Of a DNA stretch of 64,000 nt, positions 1-64,000 are shown in pieces. Location: assembly GCF_003076475.1 (NCBI RefSeq), contig NZ_CP020919.1, positions 2,542,001-2,606,000 of the forward strand. Reading direction: 5' to 3'. A model generated the notes under the pieces. It saw only the letters and a list, made by a program, of their open reading frames with translations. It made no database searches and was not told the DNA's origin. The translations under genes were made by a program, and so were the position numbers. Every line of letters starts with the position of its first letter. Within the stretch, counting starts at the first letter, position 1. Origin of the DNA: Flavobacterium kingsejongi. Lineage in GTDB: Bacteria; Bacteroidota; Bacteroidia; Flavobacteriales; Flavobacteriaceae.

Positions 1-1
1 T

Positions 2-1330
2 GTATGGGGAGCCTGGCTTATCACCATAGCAAATTATTGGTTTGGTACTAAAAATTGGGATGGAACCCAATTCGGACTCCTTTTCGGAACTATGGGAATT
101 GCCTCTTTGTTCATGCCGACATTAACCGGAATTATTGCTGACCGTTGGGTAAATGCCGAAAAACTCTATGGGATACTCCATATTTTATATGCTGGAGTTT
201 TGTTTTACCTGCCACAGGTCACCACTCCAACGACCTTTATTTACATCATGTTACTGGCCATGTGTTTTTACATGCCTACAATTTCGTTAAGCAATTCCAT
301 TTCTTATACCGCATTAAAACTGAATAATAAAGACGTGATAAAGGATTTTCCTCCCATTCGCGTTTTTGGGACTATAGGATTTATCGTTGCCATGTGGATC
401 ACCAATCTTACAGGAAATAAAGCAACAGAATACCAGTTCTATATTGCAGGTATTGCAGCGCTAATTCTTGGCTTGTATGCTTTCACGCTACCAGCTTGTA
501 AACCGCAAAGGCTTACTGAAAAAGATGCGTCGCTAATGGATACTTTAGGTTTAGGGGCATTCAAGTTGTTTGCCAACTACAGAATGGCTTTGTTTTTTAT
601 ATTTTCGATGTTTTTGGGCGGTGCTTTGCAGCTTACGAATGCTTATGGAGATGTCTTCCTGGATGAATTCAAGCATTTTCCAAAATATGCCAATTCCTTT
701 GTGATTGAATACTCTACCATTATCATGTCGATTTCACAGATTTCCGAAACCTTATTTATATTAGCAATTCCTTTTTTCCTGAAACGTTTCGGGATCAAAC
801 AGGTAATGCTTATTAGTATGTTGGCCTGGGTATTGCGCTTTGGCCTGTTTGCTTATGGGGATCCTATCGATGGCTTATGGATGATTTTGATGTCTTGTGT
901 AGTATATGGAATGGCATTTGATTTCTTTAATATTTCAGGATCACTGTTTGTGGAAACCAATACGGATGCAAAAAATCGTTCTTCTGCACAGGGAATGTTC
1001 ATGATGATGACCAATGGTTTTGGGGCTATTTTTGGAAGTTTGACTTCCGGATGGGCGATTGACCGTTTTTTTACCAAAAGCTTTACCTCTACTACAGAAT
1101 TATCTACGTTCCTGGATACAACACCTGCCAATTCACAAATGTCTGATTTTGTTTCGGGTCAAGGGATCACTATCTCACCAGAAGGTGTTTTTAGTAATCC
1201 GTTGATGATGAAAGACTGGCATAATATCTGGTTGTCTTTTGCGATCTATGCTTTGATTATTGCTGTGGCTTTTGCTATTATGTTCCGTCACAAGCACAAT
1301 CCAAATGAGGTGACAACTATAATCCATTAA
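2..1330 (+). CDS. Nucleoside:H+ symporter, MFS (NupG/XapB-like), 5' truncated by window edge
   Basis: The reading frame is open from base 2, before the first internal ATG at 92, and the residues ahead of that ATG (VWGAWLITIANYWFG) match the start of transmembrane helix 1 in the nucleoside:H+ symporter family. The true start therefore lies left of the window. About 442 residues are visible, with many hydrophobic helices expected for a 12-TM inner-membrane transporter that brings nucleosides in with protons. Conserved-looking loops include GIIADRW near the first cytoplasmic loop and the hydrophilic C-terminus HKHNPNEV. It is followed by a GC-rich hairpin and a gap before rpsA, so it is not in an operon with that gene. 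The family assignment is from sequence recognition; substrate is inferred from the family. Confidence 0.85.
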   Translation, partial: VWGAWLITIANYWFGTKNWDGTQFGLLFGTMGIASLFMPTLTGIIADRWVNAEKLYGILHILYAGVLFYLPQVTTPTTFIYIMLLAMCFYMPTISLSNSISYTALKLNNKDVIKDFPPIRVFGTIGFIVAMWITNLTGNKATEYQFYIAGIAALILGLYAFTLPACKPQRLTEKDASLMDTLGLGAFKLFANYRMALFFIFSMFLGGALQLTNAYGDVFLDEFKHFPKYANSFVIEYSTIIMSISQISETLFILAIPFFLKRFGIKQVMLISMLAWVLRFGLFAYGDPIDGLWMILMSCVVYGMAFDFFNISGSLFVETNTDAKNRSSAQGMFMMMTNGFGAIFGSLTSGWAIDRFFTKSFTSTTELSTFLDTTPANSQMSDFVSGQGITISPEGVFSNPLMMKDWHNIWLSFAIYALIIAVAFAIMFRHKHNPNEVTTIIH

Positions 1331-1352
1331 TATTCTTCCAATAGTATATTCT

Positions 1353-1382
1353 ACAAACCGGTTCTTAATAGTGCCGGTTTGT
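1353..1382 (+). terminator. Hairpin after the nucleoside permease
   Basis: Perfect 9-bp stem (ACAAACCGG / CCGGTTTGT) with a 12-nt loop, 22 bases after the permease stop. Only a weak T-rich stretch follows, so termination may be inefficient. The right arm overlaps the 5' arm of the possible structured RNA described next. Confidence 0.5.
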
Positions 1383-1535
1383 TGCGTTTTGTATGGGGCT
1401 TGTTGTGATGAAAGGGCTGTATAGCCCTGATGCAAGGGAAAATCCTCCTGGTTTTTACCAAGAGATTTGGAAAAGCAGCAGGTCGAGGGGAATAGGGAAG
1501 TACGATAAGCGGTGCTCCACATAACGAGTAACCTA
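1381..1535 (+). ncRNA. Candidate structured RNA (6S-like fold), unproven
   Basis: This stretch has no convincing gene and is more G/C-rich than its surroundings. Bases 1381-1399 can pair with 1514-1532 in a long closing stem (16 of 19 positions pair, counting G-U). Inside lie a perfect hairpin AGGGCT-gtat-AGCCCT near 1408-1423 and a second stem-loop around CTGGT-tttt-ACCA near 1455-1470. A long imperfect closing stem with an open centre and inner hairpins is the general layout of 6S RNA, but I cannot match a covariance model by eye and no clear promoter is visible. It could also be a decayed gene or a processed 3' region. Confidence 0.3.
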
Positions 1536-1584
1536 CTGTAAGTATGGGGTGTTCAGGGCTAACATTCTAATAATCAAAGAATGT

Positions 1585-1615
1585 TTGGTAAATTAAAAAT
1601 AAAGTATTAATTTTG
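1585..1615 (+). promoter_or_regulatory. Bacteroidota-type promoter of rpsA
   Basis: TTG at 1585-1587, a 20-nt spacer, then TAATTTTG at 1608-1615, a full match to the TTG-N17-23-TAnnTTTG sigma-ABfs consensus. It leaves a 5' untranslated leader of about 115 nt before rpsA. An inverted repeat AACATTC/GAATGTT (1561-1585) abuts the upstream element and could be an operator or a weak upstream hairpin. Confidence 0.7.
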
Positions 1616-1737
1616 CGCACCTTTTGGCGGAGAAGAGTTTCCATTAGGAATCAACTATTTATGTAAAACACTTCTGCTGTTTTCTATCGCATCAAGAAAC
1701 TCGAGAGAACACGGAATACAAATTTTTATCAGAACAG

Positions 1738-3510
1738 ATGTCTGAACAAACAAAAACACAAGAAGATTTTTTAAATGAGTTTAACTGGCATAACTTCGAA
1801 GAAGGTATCGATGCAGTAGATGAAAAAAATCTTAGAGAATTCGAAGAATTAGTTGATAAAACTTTCATTTCTACAGATCAGGAAGAAGTTGTTGATGGTA
1901 TTGTTGTTAGAATTACTGACAGAGATGCTATCGTTGATATCAACGCTAAATCTGAAGGTGTTATCTCACTTAACGAATTCCGTTACAATCCAAACTTAAA
2001 AGTAGGTGACAAAGTAGAAGTATTAATTGATGTTCGTGAGGACAAAACAGGTCAATTGGTATTATCTCACAGAAAAGCACGTACTATCAAAGCTTGGGAC
2101 AGAGTTATTTCTGCTAACGAAACAGGAGAAATCGTTAATGGTTTTGTAAAATGCAGAACTAAAGGAGGTATGATCGTTGACGTATTCGGTATTGAAGCTT
2201 TCTTACCAGGATCTCAAATTGACGTTAAACCTATTAGAGATTACGACCAATACGTGAATAAAACAATGGAATTTAAAGTTGTGAAAATCAACCACGAATT
2301 CAAAAACGTTGTAGTATCTCACAAAGCGCTTATTGAAGCGGATATTGAAGTACAGAAAAAAGAGATTATCGGACAATTACAAAAAGGTCAGGTGTTAGAA
2401 GGTGTTGTTAAAAACATTACTTCTTACGGTGTATTTATTGACCTTGGAGGTGTTGACGGTTTGATCCACATTACTGACCTTTCTTGGAGCCGTATCAACC
2501 ACCCAAGTGAAGTTCTTGAATTAGATCAGAAACTGAACGTGGTAATCCTTGATTTCGATGATGAGAAAACAAGAATCCAATTAGGTCTGAAACAATTAAA
2601 CGCTCACCCATGGGATGCACTTAGTGCAGACCTTAAAGTAGGTGATAAAGTTAAAGGTAAAGTTGTAGTTATCGCTGATTACGGTGCATTTATCGAAGTT
2701 GCTGACGGAGTTGAAGGTTTGATCCACGTTTCTGAAATGTCATGGTCTACTCACTTACGTTCTGCTCAGGATTTCGTAAAAGTTGGAGATGAAGTAGAAG
2801 CTGTAATCCTTACATTGGACAGAGAAGACCGTAAAATGTCTTTAGGTATCAAACAAATGACTCAAGATCCATGGACTGATATCACTTCTAAATACCCAGT
2901 AGGTTCTAAACATACAGGTATCGTTAGAAACTTTACAAACTTTGGAATTTTCGTAGAATTAGAAGAAGGTATCGACGGATTGATCTACATCTCTGACTTA
3001 TCTTGGACTAAGAAAATCAAACACCCATCTGAATTCGTAAACGTTGGTGAAAAACTTGACGTTATCGTATTGGAACTGGATGTTGACGGACGTAAATTAT
3101 CATTAGGGCACAAACAGACTACTGCTAACCCTTGGGATAAATATGAGGATTCATTCGCTGTTGGAACAATCCACAACGGAGAAATCTCTGAAATCGTTGA
3201 CAAAGGTGCTACTGTAGAATTCGGTGATGATATCGTTGCTTTCATTCCAACCCGTCACCTTGAAAAAGAAGATGGTAAAAAATTGAAAAAAGGCGATGTT
3301 GCTGATTTCAAAGTAATTGAATTCAATAAAGAATTCAAAAGAGTAGTGGCTTCTCATACTGCTATCTTCCGTGAAGAAGAAGAGAAAAATGTGAAAACTG
3401 CTACAGAGAATAACAATTCTTCTTCTAACAATGCTTCTGCATCTACTTTAGGAGATAACAATGATATTCTTGCTGAATTAAAAGCTAAAATGGAAAAAGG
3501 AGAGAAATAA
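1738..3510 (+). CDS. rpsA: 30S ribosomal protein S1
   Basis: S1 binds mRNA on the small ribosomal subunit and helps bring messages, including those lacking a Shine-Dalgarno sequence, into initiation, which matters in Bacteroidota where such sites are weak. Six S1/OB-fold repeats are visible at roughly residues 48-110, 130-193, 217-285, 302-372, 389-459 and 476-541; repeats 3-5 carry the typical GVDGLIHITDLSW-like block. The last 45 residues are Ser/Asn-rich and low in complexity, ending in a charged AELKAKMEKGEK tail. At 590 residues it is a normal length for Bacteroidota S1. It is a single-gene unit with its own promoter and a strong terminator. Confidence 0.97.
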   Translation: MSEQTKTQEDFLNEFNWHNFEEGIDAVDEKNLREFEELVDKTFISTDQEEVVDGIVVRITDRDAIVDINAKSEGVISLNEFRYNPNLKVGDKVEVLIDVREDKTGQLVLSHRKARTIKAWDRVISANETGEIVNGFVKCRTKGGMIVDVFGIEAFLPGSQIDVKPIRDYDQYVNKTMEFKVVKINHEFKNVVVSHKALIEADIEVQKKEIIGQLQKGQVLEGVVKNITSYGVFIDLGGVDGLIHITDLSWSRINHPSEVLELDQKLNVVILDFDDEKTRIQLGLKQLNAHPWDALSADLKVGDKVKGKVVVIADYGAFIEVADGVEGLIHVSEMSWSTHLRSAQDFVKVGDEVEAVILTLDREDRKMSLGIKQMTQDPWTDITSKYPVGSKHTGIVRNFTNFGIFVELEEGIDGLIYISDLSWTKKIKHPSEFVNVGEKLDVIVLELDVDGRKLSLGHKQTTANPWDKYEDSFAVGTIHNGEISEIVDKGATVEFGDDIVAFIPTRHLEKEDGKKLKKGDVADFKVIEFNKEFKRVVASHTAIFREEEEKNVKTATENNNSSSNNASASTLGDNNDILAELKAKMEKGEK

Positions 3511-3531
3511 TCTCTGATTCTTTTAAATAGT

Positions 3532-3565
3532 AAAGCCCCTGAGTAATCAGGGGCTTTTTTTTTTT
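3532..3565 (+). terminator. Rho-independent terminator of rpsA
   Basis: An 11-bp perfect stem (AAAGCCCCTGA / TCAGGGGCTTT), 4-nt loop and a run of T to 3565, beginning 21 bases after the rpsA stop codon. Confidence 0.92.
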
Positions 3566-3713
3566 AAATCGACCGATTCTGTTGTTTAGTAATGGTTTAG
3601 CTTCATTTAGTAATGGTTCTAAAACTTAAAATTATGTTAAATGCTCCGGAAGTAAATCCAATAGGGAAACTTCCCCGTAAATGACATTATAAACTTTAAA
3701 GAAACCAATTACC

Positions 3714-4277
3714 ATGAAAACAAAAAATTTAGTATCAGCTGCTCTTTTAGCACTTACAGTATTCTGCGGAACTTCAGCTTTTGCACAAAAAGAAAAAACA
3801 GTTATGGTTGGAGGCGCTGCCATGTATCCTTCTAAAAACATTATCGAAAATGCGGTAAATTCAAAAGACCATACTACCCTGGTTGCTGCAGTTAAAGCGG
3901 CAGATTTAGTAAGTACTTTAGAAGGAAAAGGGCCATTCACCGTTTTTGCTCCAACGAATGCTGCTTTTAACAAACTTCCAAAAGGTACAGTAGAAACATT
4001 ACTGAAACCAGAAAACAAAAAAATGCTTCAGTCTGTACTTACCTATCACGTTGTTGCAGGTAAAATGGACAGTAAAGCGATTGCTGCTGCAATCAAAGCC
4101 GGAAATGGTAAAGCAGTACTTACGACTGTAAGTGGTGGTAAACTGACCGCTATGATGGATGGAAAAAAATTAGTACTTACTGATGAGAAAGGCAATAAAT
4201 CAACTGTAACTATTGCAGACGTATACCAGTCTAATGGTGTAATACACGTAGTTGATACTGTATTAATGCAAAAATAA
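3714..4277 (+). CDS. Secreted fasciclin (FAS1) domain protein
   Basis: The 187-residue product has a Sec signal peptide (about residues 1-24, ending SAFAQ) and one FAS1 domain covering about residues 45-187. FAS1 landmarks are visible: the H1-like block GPFTVFAPTNAAFNKLP and the H2-like block VIHVVDTVLM near the C-terminus, with YHVV between them. FAS1 modules are extracellular adhesion folds; in bacteria their ligand is usually unknown. The gene stands alone between the rpsA terminator and its own terminator. No lipobox is seen, so the protein is probably periplasmic or released. Confidence 0.92.
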   Translation: MKTKNLVSAALLALTVFCGTSAFAQKEKTVMVGGAAMYPSKNIIENAVNSKDHTTLVAAVKAADLVSTLEGKGPFTVFAPTNAAFNKLPKGTVETLLKPENKKMLQSVLTYHVVAGKMDSKAIAAAIKAGNGKAVLTTVSGGKLTAMMDGKKLVLTDEKGNKSTVTIADVYQSNGVIHVVDTVLMQK

Positions 4278-4318
4278 GATTAACTGTTTCAAATTAAGAT
4301 TGTAGGTTTATTTTGGGG

Positions 4319-4351
4319 AAACACCCGGCTGCTTTGCAGTCGGGTGTTTTT
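4319..4351 (+). terminator. Terminator of the fasciclin gene
   Basis: Strong hairpin (ACACCCG...CTGC / GCAG...CGGGTGT, one offset base) followed by five T residues, 42 bases after the stop codon. Confidence 0.88.
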
Positions 4352-4379
4352 ATTTATAACTTATGTATTGTAATAGGAA

Positions 4380-6609
4380 TTATTTTTTTATAATTACCTC
4401 TGAAGTATTTGTTAGACTAATTGTCTTAATTATATAGTTCCCACTAGGAAGCGAAGTGATGTCAATAGTATTATTATTTAGCATATTGGTAAAATCACCA
4501 ATATACTTACCTACTTCGTCAAATACTTCTACTTTTTTTAATAAGTCACCATTTTTTACTTCAATAGTTAATTTTTCTTTTACAGGATTTGGATAAAATT
4601 TTATTGTATTATCAACGACAATTCTTTGCAATTCTTCTGTTTCATCCTGCGTGTCATCTTTTTCTGCAGCAGTAGCTGTTGAATTTATAGAACTGTAGTT
4701 ATTTATACCTGGCTCAATAACAATTGATTTTATTTGTGAATTTGCTAAAGTTGGTGCTGAACTATCAATGAGTAGCCAGTAGTCTGAATTAGAATCAAAA
4801 TCAATATTTGGGGTGATTGAGTATGTATTGAAATTATTGTAAGTAGCATTTGATGTATTATTAGTTAAATAGGTACCTCTTCCTTCCCAAACACTATTTG
4901 TAGCATCATTTGATTTTAAAATTTTGATATAAAAATCATCATTATTTGTTGTTGAAGTTGGAAAATTTCGAGTAAGTAATTTTATTTTTAACCTTTTAGG
5001 AAGACCATTTAATTCTCCTATTTCACCACTGATTTTTTGACTAATTTGAATAACGGTATAATTTGGAGTGCCATTTTTTAATTCAATATTTTTAGGATTA
5101 AAGTTGGCTTTACCAGAAGGTGACCATCCCAAATTTGAAATATTTTCAGGATTTAGTATGAGCGAGCCATTAAATGAATTTTGTAGAACATTTGATGTTT
5201 CGAAAGAACTCCATTCCCTAAAAGAAAATACATTTGAAATTTTTATTGCTTTAGGTCTGCCGGAGTAATTAATTGGAATTGTGCGTTTCAAATTAAGACT
5301 GTTAGCATTTGTGCAAAAACTAGAAATGGGAATTTCATTAAGAGGAATTGCCATAGGACCTTCACTTAAATTTAAACTTCTAAAATCTTCATTTAAGAGA
5401 TACGAATATAATGCTCCTTTGCTAAGTCTGTTTCCTGTTATATCAACAATTAAAGGTATATTTTGATTGTTCAGATTAACATTTGAACAATCAATAAATG
5501 CTAAGGGAATATTTGTGAGTGTGTTCTCTAAAAAATTATCTCGAATAATGATATGTAATGAATTACTTTTAATAAAGGCCCCGAGTTGGATGGGCCATTA
5601 TATATTAAAATATCATTATGATAAATTAAATTTTGTGATCCAAATTGCAGATTTCCATTTGAATTAATTCTGCTTAAATCTAATATTGCATATTTAATAA
5701 ATTTCATTATCCTATTGTTACTAATGGTATTGAGGTCGCATGCGGCTAATTTTATCCCTATTTCGAAACCTTCAATGTAATTTTCGGATATGACAGAATC
5801 AAAAGTTTCGTAAAGATTTATTGCTGTATTCCCCGTTGACCCATTATTGTAAAAGTGACAGTTTTTTATTTTGATATTAAGTATTTGTTTTGTCTCTACA
5901 GGATCGCTATTGTCGTCTTGATTTATTTGTATACCGTTCATACATTGAAACATGAGGTTTTCAAAAGATGCATACTCCTTTCCGGTTGGAGATCCAGTAT
6001 TGTTTATCATTCTAAAAACTGGATTGTTTGAAGATGATACAATTAATGAGCTGGGGCCATCACCATATATAATGTGGTTGCTGTCCATTGCTAAATCAAT
6101 TGAATTATTAATATAATATATACCTTCGTAAGCTAAATCATCTGGCCAATAAATTTTTGATAGATGAACTTTGGAATGAAAGTTTACAGCATTTTGTATT
6201 GATTTAGTCCAATCACTTTGTAAAATTGGTTGCCACCATTGTGGTAGTGCATGCTCAATTTTTGGCCTTCCGGTTACTTTTCCACTTCCAATACAATTGA
6301 ATATTTGAAAATTCCCAGCATCCATTGGCCGTTGATTGTCAAAGTCACTCCATTATTAATTGTAATTATTGAACCATTATAAAATTTCAAGGATAAATTT
6401 TTTGGAACTACTAAATTAGAATTAACTGTTAGGTTATTATTTATGTGTAGAGTTGAAGTGCCATTTCCAATTGTATTTATAGCATCTTGTAAGGTTGTAA
6501 AAGTGGAGGGTACCGGTGAAGTTGCTACAATTTGATAAGTACCTACCTGGCTAAAACCAAAATTAAAAAATAAAATACAAAATAAGACATAAAAGTAATT
6601 TTTAAACAT
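4380..6609 (-). pseudogene. T9SS-exported parallel beta-helix protein, broken by two frameshifts
   Basis: Read leftward, three consecutive open segments make one protein of about 740 residues. Segment 1 (6609 to about 6325) gives a signal peptide (MFKNYFYVLFC...GFSQ) and the start of a right-handed beta-helix. Segment 2 (about 6325 to 5580) continues the Asn-rich helix, with the conserved-looking DAGNFQIFNCIGSGKVTG at its start. Segment 3 (about 5582 to 4380) finishes it and ends in a Por/T9SS sorting tail (FYPNPVKEKLTIEV, then a Gly/Ile-rich end with terminal KK). Each join needs one extra base: at the TT of 6325-6326 and the CCCC of 5579-5582. The tract is visibly more AT-rich than its neighbours, which suggests transfer. 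Pectin-lyase-like carbohydrate binding is possible; no substrate can be named. Confidence 0.75.
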
Positions 6610-6752
6610 AATATAAATATTTAGGGGGTTAAATTTTAGTTATAATAATAGGAAATTACTTTATTAAAAATTTTCAAAGATAAATATATTAATATCATAT
6701 TAAGGATTAAAAAAATGTAAACTTAATCTTGTAATGAAAATATTTTTATAAT

Positions 6753-7670
6753 GAAGTGGTTTAAACTTTTTCCTTTTTAAATTTTTTTGATGCTATTACT
6801 ATAAATGCTATATAATTGAATCCTTTCCAAGATTCAGTTGTTGTGTCATATCTATTTAAGATTGACCTAAACCCATCTAACCAGGCATTTGTGCGTTCGA
6901 TTGTATATCTCTGCTTATAGAGTTGCTCATCAAAATATTCATCCCTCTCACTATGACCGTTACGTTTGTTAAAACAGATATTAGCTTGAATGTTCTTATC
7001 TGAACATGCTTTTCTTAAGTCTTTAGAGTCAAAACCTGCGTCTGCATTGAGGAACAATCCATCTACAGAAATATTGGCTTGTTCTAATGTTGCTGTAATG
7101 TCTTCAAACTGAACCTCAATATTATACAGGTCGTTGTGGTTTCCCGCAAGAGGTTCTGACATTGCTAATGGCAAGCCTTGCCTATCGGTTAGATAGAGTG
7201 AATTAGTTGTTTTTCGCTTCTTCCGACCTTGATAGTCAACCTGTTCACCGCCTCGGATAGCAGGAGTATGGCTTCCGTCCAAATCCACACTGGAAAGGTC
7301 AAGTTTTGAGTGATGACGGCTAAGGAATTTAATCCAACAAGCTTTCCAGAAACCGCAAAGACTCCACTTGCGATAGTGATAGTAAACAGATTGCCAACTT
7401 ATAACCTTATTTTCAAAAAGAGCCCTAATGGGTAGCTGATGCCATTGAAGGCCCGTTTTAAGTTTGTAGAGTATAGCATTTATCACTTCTGATAATGGAA
7501 CTGTTACAGGAAATCCACGACGGGCTTTAGGTATATATGCAACAATTTCCAATTCTATTGTATCTTTGTCAAGTACACTGTACATAAAGGGTTGGTTTTG
7601 ATAATTGTATGTTTAGCGACACAAATATCGACAACCCTTTTTTAATTCTAAAAAAAGTTTAAATCACTTC
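6753..7670. mobile_element. Complete IS5-family insertion sequence (918 bp)
   Basis: The ends are imperfect inverted repeats (GAAGTGGTTTAAACTTTTT at the left; the right end reads the same in reverse with GAAGTGATTTAAAC). A 3-bp direct repeat AAT flanks the element at 6750-6752 and 7671-7673, as expected for IS5 groups that make short duplications. It carries one leftward transposase gene. The intact ends, duplication and ORF suggest a recent, possibly active insertion, in the upstream region of the T9SS cargo gene. Confidence 0.85.
6761..7585 (-). CDS. IS5-family transposase
   Basis: The 274-residue DDE transposase has an N-terminal DUF4096-like region (FPVTVPLSEVINAILYKLKTG...WHQLP) and a DDE_Tnp_1-like core. 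The catalytic acids are visible in DLDGSHT (about residue 100), NADAGFD (about 180) and the QRYTIERTNAWL block (about 230). The start lies 85 bp inside the right inverted repeat and the stop 8 bp from the left end, normal packing for IS5. No frameshift is seen, so a single continuous protein is made. Confidence 0.92.
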   Translation of the reverse strand: MYSVLDKDTIELEIVAYIPKARRGFPVTVPLSEVINAILYKLKTGLQWHQLPIRALFENKVISWQSVYYHYRKWSLCGFWKACWIKFLSRHHSKLDLSSVDLDGSHTPAIRGGEQVDYQGRKKRKTTNSLYLTDRQGLPLAMSEPLAGNHNDLYNIEVQFEDITATLEQANISVDGLFLNADAGFDSKDLRKACSDKNIQANICFNKRNGHSERDEYFDEQLYKQRYTIERTNAWLDGFRSILNRYDTTTESWKGFNYIAFIVIASKKFKKEKV

Positions 7671-8042
7671 AATGTATGTTAAGGAGTTATATCTTATTTT
7701 TTTGGAACTTTAGCAGATATTATAGACGTAGAAAAAATTATTATATGAATTTATATTATCATTCAGAAATTACAAACAAAAGGGATTTCAGGTATAACCT
7801 CAATGGTAATTCAATGACGATACCTTATCTTGGAGAGCTTTCCGGAGCACTAAAAATCCGTTGTTCTTTACCGATTGGTAAAAGTGTGTAGTTTTAAGAA
7901 AATCTAAAATTTATTAGATCTATTAAAAGACGAAAAGCCATTAAGAACCTATATAGATTCTTAATGACTTTTTAGTTTGTCTTCTAAACAAATCTTATTT
8001 TAAAGGATCAATATTTTATCTATGGAATAATGCTGCTCAATA
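7671..8042. other. Gene-poor stretch right of the IS5 element, possible gene remnant and hairpin
   Basis: No convincing gene. A rightward frame at 7676-7891 ends IPYLGELSGALKIRCSLPIGKSV and could be the tail of a gene lost when the IS arrived, but I recognise nothing in it. It is followed by a hairpin at 7933-7972 (AAAAG-CATTAAGAA / TTCTTAATG-CTTTT, one mismatch) with a T-run, which looks like a genuine terminator and supports the idea of an old gene end here. Confidence 0.35.
7933..7972 (+). terminator. Orphan terminator-like hairpin
   Basis: Fourteen paired bases with one mismatch and a 10-nt loop, ending in TTTTT. It has no clear upstream gene now and may mark the end of a destroyed one. 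Confidence 0.5.
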
Positions 8043-8074
8043 AAAAAAAATCCTGCACAATGGTGCAAGATTTT
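8042..8074 (-). terminator. Terminator of the DUF6600 gene
   Basis: On the minus strand the stem (AAAATC-TTGCAC / GTGCA-GGATTTT) is followed by a run of nine T, 20 bases past the stop codon of the leftward gene. Confidence 0.85.
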
Positions 8075-8093
8075 AGGGTAGGATAAGGTTATT

Positions 8094-9059
8094 TTAATTG
8101 CTACGGCGTCCGCCACCGCCACCACTATTTCTAAAATTGCCGGCTTCGGCATGGAATGCTGGTAGTCGTTCGATATTGGCGCGCTGTTCCGTGTGTTGCA
8201 TGGTTGGAATTTGTTCTTCTGTCATGATGGGCCGTAACTTTGATGTTTCCGCTTTGCGGAATTCCTGTGGTTGTAATGATTGCTGCGGAAATTGTTGCCG
8301 TGTTTCTTCCGGAGGTTGTATTGCAGGGCGATAGACTTTCATAGGATTGTCTTTCGCCATCGTCGGGCTCATTTTCTGGATTTCCTTTAGAGGTGCCTGA
8401 TCTATTTTCCGGCTTACATATTTTTGGACTTCCTGCACTTCCGGACCTTTGGAATAGTACAGATTATGGTTGCGTGTGGTGGTAAAATTATTCACGATCG
8501 AAATACGATTAGCAAAATTGGAAACACGCTCCGGACGTTCAATTACTGCCGAGAGATTACGGTCATAAATGTGATCGCGACTGCAGGCATTCCAATAGAA
8601 GGAATGTGGTCGCCAGGTATCATATTGGCGAATACCATCTATTCCGGGCATAAGAGGTGCCCAGCAATAGTAGTTATCCACAGTACCCCAGGTGACCCAG
8701 GCAGGAGACCACTCGTACCCCGGAATCCAGAGCCAGCCGTAAAGATCGTCGTATAGCCATCGGCCATAGTGAAAAGGTGCCCAGCCCCAATTGTAATCCG
8801 AGGCCCAGGTCCAGCCTTCCTGTGAAGAAATCCAGCGACCATTGGTATTGTAAGGACGAAAATCACCCTCTACACGTGGATTCCAGACATGCCCATAGTT
8901 GGGATAATCAATCCAGGTGCCATACGGTGATAGATTGTCGTAAAAGGTCTGATAGGTTACTGTGGCAGATCCGGGATCTTGTGCCCTGATGGAAGATCCT
9001 GAAACTACCATAAAACAAAGTGCCCAAAAAAAGGATGTGCCTATTAATTTATGTGTCAT
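8094..9059 (-). CDS. Secreted DUF6600-type protein with Trp/Tyr-rich repeats
   Basis: The 321-residue protein starts with a signal peptide (ending SSIRAQ). Residues about 45-150 hold aromatic repeats of the YxWGxW kind (for example WTWASDYNWGWAPFHYGRW and WLWIPGYEWSPAWVTWG, with YYCWAPL further on), the hallmark of DUF6600 proteins. The C-terminal third is Gln/Pro/Glu-rich and ends in a Gly-Arg tail, so it is probably unstructured. The function of this family is unknown; it is exported to the periplasm or surface. It sits downstream of, and in the same direction as, another small secreted protein, 74 bp away. Confidence 0.85.
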   Translation of the reverse strand: MTHKLIGTSFFWALCFMVVSGSSIRAQDPGSATVTYQTFYDNLSPYGTWIDYPNYGHVWNPRVEGDFRPYNTNGRWISSQEGWTWASDYNWGWAPFHYGRWLYDDLYGWLWIPGYEWSPAWVTWGTVDNYYCWAPLMPGIDGIRQYDTWRPHSFYWNACSRDHIYDRNLSAVIERPERVSNFANRISIVNNFTTTRNHNLYYSKGPEVQEVQKYVSRKIDQAPLKEIQKMSPTMAKDNPMKVYRPAIQPPEETRQQFPQQSLQPQEFRKAETSKLRPIMTEEQIPTMQHTEQRANIERLPAFHAEAGNFRNSGGGGGRRSN

Positions 9060-9133
9060 ATTACATTTTTTATGAGGTTTTGCAAATTTGGGGTAGAAGA
9101 TGCGTTATAAAATTGTCTGATCTTTAAAGGAAG

Positions 9134-9670
9134 TTATTTTATATCGGCGAAGTAGGTGACTTGCCCGTTTGTAGTTACTTTAACTACTACATTTTTAGCA
9201 TCTTTCTGCAATTCCACAAAATAATTATCGGCATCTTCAAATGGTAGATTGTACAGTACCATTTCGGAATTGCTATCCTCATTATTATCATAGAAAATAA
9301 CCGCTTTTTGGGTATATCCTTTGTATTTATCTCCAATAGCCTTTTGTGCTTTTTTAGGTAAGTCTGAAAATGCTTTTACAGTCGAGGTGCCTACTAAAAT
9401 GGCATCATAATCATAATAGGCCGTAACTGATTTTCCATCTTTCATGAAAGTGGCTTCATCAAAATTTTTCGTTCTTTCCCATGTAGGATTTGTGTTTTTT
9501 GGGAAATCCATTGCGAACTGATCTTGTGACCTGGCATTCACTTCGTTGCCTTCTAATTTTCGTAATTCCTTACGTTCCTGGCGTTTTTCTTTTTTCATGG
9601 TGGTTTGTGCTGCTACAATCGTAGTCGAAAATGCGAGCACCAGTGCGGATAATAAAACTAATTTTCTCAT
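9134..9670 (-). CDS. Secreted PepSY-like small protein
   Basis: A 178-residue protein with a clear signal peptide (MRKLVLLSALVLAFSTTIVAAQ). A short Lys/Arg/Glu-rich stretch follows (KKEKRQERKELRKLE), then a domain with FAMDFPKNTNPTWERTKNFDEATF and YYDYDAILV, the pattern of Bacteroidota PepSY-like periplasmic proteins (putative beta-lactamase-inhibitor-like). Substrate or partner is unknown. It precedes the DUF6600 gene on the same strand and the two may be cotranscribed. The family call is moderate; the export call is firm. Confidence 0.75.
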   Translation of the reverse strand: MRKLVLLSALVLAFSTTIVAAQTTMKKEKRQERKELRKLEGNEVNARSQDQFAMDFPKNTNPTWERTKNFDEATFMKDGKSVTAYYDYDAILVGTSTVKAFSDLPKKAQKAIGDKYKGYTQKAVIFYDNNEDSNSEMVLYNLPFEDADNYFVELQKDAKNVVVKVTTNGQVTYFADIK

Positions 9671-9876
9671 AACTAGTAAAAAATTAAATTAATACTATGC
9701 AAATGTTGTTAATTTAATATAAATTTATAATAAAATTAAGCAACTGAGTGATTTTTAACGATTTATATGATACTTTTTTTTGAAAAAAGCTAATAAAGGC
9801 TAGCAGTTAAAATGGATCACAAGTAGTGTTCATTTAAAGTTCAGCGGAGTAGTAGAACAACTAAACAAGCAGTGCT

Positions 9877-12429
9877 ATGGAAGATAAAGGAAATACTGAA
9901 AATAGTTTTTGGCATTTTAGCCCTGAAGTACTCTTTGTACAATTATCCAGTAGCCTTAAGGGAATTGATACTGCTGATGCGACCCAAAGGATAAAAAAGT
10001 ATGGACCCAATACGCTGAAGGCAAATACAAAATCTTCTGCTTTTCTACTATTTATATCGCAATTTAAAAGTCCGGTAACACTATTGCTGATTATTGCCGC
10101 CATATTATCGGCAGCTCTTAATGACCTTGCCGACGCATTAATTATTTTGTGTATTATACTGGCCAGCAGTATTCTTGGCTTTTGGCAGGAAAAGGGCGCT
10201 GCTAATGCAGTCAGGGAATTATTGAAAATGGTGCGCCTGCGATGCACGGTATTTCGGGATGGAACACCAAAAGAAATTGCGGTGGAAGATGTAGTGCCGG
10301 GTGATGTTGTAATTTTATCTGCCGGTGATATTATTCCCGGAGATTGCCTGATCCTGGATTCCAGTGAATTATTTGTAGATGAAGCAGCTTTTACTGGAGA
10401 AACCTTTCCGGTAGAAAAGGAAGCTGGCATTCTACCTGTTGCAACACCTTTATCTCAAAGGAATAATACATTGCTTATGGGAGCCAGTGTAATAAGCGGT
10501 AAGGCAACTGCTATAGTAGTCCTGACAGGCAAGCAGACCGAATTCGGTAAGATATCCACACATTTGCAGGTAAGGGCACCGGAAACCGATTTTGAGAAAG
10601 GGATCCGCAAGTTTGGGTATATGCTGATGGAAGTTACGTTGGTTTTGGTCATTATTATTTTCGCGATTAATGTCTTTCTCCATAAGCCGATTTTAGATTC
10701 TTTCTTATTTTCCCTGGCATTGGCTGTAGGGTTAACACCACAATTGCTGCCTGCTATCATCAGTGTCAATCTTTCTACCGGAGCCAAGCGAATGGCAAAG
10801 CTGGATGTGATTGTAAAGCGCCTGTCTTCAATTGAAAATATCGGAAGCATGAATATTTTATGTTCGGATAAAACCGGTACCATTACAGAAGGGAAAGTAA
10901 ACCTAAAAGATGCTTTAGACAGCAATGGTGTGCATAATGATAAAGTACTCGAGTATGCCTGGCTCAATGCGTCGATGCAGAAAGGCTTTCGAAATCCAAT
11001 TGATGAGGCGATTTGTACCGCTTATAAAGGGCTGCCCACCACTTTTACAGTCCAGTCCGAAATCCCCTATGATTTTATCCGGAAACGCTTGACAATTGTG
11101 GTTAAAAATGAAACAGGTGTTTTGGCCATAACAAAAGGAGCATTGAATGCAATCTTATCCATTTGTGACCAGGTAGCCCTTTCCGATGGGAAATTATCAG
11201 ATATTTCAACTGCCAAAACAACAGTTTTACAGCAATATGAGCAATTGAGTGCTGCAGGTTTACGCACCTTAGGCGTAGCGTACAAACCGCTTACAGATGC
11301 TGAAGATTTTACCCGTGATGGGGAAAAAGGGATGATCTTTTTGGGTTTTATAACGTTATTTGATCCGCCAAAACCAGATGTAATAGGGGTTATTAAAAAA
11401 CTGAACGGACTGGGAGTGCAATTGAAAATTATTACCGGTGATAATGCGTTAGTGGCCAAAAGCCTGGCATTGCAGATTGGTATTGAAGCTCCTAAAATAG
11501 TAACAGGTTCAGAACTGCTGAAAATGAGTAATACAGCCCTGCTACACCAGGCAGCCCGGATAGATATTTTTGCAGAAGTGGAACCCAATCAAAAAGAACG
11601 TATTATTTCCCTGTTAAAAAAAGGGGGGAATGTGGTTGGTTTTATGGGAGATGGAATTAATGATGCCCCGGCATTGCATACAGCAGATGTCGGTATTTCT
11701 GTAGATACTGCAGTCGATGTTGCTAAGGAAGCAGCAGATATTGTATTGTTGAACCAGGATCTTAATGTACTGACCAATGGGATCATTGAAGGGCGAAAAA
11801 CATTTACCAATACCATGAAATATATTTTTATGGCAACAAGCGCTAATTTTGGAAATATGTTCAGTATGGCCGGCGCCTCTTTGTTTTTACCTTTTTTACC
11901 CTTACTGCCCAAACAAATTTTATTGACAAACCTCCTAACAGATTTTCCGGAAATGGCCATTGCAACCGATCGTGTTGATCTCCTGAATATTCAAACACCA
12001 CAACGTTGGGACCTGTCTTTTATTAAAAAATTTATGGTTGTTTTTGGTTTGCTGAGTTCGATTTTTGATTTCCTGATGTTTGGGATATTATTGTTTATTT
12101 TCCATGCAAAAGAAATCGAATTTCAAACCGCCTGGTTTACCGAATCCGTTATTTCTGCGACATTAATTGTATTAGTGGTGCGTACCCGATTGCCCTTTTT
12201 TAAGAGCCTCCCCGGTAAATACCTTTCCATAGCGACTGCACTCATTGTCCTTTTCGTATTGATGTTACCCATTACGCCTATAGCAGTTTGGTTTGGTTTT
12301 ACGCAATTACCATGGCAATTATATGGCTGGATATTTATGGTTATCACAATATATATCATTTGTGCTGAACTGCTGAAACATTGGTTTTACAGTAAAATGA
12401 TGCAATCTTCTCAAAAAGCCCGCTCTTAA
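9877..12429 (+). CDS. mgtA: Magnesium-translocating P-type ATPase
   Basis: An 850-residue P3B-type pump that brings Mg2+ across the inner membrane at the cost of ATP. All P-type landmarks are present: the actuator TGE loop at about residue 173, the phosphorylated Asp331 in SDKTGT, the nucleotide-binding KGA block (ITKGALNAIL), TGDN, and the hinge GDGINDAP with Asp592 and Asp596. Transmembrane helices lie before residue 130, around 245-310 and after about 650. The membrane motif AVGLTPQLLPAI matches MgtA rather than the Ca2+ pumps. It stands alone; no Mg-sensing leader is obvious in the 200 bp upstream. Confidence 0.93.
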   Translation: MEDKGNTENSFWHFSPEVLFVQLSSSLKGIDTADATQRIKKYGPNTLKANTKSSAFLLFISQFKSPVTLLLIIAAILSAALNDLADALIILCIILASSILGFWQEKGAANAVRELLKMVRLRCTVFRDGTPKEIAVEDVVPGDVVILSAGDIIPGDCLILDSSELFVDEAAFTGETFPVEKEAGILPVATPLSQRNNTLLMGASVISGKATAIVVLTGKQTEFGKISTHLQVRAPETDFEKGIRKFGYMLMEVTLVLVIIIFAINVFLHKPILDSFLFSLALAVGLTPQLLPAIISVNLSTGAKRMAKLDVIVKRLSSIENIGSMNILCSDKTGTITEGKVNLKDALDSNGVHNDKVLEYAWLNASMQKGFRNPIDEAICTAYKGLPTTFTVQSEIPYDFIRKRLTIVVKNETGVLAITKGALNAILSICDQVALSDGKLSDISTAKTTVLQQYEQLSAAGLRTLGVAYKPLTDAEDFTRDGEKGMIFLGFITLFDPPKPDVIGVIKKLNGLGVQLKIITGDNALVAKSLALQIGIEAPKIVTGSELLKMSNTALLHQAARIDIFAEVEPNQKERIISLLKKGGNVVGFMGDGINDAPALHTADVGISVDTAVDVAKEAADIVLLNQDLNVLTNGIIEGRKTFTNTMKYIFMATSANFGNMFSMAGASLFLPFLPLLPKQILLTNLLTDFPEMAIATDRVDLLNIQTPQRWDLSFIKKFMVVFGLLSSIFDFLMFGILLFIFHAKEIEFQTAWFTESVISATLIVLVVRTRLPFFKSLPGKYLSIATALIVLFVLMLPITPIAVWFGFTQLPWQLYGWIFMVITIYIICAELLKHWFYSKMMQSSQKARS

Positions 12430-12972
12430 AAAAGCCCGTAAATTGTATTCTATTTTGGCAGCTATTAAATACTGGTTCTAAGTGCTATACAATAGTATGG
12501 AATCAGTATGCCTAAATTTCTGATAGCGCTTACTGATGCTATTAGAGCGCAATTGATACGATCTCTTTTTTTATTTTCTCATACCAACTTACTTCAGGTA
12601 TTCTACAGGCATTATTGTGTCATTACATTTTTAGCTTCGATATTCGAAGGCACCTTGCTTTCAGTCGTACTAAAATACTTTTGGCATTATTAAGAATGTT
12701 AAAATAAAATCAGAATCACTTTCGGGCAAATCTCCTGCCGACGCTCCATTTTTACTTTTTAAGCATGGAATTTTAACATCTCAATTATTGCAGAATTAGC
12801 AGTGGCGTATTTCATCGATAAAACCTTTCCGTTTATCGATTTGCCATATATTATTGGGTAAAGCCTGCAAATCACCACTAAAGATTTATATAAATTGCCT
12901 CACTATTAAATTAGCAAAGTATATAATCATTGCTGTTTTTGTTAAAATTTTGAGATTAAACACGTAGAAAAT
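12430..12972. other. 543-bp intergenic region upstream of the giant repeat gene
   Basis: No gene is supported; a 61-codon frame at 12508-12693 has no recognisable features. An inverted repeat ATCGATAAA(A)C / GTTTATCGAT at 12814-12840 forms a 10-bp hairpin about 130 bp ahead of the giant gene and may be an operator or part of a long leader. No good TAnnTTTG element could be fixed. Confidence 0.4.
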
Positions 12973-15900
12973 ATGAAGAATAAATTACTTCCATTATTAT
13001 TTGTTTTAGGGGGATATGCAGCTTATTCACAAGTTGGTATTGGAACCTCAATGCCGAATGGATCTTCCCAGTTAGAAGTTGTAGCAGATGATAAGGGTAT
13101 CCTTATTCCAAGGATCCGTTTAACGAGCACAACCGACAACCTGACGATTCAGCATGGCAATGTAAACAGTTTACTTGTTTTTAATACTTCTACGATAGCG
13201 GATGTCAAGCCAGGATATTACTATTGGTATGTTAATAAATGGAACAGGATTATTGTTTCGGGAGAGGTAAATCCTGCGGTAGGAACTGTTTTTTTTAACC
13301 CTGTAACAAATCAGTTTACCTATATTGATACAGCCGGGAATACACAGGTTGTCAATATGGAACAGATCGTTAGGGCCAACCAAACGGTAACCACGCTGGT
13401 CAACAATAACAATGGAACGTATACCTATACTAATGAAGCGGGAGTAACAGCATTGATTAATGTGCCTGCTGATGTGGCTGCCAATTTCCAGACGATTATC
13501 AATAATCCGGGCGTACAGCAGATCCTGAACAGTTATGTGATGCACATCGAAGGCAATGTAGCGTATAATGCGACTACAAATACGTTTACCTATACCGATG
13601 CTGCCGGAAATACACAAACTGTAAATATGGAGCAAATCGTCAGAGCCAATCAAACGGTAACGACTTTAGTAAATAATAATAACGGAACCTATACTTATAC
13701 GAATGAGGCGGGAGTAACGGCATCAATCAATGTCCCTGCTGATGTGGCTACGAATTTCCAGACGATTATCAATAATCCGGGTGTACAGCAGATCCTTAAT
13801 AGTTATGTAATGCATATTGAAGGGAATGTAGCGTATAATGCGACAACAAACACGTTTACGTATACCGATGCAGCCGGAAATACGCAGACCGTCAATATGG
13901 AACAAATTGTCAGAGCCAATCAAACGGTGACAACTTTGGTGAATAATAATGATGGTACCTATACCTATACTAATGAAGCAGGAGTAACCAGTGTGGTGAA
14001 TCCACAAACATTATCGATTGCTTCTAATATATTGACGCTATCCAATGGAGGAACAGTAGACCTGACCCCATTTTTAGACAATACCGATGACCAGCAGATT
14101 AGTTCTTTCGTACTTGATCCAGTGACTAAGAAACTGAGTGTTACTTTAGAAAATGGCGGTACACAGGAAGTTGACTTTACGGCAGTACTGAATAATGTAG
14201 TAGCCCAGGCAACACAACATTTTGCCAATGGGGAGGCTACAACAATCAGTGGAGCAGGAACAGAATCAAATCCATATAAAGTAGGGGTCAATGCTGCTAA
14301 CGGAACCACAATGGGTGGTGTAAAAGAAGTAATAACCAATCCAACTGTAAATATTGTGGATGGTGCATTAGTGGTGAATACGGCTAATTTATCAATCCCT
14401 GCAGCATCTGTTGTTGGAAATAACGTTACCGCAGCCAGTGATCGTGTTGTCTTAGGAGGAACGCCAGTGGGGGCAACTTTAAAACCTTTTTCTGTTGATG
14501 TAGACGAAACCAAATTAGTTTTAAGCAATCTTTCAGGCCAGGTTAACCCGAGCCAGATTTTCTCCGGAGCTTCAGGGCAAATGTTAGTTAGTAATGCCTT
14601 CGGTGGTAGCCAATGGATCAGTCCTTCTTCAATTTCAACGGCTATAAGCAATACATTAGAAAGCACAGCCAATACCATTACATCTACCGTAAATGGCCAG
14701 GCCGCTACGGCACCGATTGTAAATTCCCTTGGAAGCACATTATCGGGAGCAAATATTATCACTACGGTAAATGGTGTGGCAGGAGCTGGGTTAGACCTGA
14801 CTCCGGCAATACAGGCCGCACAAAAAACAACTTCAGTTGCAAACGGATCTAATACGACTGTCAATAGTACTGTAACCGGAAACAACACAGAATATACTGT
14901 TGCTGTGAATGCTGCTAATGGTACTGCTTTAGGTGGTGTTAAAGAAGCAGCAACGAATCCTACAGTAAATATCGTAGACGGTGCTTTAACCGTGAACACA
15001 GCCAATTTGAATGTACCGGCAGCTTCGGTAACCGGAACGGATGTAACCGCAGGCAGTAACCGTGTGGCTTTAGGCGGAACTCCGGTTGGAGCAGCTTTAA
15101 AATCCTTCTCTGTAGATGTTAATGAAGCGAACTTAAGCTTATCCAATATCGGTGGTAGTTTAGCGACAAGCCAGATTAATGCTACTACAGCAACACCAGG
15201 ACAAACATTAGTTGTTAATCCTGCAGGATCAGTAGTATATGGTAATTTACCAGCAGCTACAGTAACAGGTACCGATGTAACCGCAGGCAGTAACCGTGTG
15301 GCTTTAGGGGGAACTCCGGTTGGAGCATCTTTAAAACCGTTCACTGTAGATGTCAATGAAGCGAACTTAAGCTTATCCAATATCGGTGGTAGTTTAGCGA
15401 CAAGCCAGATTAACGCTACCACAGCAACACCAGGACAAACATTAGTTGTTAATCCTGCAGGATCAGTAGTATATGGTAATTTACCAGCAGCTACAGTAAC
15501 AGGTACCGATGTAACCGCAGGCAGTAACCGTGTGGCTTTAGGGGGAACTCCGGTTGGAGCATCTTTAAAACCGTTCACTGTAGATGTCAATGAAGCGAAT
15601 TTAAGCTTATCCAATATCGGTGGTAGTTTAGCGACAAGCCAGATTACTCCAGGTACAGCAGGGCAGGTGTTAGTAACAAATGCCGGGACTACAACCTGGA
15701 TGGACCAATCCACATTAGCACCAGCTACTACAAATACATTGGGCAGCACTGTCAATACTATTACATCTACCGTAAATGGACAGGCCGCTACAGCACCGAT
15801 AGTAAATTCACTTGGAAACACATTATCGGGAGCGAACATTATTACGACGGTAAATGGTGTGGCAGGATCGGGATTAGACCTGACTCCAGCAATACAGGCC

Positions 15901-18900
15901 GCACAAAAAACAACTTCTGTAGTAGACGGCACCAATACGACTGTAAGCAGTACCGTAACCGGAAACAATACAGCGTATAAAGTAGACGTAACAGCTGCAA
16001 ATGGCACCGCTTTAGGAGGTGTTAAAGAAGCAGCAACCAATCCAACAGTAAATATCGTAGACGGTGCTTTAACCGTGAATACGGCCAATTTGAATGTACC
16101 GGCAGCTTCGGTAACCGGAACGGATGTAACCGCAGGCAGTAACCGTGTGGCTTTAGGCGGAACTCCGGTTGGAGCAGCTTTAAAAGCCTTCTCTGTAGAT
16201 GTTAATGAAGCGAACTTAAGCTTATCCAATATCGGCGGTAGTTTAGCAACAAGCCAGATTAATGCTACTACAGCAACACCAGGACAAACATTAGTTGTTA
16301 ATCCTGCAGGATCAGTAGTATATGGTAATTTACCAGCAGCTACAGTAACCGGAACGGATGTAACCGCAGGCAGTAACCGTGTGGCTTTAGGGGGAACTCC
16401 GGTTGGAGCATCTTTAAAACCGTTCACTGTAGATGTTAATGAAGCAAATTTAAGTCTATCTAATATCGGTGGTAGTCTAACACCAACCCAGATTGCTCCC
16501 GGAGCAGCAGGTCAGGTATTGGTTACCAACGGAGGGGTTACAACCTGGATGAATCAATCCGCTATTGTACCCAACACTACAAATGCGCTATCAAGTGCAG
16601 GAAATATAATGACTGCCACAGTGAATGGAATTCCTGCTACAGCACCGATAGTAAATTCACTTGGAAACACATTATCGGGAGCGAACATTATTACGACGGT
16701 AAATGGTATGGCAGGAGCAGCATTAGACCTGACTCCGGCAATACAGGCCGCACAAAAAACAACGTCTGTAGTAGACGGCACCAATACGACTGTAAGCAGT
16801 ACCGTAACCGGAAACAATACAGCGTATAAAGTAGACGTAACTCCAGCTAATGGCACCGCTTTAGGTGGTGTTAAAGAAGCAGCAACGAATCCAACAGTAA
16901 ATATCGTAGACGGTACTTTAACCGTGAATACGGCCAATTTGAATGTCCCTGCTGCTTCGGTAACAGGAACGGATGTAACCGCAGGCAGTAACCGTGTGGC
17001 TTTAGGGGGAACTCCGGTTGGAGCAGCTTTAAAATCCTTCTCTGTAGATGTTAATGAAGCGAACTTAAGCTTATCCAATATCGGCGGTAGTTTAGCAACA
17101 AGCCAGATTAATGCTACTACAGCAACACCAGGACAAACATTAGTTGTTAATCCTGCAGGGAATGTAGTATATGGTAATTTACCAGCGGCTACAGTAATCG
17201 GAAATAACGTAACAGCGGGTAGTGATCGTGTAACTTTAGGGGGAACTCCGGTTGGAGCAACTTTAAAACCGTTCTCTGTAGATGTTGATGAAACCAGATT
17301 AGTATTGAGCAATCAATCCGGAAAAGTAACCAACAATCAGATTACACCGGGTACATCAGGCCAGGTATTAGTAACTACTGCAGCAGGAAGTACACAATGG
17401 GCAAATCCATCTACTATCGTAGCGCCAACAGTAAATACACTGACCACAAGTGGCAATACTTCAACTTCTACAGTAAATGGAGAAATAGCAACAGCATCAA
17501 TTGTAAATTCATTAGGAAATACCATAACAGGTGCCAATCTGGTAACCACCGTGAATGGTGTTGCAGGAGCTCCACTGGATCTTACTGCAGCAATACAGGG
17601 AAATCAAAAAACAACTTCAGTTGCCAACGGAACGAATACTACAGTAAGCAGTACCGTAACTGGAAATAATACAGAATACAAAGTAGCGGTGAATCCTGCA
17701 AACGGTATCGTATTAGGTAGCGTTAAAGAAGCAGGGACGAATCCAACAGTAAATATTGTTGATGGTGCTTTGACTGTAAATACAGCCAATTTAAATGTAC
17801 CGGCGGCTTCGGTAACCGGAAACGATGTAACGGCAGCGAGCAACCGTATCACTTTAGGCGGAAATCCAATAGGAGCAGCTTTAAAAGCTTTCTCTGTAGA
17901 TGTTAACCAGGCTAATTTAAGCTTATCCAGTATCGGAGGCAGTTTAACACCAGCTCAGATTGCCCCGGGTACAACAGGCCAGGTTTTAATCACCAATGCC
18001 GGGACTACACAATGGGTAAACCAGACGTCATTAGTTCCAACCACTACAAATACTTTAGGAAGTACCGTGAATACGATTACTTCTACCGTAAATGGGCAGG
18101 CAGCTACAGCATCGATTGTAAATTCTTTGGGTAATACCTTATCCGGAACCACTATCGTAACCACAGTGAATGGTGTGGCAGGATCGGGATTAGACCTGAC
18201 TCCGGCAATTCATGCCGCACAAAAAACAACTTCAGTAGCCAACGGAACCAACACTACAGTAAGTAGTACGGTAACCGGAAATAATACAGAATATAAAGTA
18301 ACAGTGAGTCCTGCAAATGGTACCGCTTTAGGAAGTGTGAAAGAAGCAGCAACCAATCCAACAGTAAATATTGTTGATGGTGCTTTAACGGTGAACACTG
18401 CTAATTTAACTATTCCGGCGGCTTCAGTAACCGGAAATAACGTAACACCAGGCAGTGATCGTGTCATCTTAGGAGGAACTCCAACAGGTGCCGCTTTAAA
18501 AGCTTTCTCTGTAGATGTTGATGAAACCAAATTAGTTTTAAGCAACCTTTCCGGAAAAGTAACCAACAATCAGATTACACCGGGTACATCGGGTCAGGTT
18601 TTGGTCACTACTGCAGCAGGGAGTACACAATGGGTAAATCAATCTACTATTGCCCCTGCAACTACCGTAGCCAATACCGTTACAGGAACTAATTTATCAA
18701 CTACCGTAAACGGGGTTACCGGAACGGCAGTAAATTTAACACCTGCAATTCAGGCAGGACAAAAAACAACGTCAGTTGCCAATGGTACGAATACTACAGT
18801 AAGCAGTACCGTAACTGGAAATAATACAGAATACAAAGTAGCGGTGAATCCTGCAAACGGTATCGTATTAGGTAGCGTAAAAGAAGCAGCAACAAATCCA

Positions 18901-21042
18901 ACAGTAAATATTGTTGATGGTGCTTTGACTGTAAATACAGCCAATTTAAATGTACCGGCGGCTTCGGTAACCGGAAACGATGTAACGGCAGCCAGCAACC
19001 GTATCACTTTAGGAGGAACTCCAATAGGAGCAGCTTTAAAAGCTTTCTCTGTAGATGTTAACCAGGCTAATTTAAACTTATCCAGTATCGGAGGCAGTTT
19101 GACACCAGCTCAGATTGCCCCGGGTACAACAGGCCAGGTTTTAATCACCAATGCCGGGACTACACAATGGGTAAACCAGTCTTCATTAGTTCCAGCGACT
19201 ATAAATGCTTTAGCAAGTAGCGGAAATGTAATGACTGCTACCGTAAATGGGGTTGCTGCTACAGCACCGATTGTAAATACTTTAGGAAATACCTTATCCG
19301 GAACCACTATCATAACCACTGTGAATGGTGTGGCAGGATCGGGATTAGACCTTACTCCGGCAGTTCAGGCCGCGCAAAAAACAACGTCTGTAGTAGACGG
19401 TACAACGACTACAGTAAGCAGTACCGTAACCGGTAACAATACAGCTTACAAAGTAGAAGTAGCCGCTGCAAATGGTACTGCATTAGGAGGTGTTAAAGAG
19501 GCCACGACCAATCCAACAGTAAATGTCGTAAATGGTACTTTAGTCGTTAACCCGGCCAACTTAACTATTCCGGCAGCTTCTGTAACTGGAAATAACGTAA
19601 CAGCAGGCAGTGATCGTGTGACTTTAGGAGGAACTCCAACAGGTGCCGCTTTAAAAGCCTTTTCTGTAGACGTTGATGAAACTAAATTAGTTTTAAGCAA
19701 CCTTTCCGGAAAAGTAACCAACAACCAGATCACTCCGGGTACATCCGGTCAGGTTTTGGTGACTACCGCAGCAGGAAGTACACAATGGGTAAATCAATCC
19801 ACTATTGCACCTGCAACTACCGTAGCCAATACCGTTACAGGGACTAATTTATCAACAACCGTAAATGGTGTTACCGGAGCGGCAGTAAATTTAACACCTG
19901 CAATTCAGGCGGGACAAAAAATAACAACAGTATCCAATGGCAGCAATACTGTAGCTACAGGAACTGTTACAGGGAATACAACCGATTATAAAGTAACTGT
20001 GAATAATGCTACAGCAACGGTAGCAGGTGTGGTAAAAGCGGGAGCAGGCCTTACCGTAGATGGTACAGGAACACTTGCTGTTGATGCAGCCACAATTACT
20101 TCTGGAAAAGCACTAACGTCAACAGACCTGGTCGTATCCGCTAATGGAAGTACAGCACTGCTAAAAGATGTGTCACTGGCTATTGCCGAAAACGCAATCA
20201 CTTCCGCTAAAATAGCAGATGGAGAAGTAAAAACAGCTGATATTGCCGATCGTAATGTAACCGCTGCAAAATTAACGGCAGGAACAGGTACAGCCAACAG
20301 GATTGCAACAGCAGATGCAACTGGTAACGTTACCTATACGGATTTATCTACACTGGTAACCGGAGATGAAACAAAATTAGTAAATGGTACAAATACTACG
20401 GTTACCGGTACAGGGACAGCAACCAATCAGTATGCAGTGAATGTAGCTACCGGCGGAGCTGCTTTAGGAGTAGTGAAACAAGCCGCTACAACACCAGTTG
20501 TTACCATTAATGCAGCAGGAGAATTGGCTGTGAATGCCAACAACGGTTTAAGTGTTGCGACAGGAAACGTACAATTGGGCGGTGCTTTGACCAAAGCTAC
20601 CACGGTGACCGCTACAGCAACCAATACACTGGCAGTAGCAGGATTGCAAACCGGGACTACGGCCGATAAAATTGTCGTTGCTGATGCTACTTCAGGCGTG
20701 TTGAGACAAATGAATTCAGCAATGCCAAGATTCTTCTACATGCCGTCGATCGTTATTCCAACGGCTGCAGACCAGATTACAGATGGGACTACATTTGGAA
20801 CCATCAACTTATACAATAGATATTCTACTCAGTTCGCTACTCCAACAGTATCCAATCCTGGAAAAACAACCACATTGCCAGTACTTGCAGCATCAGCATT
20901 GGATTACTATATCACATGGTTTGATGCGACTGTTTTTGATAATGTGACTGTAAGCAACACAGGAGTTTTAACCTACACCGTTAAAGCCAATGCCGATGTG
21001 ACAGTAGGATCATTTATGAATATTGTTTTTGCAGTAAAATAA
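12973..21042 (+). CDS. Giant secreted repeat protein (2,689 residues)
   Basis: A signal peptide (MKNKLLPLLF...AAYSQ) precedes VGIGTSMPNGSSQLEV, an opening shared by many Flavobacteriia surface proteins. Three copies of a 90-residue repeat (NxxxNTFTYTDAAGNTQ...NMEQIVRANQTVTTLV) lie at about residues 104-340. The bulk, about residues 440-2350, is built of modules carrying TNPTVNIVDGALTVNTANL, NRVALGGTPVGA and TPGQTLVVNPAGS; a 78-residue subunit is duplicated exactly at DNA level. Cys is absent and Thr/Val/Asn/Ala dominate, typical of beta-rich fibres or adhesins. The last about 110 residues (from MPRFFYMPSIVIP) form a distinct non-repetitive end. No standard T9SS tail is seen. The next gene starts 4 bp later, so the two are an operon. 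Adhesin or fibre is inferred. Confidence 0.85.
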   Translation: MKNKLLPLLFVLGGYAAYSQVGIGTSMPNGSSQLEVVADDKGILIPRIRLTSTTDNLTIQHGNVNSLLVFNTSTIADVKPGYYYWYVNKWNRIIVSGEVNPAVGTVFFNPVTNQFTYIDTAGNTQVVNMEQIVRANQTVTTLVNNNNGTYTYTNEAGVTALINVPADVAANFQTIINNPGVQQILNSYVMHIEGNVAYNATTNTFTYTDAAGNTQTVNMEQIVRANQTVTTLVNNNNGTYTYTNEAGVTASINVPADVATNFQTIINNPGVQQILNSYVMHIEGNVAYNATTNTFTYTDAAGNTQTVNMEQIVRANQTVTTLVNNNDGTYTYTNEAGVTSVVNPQTLSIASNILTLSNGGTVDLTPFLDNTDDQQISSFVLDPVTKKLSVTLENGGTQEVDFTAVLNNVVAQATQHFANGEATTISGAGTESNPYKVGVNAANGTTMGGVKEVITNPTVNIVDGALVVNTANLSIPAASVVGNNVTAASDRVVLGGTPVGATLKPFSVDVDETKLVLSNLSGQVNPSQIFSGASGQMLVSNAFGGSQWISPSSISTAISNTLESTANTITSTVNGQAATAPIVNSLGSTLSGANIITTVNGVAGAGLDLTPAIQAAQKTTSVANGSNTTVNSTVTGNNTEYTVAVNAANGTALGGVKEAATNPTVNIVDGALTVNTANLNVPAASVTGTDVTAGSNRVALGGTPVGAALKSFSVDVNEANLSLSNIGGSLATSQINATTATPGQTLVVNPAGSVVYGNLPAATVTGTDVTAGSNRVALGGTPVGASLKPFTVDVNEANLSLSNIGGSLATSQINATTATPGQTLVVNPAGSVVYGNLPAATVTGTDVTAGSNRVALGGTPVGASLKPFTVDVNEANLSLSNIGGSLATSQITPGTAGQVLVTNAGTTTWMDQSTLAPATTNTLGSTVNTITSTVNGQAATAPIVNSLGNTLSGANIITTVNGVAGSGLDLTPAIQAAQKTTSVVDGTNTTVSSTVTGNNTAYKVDVTAANGTALGGVKEAATNPTVNIVDGALTVNTANLNVPAASVTGTDVTAGSNRVALGGTPVGAALKAFSVDVNEANLSLSNIGGSLATSQINATTATPGQTLVVNPAGSVVYGNLPAATVTGTDVTAGSNRVALGGTPVGASLKPFTVDVNEANLSLSNIGGSLTPTQIAPGAAGQVLVTNGGVTTWMNQSAIVPNTTNALSSAGNIMTATVNGIPATAPIVNSLGNTLSGANIITTVNGMAGAALDLTPAIQAAQKTTSVVDGTNTTVSSTVTGNNTAYKVDVTPANGTALGGVKEAATNPTVNIVDGTLTVNTANLNVPAASVTGTDVTAGSNRVALGGTPVGAALKSFSVDVNEANLSLSNIGGSLATSQINATTATPGQTLVVNPAGNVVYGNLPAATVIGNNVTAGSDRVTLGGTPVGATLKPFSVDVDETRLVLSNQSGKVTNNQITPGTSGQVLVTTAAGSTQWANPSTIVAPTVNTLTTSGNTSTSTVNGEIATASIVNSLGNTITGANLVTTVNGVAGAPLDLTAAIQGNQKTTSVANGTNTTVSSTVTGNNTEYKVAVNPANGIVLGSVKEAGTNPTVNIVDGALTVNTANLNVPAASVTGNDVTAASNRITLGGNPIGAALKAFSVDVNQANLSLSSIGGSLTPAQIAPGTTGQVLITNAGTTQWVNQTSLVPTTTNTLGSTVNTITSTVNGQAATASIVNSLGNTLSGTTIVTTVNGVAGSGLDLTPAIHAAQKTTSVANGTNTTVSSTVTGNNTEYKVTVSPANGTALGSVKEAATNPTVNIVDGALTVNTANLTIPAASVTGNNVTPGSDRVILGGTPTGAALKAFSVDVDETKLVLSNLSGKVTNNQITPGTSGQVLVTTAAGSTQWVNQSTIAPATTVANTVTGTNLSTTVNGVTGTAVNLTPAIQAGQKTTSVANGTNTTVSSTVTGNNTEYKVAVNPANGIVLGSVKEAATNPTVNIVDGALTVNTANLNVPAASVTGNDVTAASNRITLGGTPIGAALKAFSVDVNQANLNLSSIGGSLTPAQIAPGTTGQVLITNAGTTQWVNQSSLVPATINALASSGNVMTATVNGVAATAPIVNTLGNTLSGTTIITTVNGVAGSGLDLTPAVQAAQKTTSVVDGTTTTVSSTVTGNNTAYKVEVAAANGTALGGVKEATTNPTVNVVNGTLVVNPANLTIPAASVTGNNVTAGSDRVTLGGTPTGAALKAFSVDVDETKLVLSNLSGKVTNNQITPGTSGQVLVTTAAGSTQWVNQSTIAPATTVANTVTGTNLSTTVNGVTGAAVNLTPAIQAGQKITTVSNGSNTVATGTVTGNTTDYKVTVNNATATVAGVVKAGAGLTVDGTGTLAVDAATITSGKALTSTDLVVSANGSTALLKDVSLAIAENAITSAKIADGEVKTADIADRNVTAAKLTAGTGTANRIATADATGNVTYTDLSTLVTGDETKLVNGTNTTVTGTGTATNQYAVNVATGGAALGVVKQAATTPVVTINAAGELAVNANNGLSVATGNVQLGGALTKATTVTATATNTLAVAGLQTGTTADKIVVADATSGVLRQMNSAMPRFFYMPSIVIPTAADQITDGTTFGTINLYNRYSTQFATPTVSNPGKTTTLPVLAASALDYYITWFDATVFDNVTVSNTGVLTYTVKANADVTVGSFMNIVFAVK
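13282..14000 (+). repeat. Three 270-bp tandem repeats in the giant gene (90 residues each)
   Basis: Units begin near 13282, 13552 and 13822; the spacing of equivalent bases is exactly 270 bp. Units 2 and 3 encode almost identical protein but differ at many third codon positions, so selection on protein sequence has kept them alike. Confidence 0.85.
15028..15640 (+). repeat. 234-bp direct repeats in the giant gene (78 residues each)
   Basis: GTAAC(C/A)GG(A/T)AC-GATGTAACC begins at 15028, 15262 and 15496, exactly 234 bp apart, with very long identical stretches. The same 234-bp step recurs at 16111/16345 and 16960/17194. This is a substrate for slippage or recombination that would change protein length in whole 78-residue steps. 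Confidence 0.88.
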
Positions 21043-21046
21043 AAAG

Positions 21047-22501
21047 ATGAAAAAACTAATACTAAGCCTATTCCTTGCTGTATCCCTGTTGATGGGATCA
21101 GCAGTACAGGCACAATGTTTTCCAACACAGCCTAAAACGGCAGCATTTGCGATAGGCGGAACCAGTACTTACAAAAACCAGGTATTATGGCTGACGTGGG
21201 GTTCTACATTGGCCAATGTTGCCCAATATCCGTACGGAAGGCACGATCAGGCCTTAGGGGAAAATGCCACATCCTATGCCTCCATAGATGTAGGGGGTGG
21301 AAGATATCTGTGTGTAGAAGCCATTATTACCGGAATTACGGGCAGTGATATTAAAAGTTATGCCCCGGGGAATTATTCCGGGGATTCCATGGATGATATG
21401 TACAATATTGGAGGAGTAGGAAGCAGTAATAAATTGGTAAACGGTATCCGAAATGGGACAAATGGTGGAAATGTAACCTTCAGATTAACCTGTAGGGCTA
21501 CTTTAGAAGGGGCTCCGGTAAAACTTTCCGGAATGGTAATCGGGGATGCAGAATCTTTGGCACCAGCAGAATTTTTTAATGCTACTGCCGATGGAAAATG
21601 GACTATTGTAGAAATGCATAAAAATCTAAATGTAACAGGAAGCTACGATGTTCGTAAAGTGGATGTTACTGCCACACGGCAACGTATTGAATTTGTAAAA
21701 GGTAATGATAACAATACTGCTGCAGTTTCTTTTCTAACCTTTAATGAAACAGCCTATAGCCCAACCAACTTTGATGTAACCTTTGATGTTACTTTAAAAG
21801 GAAGCGGATTGACCGCTATTGCCCTGGGGCTTTTACCTCCGGGTGTTGATGGGGGAGATGCTCCGGCATCGTATGGTGCACCACTCCACATGATTGATAA
21901 ACTGGCCTTGTCCAGTGATGGTATTGCAAGCAGTGCGTCTGCTACTGAAGCCACTACCAACCTAAATACAGCAGCTTATGCACCTGGAGGATTAATCCCT
22001 CCAACAGCAGGATTTTTAGGAACCGTAGCACCCGATACCGATCCGGGACCTCAGTATAGCTACGATGCTATGGGGGACAATAATAACGGTAGTGCTGGTG
22101 TCCTGGAAGAAGATGCATGGCCCGATATATATAAAAGTTTTTCCTATAAGGCTCATTATATGCCGGGTAACATTATCAACGCCACTATTCCTTATAAGGG
22201 AATTGAAAATGCCTACATCTCAGGATGGATTGATTTTAACCAAAATGGTGTTTTTGATGAAAGCGAACGCGTAACGGTGAGTGCACCTGCAAACCAGACT
22301 TCGGTAGTATTAACCTGGCAGGTAAGTGTCAGCAGGGTGATCCGGAGTACCTATGTACGGTTGCGGTATGCCAAAAACCGGGCGGATATACTGTCACCTA
22401 CCAGTTCCACACCAGGGGGAGAAGTAGAAGATCATAGAATATACATCCAGGGACCGACGATTTCAAATCCGACGATAGAAAACAGGGCTCGTAGAAAGTA
22501 A
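21047..22501 (+). CDS. Exported CshA/GEVED-type fibrillar surface protein
   Basis: A 484-residue protein with a signal peptide (ending AVQAQ). The N-terminal half resembles the CshA-type domain found in fibrillar adhesins (CFPTQPKTAAFAIGGTSTYKN... and DVTFDVTLKGSGLTAIALGLL). After a DGGDAPASYG linker comes the C-terminal GEVED domain: ISGWIDFNQNGVFDESERV, TYVRLRYAK and the signature PGGEVEDHRIYI. It starts 4 bp after the giant repeat gene, strong evidence for co-expression and perhaps co-assembly. The protein ends in a basic RARRK just ahead of the left end of an IS256-family element at 22530, so the stop appears natural, not made by the insertion. Confidence 0.85.
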   Translation: MKKLILSLFLAVSLLMGSAVQAQCFPTQPKTAAFAIGGTSTYKNQVLWLTWGSTLANVAQYPYGRHDQALGENATSYASIDVGGGRYLCVEAIITGITGSDIKSYAPGNYSGDSMDDMYNIGGVGSSNKLVNGIRNGTNGGNVTFRLTCRATLEGAPVKLSGMVIGDAESLAPAEFFNATADGKWTIVEMHKNLNVTGSYDVRKVDVTATRQRIEFVKGNDNNTAAVSFLTFNETAYSPTNFDVTFDVTLKGSGLTAIALGLLPPGVDGGDAPASYGAPLHMIDKLALSSDGIASSASATEATTNLNTAAYAPGGLIPPTAGFLGTVAPDTDPGPQYSYDAMGDNNNGSAGVLEEDAWPDIYKSFSYKAHYMPGNIINATIPYKGIENAYISGWIDFNQNGVFDESERVTVSAPANQTSVVLTWQVSVSRVIRSTYVRLRYAKNRADILSPTSSTPGGEVEDHRIYIQGPTISNPTIENRARRK

Positions 22502-22668
22502 TATACAGTACTGGGGCTAAACCGCACAGGGGAGTAGTCGTTAGATTGTGTAAACGTAGAAATTGATTTTAATTTGATTTGAGATTTTAAGGCTTAGCCA
22601 AAAAACAACAGATCATTAAGTATAGAATTTAAAAGAACTACATTTAAATAATTTAAAAAGAGCGGATT

Positions 22669-23164
22669 ATGATCGAAGATGGTAAATTACCCAAAGATTT
22701 TGCAAAGCAATTTAAAAACAAAGAAGACTTCCATACTTTTTTTCAAGACCTGTATAAACAAGGCATTGAACAACTACTCCAGGGAGAATTGGATGCTCAT
22801 CTGGGATATGAGAAGCATAATATTGACGGATACAATACAGGCAATAGCCGTAATGGTTCTTTCTCAAAGAATATAAAATCAGAGACTTTGGGCAATATGG
22901 TCCTGGCTATTCCCCGGGATAGAAATGGTGAATTCGAGCCTCAGGTCATCGGAAAAGGCCAATCGATGAGTGAAAAGATTGAAGATGCTATTTTAGGAAT
23001 GTACAGTCGTGGAATGACCCGTAGTGATATTGTAGAACAAGTTAAAGAAGTTTATGGGATATCAGTAAGTGAGTCCACGATTTCGACCATCTCTGATAGA
23101 ATACTGGCTGATGTTGATTTATGGACTAAAAGGGCTTTAGAACCACAGTATCTGATTGTTTGGA
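22669..23164 (+). pseudogene. IS256-family transposase, N-terminal fragment
   Basis: The first 165 codons are identical to the intact transposase at 23304-24515 and stop where the second element enters, just before the first catalytic Asp (WMDA). The frame runs eight bases into the inserted IS and ends. No functional DDE enzyme can be made from this half. Confidence 0.9.
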
Positions 23165-24546
23165 GGGAGTAGTCGTTAGATTGTGTAAACGTAGAAATTG
23201 ATTTTAATTTGATTTGAGATTTTAAGGCTTAGCCAAAAAACAACAGATCATTAAGTATAGAATTTAAAAGAACTACATTTAAATAATTTAAAAAGAGCGG
23301 ATTATGATCGAAGATGGTAAATTACCCAAAGATTTTGCAAAGCAATTTAAAAACAAAGAAGACTTCCATACTTTTTTTCAAGACCTGTATAAACAAGGCA
23401 TTGAACAACTACTCCAGGGAGAATTGGATGCTCATCTGGGATATGAGAAGCATAATATTGACGGATACAATACAGGCAATAGCCGTAATGGTTCTTTCTC
23501 AAAGAATATAAAATCAGAGACTTTGGGCAATATGGTCCTGGCTATTCCCCGGGATAGAAATGGTGAATTCGAGCCTCAGGTCATCGGAAAAGGCCAATCG
23601 ATGAGTGAAAAGATTGAAGATGCTATTTTAGGAATGTACAGTCGTGGAATGACCCGTAGTGATATTGTAGAACAAGTTAAAGAAGTTTATGGGATATCAG
23701 TAAGTGAGTCCACGATTTCGACCATCTCTGATAGAATACTGGCTGATGTTGATTTATGGACTAAAAGGGCTTTAGAACCACAGTATCTGATTGTTTGGAT
23801 GGATGCTGTGCATATGAAAGTAAGAACAGATGGGAAATATGAAAACCATGCAATTTACATTGTAATCGGACTAAAAACAGATGGTAAGAAAGAAGTATTA
23901 GGAATGTGGCTAAATAAAGAAGAGTCGGCTTCATTTTGGATGACTGTACTCTCTGACATAAAATCTCGTGGAGTAAAGGATATTCTCATTGCCTGTACAG
24001 ATAACCTTACCGGATTTACAAAAGCTATCAGAGGTGTTTTTCCAAATACAGAATCCCAGCTTTGCATTGTTCATCAAATAAGGAATAGCCTTAAGTTTGT
24101 AGTAGTTAAGGATAGAAAAGCATTTTGCAGTGCAATGAAAGAAGTATATACTGCAATAAATCAGGAAGAAGCCGTTTTAGCTCTGGCTGAATTTAAAAAA
24201 AACTGGGAAGCAAAATATAAATATGCCGTTTGCTCCTGGGAAAAGAATTGGGAAAATCTCATGCCTTTTTTGGCCTATCCTGCTGAAATCAGGAAAATAA
24301 TGTACACCACAAATACAATAGAAAACTTAAACAGGGGAATTAGAAAATATACCAAAACAAAAGTGCAGTTCCCAGATGAAAAAAGCGTCAAGAAATCAGT
24401 CTATTTAGCAATACAAAATTGTGAAAAAAGCTGGATAAATGCAATACCAAGCTGGGGATTAATCATGAATCAGTTCTTGGTCATATTTGGAGAAAGGTGT
24501 AATATTAAACACTAAGAACTGTTTACACAAAATTTCGACCAGTCTC
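23165..24546. mobile_element. Inner, intact IS256-family element (1,382 bp)
   Basis: Inserted inside the transposase gene of the outer copy with a perfect 8-bp target duplication TGTTTGGA (23157-23164 and 24547-24554), the usual length for IS256. Both ends and the transposase are intact. Sequence identity with the outer copy indicates very recent transposition. Confidence 0.93.
23304..24515 (+). CDS. IS256-family (mutator-type) transposase, intact
   Basis: A 403-residue DDE transposase. Catalytic acids are seen in WMDAVHMKV (about residue 167), IACTDNLTGF (about 233) and TNTIENLNRGIRKYTK (Glu about 340). The N-terminal region includes ELDAHLGYEKH and NSRNGSFSKNIKSE, standard for the family, and the CVHQIRNS-like block (CIVHQIRNSLKFV) follows the second Asp. 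The start lies 139 bp inside the left end and the stop about 31 bp from the right end. It is the only complete transposase of this type in the window. Confidence 0.95.
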   Translation: MIEDGKLPKDFAKQFKNKEDFHTFFQDLYKQGIEQLLQGELDAHLGYEKHNIDGYNTGNSRNGSFSKNIKSETLGNMVLAIPRDRNGEFEPQVIGKGQSMSEKIEDAILGMYSRGMTRSDIVEQVKEVYGISVSESTISTISDRILADVDLWTKRALEPQYLIVWMDAVHMKVRTDGKYENHAIYIVIGLKTDGKKEVLGMWLNKEESASFWMTVLSDIKSRGVKDILIACTDNLTGFTKAIRGVFPNTESQLCIVHQIRNSLKFVVVKDRKAFCSAMKEVYTAINQEEAVLALAEFKKNWEAKYKYAVCSWEKNWENLMPFLAYPAEIRKIMYTTNTIENLNRGIRKYTKTKVQFPDEKSVKKSVYLAIQNCEKSWINAIPSWGLIMNQFLVIFGERCNIKH

Positions 24547-25270
24547 TGTTTGGATGGATGCTGTGCATATGAAAGTAAGAACAGATGGGAAATATGAAAA
24601 CCATGCAATTTACATTGTAATCGGACTAAAAACAGATGGTAAGAAAGAAGTATTAGGAATGTGGCTAAATAAAGAAGAGTCGGCTTCATTTTGGATGACT
24701 GTACTCTCTGACATAAAATCTCGTGGAGTAAAGGATATTCTCATTGCCTGTACAGATAACCTTACCGGATTTACAAAAGCTATCAGAGGTGTTTTTCCAA
24801 ATACAGAATCCCAGCTTTGCATTGTTCATCAAATAAGGAATAGCCTTAAGTTTGTAGTAGTTAAGGATAGAAAAGCATTTTGCAGTGCAATGAAAGAAGT
24901 ATATACTGCAATAAATCAGGAAGAAGCCGTTTTAGCTCTGGCTGAATTTAAAAAAAACTGGGAAGCAAAATATAAATATGCCGTTTGCTCCTGGGAAAAG
25001 AATTGGGAAAATCTCATGCCTTTTTTGGCCTATCCTGCTGAAATCAGGAAAATAATGTACACCACAAATACAATAGAAAACTTAAACAGGGGAATTAGAA
25101 AATATACCAAAACAAAAGTGCAGTTCCCAGATGAAAAAAGCGTCAAGAAATCAGTCTATTTAGCAATACAAAATTGTGAAAAAAGCTGGATAAATGCAAT
25201 ACCAAGCTGGGGATTAATCATGAATCAGTTCTTGGTCATATTTGGAGAAAGGTGTAATATTAAACACTAA
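24547..25270 (+). pseudogene. IS256-family transposase, C-terminal fragment
   Basis: Continues the outer transposase after the inner insertion, from WMDAVHMKV to the natural stop, identical to residues 166-403 of the intact copy. It keeps all three catalytic acids but lacks the N-terminal DNA-binding part. An internal ATG at 24554 could in principle start a 238-residue product. Confidence 0.88.
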
Positions 25271-25301
25271 GAACTGTTTACACAAAATTTCGACCAGTCT
25301 C

Positions 25302-25645
25302 GTTATGGAGGTAGGCCATCCTGGTTCTGGACCATGATTTCCTGGTTATAGGGGTAGGCCATCCTGGTTCCGAACCAGGATTTCGTGGTTATGGAGGTAG
25401 GTCATCCTGGTCTCGGACCAGGATTTCGTGGTTATAGGGCTAGGTCATCCTGGTTCCGAACCAGGATTTCGTGGTTATAGGGGTAGGTCATCCTGGTTCT
25501 GGACCAGGATTTCGTGGTTATGGAGGTAGGTCATCCTGGTTCTGGACCAGGATTTCGTGGTTATGGAGGTAGGTCATCCTGGTTCTAGACTAAGATTTCC
25601 TGGTTATAGGGGTAGGTCATCCTGGTTCTGGACTACAATTTCTGA
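25302..25645. repeat. Eight tandem 43-bp units, each an inverted repeat
   Basis: Units start at 25302, 25345, 25388, 25431, 25474, 25517, 25560 and 25603, all 43 bp. The core is TCCTGGTTC...GAACCAGGA inside GTTATRGRGSTAGGYC...TTTCGTG. Central units are nearly identical and the outer ones (1, 7, 8) are decayed. Stem changes are often paired: units 2 and 4 read GGTTC/GAACC, unit 3 reads GGTC/GACC, and units 5 and 6 keep a G-T pair. 43 is not a multiple of 3 and there is no reading frame, so it is non-coding. It sits between the IS256 right end and the sus terminator. Confidence 0.93.
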
Positions 25646-25699
25646 GTTATAATGGCAGCTTATTTTTCCCATATAAGAAAAGTTTACTCCTACCTTCCT

Positions 25700-25736
25700 A
25701 AAAAAGTAAAGTCCATAGCAAGGCTACGGACTTTAC
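25700..25736 (-). terminator. Terminator of the SusC/SusD operon
   Basis: On the minus strand the stem GTAAAGTCC / GGACTTTAC, extended by TAGC/GCTA with one mismatch, is followed by six T, about 30 bases past the susD stop. Confidence 0.88.
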
Positions 25737-25767
25737 AATTCTAAAAAATAAGGGTTTTAGCAACCGT

Positions 25768-27186
25768 TTATCGGTTGGTGTTTACTGCAGGGCTGATATT
25801 AGGATTGGCATCAATTTCTTCCTGTGGAATTTTAAGTTCAAAACGGCGGTCATCCGGGACTAAATTAATTTGGGTTCTGTGGTTCCCGGTTCTTGTAATG
25901 CCGCGAAGCAGTCGTTTGGCATCATACCATTCAATTCCGTTTTCACCATAAAATTCTTTCCGGCGTTCGGTCAATACCAGTTCTATCAAGGCCGAACCAC
26001 TCGCTGCAGTAGGCTGGGCCTGTGTATCACGATTCAGGCGCAGGGCATCCAATAATTCCCGGGTGCGGCTTTCATTACCCAAATGGAATTCAGCTTCAGC
26101 TTCAATAAGGATCAATTCCGGATAACGGATAATTGGGATATCAGCATCGAATGTAAATTTGAATTTTGAAGTCACAAATTGTTGCCAGTCACCAACCGGG
26201 GCATTGTAGAGATTGGAGAATAAATTCCGTACATCGGTAGCGGAAAACAAATTCACAAAATCATCATTGATAAAGGTTCCGTGATAGGCGATGGCAACAT
26301 GGTCCATCATCGCATGGGGATGTGACATATAATAAGCCGTTTGATCCGGAGTCTGTGGCAATCCCCATAACCATTCGGTAGCATTGATATCGTCAAATCC
26401 CTGAGTGTAAGCGGCAGCGTTTAAAACAGCTGCCGGATTACCGCCATAAGCAGCAATAGCGGCTGTTTTGGCTTTAGTCCAGTCTCCCGTATATTGGTAG
26501 ACCTGCGCCAAAAATGCCTGCGCGACCTGGTTGTTGATATACGATTTGTCCACTCTGGTTTGTGGTAATCCCGCCACAGCGTCTTCAAGGTCACTTATGA
26601 TCTGGTCGAAAAATTCCGCTTTGGTCGACATGCCTTTTCCGGTCGAGGTAGGCTCTGTATAGATAGGAGGGAAGTCCAGGTTTTTGGAAGACGCATACGC
26701 ATCACCAAATTCCAGGGCTAACTGAAAATAATAGAAACCGCGCAGGGCAAGTGCCTGGGATTTGGTTTCGGTCTTATCCGTTTCAGAAAGGGCATTACTG
26801 GACTCGATACCATGGATCAGGTTGTTCAGCTGATCGATAATTTTATAGGAAAACCTCCAGCTGAAATTCGGTCGGGTGTAGGTCGCTTCGCGGTTTTGGA
26901 AATCGTAATCATCCCCAAACCAGATTTGCTTCTGGATTAATGCTTCGCCTTTTACACTGCGGGCAAAATAGATGGATTGCAATCCTGCCGCTTCATTGTT
27001 TAAAAACTGCCCTCTGTTCAGTCGTAAAATTCCGGCGATAAAAGCATCGACACCTTCCCGGTTGCTGAAAATAACTTCCGGGGTAACATTATTGGTCGGT
27101 TTTGGATCGTCTAAGTAATCAGAAGAACAACCGATTTGCTGAAAGCTAAGGGCAAGGACAGCAATACTGAGATATATTTTTTTCAT
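25768..27186 (-). CDS. SusD/RagB-family outer-membrane lipoprotein
   Basis: A 472-residue surface lipoprotein that acts as the lid of a SusC channel and binds the nutrient. The signal peptide ends in the lipobox QIGC with lipidated Cys20. The SusD fold shows as TPR-like helices (ALALRGFYYFQLALEFGDAYA near residue 145) and the C-terminal block ELILIEAEAEFHLGNESRTRELLDALRLNRD followed by LTERRKEFYGENGIEWYDAKRL. It follows its SusC partner by 11 bp, so the two are cotranslated. The substrate is not readable from sequence; no glycan-degrading enzyme is nearby, so this need not be a polysaccharide locus. Confidence 0.93.
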   Translation of the reverse strand: MKKIYLSIAVLALSFQQIGCSSDYLDDPKPTNNVTPEVIFSNREGVDAFIAGILRLNRGQFLNNEAAGLQSIYFARSVKGEALIQKQIWFGDDYDFQNREATYTRPNFSWRFSYKIIDQLNNLIHGIESSNALSETDKTETKSQALALRGFYYFQLALEFGDAYASSKNLDFPPIYTEPTSTGKGMSTKAEFFDQIISDLEDAVAGLPQTRVDKSYINNQVAQAFLAQVYQYTGDWTKAKTAAIAAYGGNPAAVLNAAAYTQGFDDINATEWLWGLPQTPDQTAYYMSHPHAMMDHVAIAYHGTFINDDFVNLFSATDVRNLFSNLYNAPVGDWQQFVTSKFKFTFDADIPIIRYPELILIEAEAEFHLGNESRTRELLDALRLNRDTQAQPTAASGSALIELVLTERRKEFYGENGIEWYDAKRLLRGITRTGNHRTQINLVPDDRRFELKIPQEEIDANPNISPAVNTNR

Positions 27187-27197
27187 GTGGATTAAAA

Positions 27198-30100
27198 TTA
27201 AAAATTAAGGTTAAACCCTAAGGTAATAGTACGTTGTAATGGTGCCCTGAAATTAGTCGTTCCATCAATACTTTGTTCTGGATCTATTCCTTTATGGGAC
27301 TGGAACGTCAGCAAATTATCCCCTTGCAAATACAACCGGGCCTGGCTGATTTTGAGTTTGCGGATACTATCAATAGGCAGGCTGTAACCGAATGTTAGTG
27401 CTTTCAGCCGTACATAATCATTCTTGTACAGGAATCGGGATGAGGTGGCCGCAAAGTTATTGGTGGAGTTCAACAGTACCGGTACATCGGTGCTATCGCC
27501 GGGCTGTGTCCAACTGTTGGCAATATCTGGAGAACTTTGCCTGCCTCTGGAAATTCCGCCCATCAGGGAAGCATAATCGGAATCATACACATAGGCCCCT
27601 ACACTGAAATTGAACAATACATTCAAATCAAATCGATACAACTGAAACGTATTGGTAATTCCACCGGTTATTTTCGGAAGTGCTGAATGTTGGTAATACC
27701 GTGTCGCTTCGTCATAATTTTTAGTGGTCTCTTTACCCGTAACCGTGCCATTAGCATCCACAATGTCTTTATACCACATTGCATACCCGTCATTAGGATC
27801 TACACCGGCATAATCCCGGATATAAAAATCATACAAAGAGCGGCCTACCTGCCATTGGTTTAATCCGGTGATAAAGGATTCCTGCGTAAGTTTGGTAATC
27901 TTATTGCGATCCAGCGAAAAATTCAATTGCGTATTCCAGGAGAATTTTTCACGTTTGATGTTGTGTGATGTCAGGCTCACCTCAAGGCCATAGTTTCGTA
28001 AAGAACCCGCATTGGTCAGGATGCTGGTATTCCCTGTCGAGGAAGGCGTAGGTACATTATACAGCAGGTCAATAGAACTCTTGTTGTAATAGTCGATCGT
28101 ACCTTCAATACGGTTATTGAACAGGCTAAAATCGAGGCCAATGTTAAAAGAACCTGTTTTTTCCCAGGTTAGGTTTTCATCTACACGATCGCCCAGCAAT
28201 ACCCCGGGATTGCCCAATTGGCTGTGTCCGGTTTCAAAACTCTGGATATACGGGAAAAATGAAGTCGTCTGGTTATTTCCTAATTCCCCATAGGAACTCC
28301 TCAATTTCAACAGGCTGAGCACATTGCTATTTTTAAGGAAATTTTCATCCGAAATGATCCAGGAAGCACCCACGGCATAGAAATCACCCCAACGCACTTT
28401 TTTAGAAAAGCGGGACGATCCGTCTCTTCGGTAGGACGCTTCAAGGAAATATTTATTTTTGAAATCATAACTGACCCTTCTTAAAATACTATTCAGGCGG
28501 TCTTCCACCACATATCCTCCAACAGATTCTGGTGTTGTGCCACCGCCAATAACAGTGACACCCGGCAGGAATCCGGTTGCAGAAGCAGAGAACAAATCAT
28601 TTTTAGACTGATACGCTTCATAAATCACATCGACACCTAAATTATGGTCTCCAAAACTTGTATCATAGCGTAATGCATTAATGAAATTTAAAGTTTGGGT
28701 CACTGTTTTTTCACGGCTTACGCGCCCATTGACACTCGAAGCCTGGCCATAGACAGAATTGGTATACGCATTGGAATCAAAAGAATAATCTTCAAAAGCC
28801 AGATTGGTTTTAAACGAAAGTTTTTCTGCCAGCTGGAATTTAGCATAGCCATTCAGGTTGATGTTGCTTCGGGTATTCCCTTTTTTGTCATTGTAAAGCG
28901 ATCCTACTGCGTTGTCACCACTCATTAAAGGGCGTACTCCGTTGACCAATTGGGTATTGTTCCCATAATCATAGATTGGGGCTCCGTTATTGGTAATAAT
29001 AGTTCCATTCTGATCCCTGCGGTATACCGGGTAAATACTGGGTGTCGCATACAGCCAGTTCATGGCACTTGTAAATTGTGTTCCGGACTGTACGGGAAAA
29101 TTCTGGTTGGATGCCGAATAGGCTACATTGGTTCCCACGTCGAGCCAGTCATTTACCTTGGTATCGATATTCAGTCGAACGGTCGCTCTTTCAAATTTGG
29201 AAGTTTTAACCAGTCCTTCCTGATTTAGGTAGTTGGCAGATAGGAAATAAGAGGTATTATCGCTACCGCCACTTATGTTGGAATTATACTCGTTACGAAA
29301 TGCCTGGTTCCGGAACAGCTCCTCTTTCCAGTTGGTATCCCAAATCAACTGGGCATCCGGGTTCAGTTGCCCACTATTGTTGATGAAATTCGATGTATTG
29401 TACGGATTATACCCCATAGCACTTACCATTCCTGTGGTAGCATTAGTGGCTGCATTTTCCGGTGTCTGACCCTGTACATACTGGTAAGTATTCTTTCGGG
29501 CCTGCCACAGGTAGCTGACATAATCATTACTGCCCAATACCTCATGGGTTTTTACGGCATCACTGGCAACTCCGGAAGAAACGCGGAAGCTCACTTGTGG
29601 CGCTGTGTTTTTGCGGCCTGATTTGGTTTTGATCACGATAACACCATTTGCCCCACGGGATCCGTATAAGGCGGTAGAGGCAGCATCTTTTAAAACATTC
29701 ATCGACTCAATCTGATCCGAACTGATGGAGTTGATGTTCCCATTGAAAGGGACACCATCTACAATAATCAGCGGAGAAGAAGAGGCATTGATAGATCCGA
29801 TTCCACGAACACGGATTGTCGGGCTTTCTCCCGGTTGGCCACTGGAGTTGATCACACTCACGCCCGGGACAGAACCTTGTAAGGCCGAAAGTACCGAGGT
29901 CGCCTGTTGCTTTTCGAAAACCTCACTGCCCACTTTTCCTATAGCTCCCACAACAGCACGTTGTTTTTGGGTTCCATAGGCGACAATCACAATTTCATCC
30001 AGCCCTATGGTTTCTTCTTCCAGCCGGATCACTACTGAGGGCTGGTGACTGACTTTGATTTCCTGCGTTTTAAACCCCATAAAGGTCACAACCAGAATAG

Positions 30101-30305
30101 CATCCGGACTGGCTTTGAGGGTGAATTTTCCGTCCAGGTCAGTTTGGGTACCCTGATTCGTATTTTTGACCACTACCGATACTCCGGGAAGTGATAGTTG
30201 GGAGGCATCTGTTACTATTCCCGAAATCTGTTTCTCCTGTGCTACTGCTATTTGCACACTGAAAAACAAAAATCCGAATAGCAATTGGGATAATTTAATT
30301 TTCAT
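27198..30305 (-). CDS. SusC/RagA-family TonB-dependent outer-membrane transporter
   Basis: A TonB-linked beta-barrel for large nutrients. From the start chosen here (30305; MKIKLSQLLFGF) it has a clear signal peptide ending AVAQ; an upstream in-frame ATG at 30353 would add 16 residues without signal character and lies within the leader hairpins. Then come a carboxypeptidase-like domain (ISGIVTDASQLSLPGVSVVV), the linker EIVIVAYGTQKQ, the plug (VRGIGSINASSSPLIIVDGVPF... LKDAASTALYGSRGANGVI), and a barrel ending in RTITLGFNLNF with the terminal aromatic residue. About 1,035 residues is typical. Transcription seems to enter through the leader at 30310-30680, because no promoter is seen directly upstream. 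Confidence 0.95.
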   Translation of the reverse strand: MKIKLSQLLFGFLFFSVQIAVAQEKQISGIVTDASQLSLPGVSVVVKNTNQGTQTDLDGKFTLKASPDAILVVTFMGFKTQEIKVSHQPSVVIRLEEETIGLDEIVIVAYGTQKQRAVVGAIGKVGSEVFEKQQATSVLSALQGSVPGVSVINSSGQPGESPTIRVRGIGSINASSSPLIIVDGVPFNGNINSISSDQIESMNVLKDAASTALYGSRGANGVIVIKTKSGRKNTAPQVSFRVSSGVASDAVKTHEVLGSNDYVSYLWQARKNTYQYVQGQTPENAATNATTGMVSAMGYNPYNTSNFINNSGQLNPDAQLIWDTNWKEELFRNQAFRNEYNSNISGGSDNTSYFLSANYLNQEGLVKTSKFERATVRLNIDTKVNDWLDVGTNVAYSASNQNFPVQSGTQFTSAMNWLYATPSIYPVYRRDQNGTIITNNGAPIYDYGNNTQLVNGVRPLMSGDNAVGSLYNDKKGNTRSNINLNGYAKFQLAEKLSFKTNLAFEDYSFDSNAYTNSVYGQASSVNGRVSREKTVTQTLNFINALRYDTSFGDHNLGVDVIYEAYQSKNDLFSASATGFLPGVTVIGGGTTPESVGGYVVEDRLNSILRRVSYDFKNKYFLEASYRRDGSSRFSKKVRWGDFYAVGASWIISDENFLKNSNVLSLLKLRSSYGELGNNQTTSFFPYIQSFETGHSQLGNPGVLLGDRVDENLTWEKTGSFNIGLDFSLFNNRIEGTIDYYNKSSIDLLYNVPTPSSTGNTSILTNAGSLRNYGLEVSLTSHNIKREKFSWNTQLNFSLDRNKITKLTQESFITGLNQWQVGRSLYDFYIRDYAGVDPNDGYAMWYKDIVDANGTVTGKETTKNYDEATRYYQHSALPKITGGITNTFQLYRFDLNVLFNFSVGAYVYDSDYASLMGGISRGRQSSPDIANSWTQPGDSTDVPVLLNSTNNFAATSSRFLYKNDYVRLKALTFGYSLPIDSIRKLKISQARLYLQGDNLLTFQSHKGIDPEQSIDGTTNFRAPLQRTITLGFNLNF

Positions 30306-30351
30306 TTTTTTTAAATAAATAGGATTAATTTTGGCAGCACAATACACTCGC

Positions 30352-30380
30352 ATCGTTTTTTAGCTGCTATAAAAAACGAT
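30352..30380 (-). promoter_or_regulatory. Second leader hairpin ahead of SusC
   Basis: Perfect 10-bp stem ATCGTTTTTT / AAAAAACGAT with a 9-nt loop, lying between the leader terminator and the SusC start. It could shield or expose the ribosome-binding region, or assist termination. Confidence 0.6.
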
Positions 30381-30382
30381 AC

Positions 30383-30410
30383 AAAAAAAGGAGGCTCACA
30401 TAAGCCTCCT
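30383..30410 (-). terminator. Terminator between the Cys-rich leader ORF and SusC (possible attenuator)
   Basis: On the minus strand AGGAGGCT / AGCCTCCT with a 6-nt loop is followed by seven T. It stands inside the transcript leading to SusC, so read-through is required for SusC/SusD expression. The CTCC that ends the leader ORF could pair with the GGAG of the 5' arm and compete with the terminator. Confidence 0.8.
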
Positions 30411-30441
30411 TTGTTCGATACAAAGTTGAAAGCTTATTCTT

Positions 30442-30615
30442 TTAGGAGAGTTCCATACACCCGTTTTGGGCTGTTGTAGTGATATAGGAAGTTGAAGTAC
30501 TACAACAATTTTTCAGCACGCCACAGCAACACATCATACCGTTTTGAAATCCAAAGAAGATTTTAGAGATCGTGGTAGTGTGGGCTGTTTCAAGGGTAAA
30601 ATGTGAAAAAATCAT
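30442..30615 (-). CDS. Cys-rich short leader peptide (candidate)
   Basis: A 57-residue frame (72 if started at 30660) with a run MMCCCGVLKNCC: five Cys codons in a nine-residue stretch. No homologue is recognised. It lies just downstream of a TAAATTTG element and just upstream of a strong terminator that precedes SusC. The second Cys pair is part of a hairpin (TGTTGTAGT / ACTACAACA, + strand 30472-30508). The layout is that of a transcription-attenuation leader whose translation reports on charged tRNA-Cys. Alternatives are a real small metal-binding or modified peptide, or a chance frame. The start codon is uncertain. Confidence 0.45.
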   Translation of the reverse strand: MIFSHFTLETAHTTTISKIFFGFQNGMMCCCGVLKNCCSTSTSYITTTAQNGCMELS

Positions 30616-30674
30616 GTACTTTATTTTAAAAATCAATAGTGGAAAAGGCTTTTTTAACATTCCTTTTGCTGGTA

Positions 30675-30682
30675 CAAATTTA
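30675..30682 (-). promoter_or_regulatory. -7 element (TAAATTTG) of the leader/SusCD transcript
   Basis: Read on the minus strand this is a perfect TAnnTTTG. The matching TTG about 20 nt upstream is not clear. It would start a leader of about 365 nt before SusC. Confidence 0.5.
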
Positions 30683-30746
30683 TTTAATAAAATACTTTGA
30701 TTCGGTTAAAACGCTATAAATTGGTAAATTTTACTGTGAAGTGTTT

Positions 30747-30773
30747 TTGTTGTAGTTTTATTTTATAGTTTTG
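30747..30773 (+). promoter_or_regulatory. Promoter of the Lrp/AsnC regulator
   Basis: TTG at 30747-30749 and TAGTTTTG at 30766-30773, a perfect -7 element with a slightly short 16-nt spacer. It lies back to back with the SusCD leader promoter, so the regulator could bind once to control both. Confidence 0.55.
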
Positions 30774-30808
30774 CATCAGTTTACATGCTTTAAATAGAAA
30801 ACTATCCT

Positions 30809-31273
30809 ATGATGACACTCGACGCCACCGATAAAAGACTACTGTTAGAACTGCAAAAAGATGCCAAACAATCCATAAAGCAGCTGGCAGAGAAAGTAAA
30901 CCTGTCTATTACCCCGGTACATGAGCGTATCAAAAAGATGGAAGCTGCCGGTGTAATCCAGAATTATGCTGCGGTCATTGACCCCAAAGCACTCGGAAAA
31001 AAATTATTGGTGTATTGCCAAGTTACCTTAGTACGGCACCAGGAATCGCTTTTTGAAGAGTTTGAAGCCTATGTACTCGGGCTGGATGAAGTTTTAGAGG
31101 CTTCTTACATCGCGGGGACTTATGATTTTCTGCTCAAGCTTTTACTGGAAGACATGGAAGATTACCAGAATTTTGCTGTGCATAAAATTTCTAAGCTGGA
31201 AATCATTTCCAACATCAAGAGCTCTTTTGTGATCCGGAGTATTAAAAAGACCTCCGTGATTCATTGCATTTAG
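30809..31273 (+). CDS. Lrp/AsnC-family transcriptional regulator
   Basis: A 154-residue regulator with an N-terminal winged helix (LDATDKRLLLELQKDAKQ, then SITPVHERIKKMEAAGVI) and a C-terminal RAM ligand-binding/oligomerisation domain (about residues 65-150). The family senses amino acids and binds as dimers to octamers. The first two codons are both Met; either could start. It is divergent from the SusCD leader with only 150-190 bp between them, which makes that operon an attractive target. Together with the Cys-rich leader this hints at an amino-acid or sulfur-linked uptake system; that is inference. Confidence 0.9.
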   Translation: MMTLDATDKRLLLELQKDAKQSIKQLAEKVNLSITPVHERIKKMEAAGVIQNYAAVIDPKALGKKLLVYCQVTLVRHQESLFEEFEAYVLGLDEVLEASYIAGTYDFLLKLLLEDMEDYQNFAVHKISKLEIISNIKSSFVIRSIKKTSVIHCI

Positions 31274-31280
31274 GGCTGTA

Positions 31281-32342
31281 TTAACCCGGTACCAGGATAC
31301 CATTTAATGCAGAGATCCAGTCCTTGATTGTGCTGTTATTGGTATTGATGGCAATACTGTTGTTATTGTACGGCTGGTAGGTATGATGATCGGTAACCGA
31401 AAAAAGTCCAATGGTTGGCGTATGTACAGCACTTGCGAGATGCATAATGCCACTGTCTGCTCCGATGAACAGATCGGTATTGGCAATTAAAGCACCAATC
31501 TGGCGGATATTCGTACTGTAGAATGTAGGTGCCTGGAATCCGATTTTGGAGATGTTTTCAACGGGAAGTATCTCGATAATATTATAACCGGGATAACTGA
31601 TTTTTAATTGCCCATAGAAATGTTCCCACCAGCTTTCCGAATAACACTTATCACCCGTGGCATAAGTAAAGATGCTGATGGTTTTTTGCTCCGGATTGAC
31701 CAGTTCTTTTAAAAGCAAATGTCCATCGGCGATTTCAGAAAGGCTCAGTTTTAAATTTAAAGAAGCCACGGCATTGTAGTTTTTTCGCAATCCCAGTTGA
31801 CTCAGGTATTTTCGGAATGAGTAGATTGGATATTTGGCAATATGAGCCTGATCGGTATATTCTGAAGAATTATCCCCGGGTAAGTCCCCAAAAAATTTAT
31901 ATTTTGAATTGGCAAATTGAGCCGATAACCTGCCTGACGAAGAATGTTTGGCCACATTGATCACGATGTCATACTGATTGCTTTTGATCGCAATCCAGCC
32001 TTTGACATATTGGAGCAGGTTCTTAAAAGGTTTTCGGGGCAATTCAATGATGCGGTGTATGTTTTTATAATTCTGAAATAGGGTGGGAGCCAGTGTACCT
32101 TTTACAAATAAATCAATTTTACAGTCCGGAAAGGTTGCGGTGACTTCCTGTAAGAGTGGGGTAATTAATAATAAATTCCCCAGCCTGTGGTTAGGCCTGC
32201 AAATTAATACCCTCTTAATTTCTGTTGTTGCTGTCAGGCTTACTTTGGAATCCACTCGTGACTGACCAATATTTTTGGTGAGATTACGCATTATATGGCG
32301 TCGCGCTACATTTATATTTTTTAAAATATTCATCCGGTACAC
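31281..32342 (-). CDS. Glycosyltransferase family 9 protein (heptosyltransferase-like)
   Basis: A 353-residue protein of the GT9 fold that includes LPS heptosyltransferases using ADP-heptose. Visible blocks are VLICRPNHRLGNLLLITPLLQEV at the start of the first Rossmann domain, and the C-terminal GALIANTDLFIGADSGIMHLASAVHTPTIGLFS, which matches the sugar-nucleotide site of the family. The first about 40 residues are basic and poorly conserved, so a start at a later Met is possible. It acts at the inner face of the cytoplasmic membrane in LPS or glycan assembly. It converges on the Lrp gene (7 bp apart) with no terminator seen. Confidence 0.87.
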   Translation of the reverse strand: MYRMNILKNINVARRHIMRNLTKNIGQSRVDSKVSLTATTEIKRVLICRPNHRLGNLLLITPLLQEVTATFPDCKIDLFVKGTLAPTLFQNYKNIHRIIELPRKPFKNLLQYVKGWIAIKSNQYDIVINVAKHSSSGRLSAQFANSKYKFFGDLPGDNSSEYTDQAHIAKYPIYSFRKYLSQLGLRKNYNAVASLNLKLSLSEIADGHLLLKELVNPEQKTISIFTYATGDKCYSESWWEHFYGQLKISYPGYNIIEILPVENISKIGFQAPTFYSTNIRQIGALIANTDLFIGADSGIMHLASAVHTPTIGLFSVTDHHTYQPYNNNSIAINTNNSTIKDWISALNGILVPG

Positions 32343-32638
32343 TATTAGTTAATCATTAATCCCTTTTAAGCTGCTGTTTATGGGGACGTTATCGAAATAA
32401 ATCGAGATTTTAGGATAACGCTACCAAAGCAAATTTAGAATAGGAAAGTAATAACGTTCTTAACTTACTGATAAGAAAAGGTTGTCTTTTTTATCCGTTA
32501 TCATGATAAAACGGTTATAGTAGTAACGAGAAATGAATTTTAAAAATTATGCATTAAGAAAAAAATGGGAGTTTTCGAAGTGAGGATTAAATGCGGATGA
32601 GATGCTAATATTGGAATTTTTGAATATATTTTTTTAAT

Positions 32639-32986
32639 TTAGAGTTTATTTTTTTGGGCATAATTTCGGGTAATAAAATGGCTTATAATCAGGGCAATCC
32701 CACTAAACAGGAATATCATGGCTAAAAAACTTACCGATTTGTCATAGCCCAAATTTTTTACTACTGCACCCATTACAATCCCTATCGCTACTCCTGTAGC
32801 GAGCAGCCCATACTTGAGGGTGAGTATATTGGACTGGTGTATCGAACGAAACGTGGAAGATGAGATGTTCTTTTCGAGCATAAACATCCTTTCACGGTGG
32901 CGTGTCATAAAATAGACATATAAGATGCCAAAAATAGCAGCAAAAGCGGCAATGGAAACAATAGCGTCTCGGGTGATTTCGTCCAT
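32639..32986 (-). CDS. Small membrane protein (DUF6249-like)
   Basis: A 115-residue protein with three hydrophobic helices (about residues 8-26, 55-75 and 85-103) and a short cytoplasmic RHRERMFMLEKN segment after the first, the usual arrangement of DUF6249. These proteins are commonly found next to ECF sigma factors in Bacteroidota, and here an ECF gene starts 127 bp away on the opposite strand. No biochemical role is known. Confidence 0.75.
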   Translation of the reverse strand: MDEITRDAIVSIAAFAAIFGILYVYFMTRHRERMFMLEKNISSSTFRSIHQSNILTLKYGLLATGVAIGIVMGAVVKNLGYDKSVSFLAMIFLFSGIALIISHFITRNYAQKNKL

Positions 32987-33112
32987 GATCGTTTTATTTA
33001 AGTTGTTTATACTCTATTAGAGCAGGTAACTATAAAATTGGTTACAGCATAATTATAAAAAATAAATGTATTTTAGTGTAACCAACTTCGGAATAGTTGC
33101 TCTTATAGCTAT

Positions 33113-33664
33113 ATGGATACGATAGAAGACCAACAGTGTATTGACAAGCTTAAAAAAGGCGATACGGCTTCGTATGCATTTCTTGTCGACAAATACAAGG
33201 ACATGGCTTTTACGATTTCATTAAAAGTAACCAAAAATAGGGTTACTGCAGAAGATGCGGTACAGGAAAGTTTCATAAAAGCCTATATATCCATCCATTC
33301 TTTCAAAGGGCATTCAAAGTTTTCGACCTGGTTGTATACGATTGTCTACCGGACGTCCCTCGCTATCGCCAAAGAACAGAAGTTACAGACGGTACCATTG
33401 AATGATAGAAGCCATAACAATTATAATCCGGATCATTCGGTACCCCAACTGGAAAAATTGCAATTGGAAGAACAGCAGCAGTACATTAAAGCAGCAATAG
33501 ACCAGTTACCAGAGAAAGAAGCCCTGTTAGTGACTTTGTATTATAGGAATGAAAGCAGCATTAAAGAAATCTGTACTATTACCGGTTTTTCTGCTTCCAA
33601 TGTCAAAATAATATTATTCCGTGCCCGGAAAAAACTCGAGAACGATTTGAAATTTTTACTGTAA
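33113..33664 (+). CDS. ECF-type RNA polymerase sigma factor
   Basis: A 183-residue sigma-70-family protein with region 2 (YAFLVDKYKDMAFTISLKV...AEDAVQESFIKAY...FKGHSKFSTWLYTIVYRTSL) and region 4 (IDQLPEKEALLVTLYYRNESSIKEICTITGFSASNVKIILFRARKKL). It lacks regions 1 and 3, as ECF factors do. It is 10 bp ahead of a small membrane protein that is probably its anti-sigma partner. A GTAAC-containing repeat upstream (33026-33046, and again near 33087) could be an autoregulated promoter element. Confidence 0.93.
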   Translation: MDTIEDQQCIDKLKKGDTASYAFLVDKYKDMAFTISLKVTKNRVTAEDAVQESFIKAYISIHSFKGHSKFSTWLYTIVYRTSLAIAKEQKLQTVPLNDRSHNNYNPDHSVPQLEKLQLEEQQQYIKAAIDQLPEKEALLVTLYYRNESSIKEICTITGFSASNVKIILFRARKKLENDLKFLL

Positions 33665-33674
33665 ACCGTAGCTG

Positions 33675-34178
33675 ATGAGAAGCCATAATGACGACCTATT
33701 AAAGGAGATCCTGCAAAAAGTACCTACCGACTCTTTACCCGCAGATTTTACAGCAAACCTGCTGGATGAGATTGCCAGTATTGCGCAGCGTGATATTCCT
33801 ATAACACACGAATTGCAGCAATTGCTTCACAAGACTCCTATCGAAACGTTGCCTCCTGATTTTACCACAGCAGTGTTGGAGAAAATTAGCGTTTTAAATA
33901 CGCCAAAGATCTACCAGCCCATCATTGGAAAAAGAGCGTGGTATGGGATTGCATTGGCAACAGTCCTGACTATTTTAGTCTTAATCGCTGTGGGTGGAAA
34001 ACCCCAACATAACCACTCTGCAAAAATGTATACGACTGTTATTACAGATGTGATGCAACAACTCTATTCAGGGCCAGTATACAGCATCATAATCATACTC
34101 GGGATACTCCTTTTTATCGATTATACCATCAGGTATACTCGTTCGGAAACTATAAAAGGCAATTCTTTTTTTAGTTGA
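33675..34178 (+). CDS. Candidate anti-sigma membrane protein
   Basis: The 167-residue protein has two cytoplasmic copies of one motif, DSLPADFTANLLDEI (about residues 18-32) and ETLPPDFTTAVLEKI (about 57-71), followed by two transmembrane helices (about 88-107 and 136-153). Position right after the ECF gene and a soluble N-terminus attached to the membrane fit an anti-sigma factor, but the zinc-binding HxxxCxxC motif of the common ZAS class is absent. The double motif may be two sigma-binding helices. No named family is recognised. Confidence 0.6.
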   Translation: MRSHNDDLLKEILQKVPTDSLPADFTANLLDEIASIAQRDIPITHELQQLLHKTPIETLPPDFTTAVLEKISVLNTPKIYQPIIGKRAWYGIALATVLTILVLIAVGGKPQHNHSAKMYTTVITDVMQQLYSGPVYSIIIILGILLFIDYTIRYTRSETIKGNSFFS

Positions 34179-34231
34179 AAGTGGGCAGTGGAACACATTG
34201 TATAACTGCTTTTCCAAAGGCCATAACAACT

Positions 34232-34262
34232 ATTTCCGACGGTCAGAAAGACCATCGGAAAT
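34232..34262. terminator. Bidirectional hairpin between convergent genes
   Basis: ATTTCCGA-GGTC / GACC-TCGGAAAT, 12 pairs with one mismatch and a 5-nt loop. It lies between the ECF unit and the metal/thiol cluster and could serve either side, though T-runs are weak. Confidence 0.5.
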
Positions 34263-34319
34263 ATTCAATAGTTGATAGAGTACTACTGGCTGCATAATTA
34301 CAGTTTTAGCAGCAGGTAT

Positions 34320-35123
34320 CTATTTGGTGACATTGAAAAAGGTGTACTCCAGTTTTAAGAAAACCCCATCTGAAGTAAAGCGCTGCATCGAATTGTACAG
34401 TTCTTTTTTATAAGCAATGTCAATACGGGCCTGACTGTTAATAATAAACTGGACTGAAGGTACAATATCAAGATAGGACTTTCCATTTTCGGGGATTGTC
34501 TGCCCTACCAATTCCAGCATGGTATTGATATTGGTTTGTTTGAAACTGGTATATCGTTTCGGATACATCAGCCTACCGACAGAAAATGTATAATTTAGAG
34601 CGCTGCTGCCCTGTAAATCCGGGAAAGCATATTTATTATTGTCAAATGCACGTGCATGGCTCAAAGAGGTGCTTAAAGCTACTTTTTTAAGTAATTGTGT
34701 CGCTACAATTCCCGCTTCATACCCGGTATTGCTCCCCATCATGTCAATAGCTTCGTGATTAATGATACCATTGTTCCAGCTGTAACGGCCAAATGCAGCC
34801 ATACGGAAATGGCTTTGCAGATCGTCTACAGAAAGAAACCGGTATTTGGCATATATCCCACCGCCTCTAAGGTTTAGCCCGTTATGCATGTTGTTCAGGT
34901 AAGCAGAGGTCCGGACCATCAGGTCTTTGGTAATCCCCCAGGTGACTTCCGGGGCAAGGTTATACATTGAGCCACCTTCCTGGCTTTTGAGTAACGATTG
35001 CCCTACCCGAACCCCGATTGAACCTGCCGGCACATTACTGGCCGGTTCAGTAACGACAAACAGTTCCTGTGCCTGCAGCGTAACAGTTGCAAGCAGCAGG
35101 AATACAATTGAAAATAATTTCAT
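34320..35123 (-). CDS. Outer-membrane protein of the metal/thiol cluster
   Basis: A 267-residue exported protein with a signal peptide ending LQAQ. The mature part alternates polar and hydrophobic residues in the pattern of a beta-barrel (for example GSIGVRVGQSLL, LMVRTSAYLNNM, FRMAAFGRYSW, GVFLKLEYTFFNV) and ends in an aromatic-rich strand. Its start is 2 bp from the HMA gene stop, so it is translationally coupled to it. Likely an outer-membrane partner for metal handling; the substrate is not visible. No named family is recognised with certainty. Confidence 0.65.
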   Translation of the reverse strand: MKLFSIVFLLLATVTLQAQELFVVTEPASNVPAGSIGVRVGQSLLKSQEGGSMYNLAPEVTWGITKDLMVRTSAYLNNMHNGLNLRGGGIYAKYRFLSVDDLQSHFRMAAFGRYSWNNGIINHEAIDMMGSNTGYEAGIVATQLLKKVALSTSLSHARAFDNNKYAFPDLQGSSALNYTFSVGRLMYPKRYTSFKQTNINTMLELVGQTIPENGKSYLDIVPSVQFIINSQARIDIAYKKELYNSMQRFTSDGVFLKLEYTFFNVTK

Positions 35124-35124
35124 T

Positions 35125-35649
35125 TTAAATGGCTTTTAAATGATACATATCCTCATTGTCGGTGGCATAGCTCGGGTATTTTGAGTAGGATTTTGCGAGT
35201 TTTTTATATTCTTTTTGGGTGACAAAACCTTTGTCTAAAACCCTGAATTGGATGGAGGTATTAGCAACCGGTTCTTTGGAATCGATAAACAAAAATGTTG
35301 CATTGCCTATTTTAGCGGTATTATTTTCAAAATTAGTAGCGGGAATCTGCATTGTCAGAACCATATTACCTACAAAAAAGCCCGCTTTTTCAACGGCATT
35401 TTTCAATACTTTGGGCGCTAAATCACTGTCTTTCTTGAAATAGACTGTAAAGGTATTGGTATTCAAATCGGTACTGATACTGTCGACTTCGGGCATGGAT
35501 TTTAGTTGTTTATTAATGGCATTAGAACACATGGAACAGGTTAATCCTGTTGCTATGATTTCTGCTTTCGAGATTTGCGAATAGGATGTAAGGCTGCTAA
35601 GCACTGCAAATAGTGCAAGAGTTATGGATTTTATAGTGAATGTTTTCAT
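35125..35649 (-). CDS. Periplasmic heavy-metal-associated (HMA) domain protein
   Basis: A 174-residue protein with a signal peptide (ending SYSQ) and an N-terminal HMA fold containing the metal-binding CSMC at residues 38-41 (GLTCSMCSNAINKQLKSMPEVDSI). The C-terminal half has no recognised domain. HMA proteins carry Cu+ or similar soft metals. It lies between a TlpA-type thioredoxin (4 bp upstream) and a predicted barrel (overlap-close), so it is part of one transcript devoted to metal or thiol chemistry outside the inner membrane. Confidence 0.88.
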   Translation of the reverse strand: MKTFTIKSITLALFAVLSSLTSYSQISKAEIIATGLTCSMCSNAINKQLKSMPEVDSISTDLNTNTFTVYFKKDSDLAPKVLKNAVEKAGFFVGNMVLTMQIPATNFENNTAKIGNATFLFIDSKEPVANTSIQFRVLDKGFVTQKEYKKLAKSYSKYPSYATDNEDMYHLKAI

Positions 35650-35653
35650 TTTA

Positions 35654-36133
35654 TTATTTTTTTAATTGTGCTATTATTTGTGCTTCTGTGGGATTGATGG
35701 CTACCAGTTTTCCGGAAGTATCAAAGAGATAGGAGGCGGGTAGTGTTTCTGCGCCAAAAAGTATTGCTGATTGTGCATCAAATCCTTTAGGGTCAATGAG
35801 CTGTGTATGTTTCAGTTTGTCTTTTTCGATGGCTTTGAGCCATTTTGCTTTATCGGTATCGATCGAGATACCAACAATTTCAAAATTTTTGCTTTTGTAT
35901 TTGTTGTACATCACTACCAGCTTTTTATTGGTGAGTCGGCAGGGTGCACACCAGGAGGCCCAAAAATCGACCAAGACAATTTTGCCCTTAAAAGAATGCA
36001 GTTGAGTGAGGCTATTTTGATTGTTCAGGAGCTGAACGTTCGGAAAAGTATCATTTATTTTGAGTTGTGCATTCGCAAAACTCACGGATAGCACTAGCAT
36101 CATGGCCATCACTACTGTAGGTATTGATTTCAT
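35654..36133 (-). CDS. TlpA/ResA-like thiol-disulfide oxidoreductase
   Basis: A 159-residue exported thioredoxin-fold protein. After the signal peptide (ending FANAQ) comes the active site WASWCAPC with Cys62 and Cys65, followed by VVMYNKYKSKNFEIVGISID and the cis-proline region LPASYLFD. TlpA-type proteins reduce disulfides in the periplasm, often to free Cys thiols for metal loading. Here it directly precedes a CxxC metal-binding protein, so a role in keeping that site reduced is a reasonable inference. Confidence 0.92.
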   Translation of the reverse strand: MKSIPTVVMAMMLVLSVSFANAQLKINDTFPNVQLLNNQNSLTQLHSFKGKIVLVDFWASWCAPCRLTNKKLVVMYNKYKSKNFEIVGISIDTDKAKWLKAIEKDKLKHTQLIDPKGFDAQSAILFGAETLPASYLFDTSGKLVAINPTEAQIIAQLKK

Positions 36134-36285
36134 TTTTTTTAATTTTTGTACAAATCAATCCTCTGCCTGAACAACACATAGGCGTATAAAGCCATATCAG
36201 TTCAATTTGGGATTAGGAAGTGTAATGAGTATGTAAAGCCGCAATAGGACTTCGGAAAGTACAGCAATAGCTGTAAGAAAGTAAT

Positions 36286-36639
36286 TTAGCTTATTTTAGG
36301 TGGAAGCCAAATAGCCCGAGAATCAGTAGCGATAAAGATTTCGGAATAGAAGAAATTTTGTTTTTTGTCAGAAAAACCAAAAAGTGAATTGGTTTCGGTT
36401 TGCAATAGTATGGGAGCATAACCGCAGTATACAGTAGGACATCCGCAGGAAACCCCTTTACAGCTGTTATCGCAATGGTGCTCTTTTGATTGTGTCTCTT
36501 TTTCCCTGCAACAGGATTGCGAGGCAGATTCACTATGGCAACAGGACATTTTAGGTTCCATACCATGCGAAAAGGATAACGTTGGCCCAAAAAGAAGACC
36601 CAGCGTAACCAATACCAATATGTAAAATTTATGTCTCAT
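36286..36639 (-). CDS. Small exported Cys/His-rich protein
   Basis: A 117-residue protein with a signal peptide (about residues 1-24) and nine Cys plus several His in residues 31-75 (MSCCHSES, SCCREKE, HHCDNSC, SCGC, YC). Such a cluster suggests soft-metal binding. The C-terminus is not Cys-rich. It is the first gene of the leftward metal/thiol cluster. A TATCTTTG element lies only about 10 bp before the start (36648-36655), which implies a very short leader or a different promoter. No family name is recognised. Confidence 0.7.
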   Translation of the reverse strand: MRHKFYILVLVTLGLLFGPTLSFSHGMEPKMSCCHSESASQSCCREKETQSKEHHCDNSCKGVSCGCPTVYCGYAPILLQTETNSLFGFSDKKQNFFYSEIFIATDSRAIWLPPKIS

Positions 36640-36735
36640 GTTGGCGTCAAAGATACTGCTTACAGAAAGTCCTGATGTTAATTTATTTATAAAGCTCAGT
36701 TTTTAGGCGTAAAAAACCTAAATAAGCCATGCGGT

Positions 36736-39360
36736 TCAGGGCTTGATCACATGCGACAATACAGCGGGTACCTGCAGTAAATCGTAGTCATTGGAATATA
36801 GTAGATACTGGTTGTGCCATTCGGGCGAAAATTTTTCCTTATAATCGCGCAAGCCCCTATAGTGTGAAAATGATTTTATGCGCTCATAGGCAAATTTCAT
36901 TGATTTCTGCTGAAAAGTATCGGGATCCACAATACCGCTCAGGGGTGCAAATCCTAAATTTACCGTAGTCTTTCCCTCTGATTTGAAATGCTGGAATAAG
37001 GCAACTAAAATAAAATCCATTATGCCATTCGGGGCGTCTTTTGTTTTTCGGATGAGGTCATACGTACCTTCTCCCGGGGCATAATCGGGTATGATATTCA
37101 GGAAGGCTAAAATCCGGTTTTCGGGATCTTCTACCGTAATTAGTGTTTGTTGTGCTAACTCTTTTGCAATAAACATCCCCTGAGAAAAGATTATTTCTTT
37201 GCGCCCTGTGGTAATGAGCCATTCCTCACTTACTGTTTTTAATTTTTGAAGTATATTTTCCGGTATCGGGGCAGTGTAGATGACCGTTTTTAATCCTTTT
37301 TCACTGATTTTATTCAGACCATTCCGAAGTGATTTTTTGGCAGCCCCTTCCAAAGTGAACTGATTCAGGTTAATGATACCTTCCTGTCCAAGAAAGAGGC
37401 TCTTCTTGCCCAGACTGGTATAAAGGGTCAGATTTTCTTCGGGAACCCTGTAGTAAAGACTTTTTAAGCCACTTTCATAACAATACCGGTCAAAAGCCTG
37501 GATGCAGTTTTTCATTTCAGTGGTATCTGCAGCAACAGGATTTCCCAAAACAACCCCAAAATTGCCGGATATGCGATATGCAATAAAAGCATTTTTGTTT
37601 TTAGAGAAGAAAAATAGCTTATCGCCATAGGTTTTGAAATAATCCATGCCGCAGTTTCCATATAATTTTAAAAGGCCATTGGCCAATTTAATTTCACTTT
37701 CGGAAGCGGTATTTGTGAACACATAAGGGCGGATCAGCGTATAAATAAAAAAGGCTGTTGATAGCAAGCCGCTTATTTTTATGGAGGATAAAAAATTTTT
37801 TGCAAAAGAATCCTGTGGTACCAGATTCGCACTATCGATTAAAAAATAAGTTTGTAAGGCATAGCGTATCGATTCTATTCCGGTGAAGTCAATTGAAAAA
37901 TGCTTCCGGTCCAAAAAATAAAAACCAATACTTCCATACGCCACTACAGCCATCCCACTCAATAGGGCTGTTTGGAGCCCAATGGTTCTTAGGCGCGGAT
38001 TATTCCTGATGTAATATTCTTTTCTTGTTGCTATTAAAATCAGGATTACGAGAAAGGCAATACTGGCCTCTTCAAAATCAATTGCTTTCGTGAGGTTTCC
38101 AATTACTGAGAGGGTACTGAGGGCAAGGGAAAACCACCATGCTGTCCGTAATCCTTTCAGCATGAAGGCTGCGGTGACAAATAAGAATAATCCGGTTACC
38201 AGCACGAGGTCGTTGGAAGCATGGATGGCCGTGACCGGTAAAAATGATTGTAACCGTGTCAGCCGTTCATGGATAGCAGGAGTCAAAACGGATATAATAT
38301 TTACAATACCGAGGGTAAATAATAGCAACGCCGGGATAATGCGCATTAATAATTTATTTATTTTAATCAGGAAAGCGAATATACCACCAAGCAGTGGCAG
38401 CCAGAATTCCAGGAATCGGAATAGAAAGGTCAGGGCAATGGCATCGATATTTCCAAAACCAAAACGGATCAATATATAGCTCATTGAGATTTCTATAGCC
38501 CCCAGTCCGCGTAAGAAAGGCGAAACGATCAGAAAAATTACAGCAACTATATAGCCCATGACGGCTGCAAAAAGGGAAGGTTCAAAATGTAGCGCAATCA
38601 TGGCAATATAGAGGTGGGCAATACCTGCAATTTCAATGAGTACAGAATAGAAAAAGGTGAGGAGTAATTTTCGCTTATCGATAGTATTGTTATGCAGTTC
38701 CTCCAGTACAATTGCGGCTTTTGGGATTGATTTTATAAATCGGCGGTAGATGCTATTTTTTTTGCGAAAAGAATAATACAACAGCCACAGGACAATGGAT
38801 AACAATACTACCGCTCCTAATGCATACCATTCGGAAGCTGCGGTTTCGCCTTTTGATAGTGCCAATAGAAACGCGGGAAAAGCAACCGCCAGTACCGATA
38901 TTATTCCGACAAAACCGTAAATTGAAGAGGCAAAATAGATTTGCGTTTCTTTAATTCCCTTTTTTTGAATGCTTTTTGTAAAGAAAGCCAGGGATGAAAT
39001 ACCGCCAGCAGGTAGAAAGACACTAATCAGGTTTCGTTTTAAAAAGAGTATGATTGCATCCCCAAATAAGAGTGTCGTCCGTACAGTTGCAAATGAAGCG
39101 ACATACATCAGGGACTGTAATGCAATGTACATACAGGTAATTCCTACACCCGCTAAGACCCATTTTGCATCGGCATCGCGCAATGTTTTTTTTACTTCAA
39201 TTAATTCACTTCCTTCATGTTTAATGAACCAGATTCCAATTCCGATGAAGAAAGCAGTAAAAATAAACTGAATTATTATTTTTCTGTTTTCAGTAAGGAA
39301 CGGGGCACTTTTTTCTTTAAAATAGGTAAAGAAGGGATGTGAAATGAGTGCTGCTTTCAT
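36736..39360 (-). CDS. mprF: MprF-like bifunctional aminoacyl-phosphatidylglycerol synthase/flippase
   Basis: An 874-residue inner-membrane protein. The N-terminal about 540 residues form the flippase part with more than ten helices (including GGISSLAFFTKSIQKKG and FLRGLGAIEISMSYIL). The C-terminal about 320 residues are the DUF2156/GNAT-type aminoacyltransferase (RISGNFGVVLGNPVAADTTEM; IPDYAPGEGTYDLIRK; VNLGFAPLSG). It transfers an amino acid, classically Lys, from tRNA to phosphatidylglycerol and moves the product outward, lowering surface charge and raising resistance to cationic peptides. The exact amino acid or lipid cannot be read. It is a single-gene unit. Confidence 0.9.
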   Translation of the reverse strand: MKAALISHPFFTYFKEKSAPFLTENRKIIIQFIFTAFFIGIGIWFIKHEGSELIEVKKTLRDADAKWVLAGVGITCMYIALQSLMYVASFATVRTTLLFGDAIILFLKRNLISVFLPAGGISSLAFFTKSIQKKGIKETQIYFASSIYGFVGIISVLAVAFPAFLLALSKGETAASEWYALGAVVLLSIVLWLLYYSFRKKNSIYRRFIKSIPKAAIVLEELHNNTIDKRKLLLTFFYSVLIEIAGIAHLYIAMIALHFEPSLFAAVMGYIVAVIFLIVSPFLRGLGAIEISMSYILIRFGFGNIDAIALTFLFRFLEFWLPLLGGIFAFLIKINKLLMRIIPALLLFTLGIVNIISVLTPAIHERLTRLQSFLPVTAIHASNDLVLVTGLFLFVTAAFMLKGLRTAWWFSLALSTLSVIGNLTKAIDFEEASIAFLVILILIATRKEYYIRNNPRLRTIGLQTALLSGMAVVAYGSIGFYFLDRKHFSIDFTGIESIRYALQTYFLIDSANLVPQDSFAKNFLSSIKISGLLSTAFFIYTLIRPYVFTNTASESEIKLANGLLKLYGNCGMDYFKTYGDKLFFFSKNKNAFIAYRISGNFGVVLGNPVAADTTEMKNCIQAFDRYCYESGLKSLYYRVPEENLTLYTSLGKKSLFLGQEGIINLNQFTLEGAAKKSLRNGLNKISEKGLKTVIYTAPIPENILQKLKTVSEEWLITTGRKEIIFSQGMFIAKELAQQTLITVEDPENRILAFLNIIPDYAPGEGTYDLIRKTKDAPNGIMDFILVALFQHFKSEGKTTVNLGFAPLSGIVDPDTFQQKSMKFAYERIKSFSHYRGLRDYKEKFSPEWHNQYLLYSNDYDLLQVPAVLSHVIKP

Positions 39361-39521
39361 CTTTTAAAGATAATTAAAATAGTTTCCGTAGTATGAATAT
39401 TTAAATTACCTTTAGTTTATAAATTACCAGGACGAGAAGTTTAAAATCCTTAAATCCTGTTTTTTAGCATTGTTCCTGCGATGGGATGCACTACAGATTT
39501 ATGATTTAAATTGATTATGAG

Positions 39522-39821
39522 ATGGCAAATAATACGTCACCACACATTTTAAACACATCGGCGACCCTATTGGGTTTTTGTCTTTTTGTAATTACTTCAT
39601 TGCGCATTAGCAATCAGGCTGAAAATAGTAATATTGATGAGTTTACCTCAGTTATTGCCATTGTTTTTGTCTTTTCGTGCCTCTTTTCCTTCTTGTCCAT
39701 ACGTACTTCAAACCTCGTACTCGAAAAGCAACTGGAAACCATGGCCGATAGGCTGTTCATCATAGCGCTCAGTGGGATCCTGATTATTATTATGCTGATT
39801 TCGTTTAATTTTATTAAATAA
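39522..39821 (+). CDS. Small inner-membrane protein, unknown
   Basis: A 99-residue protein with two to three hydrophobic helices (about residues 12-27, 44-60 and 78-97), a short RTSNLVLEKQLETMADRL segment between the last two, and no signal peptide. It sits alone between mprF and the aldolase and converges with the latter 22 bp away. Family not recognised; its length, codon use and composition look genuine. Confidence 0.65.
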   Translation: MANNTSPHILNTSATLLGFCLFVITSLRISNQAENSNIDEFTSVIAIVFVFSCLFSFLSIRTSNLVLEKQLETMADRLFIIALSGILIIIMLISFNFIK

Positions 39822-39843
39822 AAAAGGAATCTATTTTTAGTTT

Positions 39844-40902
39844 TTAGACGATAGTAATTTCTTTTGTCAGATAGACATCCTGGATATCGTTTAATAAACG
39901 GACACCTTCTTCGAATGGTCTTTGAAAGGCTTTCCGACCCAATATTAATCCTGTACCACCTGCTTTTTTATTGATTACTGCCGTCCTGATAGATTCGGAT
40001 AAATCAGCGGCACCTTTAGATTCTCCACCGGAATTGATCAATCCGGCACGGCCTGCATAACAATTGAGCAACTGATAGCGGCAGAGGTCAATGGGATGGT
40101 CTGAAGAAAGTTCGCTGTACATTTTCGGATTGCTTTTGGCAAAATTGAGAGTTGTAAAACCGCCATTATTTTCCGGTAATTTCTGTTTTATGATATCGGC
40201 TTGCAGGGTCACCCCCAAATGATTGGCCTGGCCGGTAATATCTGCAGCCACTTCATAGTTTATGCCATCTTTTGTAAAACTGTTATTGCGCGTGTAGCAC
40301 CATAATATGCAGGCCATTCCCAGTTCATGGGCACGTTCAAAAGCCTCACTGACTTCAATAATCTGCCTGTTGGAATTTTCAGAGCCAAAATAAATTGTCG
40401 CGCCAATGGCTGTTGCCCCAAGATTCCAGGCATCCTTGACACTCCCAAACATAATCTGGTCGTATTTCACGGGATAGGTGAGCAACTCATTGTGGTTTAT
40501 TTTGACAATGAAAGGAATCTTATGAGCATATTTCCGGGACATCATCGCGAGGTTCCCGAATGTAGTAGCTACGGCATTACATCCCCCTTCCATCGCAAGC
40601 CGGATGATATTTTCGGGATCAAAATACAACGGATTGGGCGCAAAGGAGCTACCAGCGGTGTGCTCTATTCCCTGGTCTACCGGCAATATGGATAAGTATC
40701 CCGTTTTGGATAGCCTGCCATGATTCTGCAGGGCGCTCAGGCTTTTAAGTACCTGAGGATTTCGATTGCTAAGAGCCAATACATCATCAATAAAAGTTGG
40801 AGACGGCTGGTGTAAAAGGGTCCGTGGTATTTTAGGGTGTTGAAAGTTCAAAAGATTTTCGGCCTCATTTCCTAAAAGCTGCTGTAGTGCTGTATAATCC
40901 AT
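39844..40902 (-). CDS. fbaB: Class I fructose-bisphosphate aldolase (DhnA/FbaB type)
   Basis: A 352-residue Schiff-base aldolase that cleaves fructose-1,6-bisphosphate to dihydroxyacetone phosphate and glyceraldehyde-3-phosphate in glycolysis, or the reverse in gluconeogenesis. DhnA landmarks are [61 protein letters not shown] and [15 protein letters not shown] (phosphate site). It is unrelated in fold details to the metal-dependent class II enzyme. It is a single gene with its own upstream region. Confidence 0.92.
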
Positions 40903-41053
40903 AAGTTGTTATTTTACATGCTTTTATAAAGATACGATTTTTGAAAAAAGTAACCCCAATCGAACTGTTAAGATTAAGGCAGAAATAGTTTCTAAAGCCG
41001 AAAAATAGTAACCGGGTATACTTACCCAAGTTGCCTTGTTACTGCTTTTACAA

Positions 41054-41592
41054 TTATTCCTTTTCCAAAGCTGTTATAAAATCAATATAATCCCGCGTAC
41101 TTTTTTCGATTCTTTCAGGAAGTACATTCGTTTCAATTCCATAGAACGCAAAAAAAGGTTTGTAGTCGGCTTTGATGTAATGGAACGTAACTTCAAATGG
41201 TGCTGTGAGTTCTTTTAGGGTGTACTTGTATTTTCCGGAAGCGCTATACTCTTCTTCATTGATACCAACTGAAATCGCCAGTGCAATTTTCTTTCCGGCT
41301 ACTTTATAGCCGCTTTTGGAGCCATAAGCCCAGCCATATACTAATACTTCATCCAGCCATTTTTTTAAAAGTGGCGGGCAATTGAACCAATAGAATGGGA
41401 ACTGGAATAGGATCGTATCGTGATTGTCGACCAATTGCTGTTCTTTTTCCACATCGATCTTTTCGTCCGGATAGGTGCCGTACAAATCATGGACGGTATA
41501 CTGTTCCGGATTTTTTTTAATGCCGCAATCCATGCTTTGTTTACCGTTGAGGTTTCCAGATTGGGGTGCGTGATAATTACTAAAACTTTCAT
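41054..41592 (-). pseudogene. NAD(P)H-dependent flavin oxidoreductase (KefF/MdaB-like), one frameshift
   Basis: The protein starts at 41592 with MKVLVIITHPNLETSTVNKAW, a typical flavodoxin-fold beginning, but the frame shifts at a T8 tract (41511-41518 on the + strand). From there the second frame continues NPEQYTVHDLYGTYPDEKIDVEKEQQ, LFQFPFYWFNCPPLLKKWLDEVLVYGWAYG and on to the stop at 41054. One extra base in the tract restores about 180 residues. It is divergent from an HxlR regulator, the usual partner of such reductases. The break may be a homopolymer sequencing error or phase-variable; it is called broken as read. Confidence 0.82.
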
Positions 41593-41618
41593 GATATAAA
41601 TACTTAAATTTGCAGGTA

Positions 41619-41649
41619 CAAATATCGAATCCATAAACCCATTGGACAA
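41619..41649 (-). promoter_or_regulatory. Promoter of the flavin oxidoreductase
   Basis: On the minus strand: TTG, a 20-nt spacer, GATATTTG (7 of 8 to TAnnTTTG with the first base changed). Confidence 0.5.
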
Positions 41650-41658
41650 TAAGGGGCA

Positions 41659-41681
41659 AATTAATCATATAGTGATTAATT
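41659..41681. promoter_or_regulatory. Inverted repeat between HxlR and the oxidoreductase (candidate operator)
   Basis: AATTAATCA - tatag - TGATTAATT, a perfect 9-bp arm palindrome with a 5-nt centre. Its place in a short divergent region beside an HxlR regulator makes it the likely binding site. Confidence 0.6.
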
Positions 41682-41744
41682 CAGCACCAATAAAATTAGG
41701 GATGAGCTAGGTGTACTCATGAATCTAACAACAAAATATAGCAG

Positions 41745-42098
41745 ATGTACCAAAAAAAGATTCCCATAGATTATGATTGTGGCCTTGGTGTAGCGATGGA
41801 AGTGATAGGATCCAAATGGAAATTTTGTGTATTGGATGAAATCTCGAAAGGGATAACACGCCCTAAAGATCTTGTACATGCTATAAACGGAATTACTAAA
41901 CGGGTGCTGCAAAACCAATTGCGGGAACTGGAACGGCACGGCATATTGGGTAAAACGGTTTATACCGAAGTCCCTTTACGGGTGGAGTATTATATCACTG
42001 AATCCGGAAAATCACTCCTGCCTTTAATTGCAGCTGTCGATACCTGGGGATTGGGATTTGCTCCCCAACTGAAAACACTATTAGAAAAGGAAAATTAG
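41745..42098 (+). CDS. HxlR-family winged-helix regulator
   Basis: A 117-residue dimeric DNA-binding protein. HxlR signature regions are AMEVIGSKWKFCVLDEISKGITRPKDLVHAINGITKRVLQNQLRELERHGIL and TEVPLRVEYYITESGKSLLPLI. HxlR proteins often sense reactive electrophiles or oxidants and control an adjacent oxidoreductase, matching the divergent gene here. A conserved-place Cys (DYDCGLG near residue 11) could be the sensor, as in related regulators; that is inference. Confidence 0.92.
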   Translation: MYQKKIPIDYDCGLGVAMEVIGSKWKFCVLDEISKGITRPKDLVHAINGITKRVLQNQLRELERHGILGKTVYTEVPLRVEYYITESGKSLLPLIAAVDTWGLGFAPQLKTLLEKEN

Positions 42099-42139
42099 GA
42101 AAGCTTAAACTTGCACTAGTTGCTATTTTTTCAAAAACA

Positions 42140-42178
42140 AACCCCCTTTTCACACTATAACAATGCGAAAAGGGGGTT
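42140..42178. terminator. Terminator after HxlR (bidirectional)
   Basis: AACCCCCTTTTC / GAAAAGGGGGTT-type stem of 12 pairs with a loop of about 15 nt, 40 bases after the HxlR stop. Confidence 0.7.
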
Positions 42179-42212
42179 GTATATTCAGCAGTATATGTTA
42201 TTGTTTTAGGGC

Positions 42213-42352
42213 CTATTTTTCGGACGATGCGAGCACCGATTTTTGCGTGTTCGTTAACTCTTTTAAGCTTGCTTTCAGGCTATTTATTTCTTCATCGATT
42301 TTCGATATTTTGCCTACTGCTGTTTTAAACTACTTTCCGGAGCTGTAAACCT
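42213..42352 (-). pseudogene. Remnant of a coiled-coil protein C-terminus
   Basis: Leftward frames give TTIERFTAPESSLK and then, after a one-base shift at a TTTT tract (42323-42326), TAVGKISKIDEEINSLKASLKELTNTQ ending in a stop at 42213. The second piece has heptad-like spacing. No start codon belongs to it. It may be the end of a lost gene, or an extension of the membrane protein just to its right. Unidentified. Confidence 0.35.
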
Positions 42353-42354
42353 TT

Positions 42355-43037
42355 CTATGGTAGTTGCTTATGGTTTATAATTTGCCTTATAGAAGCGAGG
42401 TGCGAAAGCAATACTAACGGCACCAGGACAGCAGGTAATAGTGTAAATGGAAATTGTAAAAGGGCAATGTTCGGTTGATCCAAAGCAAATTGCTGAAATG
42501 GTGTTGGTAATGATAAAACTGCATTGCCGGCAATATTCAGCAATAAACCAAGACAGATAAGATTCCAGATCAATAATAGAGCTGTACTGGTTTTCTGTTT
42601 TCGGAATGTCAAATAATAGATAACAGGAGCTGAAATACCTGATAGGATATCAAAGTTCCGACCTTCAAAAGTCATGAGTTCGGGTACCATCCGGTACGTG
42701 CAAAGCCATAACAAAACGAGTTCAACCGGTATCCTGATGGTATGGATATACGTAAGGGTTTTAATATCCAAACCATCAATTAATGCTTTTCCTTTTTTAG
42801 AAGTAAAAAGTATAAAAATGAAGAGGACAGGTGGTAGTAAAAGCAGGGCAAATCGGGGAGGTAAGGTAGCTTCAATTTTGTAAAAACCACTGAGGCTAAT
42901 CAATGACTGAATTGCTACCAGAGGCTTATCAGGAACAAAAAACTTTTTGATGAATGACTGGCTTTGTAAAAAAGCCAAATTGCAGTTAGGAGTGTAATTC
43001 CAAAAACAAGACTGATGTAAAGGGGTAAAGTATCCAT
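42355..43037 (-). pseudogene. Unknown membrane protein with a frameshift near its N-terminus
   Basis: From an ATG at 43037 the frame gives MDTLPLYISLVFGITLLTAI, a first helix, then breaks at an A6/T6 tract (42937-42942). The second frame runs on as VPDKPLVAIQSLISLSGFY and five or six more helices to a stop at 42355. One extra base joins them into about 226 residues. An ATG at 42978 could start a 207-residue version lacking helix 1. No family is recognised. A convergent-like remnant follows to its left. Confidence 0.6.
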
Positions 43038-43115
43038 AATGCTAATTATTTGCGTTAAGCAAAGGAATACCTATTATGTTATATTCCACTTAGCATATGG
43101 CAAGAAATGAAATTG

Positions 43116-43700
43116 TTACTGTTTTTTTGAGAGTTCTTTTCGTATCCGGCTTAAAGAAGTATCTGTGATACCGAGGTAAGAGGCTATGTTTTTTAAAGGG
43201 GCATGCTGAAAAATTTCAGGATTTGTTTTTAGTAAAAAAAGATAGCGCTCTTCAGCAGTTTCAGTAATCATGGAAAGCATTCTGGTTTTAAGCCCTGAAA
43301 AACCTTTTACCAGTATAGATCTCCCAAATTCACGAAATTGGGGGACCGTATGAAAAAGGGTATTGAGTTGTTTATAGCTAATATAATAACCGCTGCAATC
43401 AGTAAGTGCCTGGATATTTTCTTGCGATTTTGTCCGGTTGAAGAAAGAAGCGACCTCAAATACAACCGCTCCTGGACTGTAAAAACCTGTGGTTACTTCA
43501 TTGCCTTCAGTATCGTATGCAAAGGCACGCATAAATCCTTTTTCGAGGAACAGATATTCATCACAAATCCCTTTTTCGGCGAGCTGTAGTTCATTTTTTG
43601 CAATAGATTTAGATTGAAAATGGCTTGCAATTTCTGCTGCTGTTTGTAAAGAAATTAACTTTGTATTTTCAAAGTATGCCACAAGTGCCTTTTTGCTCAT
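43116..43700 (-). CDS. Crp/Fnr-family transcriptional regulator
   Basis: A 194-residue protein with an N-terminal cyclic-nucleotide-binding-type beta-barrel (about residues 25-115; EKGICDEYLFLEKGFMRAFAYDTEGNEVTTGFYSPGAVV) and a C-terminal HTH (about 150-194; PLKNIASYLGITDTSLSRIRKEL). The residues that bind cAMP in Crp are not conserved, as is common in Bacteroidota members. A perfect inverted repeat lies 14 bp upstream of its start. The target is unknown; the membrane protein downstream (79 bp away, same strand) is a candidate. Confidence 0.9.
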   Translation of the reverse strand: MSKKALVAYFENTKLISLQTAAEIASHFQSKSIAKNELQLAEKGICDEYLFLEKGFMRAFAYDTEGNEVTTGFYSPGAVVFEVASFFNRTKSQENIQALTDCSGYYISYKQLNTLFHTVPQFREFGRSILVKGFSGLKTRMLSMITETAEERYLFLLKTNPEIFQHAPLKNIASYLGITDTSLSRIRKELSKKQ

Positions 43701-43713
43701 CGTATTTCTATTA

Positions 43714-43737
43714 ATTAGTATTGTCCAAGATACTAAT
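43714..43737. promoter_or_regulatory. Inverted repeat upstream of the Crp-family gene (candidate operator)
   Basis: ATTAGTAT - 8 nt - ATACTAAT, perfect 8-bp arms, 14 bp ahead of the Crp-family start; fits autoregulation by a dimer. Confidence 0.5.
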
Positions 43738-43815
43738 AAAATATATCCTGCAATCCTATCTAATCATTTTATTAGGTGGTTTACCGTGCGAAAAGTAATG
43801 GAATACGAATCCATT

Positions 43816-44111
43816 TTATTTTGCTAATTCATATACTTTTTCCAAAGCTTTATCGCTAAGTCTTTATTGGTATAAAAATTATTATAAAAAGCGTAATTGG
43901 TAAAATGTACCGGTGTTCACGGATAAAGCTGTACCATAATAACTTTACTATGCTCTTCTATTTCAATCATTTCATCGATAAACCTACAATTAAACATTCA
44001 GTGTTGGGCATTTCCTTTAACCCCTTTTCCGGATCAAAATTTTTCGGTCTTATTTTTTCAAAGTAAGGAGCAAGGAATTTTACAACAGTTGAAATTCTTT
44101 AGATTATTTAT
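43816..44111 (-). pseudogene. Decayed unidentified gene
   Basis: A leftward coding trace with at least three lesions: frames give VKFLAPYFEKIRPKNFDPEKG...ECLIVG, then (shift at AAA 43980-43982) FIDEMIEIEEHSKVIMVQLYP, an in-frame TGA at 43917-43919, TPVHFTNYAFYNNFYTNKDL, then (shift near 43853) SDKALEKVYELAK and a stop at 43816. The segments join without gaps, so this was one gene. No start is visible and I do not recognise the family. Confidence 0.55.
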
Positions 44112-44225
44112 TAGGAGCCACTCAAAATTAAATTTTAATTAACGTCTGTATTTTGCAAAATAATGCAATTTTGCTTTTATTTGCAATATTGTAAAATATA
44201 CTAAAAATATTTTACGGTTTAAAAG

Positions 44226-44894
44226 ATGATGAAAACAGAACAGATTACCCCAGTTGTTGGCTGTATTATATTTGATTGTGATAGCGTGTTACTGAATACA
44301 GATACGATAATAATTTCTACTCTTTTGGACTTAGCAGAAGAATATGGATTGACTATAGAATTGGATGAAGCGGTATGGCTCTTTAGCGAAAAAGGGGTAG
44401 AGCAGAACATAATCAAGCTTAACAATCTTATTGGTACAGCTGTTCCTGATAACTTTGAAGAAAAGATCCGGAAAAATATTTATCAAGAATTGAAATATGG
44501 ACTGGAACCCAAAGAAGGTGTTACAGAAATGCTTCGGATGCTGAAAGTTCCATTTTATATAGTATCGAATTTGTCACGGTAAGAAATTGAACTTAATTTG
44601 TGGTTGACCAACCTGCTTCAGTTTTTTACCCCAGAAAAAATAATTACGCCCAGCGAAAGGGGAATCTGGAATTCAAATCATGAAGTATACTTGGAGGTTA
44701 CACAGATTATGGGATATGATCCCGGGCAATGTGCCGTAATTGTAGATAGCATTGGAGGGATAAAAAATGGTTTAGAAGATGGTTTTAAAGTATATGGGCT
44801 TACCAATGGATTCAACAAGAGTGAAATGGAAAATTTGGGTGCTGTTATTTTGGAAGAAATCAAGGAGTTGCCCCAACACCTGAAAATCATTTGA
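44226..44894 (+). pseudogene. HAD-superfamily hydrolase (beta-phosphoglucomutase-like) with an internal stop
   Basis: The frame 44226-44582 gives HAD motif I as FDCDS (Asp17, Asp19), then VSNLSR and a TAA at 44580-44582. The same frame continues at once (EIELNLWLTNLLQFFTPEKIITP...) to motif IV-like VIVDSIGGIKNGLEDG and a stop at 44894. Without the TAA it would be 222 residues, a normal length. Motif changes (FDCDS for the usual FDxDGV/T, VDSIGGIKNG for EDSxxGIxAG) fit relaxed selection. Phosphatase or phosphomutase activity is a family inference only. Confidence 0.8.
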
Positions 44895-45035
44895 TTCTAT
44901 ATACAAATTGAATTTATTAAAGTGATGTTGGATTTTATAAGGAACGAATCCCCGATACACCGATTCATGTATTGAGGATTAGTTTCAGATTTAGTTTTAC
45001 AATAAATCGTATCAGTTTATGGAGTAGTGAAAATA

Positions 45036-45788
45036 CTAAAAGCCTGCTGTGTTTCTCTTGCGAATGGCTTCTTCGGTTCTGGGGACAAGAGATTCTAAAC
45101 CCATTCTAACCGCTTCCTGCTGCACTTCCTCAATAAATGGACGAAAACTGGTATTGTACTCCTGAAATGCCACTTTAAAATTCCCGTTGTGTTTTTGCAT
45201 TGCATCGGCTAATGCGGCAGCACCATTAATGGCCAGCGAACCACCCATGCCTGCCGCCGGAGAAGCGCAATACCCAGCATCACCTACCAAAGCCACCCTG
45301 CCTTTTGTCCAGGAAGGCATTTTAATCTGGCAGAGCTTATCGAAATAAAAACTTTTGGCATTCATTACTTCGTCTAATAAAGCTGCAGTTCTCCAACTTT
45401 CTCCTTTGAATTGTTCTCTAATAATTTTCCTTTGAGCAGCTTCATCACGATAATCATAAGAGATTTCTTTTTCTGAACGAAAGCCGAAAATGATATCGGT
45501 TTTATTGTTATAAGCATTTAACATAACAGCCTTGTCGGGCACATTATACAATTGCGCGGTATTTTGTTGTATCAGTAATTTATTGACGATCGTGATAGAA
45601 AAATATTGCCCTAGAAAATGAGAGTATTCTGCTTCTTCGCCAAACCACATTTTTCGTACAGCCGAATGCAGGCCATCACAGCCAAACAATAGGTCGAAGG
45701 AATGCTGTGAACCATCTTTAAGCGTAATTTCAAGGGCATCTGTAGTTTCCTTTATCGCTGTAATGGAAAAACCGGTCAATTTGACCAC
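45036..45788 (-). pseudogene. FAD-dependent monooxygenase (TetX-like), 5' end lost to an IS21 element
   Basis: About 240 C-terminal residues of a group A flavin monooxygenase. FDLLFGCDGLHSAVRKMWFG is the DG-type motif, and GRVALVGDAGYCASPAAGMGGSLAINGAAALADAM is the GDxxxxxxP FAD-binding block. The N-terminal GxGxxG FAD fold, about 140 residues, is missing: the frame meets the left end of the IS21 element at 45764 and its apparent ATG (45788) lies inside the IS. The missing half is not found on the far side of the IS. Substrate unknown; TetX-like enzymes hydroxylate tetracyclines or other aromatics, so homology alone should not be read as resistance. Confidence 0.85.
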
Positions 45789-45943
45789 CTAATTCCGGAG
45801 TAAATTGACCACCCGTTCCGGAGCAAACTGACCACCTAATTCCGGAGCAAATTGACCACCAAGTTTTGTGGTGAATTAAGTATTAAAAACTATTGATTTT
45901 TTCATGTTGTTAGAACCATACATTCGTTAAAAATTTACGGATT

Positions 45944-47491
45944 ATGGCAAACAAAATAACAGACATGAGTAAAATTAGAAAAGTAATTAAATTCTATTGT
46001 AATGGAAAGAGTAAGTTATTTATAAGTAGCTACTTATCCCTTTCAAGAAATACGGTAAAGAAATATATTTCTTTATTTGAAGTTCTCGAATTAAGCTTTG
46101 AATTAATCGACCAAAAAACCGATGCAGAGCTGGAACTTTTATTCTCCCAGACTAGTGTAGAGGCCATTAGCCCGAGATTACAGACACTTTATGATTTTTT
46201 TCCTAAAATGGAACGTGAACTAAAAAAAGTTGGCGTTACCGTACAGCATATGTGGGAACAATATATTGCTGTAAATCCTGATGGTTATCGAACTTCACAA
46301 TTTCATTATCATTACAATATATGGGGCAAACGAGTTAATCCGGTCATGCATATGAACCATAAGGCTGGTGATAAAATGTATGTTGATTATGCCGGAAAGA
46401 CACTCTCAATTATTGATATAGATACTGGAGAAGTCAAAGAAGTACAATTTTTTGTAGCAATATTGGGCGCTAGCCAATACACGTATGCTGAAGCTTCCAT
46501 GAGCCAGCAAAAGGAAAACTTTGTTGACTCGGTAGAAAATGCCATGCGCTTTTTTGAAGGCACTCCTGCCGCCATTGTTCCAGATAATTTAAAATCTGCC
46601 GTAATAAAAAGCAGTCGTTTTGAACCGACAATCAATGAAACCCTGGCTGATTTAGCAGAACATTACGAAACCACAATTTTACCTGCCAGAGCTTACAGGC
46701 CCAGAGACAAGTCACTAGTTGAAGGAGCTGTTAAGATATTATATCGAAGGATTTATGTAACCATAAAAGAAACTAAGTTCTTTTCTCTGGAAGAATTAAA
46801 CCAGCAGATCTGGGATTTACTTGACTCTCACAATAACAGAAAACTGACAGGACGCCCTTATTCCCGCTTTGAATTATTTTTAGAAGACGAGAAAGAAAAA
46901 CTGCGTCCACTCCCACAAGATCGTTTTGAAATTAAATACCAGTCTTTTGCAACAGTAATGCAAAACGGTCATGTTCAATTAAGCCAGGACAAAAACTATT
47001 ACAGCGTTCCGTATCAATATGTAAAGAAGAAAGCCAAGCTGTTATATACCAAATCAACAGTAGAGATTTATTATAAATACAATCGAATAGCTGTACATCC
47101 AAGAAACTACAAACCTTATGTCTATACAACAACTCCTGAGCATTTAGCCAGTACACATCAATTTGTAGCCCAATGGAGTGCTGCCCGCTTCATTGAATGG
47201 GCTAATAATATTGATGAGTCAGTAGGAGAATATATAATGCAGATAATCGAAAGCAGAAATCATCCAGAACAGGCTTATAAAAGCTGTTTAGGAATACTGA
47301 ATTTTGAAAAAAAGGTAGGCAGACAGCGATTAATAAATGCCTGCAGGCGGGCACTTGATTTTAAAATTTACAATTTTAAGACCATACAAAACATTTTAGA
47401 AAACAACTTGGATCATATTGATTTTGATCAAGAACCTGAGCAGGAACTTCCCGATCACAGTAACATAAGAGGAAAACACTATTATAACTAA
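45944..47491 (+). CDS. istA: IS21 transposase IstA, copy 1
   Basis: A 515-residue DDE-type transposase: an N-terminal helix-turn-helix (FYCNGKSKLFISSYLSLSRNTVKKYI) and an rve integrase core with YVDYAGKTLSII (first Asp), VPDNLKSAVIKS (second Asp) and the downstream Glu in KSLVEGAVKILYRRIY. A C-terminal Mu-like beta region follows (KNYYSVPYQYVKKKAKLLYT). It is followed 16 bp later by istB. Confidence 0.95.
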   Translation: MANKITDMSKIRKVIKFYCNGKSKLFISSYLSLSRNTVKKYISLFEVLELSFELIDQKTDAELELLFSQTSVEAISPRLQTLYDFFPKMERELKKVGVTVQHMWEQYIAVNPDGYRTSQFHYHYNIWGKRVNPVMHMNHKAGDKMYVDYAGKTLSIIDIDTGEVKEVQFFVAILGASQYTYAEASMSQQKENFVDSVENAMRFFEGTPAAIVPDNLKSAVIKSSRFEPTINETLADLAEHYETTILPARAYRPRDKSLVEGAVKILYRRIYVTIKETKFFSLEELNQQIWDLLDSHNNRKLTGRPYSRFELFLEDEKEKLRPLPQDRFEIKYQSFATVMQNGHVQLSQDKNYYSVPYQYVKKKAKLLYTKSTVEIYYKYNRIAVHPRNYKPYVYTTTPEHLASTHQFVAQWSAARFIEWANNIDESVGEYIMQIIESRNHPEQAYKSCLGILNFEKKVGRQRLINACRRALDFKIYNFKTIQNILENNLDHIDFDQEPEQELPDHSNIRGKHYYN

Positions 47492-47507
47492 ATTAAATCT
47501 TGAAAAA

Positions 47508-48245
47508 ATGAATGAATCCACAGTAACCAAAATGAAACAAATGAAGCTTTATGGCATGTTTAATGCTTTTAAAACAGCCATTGAAAGCGGGAAAACAGAT
47601 CATTATACCCTTGACCAGTTTGTATCGATGATTATTGATGCAGAATGGGATGAAAGGTACAATCGTCGTATTGAACGAAGTATCACTAATGCCAAATTCC
47701 ATTACAAATCAAATATTGAAAGTATCAATTTTGATGTATCACGTAACCTGGACCGAAACATGGTACTGCGTCTGGCAGAATGCGAATTTATAGAGAAAAA
47801 CGAAAACATTTTAATCACTGGAAGCACCGGTGTCGGTAAAAGTTATTTAGGTACTGCATTAGGTTATCAAGCCTGTATACAGGGTTTTAAGGTAAGTTAT
47901 TTTAATACCTCAAAATTGTTCGCTAGACTAAAAATGGCTAAAGCAGATGGTACTTATCTACGGGAACTTACCAAAATACAAAGACAGGATGTTATAATAC
48001 TTGATGATTTTGGACTCCAGGCACTTGACAGCCATAACCGAATTACTCTTTTAGAGATCATAGAGGACAGGCATAATAACGGCTCTATAATCGTGACATC
48101 ACAAATACCAGTTCAAGGCTGGTATGATATAATTGGAGAAAAAACGATAGCCGATGCAATATTAGACAGACTTATACACCAATCTCATAGGCTTGAATTA
48201 CATGGAGAATCCATGAGAAAGAAAAGAGGAATAAACAAAGAGTGA
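47508..48245 (+). CDS. istB: IS21 helper ATPase IstB, copy 1
   Basis: A 245-residue AAA+ protein related to DnaC, which picks the target DNA and stimulates IstA. Walker A is GSTGVGKS (about residues 104-111), Walker B is VIILDDFGL, and sensor regions follow (TSQIPVQGWYDIIGE; ADAILDRLIHQSHRLEL). Intact. Confidence 0.95.
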   Translation: MNESTVTKMKQMKLYGMFNAFKTAIESGKTDHYTLDQFVSMIIDAEWDERYNRRIERSITNAKFHYKSNIESINFDVSRNLDRNMVLRLAECEFIEKNENILITGSTGVGKSYLGTALGYQACIQGFKVSYFNTSKLFARLKMAKADGTYLRELTKIQRQDVIILDDFGLQALDSHNRITLLEIIEDRHNNGSIIVTSQIPVQGWYDIIGEKTIADAILDRLIHQSHRLELHGESMRKKRGINKE

Positions 48246-48405
48246 TATTTTATTATATTTGAATACTAATTAACAGATGAAAAAATATAGTTTTTAATCA
48301 AAACGGAGGTGCTCACTTTGCACCGGAATTAGGTGGTCATTTTGAACTGGAATCAGGTGCTCACTTTAAAACGGAATGGGGTGATCAATATAACCGGAAT
48401 TTGCA

Positions 48406-48590
48406 GAATACAGTTGAGGAAAGCTTTTTTTAGTCATTCTGTAAATTAGCAGTTTAACTTTTAAAACTTAAAAACGTATATGCTACTATGACAACTGCGA
48501 CAGCACCGTATTTTGTACCATTCCTTTTTTAACTTATCTTCGCTCTTTATACATTGGTGAGTACATTTTACTCCTTTAAAAATTTACTTT
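48406..48590. other. Gap between IS21 copy 1 and the permease
   Basis: No gene. It does not contain the missing monooxygenase half. It must hold the permease promoter; GTATTTTG near 48510 is a partial match to the -7 consensus. Confidence 0.4.
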
Positions 48591-50015
48591 GTGAAACAAA
48601 AACAGGAAGACGTAGCAGATAACCAGCTTAAACGTGGGCTGACGAACCGCCACATTCAGTTAATTGCCTTAGGTGGATCAATAGGTACAGGTCTTTTCCT
48701 GGGCATTGGCCCGGCGGCTGTATTAGCAGGGCCCTCTGTTATTTTAGGATATGCTTTTGCCGGAATTATCGCTTTTTTTATTATGAGGCAACTTGGTGAA
48801 ATGGTTGTTGAAGAACCGGTGTCCGGAAGCTTTAGTCACTTTGCCTATAAGTATTGTGGCCCTTTTGCAGGTTTTGCCTCCGGTTGGAATTATTGGATTT
48901 TATATATTTTAGTGAGTATGGCTGAACTTACGGCCATTGGTGTGTATGTGCAGTTTTGGTGGCCTGGAATTCCGCTGTGGTCATCCAGTTTATTTTTCTT
49001 CCTGGTTATTAATGCGTTGAATTTTGCCTCCGTAAAAGTGTACGGCGAAACAGAATTTTGGTTCTCCATCATAAAAGTGGTCGCAATTATTGCCATGATC
49101 CTCTTTGGTACCTACTTGCTGATCAGTGGGACAGGAGGAGAGCACGCTACAATTCATAATTTATATAACGATGGAGGCTTCTTTCCAAAAGGTTTCTTTG
49201 AAAAAACGACTACTGGTAGTTTTGAGGGCTTATTAGCCGCAATGGCGCTGATTATGTTCTCCTTTGGCGGTTTAGAACTCATCGGGATTACCGCAGCTGA
49301 GGCAGAAAATCCAGAAAAAAATATTCCAAAAGCAACCAATCAGGTCATCTATAGGATCCTTATATTTTATGTGGGTGCATTAGTCATTTTATTTGCGTTG
49401 TCACCCTGGCAGCAAATTACGACAGATAGCAGCCCATTTGTAATGGTTTTTCAGAATCTAAACGGAATGGAATTTGAATTTTTTGGGCATAAAATATTTT
49501 TCACACGCCTTATTGCGAATGCGCTCAATCTAATTGTATTAACGGCCGCTTTATCCGTATACAATAGCAGCGTATACAGCAACTCCCGGATGTTATATGG
49601 TTTAGCAGATCAGGGCAATGCGCCCAGGTTTTTAAAGAAGCTCAACAAACAATCAGTACCCATTAATGCTATTTTGATTTCTTCCTGTTTTGCAGCGATC
49701 TGTATTTTAATCAATAAAGTAATTCCAGAAGAGGCTTTTAGTATTTTAATGTCTTTGGTGGTGTCTTCTTTAATTATTAACTGGGTGATGATTTCGTATA
49801 CGCACCTCCAATTTAGGCGATCGAAAGACAAGGAAAACACAAAAACGAAGTTTCCTTCCCTATTTTATCCGGTAAGTAATTACATCTGTTTTCTGTTTTT
49901 ATTGGGGATTTTATCCATCATGTGGATGACCAATATGAAGTTGTCCGTAGAATTAATTCCTATTTGGCTGGGGATACTTTTTGTATGTTATAAAGTTTTA
50001 AAGACAAAAAAATAA
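48591..50015 (+). CDS. Amino-acid permease (APC superfamily)
   Basis: A 474-residue inner-membrane transporter with about 12 helices. It starts with GTG (no nearby ATG keeps the conserved N-terminus). The APC signature GGSIGTGLFLGIGPAAVLAGPSV is near residue 30, followed by FIMRQLGEMVVEEPVSGSFSHFA and the helix-6 block GLELIGITAAEAENPEKNIPKA. The sequence matches the aromatic/basic/GABA-type permease group; the precise amino acid cannot be told. It leads the DUF1826-like gene by 21 bp, so they are likely cotranscribed. Confidence 0.92.
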   Translation: MKQKQEDVADNQLKRGLTNRHIQLIALGGSIGTGLFLGIGPAAVLAGPSVILGYAFAGIIAFFIMRQLGEMVVEEPVSGSFSHFAYKYCGPFAGFASGWNYWILYILVSMAELTAIGVYVQFWWPGIPLWSSSLFFFLVINALNFASVKVYGETEFWFSIIKVVAIIAMILFGTYLLISGTGGEHATIHNLYNDGGFFPKGFFEKTTTGSFEGLLAAMALIMFSFGGLELIGITAAEAENPEKNIPKATNQVIYRILIFYVGALVILFALSPWQQITTDSSPFVMVFQNLNGMEFEFFGHKIFFTRLIANALNLIVLTAALSVYNSSVYSNSRMLYGLADQGNAPRFLKKLNKQSVPINAILISSCFAAICILINKVIPEEAFSILMSLVVSSLIINWVMISYTHLQFRRSKDKENTKTKFPSLFYPVSNYICFLFLLGILSIMWMTNMKLSVELIPIWLGILFVCYKVLKTKK

Positions 50016-50036
50016 CGAGCTTATAACTATTATGCG

Positions 50037-50726
50037 ATGAGCTATATATTTTCTGACAACAATCAAATAGGAGTGGTAGCTACTTTCGATGCACTCGTAC
50101 AGACCGATTTCAAGGGCGCAATGAATGCGCTGTGCTGGCACAGAAATTTGGATGGCGATTTTAACGAGATTGTAGCCCAATTATCTTTAAAAGAAAATAT
50201 AACCGAAGTTTCTCGGGAAGATCTCATCGCACTCCAACTATCCGAAAAGGGGAATAGAGCCAGGGAAATAATCCTAAATGATTTGCAATTATTAAAGGAT
50301 TTTGGCGCTTCGCCGGCTCTGAATTTGCTGAAGTGTTACGAACGTGATGATGAATTTGATTTCATATCGACCGATGTGTATTCGTTTCATGTGGATCGTT
50401 CGCCCATTGCTACCGATACTTTTTTATGTACCTATCACGGCGCGGCAAGTGATATTATTGCTAATGCACAGGCACAGCAAAAAATCCTGATTCCGGAAAT
50501 CCGGGCCAAGCTAAAAGAGCTGCATGACGGACCAGAAGAAGAATTCGAAGACTTTTTAAAGAACAATTATTTTGATTTGCATTATCAGGTTAATGCGGAT
50601 GCAGCACCTATTAATTTAGGGGTAGGGCATCTTTGGCGACTGGCCGTAGATCATCCTAAACAACAAGTGCTGCCTTGTATTCATAGAGCACCTATAGAAA
50701 AGGATGGGGATATCGGTTGTTGTTGA
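50037..50726 (+). CDS. DUF1826-like protein
   Basis: A 229-residue cytoplasmic protein with no signal peptide. The central YSFHVDRSPIATDTFLCTYHGA and C-terminal VLPCIHRAPIEKDG fit the pattern of DUF1826 (an early HVDR, LCTY-x-G and a final HR-S/A-P). His/Asp/Cys at these places could bind metal; the protein ends in CC. The family has no proven function. It follows the amino-acid permease closely, an unexpected pairing. Family assignment moderate. Confidence 0.55.
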   Translation: MSYIFSDNNQIGVVATFDALVQTDFKGAMNALCWHRNLDGDFNEIVAQLSLKENITEVSREDLIALQLSEKGNRAREIILNDLQLLKDFGASPALNLLKCYERDDEFDFISTDVYSFHVDRSPIATDTFLCTYHGAASDIIANAQAQQKILIPEIRAKLKELHDGPEEEFEDFLKNNYFDLHYQVNADAAPINLGVGHLWRLAVDHPKQQVLPCIHRAPIEKDGDIGCC

Positions 50727-50782
50727 TTTGTTGAGGTGTGAAATTTCTATGGAAAATAGGTATTATCGAAAATGAAATTGCT

Positions 50783-51061
50783 TTAAAAGTCTTGCCTTCC
50801 AATAATAGTAATAATCTCTACCCGTTTGTTTGCATTAATTTGGTAGTAAATAGTATCGATACCGCAAACACAATAACGATATCCTATTTTAATGTGGTCA
50901 GCAGATGGAAATAAAAAAGGATTTCCCTCTATTTTTTCAAAACAATCATAAAACATATTAAAATAGCCATCAGCTTGATTAATTCCAAACTTACTAACAC
51001 CATAATAATAAATTCTTCTTAAATCTTCTTTGGCTTCGCTACTTAAATAATAGCTATACAT
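50783..51061 (-). CDS. parE: ParE/RelE-type toxin
   Basis: A 92-residue protein of the ParE/RelE fold: SSEAKEDLRRIYYYGVSKFG at the N-terminus, the middle NPFLFPSAD, and the C-terminal YQINANKRVEIITIIGRQDF. ParE members poison gyrase, but related toxins cut mRNA, so the target is not certain. It overlaps the antitoxin gene by 8 bp, typical for a coupled pair. Confidence 0.92.
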   Translation of the reverse strand: MYSYYLSSEAKEDLRRIYYYGVSKFGINQADGYFNMFYDCFEKIEGNPFLFPSADHIKIGYRYCVCGIDTIYYQINANKRVEIITIIGRQDF

Positions 51062-51299
51062 TAGGCAAATCTTTTTTAAATTCGGCTAACATTTCTTCTC
51101 TGGTTTGTTTTTTTGCAAAACCGCTTTTTTCTCCCTTATCTATTTTTTCTCTCACAAACTCATAGTATTCTTCTCGTGAACGAGCTTGCTTAATCAAATA
51201 GTTAATAGCTTCACTTTTGCTGCTAAACTCTTCTGCATTCACCTGATTTTTCAACCACTCTTCATTAGGGGCAGTTAATGATATACTTTGTCGTGTCAT
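51054..51299 (-). CDS. parD: ParD-type antitoxin
   Basis: An 81-residue protein with an N-terminal ribbon-helix-helix (QSISLTAPNEEWLKNQVNAEEFSSKSEAINYLIKQAR) for DNA binding and dimerisation and an acidic, flexible C-terminus that binds the toxin. A perfect 20-bp palindrome lies 20 bp upstream. The pair sits on the DNA between two IS21 copies. Confidence 0.9.
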   Translation of the reverse strand: MTRQSISLTAPNEEWLKNQVNAEEFSSKSEAINYLIKQARSREEYYEFVREKIDKGEKSGFAKKQTREEMLAEFKKDLPNV

Positions 51300-51318
51300 A
51301 ATAATACAAGTTTTTAGA

Positions 51319-51338
51319 TTGGTGTAAATTTACACCAA
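51319..51338. promoter_or_regulatory. Perfect 20-bp palindrome, likely ParD operator
   Basis: TTGGTGTAAATTTACACCAA is fully self-complementary and lies 20 bp ahead of parD, where a ribbon-helix-helix antitoxin would repress its own transcription. Confidence 0.8.
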
Positions 51339-51615
51339 ATTTTGAAATGGAAAATAGATTTAGATGAAATAGTTTTTTAATTGTTGCGTTGCAACCCTGA
51401 TCGCTCGGAAATTCTTTCCGTGCCCGTTCTTATATTGGAAAAACCGGTCAATTTGACCACCTAATTCCGGAGTAAATTGACCACCCGTTCCGGAGCAAAC
51501 TGACCACCTAATTCCGGAGCAAATTGACCACCAAGTTTTGTGGTGAATTAAGTATTAAAAACTATTGATTTTTTCATGTTGTTAGAACCATACATTCGTT
51601 AAAAATTTACGGATT

Positions 51616-53163
51616 ATGGCAAACAAAATAACAGACATGAGTAAAATTAGAAAAGTAATTAAATTCTATTGTAATGGAAAGAGTAAGTTATTTATAAGTA
51701 GCTACTTATCCCTTTCAAGAAATACGGTAAAGAAATATATTTCTTTATTTGAAGTTCTCGAATTAAGCTTTGAATTAATCGACCAAAAAACCGATGCAGA
51801 GCTGGAACTTTTATTCTCCCAGACTAGTGTAGAGGCCATTAGCCCGAGATTACAGACACTTTATGATTTTTTTCCTAAAATGGAACGTGAACTAAAAAAA
51901 GTTGGCGTTACCGTACAGCATATGTGGGAACAATATATTGCTGTAAATCCTGATGGTTATCGAACTTCACAATTTCATTATCATTACAATATATGGGGCA
52001 AACGAGTTAATCCGGTCATGCATATGAACCATAAGGCTGGTGATAAAATGTATGTTGATTATGCCGGAAAGACACTCTCAATTATTGATATAGATACTGG
52101 AGAAGTCAAAGAAGTACAATTTTTTGTAGCAATATTGGGCGCTAGCCAATACACGTATGCTGAAGCTTCCATGAGCCAGCAAAAGGAAAACTTTGTTGAC
52201 TCGGTAGAAAATGCCATGCGCTTTTTTGAAGGCACTCCTGCCGCCATTGTTCCAGATAATTTAAAATCTGCCGTAATAAAAAGCAGTCGTTTTGAACCGA
52301 CAATCAATGAAACCCTGGCTGATTTAGCAGAACATTACGAAACCACAATTTTACCTGCCAGAGCTTACAGGCCCAGAGACAAGTCACTAGTTGAAGGAGC
52401 TGTTAAGATATTATATCGAAGGATTTATGTAACCATAAAAGAAACTAAGTTCTTTTCTCTGGAAGAATTAAACCAGCAGATCTGGGATTTACTTGACTCT
52501 CACAATAACAGAAAACTGACAGGACGCCCTTATTCCCGCTTTGAATTATTTTTAGAAGACGAGAAAGAAAAACTGCGTCCACTCCCACAAGATCGTTTTG
52601 AAATTAAATACCAGTCTTTTGCAACAGTAATGCAAAACGGTCATGTTCAATTAAGCCAGGACAAAAACTATTACAGCGTTCCGTATCAATATGTAAAGAA
52701 GAAAGCCAAGCTGTTATATACCAAATCAACAGTAGAGATTTATTATAAATACAATCGAATAGCTGTACATCCAAGAAACTACAAACCTTATGTCTATACA
52801 ACAACTCCTGAGCATTTAGCCAGTACACATCAATTTGTAGCCCAATGGAGTGCTGCCCGCTTCATTGAATGGGCTAATAATATTGATGAGTCAGTAGGAG
52901 AATATATAATGCAGATAATCGAAAGCAGAAATCATCCAGAACAGGCTTATAAAAGCTGTTTAGGAATACTGAATTTTGAAAAAAAGGTAGGCAGACAGCG
53001 ATTAATAAATGCCTGCAGGCGGGCACTTGATTTTAAAATTTACAATTTTAAGACCATACAAAACATTTTAGAAAACAACTTGGATCATATTGATTTTGAT
53101 CAAGAACCTGAGCAGGAACTTCCCGATCACAGTAACATAAGAGGAAAACACTATTATAACTAA
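51616..53163 (+). CDS. istA: IS21 transposase IstA, copy 2
   Basis: Identical protein to the 45944-47491 copy (515 residues, HTH plus rve DDE core, intact). Confidence 0.95.
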   Translation: MANKITDMSKIRKVIKFYCNGKSKLFISSYLSLSRNTVKKYISLFEVLELSFELIDQKTDAELELLFSQTSVEAISPRLQTLYDFFPKMERELKKVGVTVQHMWEQYIAVNPDGYRTSQFHYHYNIWGKRVNPVMHMNHKAGDKMYVDYAGKTLSIIDIDTGEVKEVQFFVAILGASQYTYAEASMSQQKENFVDSVENAMRFFEGTPAAIVPDNLKSAVIKSSRFEPTINETLADLAEHYETTILPARAYRPRDKSLVEGAVKILYRRIYVTIKETKFFSLEELNQQIWDLLDSHNNRKLTGRPYSRFELFLEDEKEKLRPLPQDRFEIKYQSFATVMQNGHVQLSQDKNYYSVPYQYVKKKAKLLYTKSTVEIYYKYNRIAVHPRNYKPYVYTTTPEHLASTHQFVAQWSAARFIEWANNIDESVGEYIMQIIESRNHPEQAYKSCLGILNFEKKVGRQRLINACRRALDFKIYNFKTIQNILENNLDHIDFDQEPEQELPDHSNIRGKHYYN

Positions 53164-53179
53164 ATTAAATCTTGAAAAA

Positions 53180-53917
53180 ATGAATGAATCCACAGTAACC
53201 AAAATGAAACAAATGAAGCTTTATGGCATGTTTAATGCTTTTAAAACAGCCATTGAAAGCGGGAAAACAGATCATTATACCCTTGACCAGTTTGTATCGA
53301 TGATTATTGATGCAGAATGGGATGAAAGGTACAATCGTCGTATTGAACGAAGTATCACTAATGCCAAATTCCATTACAAATCAAATATTGAAAGTATCAA
53401 TTTTGATGTATCACGTAACCTGGACCGAAACATGGTACTGCGTCTGGCAGAATGCGAATTTATAGAGAAAAACGAAAACATTTTAATCACTGGAAGCACC
53501 GGTGTCGGTAAAAGTTATTTAGGTACTGCATTAGGTTATCAAGCCTGTATACAGGGTTTTAAGGTAAGTTATTTTAATACCTCAAAATTGTTCGCTAGAC
53601 TAAAAATGGCTAAAGCAGATGGTACTTATCTACGGGAACTTACCAAAATACAAAGACAGGATGTTATAATACTTGATGATTTTGGACTCCAGGCACTTGA
53701 CAGCCATAACCGAATTACTCTTTTAGAGATCATAGAGGACAGGCATAATAACGGCTCTATAATCGTGACATCACAAATACCAGTTCAAGGCTGGTATGAT
53801 ATAATTGGAGAAAAAACGATAGCCGATGCAATATTAGACAGACTTATACACCAATCTCATAGGCTTGAATTACATGGAGAATCCATGAGAAAGAAAAGAG
53901 GAATAAACAAAGAGTGA
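53180..53917 (+). CDS. istB: IS21 helper ATPase IstB, copy 2
   Basis: Identical protein to the 47508-48245 copy (245 residues, Walker A GSTGVGKS, intact), 16 bp after istA. Confidence 0.95.
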   Translation: MNESTVTKMKQMKLYGMFNAFKTAIESGKTDHYTLDQFVSMIIDAEWDERYNRRIERSITNAKFHYKSNIESINFDVSRNLDRNMVLRLAECEFIEKNENILITGSTGVGKSYLGTALGYQACIQGFKVSYFNTSKLFARLKMAKADGTYLRELTKIQRQDVIILDDFGLQALDSHNRITLLEIIEDRHNNGSIIVTSQIPVQGWYDIIGEKTIADAILDRLIHQSHRLELHGESMRKKRGINKE

Positions 53918-54077
53918 TATTTTATTATATTTGAATACTAATTAACAGATGAAAAAATATAGTTTTTAATCAAAACGGAGGTGCTCACTTTGCACCGGAA
54001 TTAGGTGGTCATTTTGAACTGGAATCAGGTGCTCACTTTAAAACGGAATGGGGTGATCAATATAACCGGAATTTGCA

Positions 54078-55181
54078 CATTAAAGCCAAATATACAGATT
54101 TTAAGACAGCCTCGTCTGTTGGGAACGATAATTTGTTTTTGGTGTACTTTCTGATTTTTCCATTTAGATTTTCGATTAGATTTGTGGTATAAATAATTTT
54201 TCTGATTTCTATCGGGAAGTCAAAGAATACGGTAAGTTCTTCCCAATTTTCAGTCCAGGATTTTACCGCATAAGGATATTTGTCATTCCATTTTATGGCA
54301 AAATCTTCAAGAGAAGCTTTGGCTGCCTGTTTGGTTGGAGCATTGTAGATTAGCTTCATATCGCCTGAAAAATCCTTTTTGTCTTTCCAGACAACATATT
54401 TGGCTGCGTTTCTGATCTGATGTACTACACAGATTTGTGTTTGTGATTCAGGGAATACATTTTTAATGGTTTGGGTAAATCCATTTAGATTGTCAGTGGC
54501 TGTAATTAGGATATCTTCAACACCTCTGGCTTTTAAATCGGTAAGGACACCCAGCCAAAAACTGGCACTTTCATTCTTGCCCAGCCACATTCCCAATACC
54601 TCTTTCTTGCCGTCTCTGTTGAGCCCGATAGCCAAGTAAATGGTTTTATTTGCCACCTTTGAGTTCTCTCGGACTTTAAAAACGATGCCATCCATCCAGA
54701 CAATTAGATAAACTGGCTCTAACGGCCTGTTTTGCCAAGCCACAATATCACTGGAAACGCTATCGGTTATTCGGGATATAGTCGAGGTGGAAACTTCAAA
54801 ATTATAGACTTCCCTTATCTGTTCTTCAATGTTGCTATTGCTCATTCCTTTGGCGTAAAGAGACACTATAACATTCTCTAATCCATCGAGCATATTCTGA
54901 CGCTTTGGAACAATTGCGGGGTTAAAAGTAGCGTCTCTGTCTCTTGGAACCTGGATTTGAGATTCTCCAAAAGAAGTTTTTATTTTTTTGCTTGAAAAAC
55001 CATTACGAGCATTAGGAGTTGCTGTTTTTTCATGCTTTTCATACCCTAAATGAACATCTAACTCTCCTTCAAGCATTTTCTCTAAACCTCGCTTTTGCAA
55101 TTGACCTAAAAAACTATAAAGGTCTTTGCCTGTCTTGAATTGCTTCAAAAATTCATCGGATAATAAATCTTCCTTTTTCAT
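54078..55181 (-). pseudogene. IS256-type transposase, C-terminus lost at the IS21 boundary
   Basis: About 368 genuine residues, then a few from the IS21 end (CKFRLY) before a stop inside the IS at 54057. All three catalytic acids remain ([33 protein letters not shown]), but the last 25-35 residues are gone. It is clearly related to, but well diverged from, the intact transposase at 23304-24515. The missing end is not elsewhere in the window. Confidence 0.88.
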
Positions 55182-55277
55182 AGAATATGTAAAATTTAAA
55201 ATTAAGTAAAAAAGATATTAGGGGTTGCACAAACCCTTATATCTTTTTTACTTACACACTTTATGAGATAGTACCTA
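54078..55277. mobile_element. Partial IS256-type element, different from the 22-25 kb copies
   Basis: Its upstream end is near 55275, where GGTACTATCTCATAAAGTGTGTAAG (minus strand) resembles the other element's terminal repeat. A strong hairpin at 55206-55248 (AAAAAAGATAT...GGGTT / AACCC...ATATCTTTTTT) lies between the end and the transposase start and may block read-through transcription. The other end has been removed at the IS21 boundary. Confidence 0.7.
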
Positions 55278-55403
55278 TTTTTTTAAGTAATGCGATTTTC
55301 TATTATAAATTTATATGCCTTCGACTTTAAAACGGCTTTTAGCGCCGTCTTAAAGCGATAGGACAGAATTCATATCCTGCTTAAATGGGATTGATGTATT
55401 GTT

Positions 55404-55703
55404 CTATTTGAATGAGATTTTATTTGTTGTTTCCCTTTTTTTCTCATCAATGATCTTGGTATAAATCTGTGTAGTCTTTATATTTTTATGACCGAGCATT
55501 TTGGATACGGTAAATATGTCAGTACCTGCTGCCATTTGTAATGTTGCATACGTATGACGGAAGCAATGAAACGTGATATGTTTTTCTATCGATGCGTCGC
55601 TAACCCAAATAGGCAGCAGGCGGTCAATATCCCATTTTTTTAAATCATAAAAGACTCTCTTGTATTGTCCCACTTTTTCACCTAAGAGTTCTATGTGTCT
55701 CAC
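55404..55703 (-). pseudogene. Tyrosine recombinase (integrase) C-terminal remnant
   Basis: Ninety-nine codons from a GTG carry the last catalytic boxes of a phage-type integrase: HCFRHTYATLQMAAG (Arg), MLGHKNIKTTQIY (His and the Tyr nucleophile). The core-binding domain, the first catalytic Arg and some 300 residues are absent; an in-frame stop lies just upstream. It marks the edge of an old integrated element, plausibly the one that brought the type VI genes. A functional enzyme is unlikely. Confidence 0.85.
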
Positions 55704-55753
55704 ATTGTGTCATAATTTCGCCGAATAAAATCCAAGCATGGATTTTATTTTTC

Positions 55754-55969
55754 GTGGTACAATTATGGTACAAAAAAGAACAAACTATCTGTAAATAAAA
55801 CTATATAAACAGAAAGAGAAATACCAGTTAAAATGCTGTTTTATAACATTTTAACTGGTATTCTTTGTTTTAGTTTGTGATGTTTTGTGAAACCTATTTT
55901 CCGATACAGAAAATAACTTTACTTACTTTACTGGCATTTTAAACCTCTGTGGTACAATTATGGTACAAA
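55754..55969. repeat. Pair of 21-bp direct repeats near the integrase remnant
   Basis: GTGGTACAATTATGGTACAA(A) occurs at 55754-55774 and 55949-55969, 195 bp apart, each followed within a few bases by CAAACTATC. Each copy itself contains two GGTACAA boxes. They could be integrase arm-binding or attachment sites, or traces of a local duplication. Confidence 0.7.
55820..55862. terminator. Long perfect hairpin between the 21-bp repeats
   Basis: AATACCAGTTAAAATG / CATTTTAACTGGTATT, a perfect 16-bp stem with an 11-nt loop; T-rich sequence to its right. Probably a terminator, but could be a recombination structure. Confidence 0.65.
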
Positions 55970-56180
55970 TTAAAGCAAACTATCGCAAAACTAAACAAAG
56001 TATCCTTGTTAAGACAACATATCTCATGGGAGTTGTTTGCACAAAAATAGTTAATAATTTTGAATGTTTATTACATCACTATTATAAAAAAGCTATGTCA
56101 TATATGATGGTGATACCTAGAAATTAGGATTTTAAAAATAAGAGAACAAAAGAAAAGAGGTCGGAAATCTAGTTTTAACT

Positions 56181-56504
56181 TTAGATTTTTGACCTCTTTA
56201 CAATATCATCTTCAATCTCGAAATAAGTTTTTACCCGACCAGACTTAATCCATTTCATTAACTCATGCCTGTAAAAATAAATGCGTTTACCTTGTTTATT
56301 GAATGGGATTTCCCTTTTGCACACTTTACTATAGATTGTGGATACCGATAGATTTAAAAGTTTTGATGCTTCTTTAATGTTTAGAAGTTCTTCCTTATTT
56401 TCTTCTACAGTAGAAATTCTTGCAATTAGTTTTTCTAAATAATCCAATTTATCATGAATCTTGTTCATCATTATAGGTATTTGGTCAAAAGTGAATGGCT
56501 TCAT
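56181..56504 (-). CDS. Excisionase/MerR-like helix-turn-helix protein
   Basis: A 107-residue protein with a coiled N-terminus (MNKIHDKLDYLEKLIARISTVEENKEE) and an HTH_17-type domain: LLNIKEASKLLNLSVSTIYSKVCKREIPFNKQGKRIYFYRHELMKWI. Such proteins are common in Bacteroidota mobile elements, where they act as excisionase or directionality factors. It lies 480 bp from the integrase remnant and beside the type VI genes. Confidence 0.85.
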   Translation of the reverse strand: MKPFTFDQIPIMMNKIHDKLDYLEKLIARISTVEENKEELLNIKEASKLLNLSVSTIYSKVCKREIPFNKQGKRIYFYRHELMKWIKSGRVKTYFEIEDDIVKRSKI

Positions 56505-57055
56505 GGGATCTATAGTTTAAAATTTCTAGTAAAATTATCCAGTTCGACTATTAGAAATAAAAGTTGTCCTTTAAAGCGAGAATTTGGCGTTTGATTTCTA
56601 ACTATTACTAATTCTAATGCAATAGAGAGTAATTATTCATTTCGAATAATCTGAATTTGCCCCTTTCAGTTTACTAGCGCGGTCCGAAAAAATTTCGATT
56701 TTTTAGTAGAGGATTTAGAACACTTAGCTTATAAATATTTAGGATTAAATATAGTTATCATTTATGCTGGAAACTCCAGTGCAATTGATCACCAAGTTCA
56801 GAAGAAAAAAGATGATTTAATCTTATTTAGTATTGTAATTTATATGTCTACAAAACTTCATTAATTCCGCTACTAATTTTATCACAGCTGCTTTTTATCA
56901 ATACAACTACCTTTTTTTAGGGAAACAGCACCTAACTCAATATATTTGTTGCTCTTAAACTATAGTTTTAAATCAATTGTTAATTATAAAATATGCTTTA
57001 AAAAATTGGGCGATTTTAATTTTGACGTGCATTTTTAGATTAAAAATTAAAAAAA
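56505..57055. other. Gene-poor AT-rich gap before the type VI genes
   Basis: About 550 bp without a supported gene, RNA or repeat. A 73-codon frame at 56977-57198 is not convincing. Confidence 0.4.
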
Positions 57056-57090
57056 ATACCCCAAAAATGTTATCAATTTTTTTGGGGTAT
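57056..57090 (-). terminator. Terminator of the tssB-tssC unit
   Basis: On the minus strand ATACCCCAAAAA / TTTTTGGGGTAT, 12-bp perfect stem followed by a T-run, 23 bases past the TssC stop. Confidence 0.88.
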
Positions 57091-57112
57091 AAAATAATCT
57101 TGGTAATGTATA

Positions 57113-58480
57113 TTAAACTTGCTTGTATTCACTATTCCAAACTGCATCTTCTGGACCATCTCCTTTGTGTCCATCTAATTGAATCACAAAACTTTTAGCT
57201 GGGAAGTAAGGCGTAATATGTATATCTAATAAAATCCTATCTTTTTGAGTCTTGTCTTGCTCAATTTTCATTACTGTAAACTTTTCAATAAGATTAGTAG
57301 GACCTTTAATTCCGTCTAAAAATTTAATAATTTGGCTTCTTAAATCCGCTTCTGTTCGGGTTGTCCAATTTTCAAAAGCTCTTCTATTTAAGAAATCGAA
57401 AAGAACTTTAGTAATATGATCAAATACTCTAACCACTGAATATGTTTGTAAGCCTAAGTTATCTCCATTAAATAATGTTTTAGCAGAGAAAGCCATAATT
57501 TTACTATATTCGTTAACCATTGGTACTAATCCCATTCGTTCAAGTTCCGAAATTTCGCTTTTTTTCAAATCAAAACGAACACTTTCCACTTCATTTAGAC
57601 CTCCAAATTTTTTACCAGCTACTACTTGAGACATCAAAGTTTTGTATATTTTCCCCGCTAATGAAGTGGATGGTGGAACATACAAGCTTTCTTCTTCTCC
57701 TACTTCATCATACTTGCTTCTTCCTAGTAAATAGTTACAAGTCATGATGGTATTTGATTTATGAACATCACCGCCTGTATGATTGGCATTAAAGAAAATA
57801 TCTATAACATCATCTGGGGTTTCAAGATCTTGAAAATCCGTTAACAAAACTGCTTTGTTTTCATGTGCTATTTTAGACCATTTGTCTAAAACCGCATTAG
57901 AGCCTAAGTAGCCAGGTACAGAAAGAATAGAGTAGTTTTGTCTTAAATCTAATCTATCAAAATTTTGCTTTAACTCATTAGAAACATAATCAAAATACAA
58001 AGTATTATCTAAATCTTTCAATTGAGATATATCTGCATTTAGAATAGTTACATTTTTAATTTTATCACTTTCAGTGTTCTTATAAAATAAAGAAACACTT
58101 CTATAAGATGTTTCTAGTTCTCTGGAAACATTTAACGCATACTTTAAATTCTTATTTAATGTCAACTCTGCAGATGTAGCTTTCGCATCAGCCACTTCAA
58201 TCATTGATTCTACAGCATTATTGTCTTTTAGTAAGTCCAACCATAAATCTATTTTGTTTGTAAGATTGGTTCTCTCACTTTCCCACTCTACATCGTTTAG
58301 AAAAATATTTTTCCTTGCTTTTCTAGTTGGGTTTAAGTTCGATAATCCGTCAATAACATTTTCTAAAAAGGCAAAACCTCCATATTCGTTTAACAAGTTT
58401 ATTTTGCTACTTGAAGTTTCATTTAGCACTTGTTCGGTTGAAGAACCTTGACTTTTTTGTTCTTTAATTTGAGTTGCCAT
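57113..58480 (-). CDS. tssC: Type VI secretion contractile sheath large subunit TssC (DUF5458)
   Basis: A 455-residue sheath protein of the Bacteroidota T6SSiii type. Visible family blocks are NPTRKARKNIFLNDVEWESER, ILNADISQLKD, YSILSVPGYLGSNAVLDKWSKIAH, MGLVPMVNEYSKIMAFSAKTLF and the C-terminal ITPYFPAKSFVIQLDGHKGDG. With TssB it builds the tube-shaped sheath whose contraction drives the Hcp spike outward. It follows tssB by 2 bp. Phage sheath proteins are larger and lack these blocks. Confidence 0.93.
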   Translation of the reverse strand: MATQIKEQKSQGSSTEQVLNETSSSKINLLNEYGGFAFLENVIDGLSNLNPTRKARKNIFLNDVEWESERTNLTNKIDLWLDLLKDNNAVESMIEVADAKATSAELTLNKNLKYALNVSRELETSYRSVSLFYKNTESDKIKNVTILNADISQLKDLDNTLYFDYVSNELKQNFDRLDLRQNYSILSVPGYLGSNAVLDKWSKIAHENKAVLLTDFQDLETPDDVIDIFFNANHTGGDVHKSNTIMTCNYLLGRSKYDEVGEEESLYVPPSTSLAGKIYKTLMSQVVAGKKFGGLNEVESVRFDLKKSEISELERMGLVPMVNEYSKIMAFSAKTLFNGDNLGLQTYSVVRVFDHITKVLFDFLNRRAFENWTTRTEADLRSQIIKFLDGIKGPTNLIEKFTVMKIEQDKTQKDRILLDIHITPYFPAKSFVIQLDGHKGDGPEDAVWNSEYKQV

Positions 58481-58482
58481 AA

Positions 58483-58938
58483 TTATTGTTTGTTGTTATT
58501 GATTTCGTTTTTAGCATTTTCAAGTAATTCTATGATTGCATCCTTAACAGCTGGGTCTTGAATAGCTTTTATTAAACCTCTATTACTGGAAAGTTGACGA
58601 ACAATTTTATATGCTTGTTCTTTCTCTGTGTTTAATTTATTCAAAAAAGGGCTGTTTTCTTTAATTGATTTTGCGCCAAAGTCTCCTAAATTTTTAAACA
58701 CCATAGATTCATTCAAATCCGAACCTTCTTCGGTAGTAAATTCAAAATTCACAGCGGGTTTAAATTTTTCAAAAACAGCTTCTACTGTTTGTAAATCATA
58801 AATTGCCTCGGGGGCAATTGGTTGCTCATTTGTAAGTTTTTGAATTAGAATCATTCTATTTGAAGGAATTTCTAAAATTGATTCATTGGCGTCAACTTTT
58901 ACTTCGTTTCCTCCAATGCCGTAATTGAACATGCTCAT
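58483..58938 (-). CDS. tssB: Type VI secretion contractile sheath small subunit TssB
   Basis: A 151-residue protein: MSMFNYGIGGNEVKVDANESI..., PIAPEAIYDLQTVEAVFEKFKPAVNFEF, and a helical C-terminus (FLNKLNTEKEQAYKIVRQL). The order TssB then TssC, 2 bp apart, is the usual one. It is divergent from the baseplate genes, with a 156-bp shared upstream region that includes TAATTTTG (58959-58966, + strand). Confidence 0.9.
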   Translation of the reverse strand: MSMFNYGIGGNEVKVDANESILEIPSNRMILIQKLTNEQPIAPEAIYDLQTVEAVFEKFKPAVNFEFTTEEGSDLNESMVFKNLGDFGAKSIKENSPFLNKLNTEKEQAYKIVRQLSSNRGLIKAIQDPAVKDAIIELLENAKNEINNNKQ

Positions 58939-59094
58939 AATTTTATAACATTATTAGTTAATTTTGTAAATTTAATAAAAAAAATTCTAATTTATATTGA
59001 TTTATAGGAATTTTAATTGTTTTTTTGTGTCTGAACTATAAAATAGTTTTTTAGAACCCTATTTGATTAAAATATCAATCTATTATTATTTAAT

Positions 59095-59514
59095 ATGAAA
59101 TACCTTAAATATCCAATCAATTTTAAATCCTTGCTGAAAGGTTCACAGGAAAATTTTTGTAAGATTGAGGAATCTATAGCTTATAATATAATGATGATAA
59201 TTACGACCTCTTTTGGAGAAATACCAGAAACACCAAACTATGGAACTATTATCTGGGATTTAGAATTTAATCAACACTTAAAGAAAAAGGATTGGGAAGA
59301 TTTAGTTAAAAAATCAGTATACGAATCAATTGCTGCATTTGAAAAAAGACTAATTCTAAGTGAAGTTTGCATTTCTTTAAATGACATTGATGATAAGGAG
59401 TTGGGAGCCAGTATTCGGCGAAAGGCGAATATAATAGTTAAAGGTTCCATTATAGAAAGTTTAGTTCCATTTAATTTTCATACAAAACTGAATATAAGCC
59501 CAATTTCGCAATAA
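59095..59514 (+). CDS. tssE: Type VI secretion baseplate component TssE (gp25-like)
   Basis: A 139-residue gp25/GPW-like protein. Landmarks: ESIAYNIMMIITTSFGEIPETPNYGTIIWDLEFN (the family's EIP..P.YG block) and KSVYESIAAFEKRL. TssE links the sheath to the baseplate wedge. It is the first rightward gene and is 8 bp ahead of TssF. Confidence 0.88.
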   Translation: MKYLKYPINFKSLLKGSQENFCKIEESIAYNIMMIITTSFGEIPETPNYGTIIWDLEFNQHLKKKDWEDLVKKSVYESIAAFEKRLILSEVCISLNDIDDKELGASIRRKANIIVKGSIIESLVPFNFHTKLNISPISQ

Positions 59515-59522
59515 ATATAATT

Positions 59523-61283
59523 ATGAAGGATACAAAGTTTATAGAAATAAAAAATAGGATACAAAAAAAATGTTTAGAAATTTGGGGAATTGAAGACATT
59601 AACATGGCAGATCCATTGGTGATGATGTTAGTAGAGGTTTTTGTACACGAAATTTATTATCTGCACCAAGAAGGAGTAGAGTCCGATAATAAAATTATTG
59701 AACGTATTGCTCAGGAGATTGTACCAAGCCAATGGAACTTACCAATGCCTGCACATGCTTTAGCTAGTGCAACCGCAACTAACGGCGTTGTTTTATTAAA
59801 TGATGATACGGAATTTGTAGTTAAATCAAGTACGGCTACTAGTATTAATTATGATATTTACTTCGCTCCTTTTACTAATGAAGAAATTATTGAGGGTGAG
59901 GTAAGCTTGCAAATGTATGATTCCTTTTTGATTGATTCGCTTAAAAATGTAACCTATTTAGCTTCAGAAAATAAAATAGAAGATCATCGTATTTGGGTAG
60001 GATTGGATATTTCTAAAGAAAATTTAGTAAAATTAAAATCATTAAAATTTACTTTTGTGACAGAAAGTTCTTCATTGGATGCTTTTTTAAAATATGTTAC
60101 AGTAAAAGATAGCAATGGAAATGTTCTTCATATTGAGAATGAAATTTTTGATGAAGTTCAGGACAACAAGCATTATACTGAATCTATAAAATTATTCTAT
60201 AAAAATTTTATTTACAAAATAACACTGAACCCAGAAGATATAATTTATGAGTCTATTTCAAAGAGATTTAAAATTGATGAAGAAGGTTTGAAATCCAGCA
60301 AAAAGAATACGGATTTGATTTGGTTAGAGTTTATATTTCCTGAAATTTTTTCTAAAGAAGAATTGGATAACATTCAAATTAAAATTAACACTTTTCCAAT
60401 CGTTAACAGAAAATTAAATCATAAAGTTCATAATGCTCTAATTGAGGGGCGTCTCTTTCCAATGAAGGCTGAAAGAAATACTCATTTTCTTGATGTAATG
60501 AAAATTTTTAATGAAAAAAATGTTGATTTTATAAATGGCATAAAGCAAGCTAATATTCTTGCAACAAATACATTTACTCTATTTTATGGTGGATTAGAAA
60601 ATTACGATTCTCGGAATGCTAAGTTTTTTCTAAAGAAGTTAGTTCGTGCTTTAAGAGAAGATGTCGGTGCATTTTCGAATATTAATGCGGATTATATTGA
60701 TGCTACGATGACTAAAATTAATGAAGAAATTAATATAATTGAAAACAAAATTGGCAGTAGCTATAGTGAAGTAAATGATGATGAAGAAGTTTATGCCTTA
60801 ATTCATGAGACAGAAAAGTCTAAAATCTTATACTGCTCGTACTGGACTTCAAATGGTCAAGCAGCTAATAATTTAAAAAAAGGAACTATTTTAAAACAAA
60901 CTGTGTTATCAGAGTTAGCCCAAGATTCAACCGTTTTACAAACCAGTTCATTTGGTGGAGTTTACAGGAATGATAAAATTGAAAAAGTAATTAACCTTCG
61001 CTATGGCTTTTTAACCAAAGGACGATTGGTAACCAAACAGGATATAAAATCAGCAGTAAACTTTCATTTGAGAAATATTACAAAAGAAGTAGTAATCACA
61101 GATGGGGTAGGTATTAGTAATCAAAGAGAAAAAGGAGTGTTTAGAACGATTGATATAACAGTAGTTTTGCAAGACAAGTATAGCTTACAGATAGAAAACA
61201 AGCAAAAGATAGGATTATTTTTGAAAGAAACTTTAGAAAATCAATCTGTTATGAATATTCCATTTCAAATAACAATAAAATAA
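59523..61283 (+). CDS. tssF: Type VI secretion baseplate component TssF
   Basis: A 586-residue protein. The N-terminus (FVHEIYYLHQEGVESDNKIIERIAQEIVPSQWNLPMPAHALASATATNG) and the mid-region with FPIVNRKLNHKVHNALIEGRLFPM, then a C-terminal TKGRLVTKQDIKSAVNFHLRN, match Bacteroidota TssF and the equivalent phage wedge protein. It forms the wedge with TssE and TssG. It ends 4 bp before clpV. Confidence 0.88.
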   Translation: MKDTKFIEIKNRIQKKCLEIWGIEDINMADPLVMMLVEVFVHEIYYLHQEGVESDNKIIERIAQEIVPSQWNLPMPAHALASATATNGVVLLNDDTEFVVKSSTATSINYDIYFAPFTNEEIIEGEVSLQMYDSFLIDSLKNVTYLASENKIEDHRIWVGLDISKENLVKLKSLKFTFVTESSSLDAFLKYVTVKDSNGNVLHIENEIFDEVQDNKHYTESIKLFYKNFIYKITLNPEDIIYESISKRFKIDEEGLKSSKKNTDLIWLEFIFPEIFSKEELDNIQIKINTFPIVNRKLNHKVHNALIEGRLFPMKAERNTHFLDVMKIFNEKNVDFINGIKQANILATNTFTLFYGGLENYDSRNAKFFLKKLVRALREDVGAFSNINADYIDATMTKINEEINIIENKIGSSYSEVNDDEEVYALIHETEKSKILYCSYWTSNGQAANNLKKGTILKQTVLSELAQDSTVLQTSSFGGVYRNDKIEKVINLRYGFLTKGRLVTKQDIKSAVNFHLRNITKEVVITDGVGISNQREKGVFRTIDITVVLQDKYSLQIENKQKIGLFLKETLENQSVMNIPFQITIK

Positions 61284-61287
61284 AGGT

Positions 61288-63720
61288 ATGAACGAATTAG
61301 ATTTTAGCCCCAGCTTATTATCGGCAATCAAATCTGCTAAATCATTAGCAATTCAAGATGGGCATAGTACTTATGGTGTTTCTCATTTGGCGTACGCGTT
61401 ATTATTTGAGCCAACGGGACTCGTAGAAGTATTAAGAACGTTTTCAAAAGATATAGATTATATAAAAGAATGGTTTGACGTTAGAAAAGAGGTGTACACT
61501 TCTTCTCAAAATAATGATAATATTGTTAGTGCTGATGATGAAGTGGAGAAAGTTTTTTCAGAATCAAATTTTAATAGAATAAGATTAGGATCTGATTATA
61601 TCGATGCATTTTGTGTATTTATAGCAATTATTAAACCTGGATTGGTTTACAGTGATAAACAAATTGATGGATTAAACTTGAGTGATGTAGAACTTTTGAA
61701 GCATTTTGGACTAAGAAATACTCAAAAAAGTTTTGATTTGACTGATAATGATAAAGAGCAGGGCAACATTGAAATTAGCTATTGTGATTCATTATATACA
61801 AAGAATATTATTGAGGAAGGCAGCAGTATTATCGGCAGAAATAAGGAAGTTAGGTTAATTCTGGAAAATATTGAACGTTATGAGAATCATGGTATTTTAC
61901 TCATTGGAGAGTCAGGTGTAGGAAAAACAAGTTTAATAAAAAATCTTATTTACTATTTACATCAAACAGCTCCAAATTTCTTTGATGAAACACTGGTTTT
62001 ATCGTTAAACTCATCTAAACTTGTTGCAAACTGTGGTAGCGAGAACGAAATCTCTAAAAAATTAATTGAAATTTTTGAAAAATTAACTAAATACGGAAAA
62101 AGTATACTTTTTATTGATGACGTACAGGTATTATTAAACTCCTCAAGTTCGAAATCAAATGCTGTAATCAATATTATAAATACACAATTAACCGAAGGCA
62201 ATATTAACATTATTGCCTCAATTGATTCTGATTCTTATAGAAAATCAATTGAAGGAACGACTATAAGTGGAAAATTAGAGAATATTTTCATAGAAGAATT
62301 AGAGTATTCTTTACTGCTTGAGTGCTTGAATATTTATAAAGAGAAATTAGAAAAACATTACAAAATAACTATTGAAGAAAAGGTAGTCGAGGAAGCTATT
62401 CATTTGTCTAAGCGGTTTTATAAAGAAAAAAAGCTACCCTATGGAGCTATCGATTTATTAGATAGAACTGCTTCTTCGGTAATTGTTTCTAATTCAAATT
62501 CATTAGTTGAAATTGTAAAAATAATAGAGCAAATAAAAGAATGTGATCTTACTGATGAAACAAAAATAAACTTACTAAAAAAGCAAATATACAATAGAAT
62601 AAGCTGTATTGTTACCAGTAAAATTAATATTGTCGAAAGTTCAAAAAACACCAAAAATGAAGTAGTGACATATGATGATATCGTTAAGTTATCTACTGAT
62701 ATTGAAATTATTGCAAAAGAAAAAATTACTGTTGTTACAAAATCTGAGATTTTAGCAGTAGTTTCTAATGCAACAGGAATTCCTTTAGGGAAAATAAGCG
62801 CTGGAGAAAAAGAAAAACTTCTAACGATTGAAGACAAATTACAAGAAAGAGTGAAAGGTCAGGCACATGCTATACAAACACTTTCGGAAGCTATTATTGA
62901 ATCTCGAAGTGGTTTGAGTAATCCTAAGCAACCTATTGGATCATTCTTTTTCTTAGGACCAACAGGTACTGGAAAAACTGAATTAACTAAATCATTAGCT
63001 GAATTGCTGTTTGATGATGAAGATGCTATGATTAGATTTGATATGTCTGAATTTAAAGAGGAACACTCTGCTGCTTTATTATATGGTGCTCCGCCGGGAT
63101 ATGTGGGTTATGAAGAGGGTGGAATGTTAGTGAACAAAATCCGACAAAAACCCTATTCTGTTGTACTTTTTGACGAAATCGAAAAAGCACATCCGTCCGT
63201 TTATGATGTATTTTTACAAATTATGGATGAAGGAAAGATTCATGACAAATTAGGACGAGAAGGCGACTTTTCTAATGCTATTATTATTTTTACCTCAAAT
63301 ATAGGTAGTCAATGGATTCAGGAGCAAATAGAAAGTGGTTATTTACCCACTTCAAATGAATTAATTGATATTATGAGCAGTCATTTCAGACCTGAATTTT
63401 TAGGACGTCTGACAGAAGTAGTTCCTTTTGCTCCCATAAATAAGGAGATTGCTAAGGCTATTTTTAAATTACATCTTAGTCGCCTGCAGGAACAATTAAT
63501 AAGCATCAAAAATATTTCATTTGACTTATCAGATAGTGCTTTAGAATATTTAACAAATAAAGGATTCTCTAAGAAATATGGAGCTAGACCTATTGCAGGT
63601 ACTGTAAGAACATATCTAAAAAAAACAATTTCAAAGTTAATTATATCAGAAGTTATTCTAGAGAATGAAACAGTTGTTTTGGATATAAAGGGAGATGAAT
63701 TTATTTGGGAAAAGAAATAA
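61288..63720 (+). CDS. clpV: Type VI sheath-recycling ATPase ClpV/TssH
   Basis: An 810-residue Clp-type AAA+ protein that unfolds the contracted TssB/TssC sheath. An N-domain (residues about 1-150) precedes NBD1 with Walker A GESGVGKT at 207-214. NBD1's Walker B ends Asp277-Asp278 instead of Asp-Glu, and no RGEFEER pore loop or paired arginine finger is seen. NBD2 is complete: Walker A GPTGTGKT at 557-564, pore loop GYVGYEEGG, Walker B FDEIEKAHPSV (Asp629, Glu630), RPEFLGRL and GARPIAG. The coiled middle domain is short, as in ClpV rather than ClpB. Placement between TssF and the next baseplate-like gene supports ClpV. Confidence 0.92.
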   Translation: MNELDFSPSLLSAIKSAKSLAIQDGHSTYGVSHLAYALLFEPTGLVEVLRTFSKDIDYIKEWFDVRKEVYTSSQNNDNIVSADDEVEKVFSESNFNRIRLGSDYIDAFCVFIAIIKPGLVYSDKQIDGLNLSDVELLKHFGLRNTQKSFDLTDNDKEQGNIEISYCDSLYTKNIIEEGSSIIGRNKEVRLILENIERYENHGILLIGESGVGKTSLIKNLIYYLHQTAPNFFDETLVLSLNSSKLVANCGSENEISKKLIEIFEKLTKYGKSILFIDDVQVLLNSSSSKSNAVINIINTQLTEGNINIIASIDSDSYRKSIEGTTISGKLENIFIEELEYSLLLECLNIYKEKLEKHYKITIEEKVVEEAIHLSKRFYKEKKLPYGAIDLLDRTASSVIVSNSNSLVEIVKIIEQIKECDLTDETKINLLKKQIYNRISCIVTSKINIVESSKNTKNEVVTYDDIVKLSTDIEIIAKEKITVVTKSEILAVVSNATGIPLGKISAGEKEKLLTIEDKLQERVKGQAHAIQTLSEAIIESRSGLSNPKQPIGSFFFLGPTGTGKTELTKSLAELLFDDEDAMIRFDMSEFKEEHSAALLYGAPPGYVGYEEGGMLVNKIRQKPYSVVLFDEIEKAHPSVYDVFLQIMDEGKIHDKLGREGDFSNAIIIFTSNIGSQWIQEQIESGYLPTSNELIDIMSSHFRPEFLGRLTEVVPFAPINKEIAKAIFKLHLSRLQEQLISIKNISFDLSDSALEYLTNKGFSKKYGARPIAGTVRTYLKKTISKLIISEVILENETVVLDIKGDEFIWEKK

Positions 63721-63723
63721 GTT

Positions 63724-64000
63724 ATGGAGCAAGATATTACTGTTTTAAAACAACAAGTTAATTTTAATTTGAGAGCCGAAGTTCTTTTTTATGAATTGCA
63801 AAATATTTTAAAAAAAGAAACCCAAGTTTTTGTGAGACACAATGGGATTTCAAAAAGACACAATTCTAGGGATGCAATTGACATCTCTACGATGTTGTAT
63901 CAAGAAGATTCACGAATAACCAAAGAAGCACTTGTCTTACATTTAGCAAAAAACAGCATTTATCACAATTTACCTGAATTACTTTTTCATCCATTGTCAG
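63724..64000 (+). CDS. Type VI secretion component, probably TssG (3' end outside window)
   Basis: The first 92 residues from ATG at 63724, 3 bp after clpV: MEQDITVLKQQVNFNLRAEVL, FVRHNGISKRHNSRDAI and IYHNLPELLFHPLS. Position after TssE-TssF-ClpV and the closing helix/His-rich stretch suggest the TssG-like wedge protein of T6SSiii, but too little is visible to be sure. Confidence 0.5.
   Translation, partial: MEQDITVLKQQVNFNLRAEVLFYELQNILKKETQVFVRHNGISKRHNSRDAIDISTMLYQEDSRITKEALVLHLAKNSIYHNLPELLFHPLS

Follow-up and report, generated by a model that had tools for sequence, protein, structure and literature searches.

A putative cysteine/methionine leader-peptide attenuator upstream of a SusCD transporter pair in Flavobacterium kingsejongi

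Results

A Cys/Met-rich leader ORF and an intrinsic terminator precede a SusCD pair

The window analyzed here, the whole stretch of 64,000 nucleotides from Flavobacterium kingsejongi, carries on its minus strand a gene for a SusC/RagA TonB-linked transporter followed by one for a SusD-like lipoprotein. By Pfam, a SusC with a TonB plug and a CarboxypepD_reg domain is followed by SusD, as in SusCD/RagAB pairs, and the best solved chains are those of a SusC homolog (8aa4) and RagA (6sli). The features of the locus are as follows.

30809-31273, plus strand: divergent Lrp/AsnC regulator (Pfam)
30675-30682, minus strand: TAAATTTG, a TAnnTTTG promoter box 5' of the leader ORF
30442-30615, minus strand: leader ORF of 57 codons, MIFSHFTLETAHTTTISKIFFGFQNGMMCCCGVLKNCCSTSTSYITTTAQNGCMELS, containing MMCCCGVLKNCC; a 72-codon form from 30660 is possible
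30502-30537, minus strand: main control-codon cluster, MMCCC (30523-30537) plus CC (30502-30507)
30454-30459, minus strand: last control codons, Cys-Met, 19-22 nt 5' of the antiterminator
30400-30437, minus strand: predicted antiterminator, AUAAGCUUUC (30428-30437) pairing with GGAGGCUUAU (30400-30409)
30380-30412, minus strand: intrinsic terminator, AAAGGAGGCU...AGCCUCCUUU and a U tract, with an 11-pair stem at 30387-30412
30334-30382, minus strand: second hairpin, GUAUCGUUUUUU/AAAAAACGAU, a possible H-type pseudoknot
27198-30305, minus strand: SusC/RagA TonB-linked transporter, 1035 aa, start ATG at 30303-30305 (Plug PF07715, CarbopepD_reg_2 PF13715)
25768-27186, minus strand: SusD-like lipoprotein, 472 aa (PF14322, PF07980)

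We take the TAAATTTG box to be a promoter motif of the Bacteroidetes -7 type. The 57-codon start of the leader was chosen because the position of its ATG is roughly kept in the orthologous loci L092 and L093. A preliminary description of this DNA had listed several elements, and all are present on the minus strand: the TAnnTTTG element, a short ORF with Cys codons (the one with MMCCCGVLKNCC, ending at 30442), a GC-rich terminator with a T-run (the 11-pair stem and the T-run after it) and a further hairpin 3' of the terminator. The divergent gene that it called Lrp/AsnC is one by Pfam, and its statement that SusC lacks a promoter of its own agrees with an exact motif scan, which found no TAnnTTTG between terminator and SusC.

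A terminator scan returned 2 sites against 0.4 expected, and an intrinsic terminator lies between the leader ORF and the gene. The 368-nt leader RNA folds with a z score of -4.1, and none of 100 shuffles was equally stable. At gathering level Rfam had no match in the whole window, and the covariance model of the SAM riboswitch (RF00162) found none at the SusC leader.

Orthologous SusC loci share the layout

Used as a query against 299 genomes of the family, the 72-aa form of the leader returned itself and 11 weak matches that proved chance-like on inspection, so we turned to SusC orthologs instead. Among 398 same-genus genomes, taken from a larger group, a cut-off of at least 60% SusC identity over the full length gave 13 loci, which come from 12 genomes including that of the window. 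A common layout is found in twelve of these loci: promoter box, Cys/Met-rich leader ORF, predicted antiterminator at or just past the leader stop, GGAGGC/GCCTCC terminator and second hairpin. Counts out of 12 below refer to these twelve SusC loci, in each of which a TAnnTTTG match starts 36-80 nt 5' of the leader ATG. The thirteenth locus, the tandem second SusC of genome G594, has neither leader nor terminator and keeps part of the second hairpin. In the layout locus of the same genome (L095, G594:C78), which this duplicate SusCD adjoins, terminator and second hairpin are separated by an insertion, about 150 nt long, whose ends resemble inverted repeats.

We built a covariance model of terminator and second hairpin from 11 of the 12 loci and ran it on the 398 genomes. 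Its 12 matches at or above 55.6 bits coincide with these SusC genes, and the next best score among the matches listed is 37.2 bits; as 11 of the 12 loci went into the model and are bound to match it, the argument lies in the gap down to 37.2. At an E value of 0.01 the model matched in 126 of the 398 genomes, and the other matches (about 27-37 bits among those listed) were taken for ordinary terminators. None of the 12 listed SusC relatives at 49-56% identity has this terminator. The 12 closest of 25 loci were read directly, and L101-L113 were examined through the covariance model alone, which never scored above 37 bits in their genomes.

A tree of 11 layout loci (L100 omitted) joins them in one clade (100/100). 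At L100, in genome G628, the SusC frame is interrupted by a stop, and the leader is the poorest of the 12 in control codons; with its frame interrupted in this way, the L100/L129 locus may be decaying. Two contig-end SusC pieces of G428 (60% and 54%) were left out of the counts, and no leader stands upstream of the 5' piece. The window's genome has 13 other SusC-like genes, four scanned for Cys-rich ORFs alone and nine for Met/Cys-rich ORFs and terminators; they showed a few chance-like ORFs and no terminator. Among the nine, L198 has an apparently miscalled start.

Leader peptides are enriched in cysteine and methionine

The window's leader, which has no family match in Pfam, contains 6 Cys and 3 internal Met. 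Not one of 2000 dinucleotide shuffles of its region produced an ORF with as many Met plus Cys codons. The excess recurs in all 12 leaders, with 0 to 14 of 2000 shuffles of each one's own region equally rich; all are short ORFs in which codons of one amino acid, or of two related ones, are over-represented.

In three loci, the window's and those of its two nearest relatives, the leader is rich in Cys and also contains some Met (...GMMCCCGVLKNCC...CMELS; ...GMMLCKCCW...TCC...WCMDIS; ...GMMLCMGCCLYMGICC...WCMDIS). Control codons in L092 and L093 are arranged much as in the window (MM..C..CC....CC), and CM stands a few codons 5' of the leader stop in L001, L092 and L093. The other nine leaders carry Met-x-Met: FSMCMEKMCMS (twice), FSMCMEKMCVP, FAMKMETMCMS, FAMKMEMMGMS, FSMNMTSMCMP, FSMNMAGMSMP, FSMIMASMRMP and the weaker NCSMYMEYSIFK of L100. 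The preliminary description had named Cys as the control codon and pointed to an alignment of orthologs for conserved Cys codons and terminator/antiterminator pairing. Comparison of the orthologs bears out the terminator/antiterminator layout in 12 of the 13 loci and Cys, together with Met, in the window's clade, whereas outside this clade the conserved codons are mainly Met.

Five leaders are 31 codons long, and in these Met is invariant at positions 23, 25, 28 and 30 while residues 24, 26, 27 and 29 vary. Columns 5, 13, 15, 16 and 21 past the start Met are invariant too, so that conservation in these leaders is not of Met alone. Between clades, the peptides have little in common beyond their Cys/Met clusters.

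The predicted antiterminator lies within reach of a ribosome at the leader stop

All 11 pairs of the terminator stem are kept in the 11 aligned sequences and never vary, which makes covariation uninformative about them. The 5' arm of the terminator is common to terminator and antiterminator. Because alignment A1 misplaces the antiterminator between clades, we took its pairing from individual folds, in which the RNA of each of the 12 loci was folded up to the terminator 5' arm. A comparable hairpin is predicted in every one: 8-10 of the first ten arm bases, GGAGGCUUxx, pair near the leader stop, the shared form being an AAGCUUU-type segment that lies at or just past the stop and pairs with GGAGGCUU. 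In the window the pairing encloses an inner helix of the CUUUGU/ACAAAG type.

Predicted energies run from -7.4 to -14.5 kcal/mol over the 12 loci (-13.7 kcal/mol in the window). Across loci, 0-122 of 1000 shuffles were equally stable (23 in the window), and between 12 (the window) and 288 of 1000 had as many arm bases paired; this single-sequence support is modest, and the argument is the agreement of twelve loci. The predicted antiterminator would exclude the terminator in all 12, and paired changes occur at two positions: arm positions 9 and 10 form A-U and U-A in the window and U-A and G-C in L021, L022, L096, L097 and L099. The tenth position is unpaired in L092, L094, L095, L098 and L100, and the L092 antiterminator pairs CCUC with GAGG.

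A ribosome covers roughly 12-15 nt of RNA in front of its A site. Since the leader stop codon is -10 to +9 nt from the antiterminator arm in all 12 loci, and control codons stand at least 15 nt from the arm everywhere except for one Cys at 8 nt in L094, the arm would be masked by a ribosome that has reached the stop codon but, that Cys aside, not by one at a control codon. The window's arm starts 7 nt past the stop, so a ribosome there would cover it and the terminator would form; all Cys/Met control codons lie at least 19 nt before the arm, which would be free when a ribosome stalls on them. The preliminary description had reached this stop-or-stall logic through a pairing of CTCC in the last leader codons with GGAG of the terminator; the logic survives, but CTCC is found in the last six codons of just one of the 12 leaders, and the predicted partner is a different one. 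It had likewise described a hairpin over the Cys codons. Its arms, TGTTGTAGT/ACTACAACA, are present in the window, but the exact 9-bp hairpin occurs in 1 of 12 loci, and we found no conserved replacement that might act as a protector (1:2) hairpin.

A second hairpin is conserved between terminator and susC

In the second hairpin the loop sequence GCAGC (30363-30367) is able to base-pair with GCUGC (30334-30338), which lies some 24 nt to its 3' side. Hairpin and loop pairing are kept in all 11 aligned orthologs, with one mismatch each in L001 and L093. In the loop helix, which is almost invariant, 97% of cells are paired in the 11 sequences; for terminator, hairpin and loop helix together the figure is 96%, falling to 45-61% when the partners are slid. 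Covariation is sparse: three pairs change on both sides, a number equaled in 45 of 500 shuffles; further pair types were as many in 220 of 500, and the covariation score was reached in 1 of 500. No Rfam family scored over its cut-off for this hairpin, and weak matches were at chance level. We regard it as a possible H-type pseudoknot and possibly a further RNA control element.

Methionine and cysteine operons of the same genomes carry similar leaders

We surveyed the company of these loci in 13 genomes, the 12 with the layout plus G318, naming genes by inspection unless a family is cited. All 13 have a Met or Met/Cys leader before the met operon (L154-L158, L184, L187, L188, L230-L234; for example MMMTMMM and MMMAMMMMNMMM), and a leader containing MCMC, with a terminator, precedes four of six cysH-cysD operons for sulfate assimilation/cysteine (PF01507; L180-L183), counts that carry some selection because the searches targeted Met/Cys-rich ORFs. 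A hairpin or terminator was scored after the met leader in nine genomes, and the met leaders are tandem in eight. In the window's genome they include MKITICNMCRTMW... and ...ICMNMICRIMMCCYRCCHCQMK, and in front of an OsmC-type gene, which itself lies before metH and metF, stand two tandem leaders, MKITICNMCRTMWNLSAGDSFA and MTAGTTICMNMICRIMMCCYRCCHCQMK, both with a hairpin and T-run after them. No MCMC leader stands before the cysH-cysD-cysN operon of the window's genome or before one of the two copies in G533. At three of L180-L183, the MCMC leader lies ahead of an apparent Rrf2-type regulator gene.

Five of the Met-leader genomes (G373, G356, G565, G657 and G556) have neither PF02574 (MetH type) nor PF01717 (MetE type). 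PF01507 is missing from the same five and from G408, G594 and G318. The absence of MetB matches in the five was not taken for loss of the pathway, as all 13 genomes have a full-length PF01053 enzyme; what we claim is limited to the missing methionine synthases. Lacking both synthase families, these genomes can be expected to rely on methionine import, unless they have another route.

SAM riboswitches occur in the window's clade and at related SusC genes

RF00162 is found in 3 of the 13 genomes, those of the window's clade; in the window's genome it occurs twice, once before metH (PF02574) and once before a PF01053 enzyme. Of the ten genomes lacking this riboswitch, five have tandem met leaders, such as MNTVYTMMMTMMMWRNPQGLLFA and MIYNTNTMMMAMMMMNMMMFTPPYCLKSTS, and five a single Met leader.

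RF00162 is also present 5' of a SusC homolog (38-40% identity) in seven of seven Chryseobacterium loci (L035, L037-L040, L043 and L045, at about 3754-3893) and in none of the 43 other SusC loci scanned (50 of 51 were scanned, a few with little upstream DNA). At least four of the seven riboswitches are followed by a tiny CC-containing ORF such as MIHDLICCLFYKS. In the tree, the Chryseobacterium SusC clade groups as sister (100/99) with L028, a SusC from the same genus as the window whose leader ends in SMHTSMCMCPCCFL, a join that is provisional given the tree tool's long-branch warning. A second such leader, ending in QLASCMCC, is present in G628 (L118). The hairpins of the L028 and L118 leaders lack a good U tract, and we therefore do not call them attenuators. 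The sister relation between the riboswitch-bearing clade and leader-bearing L028 suggests that one SusC lineage may be under SAM control in one genus and behind a Cys/Met leader in another.

Discussion

We conclude that the element upstream of susC is probably a ribosome-mediated transcription attenuator responding to the supply of cysteine and/or methionine. This reading draws on the parts of the attenuator and on their conservation, spacing and company, as seen in sequence and by comparison. It upholds the proposal, made from the window alone, of a leader-peptide attenuator with Cys codons before SusC in which stalling leads to read-through, the layout being kept in 12 of 13 orthologous loci.

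From these features we infer leader translation, stalling, read-through and the class of SusCD substrate, as follows. Transcription would begin just past the TAAATTTG box, and the leader ORF would be translated behind RNA polymerase. With charged Cys-tRNA and/or Met-tRNA plentiful, the ribosome would reach the stop codon and sit over the 5' arm of the antiterminator; with this arm covered, the GGAGGC/GCCTCC terminator would form and transcription would stop before susC. When Cys or Met is scarce, the ribosome would stall at the Cys/Met codons, leaving the arm free to pair with the 5' half of the terminator. The antiterminator so formed would let polymerase read through and SusCD be made, which would import a source of sulfur amino acids, perhaps peptides.

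Leader-peptide attenuation of the trp/his type controls amino-acid operons. The SusCD locus shares with it a leader ORF of cognate codons, an intrinsic terminator and a competing antiterminator whose 5' arm a terminating ribosome would cover; it differs in that the genes are an outer-membrane uptake pair and not a biosynthetic operon, the codons are Cys/Met, the leader stop coincides with or lies close to the start of the antiterminator arm, and a conserved protector hairpin was not found. The met and cys candidates are closer in kind: they lie in the same genomes, use the same codon types and have a terminator scored past the leader in nine of the 13 met operons and in all four cys operons with a leader, and in the window's clade Cys codons occur in SusCD and met leaders alike, but the met leaders are often tandem and their hairpin sequences differ from those of SusCD. 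At the Chryseobacterium SusC genes, control by a sulfur metabolite is shared, although exerted by a small-molecule aptamer instead of a leader peptide. Work by Canestrari in 2020 reportedly described mycobacterial poly-cysteine leaderless sORFs whose Cys codons sense cysteine supply; these too are short upstream ORFs with Cys codons, whereas the SusCD locus has a strong intrinsic terminator and a transporter. A citing paper presents the mycobacterial sORFs as translation attenuation of cysteine biosynthetic genes (PMC13236596). Within Bacteroidota, one report gives clues that amino-acid operons of F. psychrophilum are preceded by leader-peptide attenuators (PMC9723704), and another notes sORFs resembling leader peptides in B. 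thetaiotaomicron (PMC7366714). In the literature within reach of our search, outside which most subscription journals fall, we found no description of an attenuated SusCD. The design is classic, and its use on an outer-membrane nutrient channel looks new.

The nascent leader, rich in MxM and CC, might instead bind copper or another soft metal and thereby alter termination, much as CruR does. MxMxxMxM and CC motifs are soft-metal ligands, and CXXC, the sensor motif of CruR, occurs in two of the 12 leaders (L092 and L093). In Bordetella, according to work on CruR-bfrG, an upstream ORF with a Cys motif controls a TonB-dependent transporter through termination (PMC9426467), a parallel to our locus; CruR, however, is described there as a DUF2946 protein that senses copper by CXXC and acts through a RAPP arrest and Rho, whereas the window's leader has no Pfam match, RAPP is found in none of the 12 leaders and CXXC is missing from ten, the window's included. 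The same codon types moreover precede met and cys operons, and a SAM riboswitch stands before a homologous SusC. We consider metal sensing unlikely.

It is also quite unlikely that the terminator does no more than close a gene for a small leader RNA or small protein, with SusC expressed by constant read-through or from an unseen promoter and nothing sensed. Our scan for the exact motif leaves room for promoters of other types, but it found TAnnTTTG between terminator and SusC in none of the 12 loci; stop codon and antiterminator stay close together in all 12, and between clades the leaders are alike in little other than their Cys/Met clusters. That the Lrp/AsnC protein is the true amino-acid regulator of susC and the leader a remnant is very improbable, for although a divergent Lrp gene adjoins the window's SusC and six of the 11 others (7 of 12, by inspection), the remaining five have mutS upstream instead (by inspection; one extra gene between in three) with leader and terminator intact, and the Lrp gene is therefore probably an incidental neighbor, not a needed part.

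SusCD substrates are hard to predict from sequence, and a signal spelled in codons, as in Cys/Met attenuation, would give the substrate class directly. It would also extend attenuation from amino-acid biosynthesis to outer-membrane uptake. The locus also hints at a regulon in which Met/Cys leaders and SAM riboswitches would take each other's place across Bacteroidota, and import would matter most in the five genomes that lack the methionine synthase families and keep SusCD and a Met leader. More tentatively, and with less than even confidence, we suggest that this clade uses its SusCD pairs as dedicated importers of a Met/Cys source, that these pairs fall under a set of Met/Cys attenuators found in part of the genus and replacing SAM riboswitches in many of its species, and that the pseudoknot-like element forms a second, previously undescribed layer of RNA control.

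Other features of the window

At 23304-25270, a transposase-like gene (403 aa, by inspection) is followed by a 238-aa ORF identical to its C-terminal part. On the minus strand at 36286-36639, near proteins that resemble thioredoxin and heavy-metal-domain proteins by inspection, a small His/Cys-rich protein, CCHSESASQSCC..., may be metal related.
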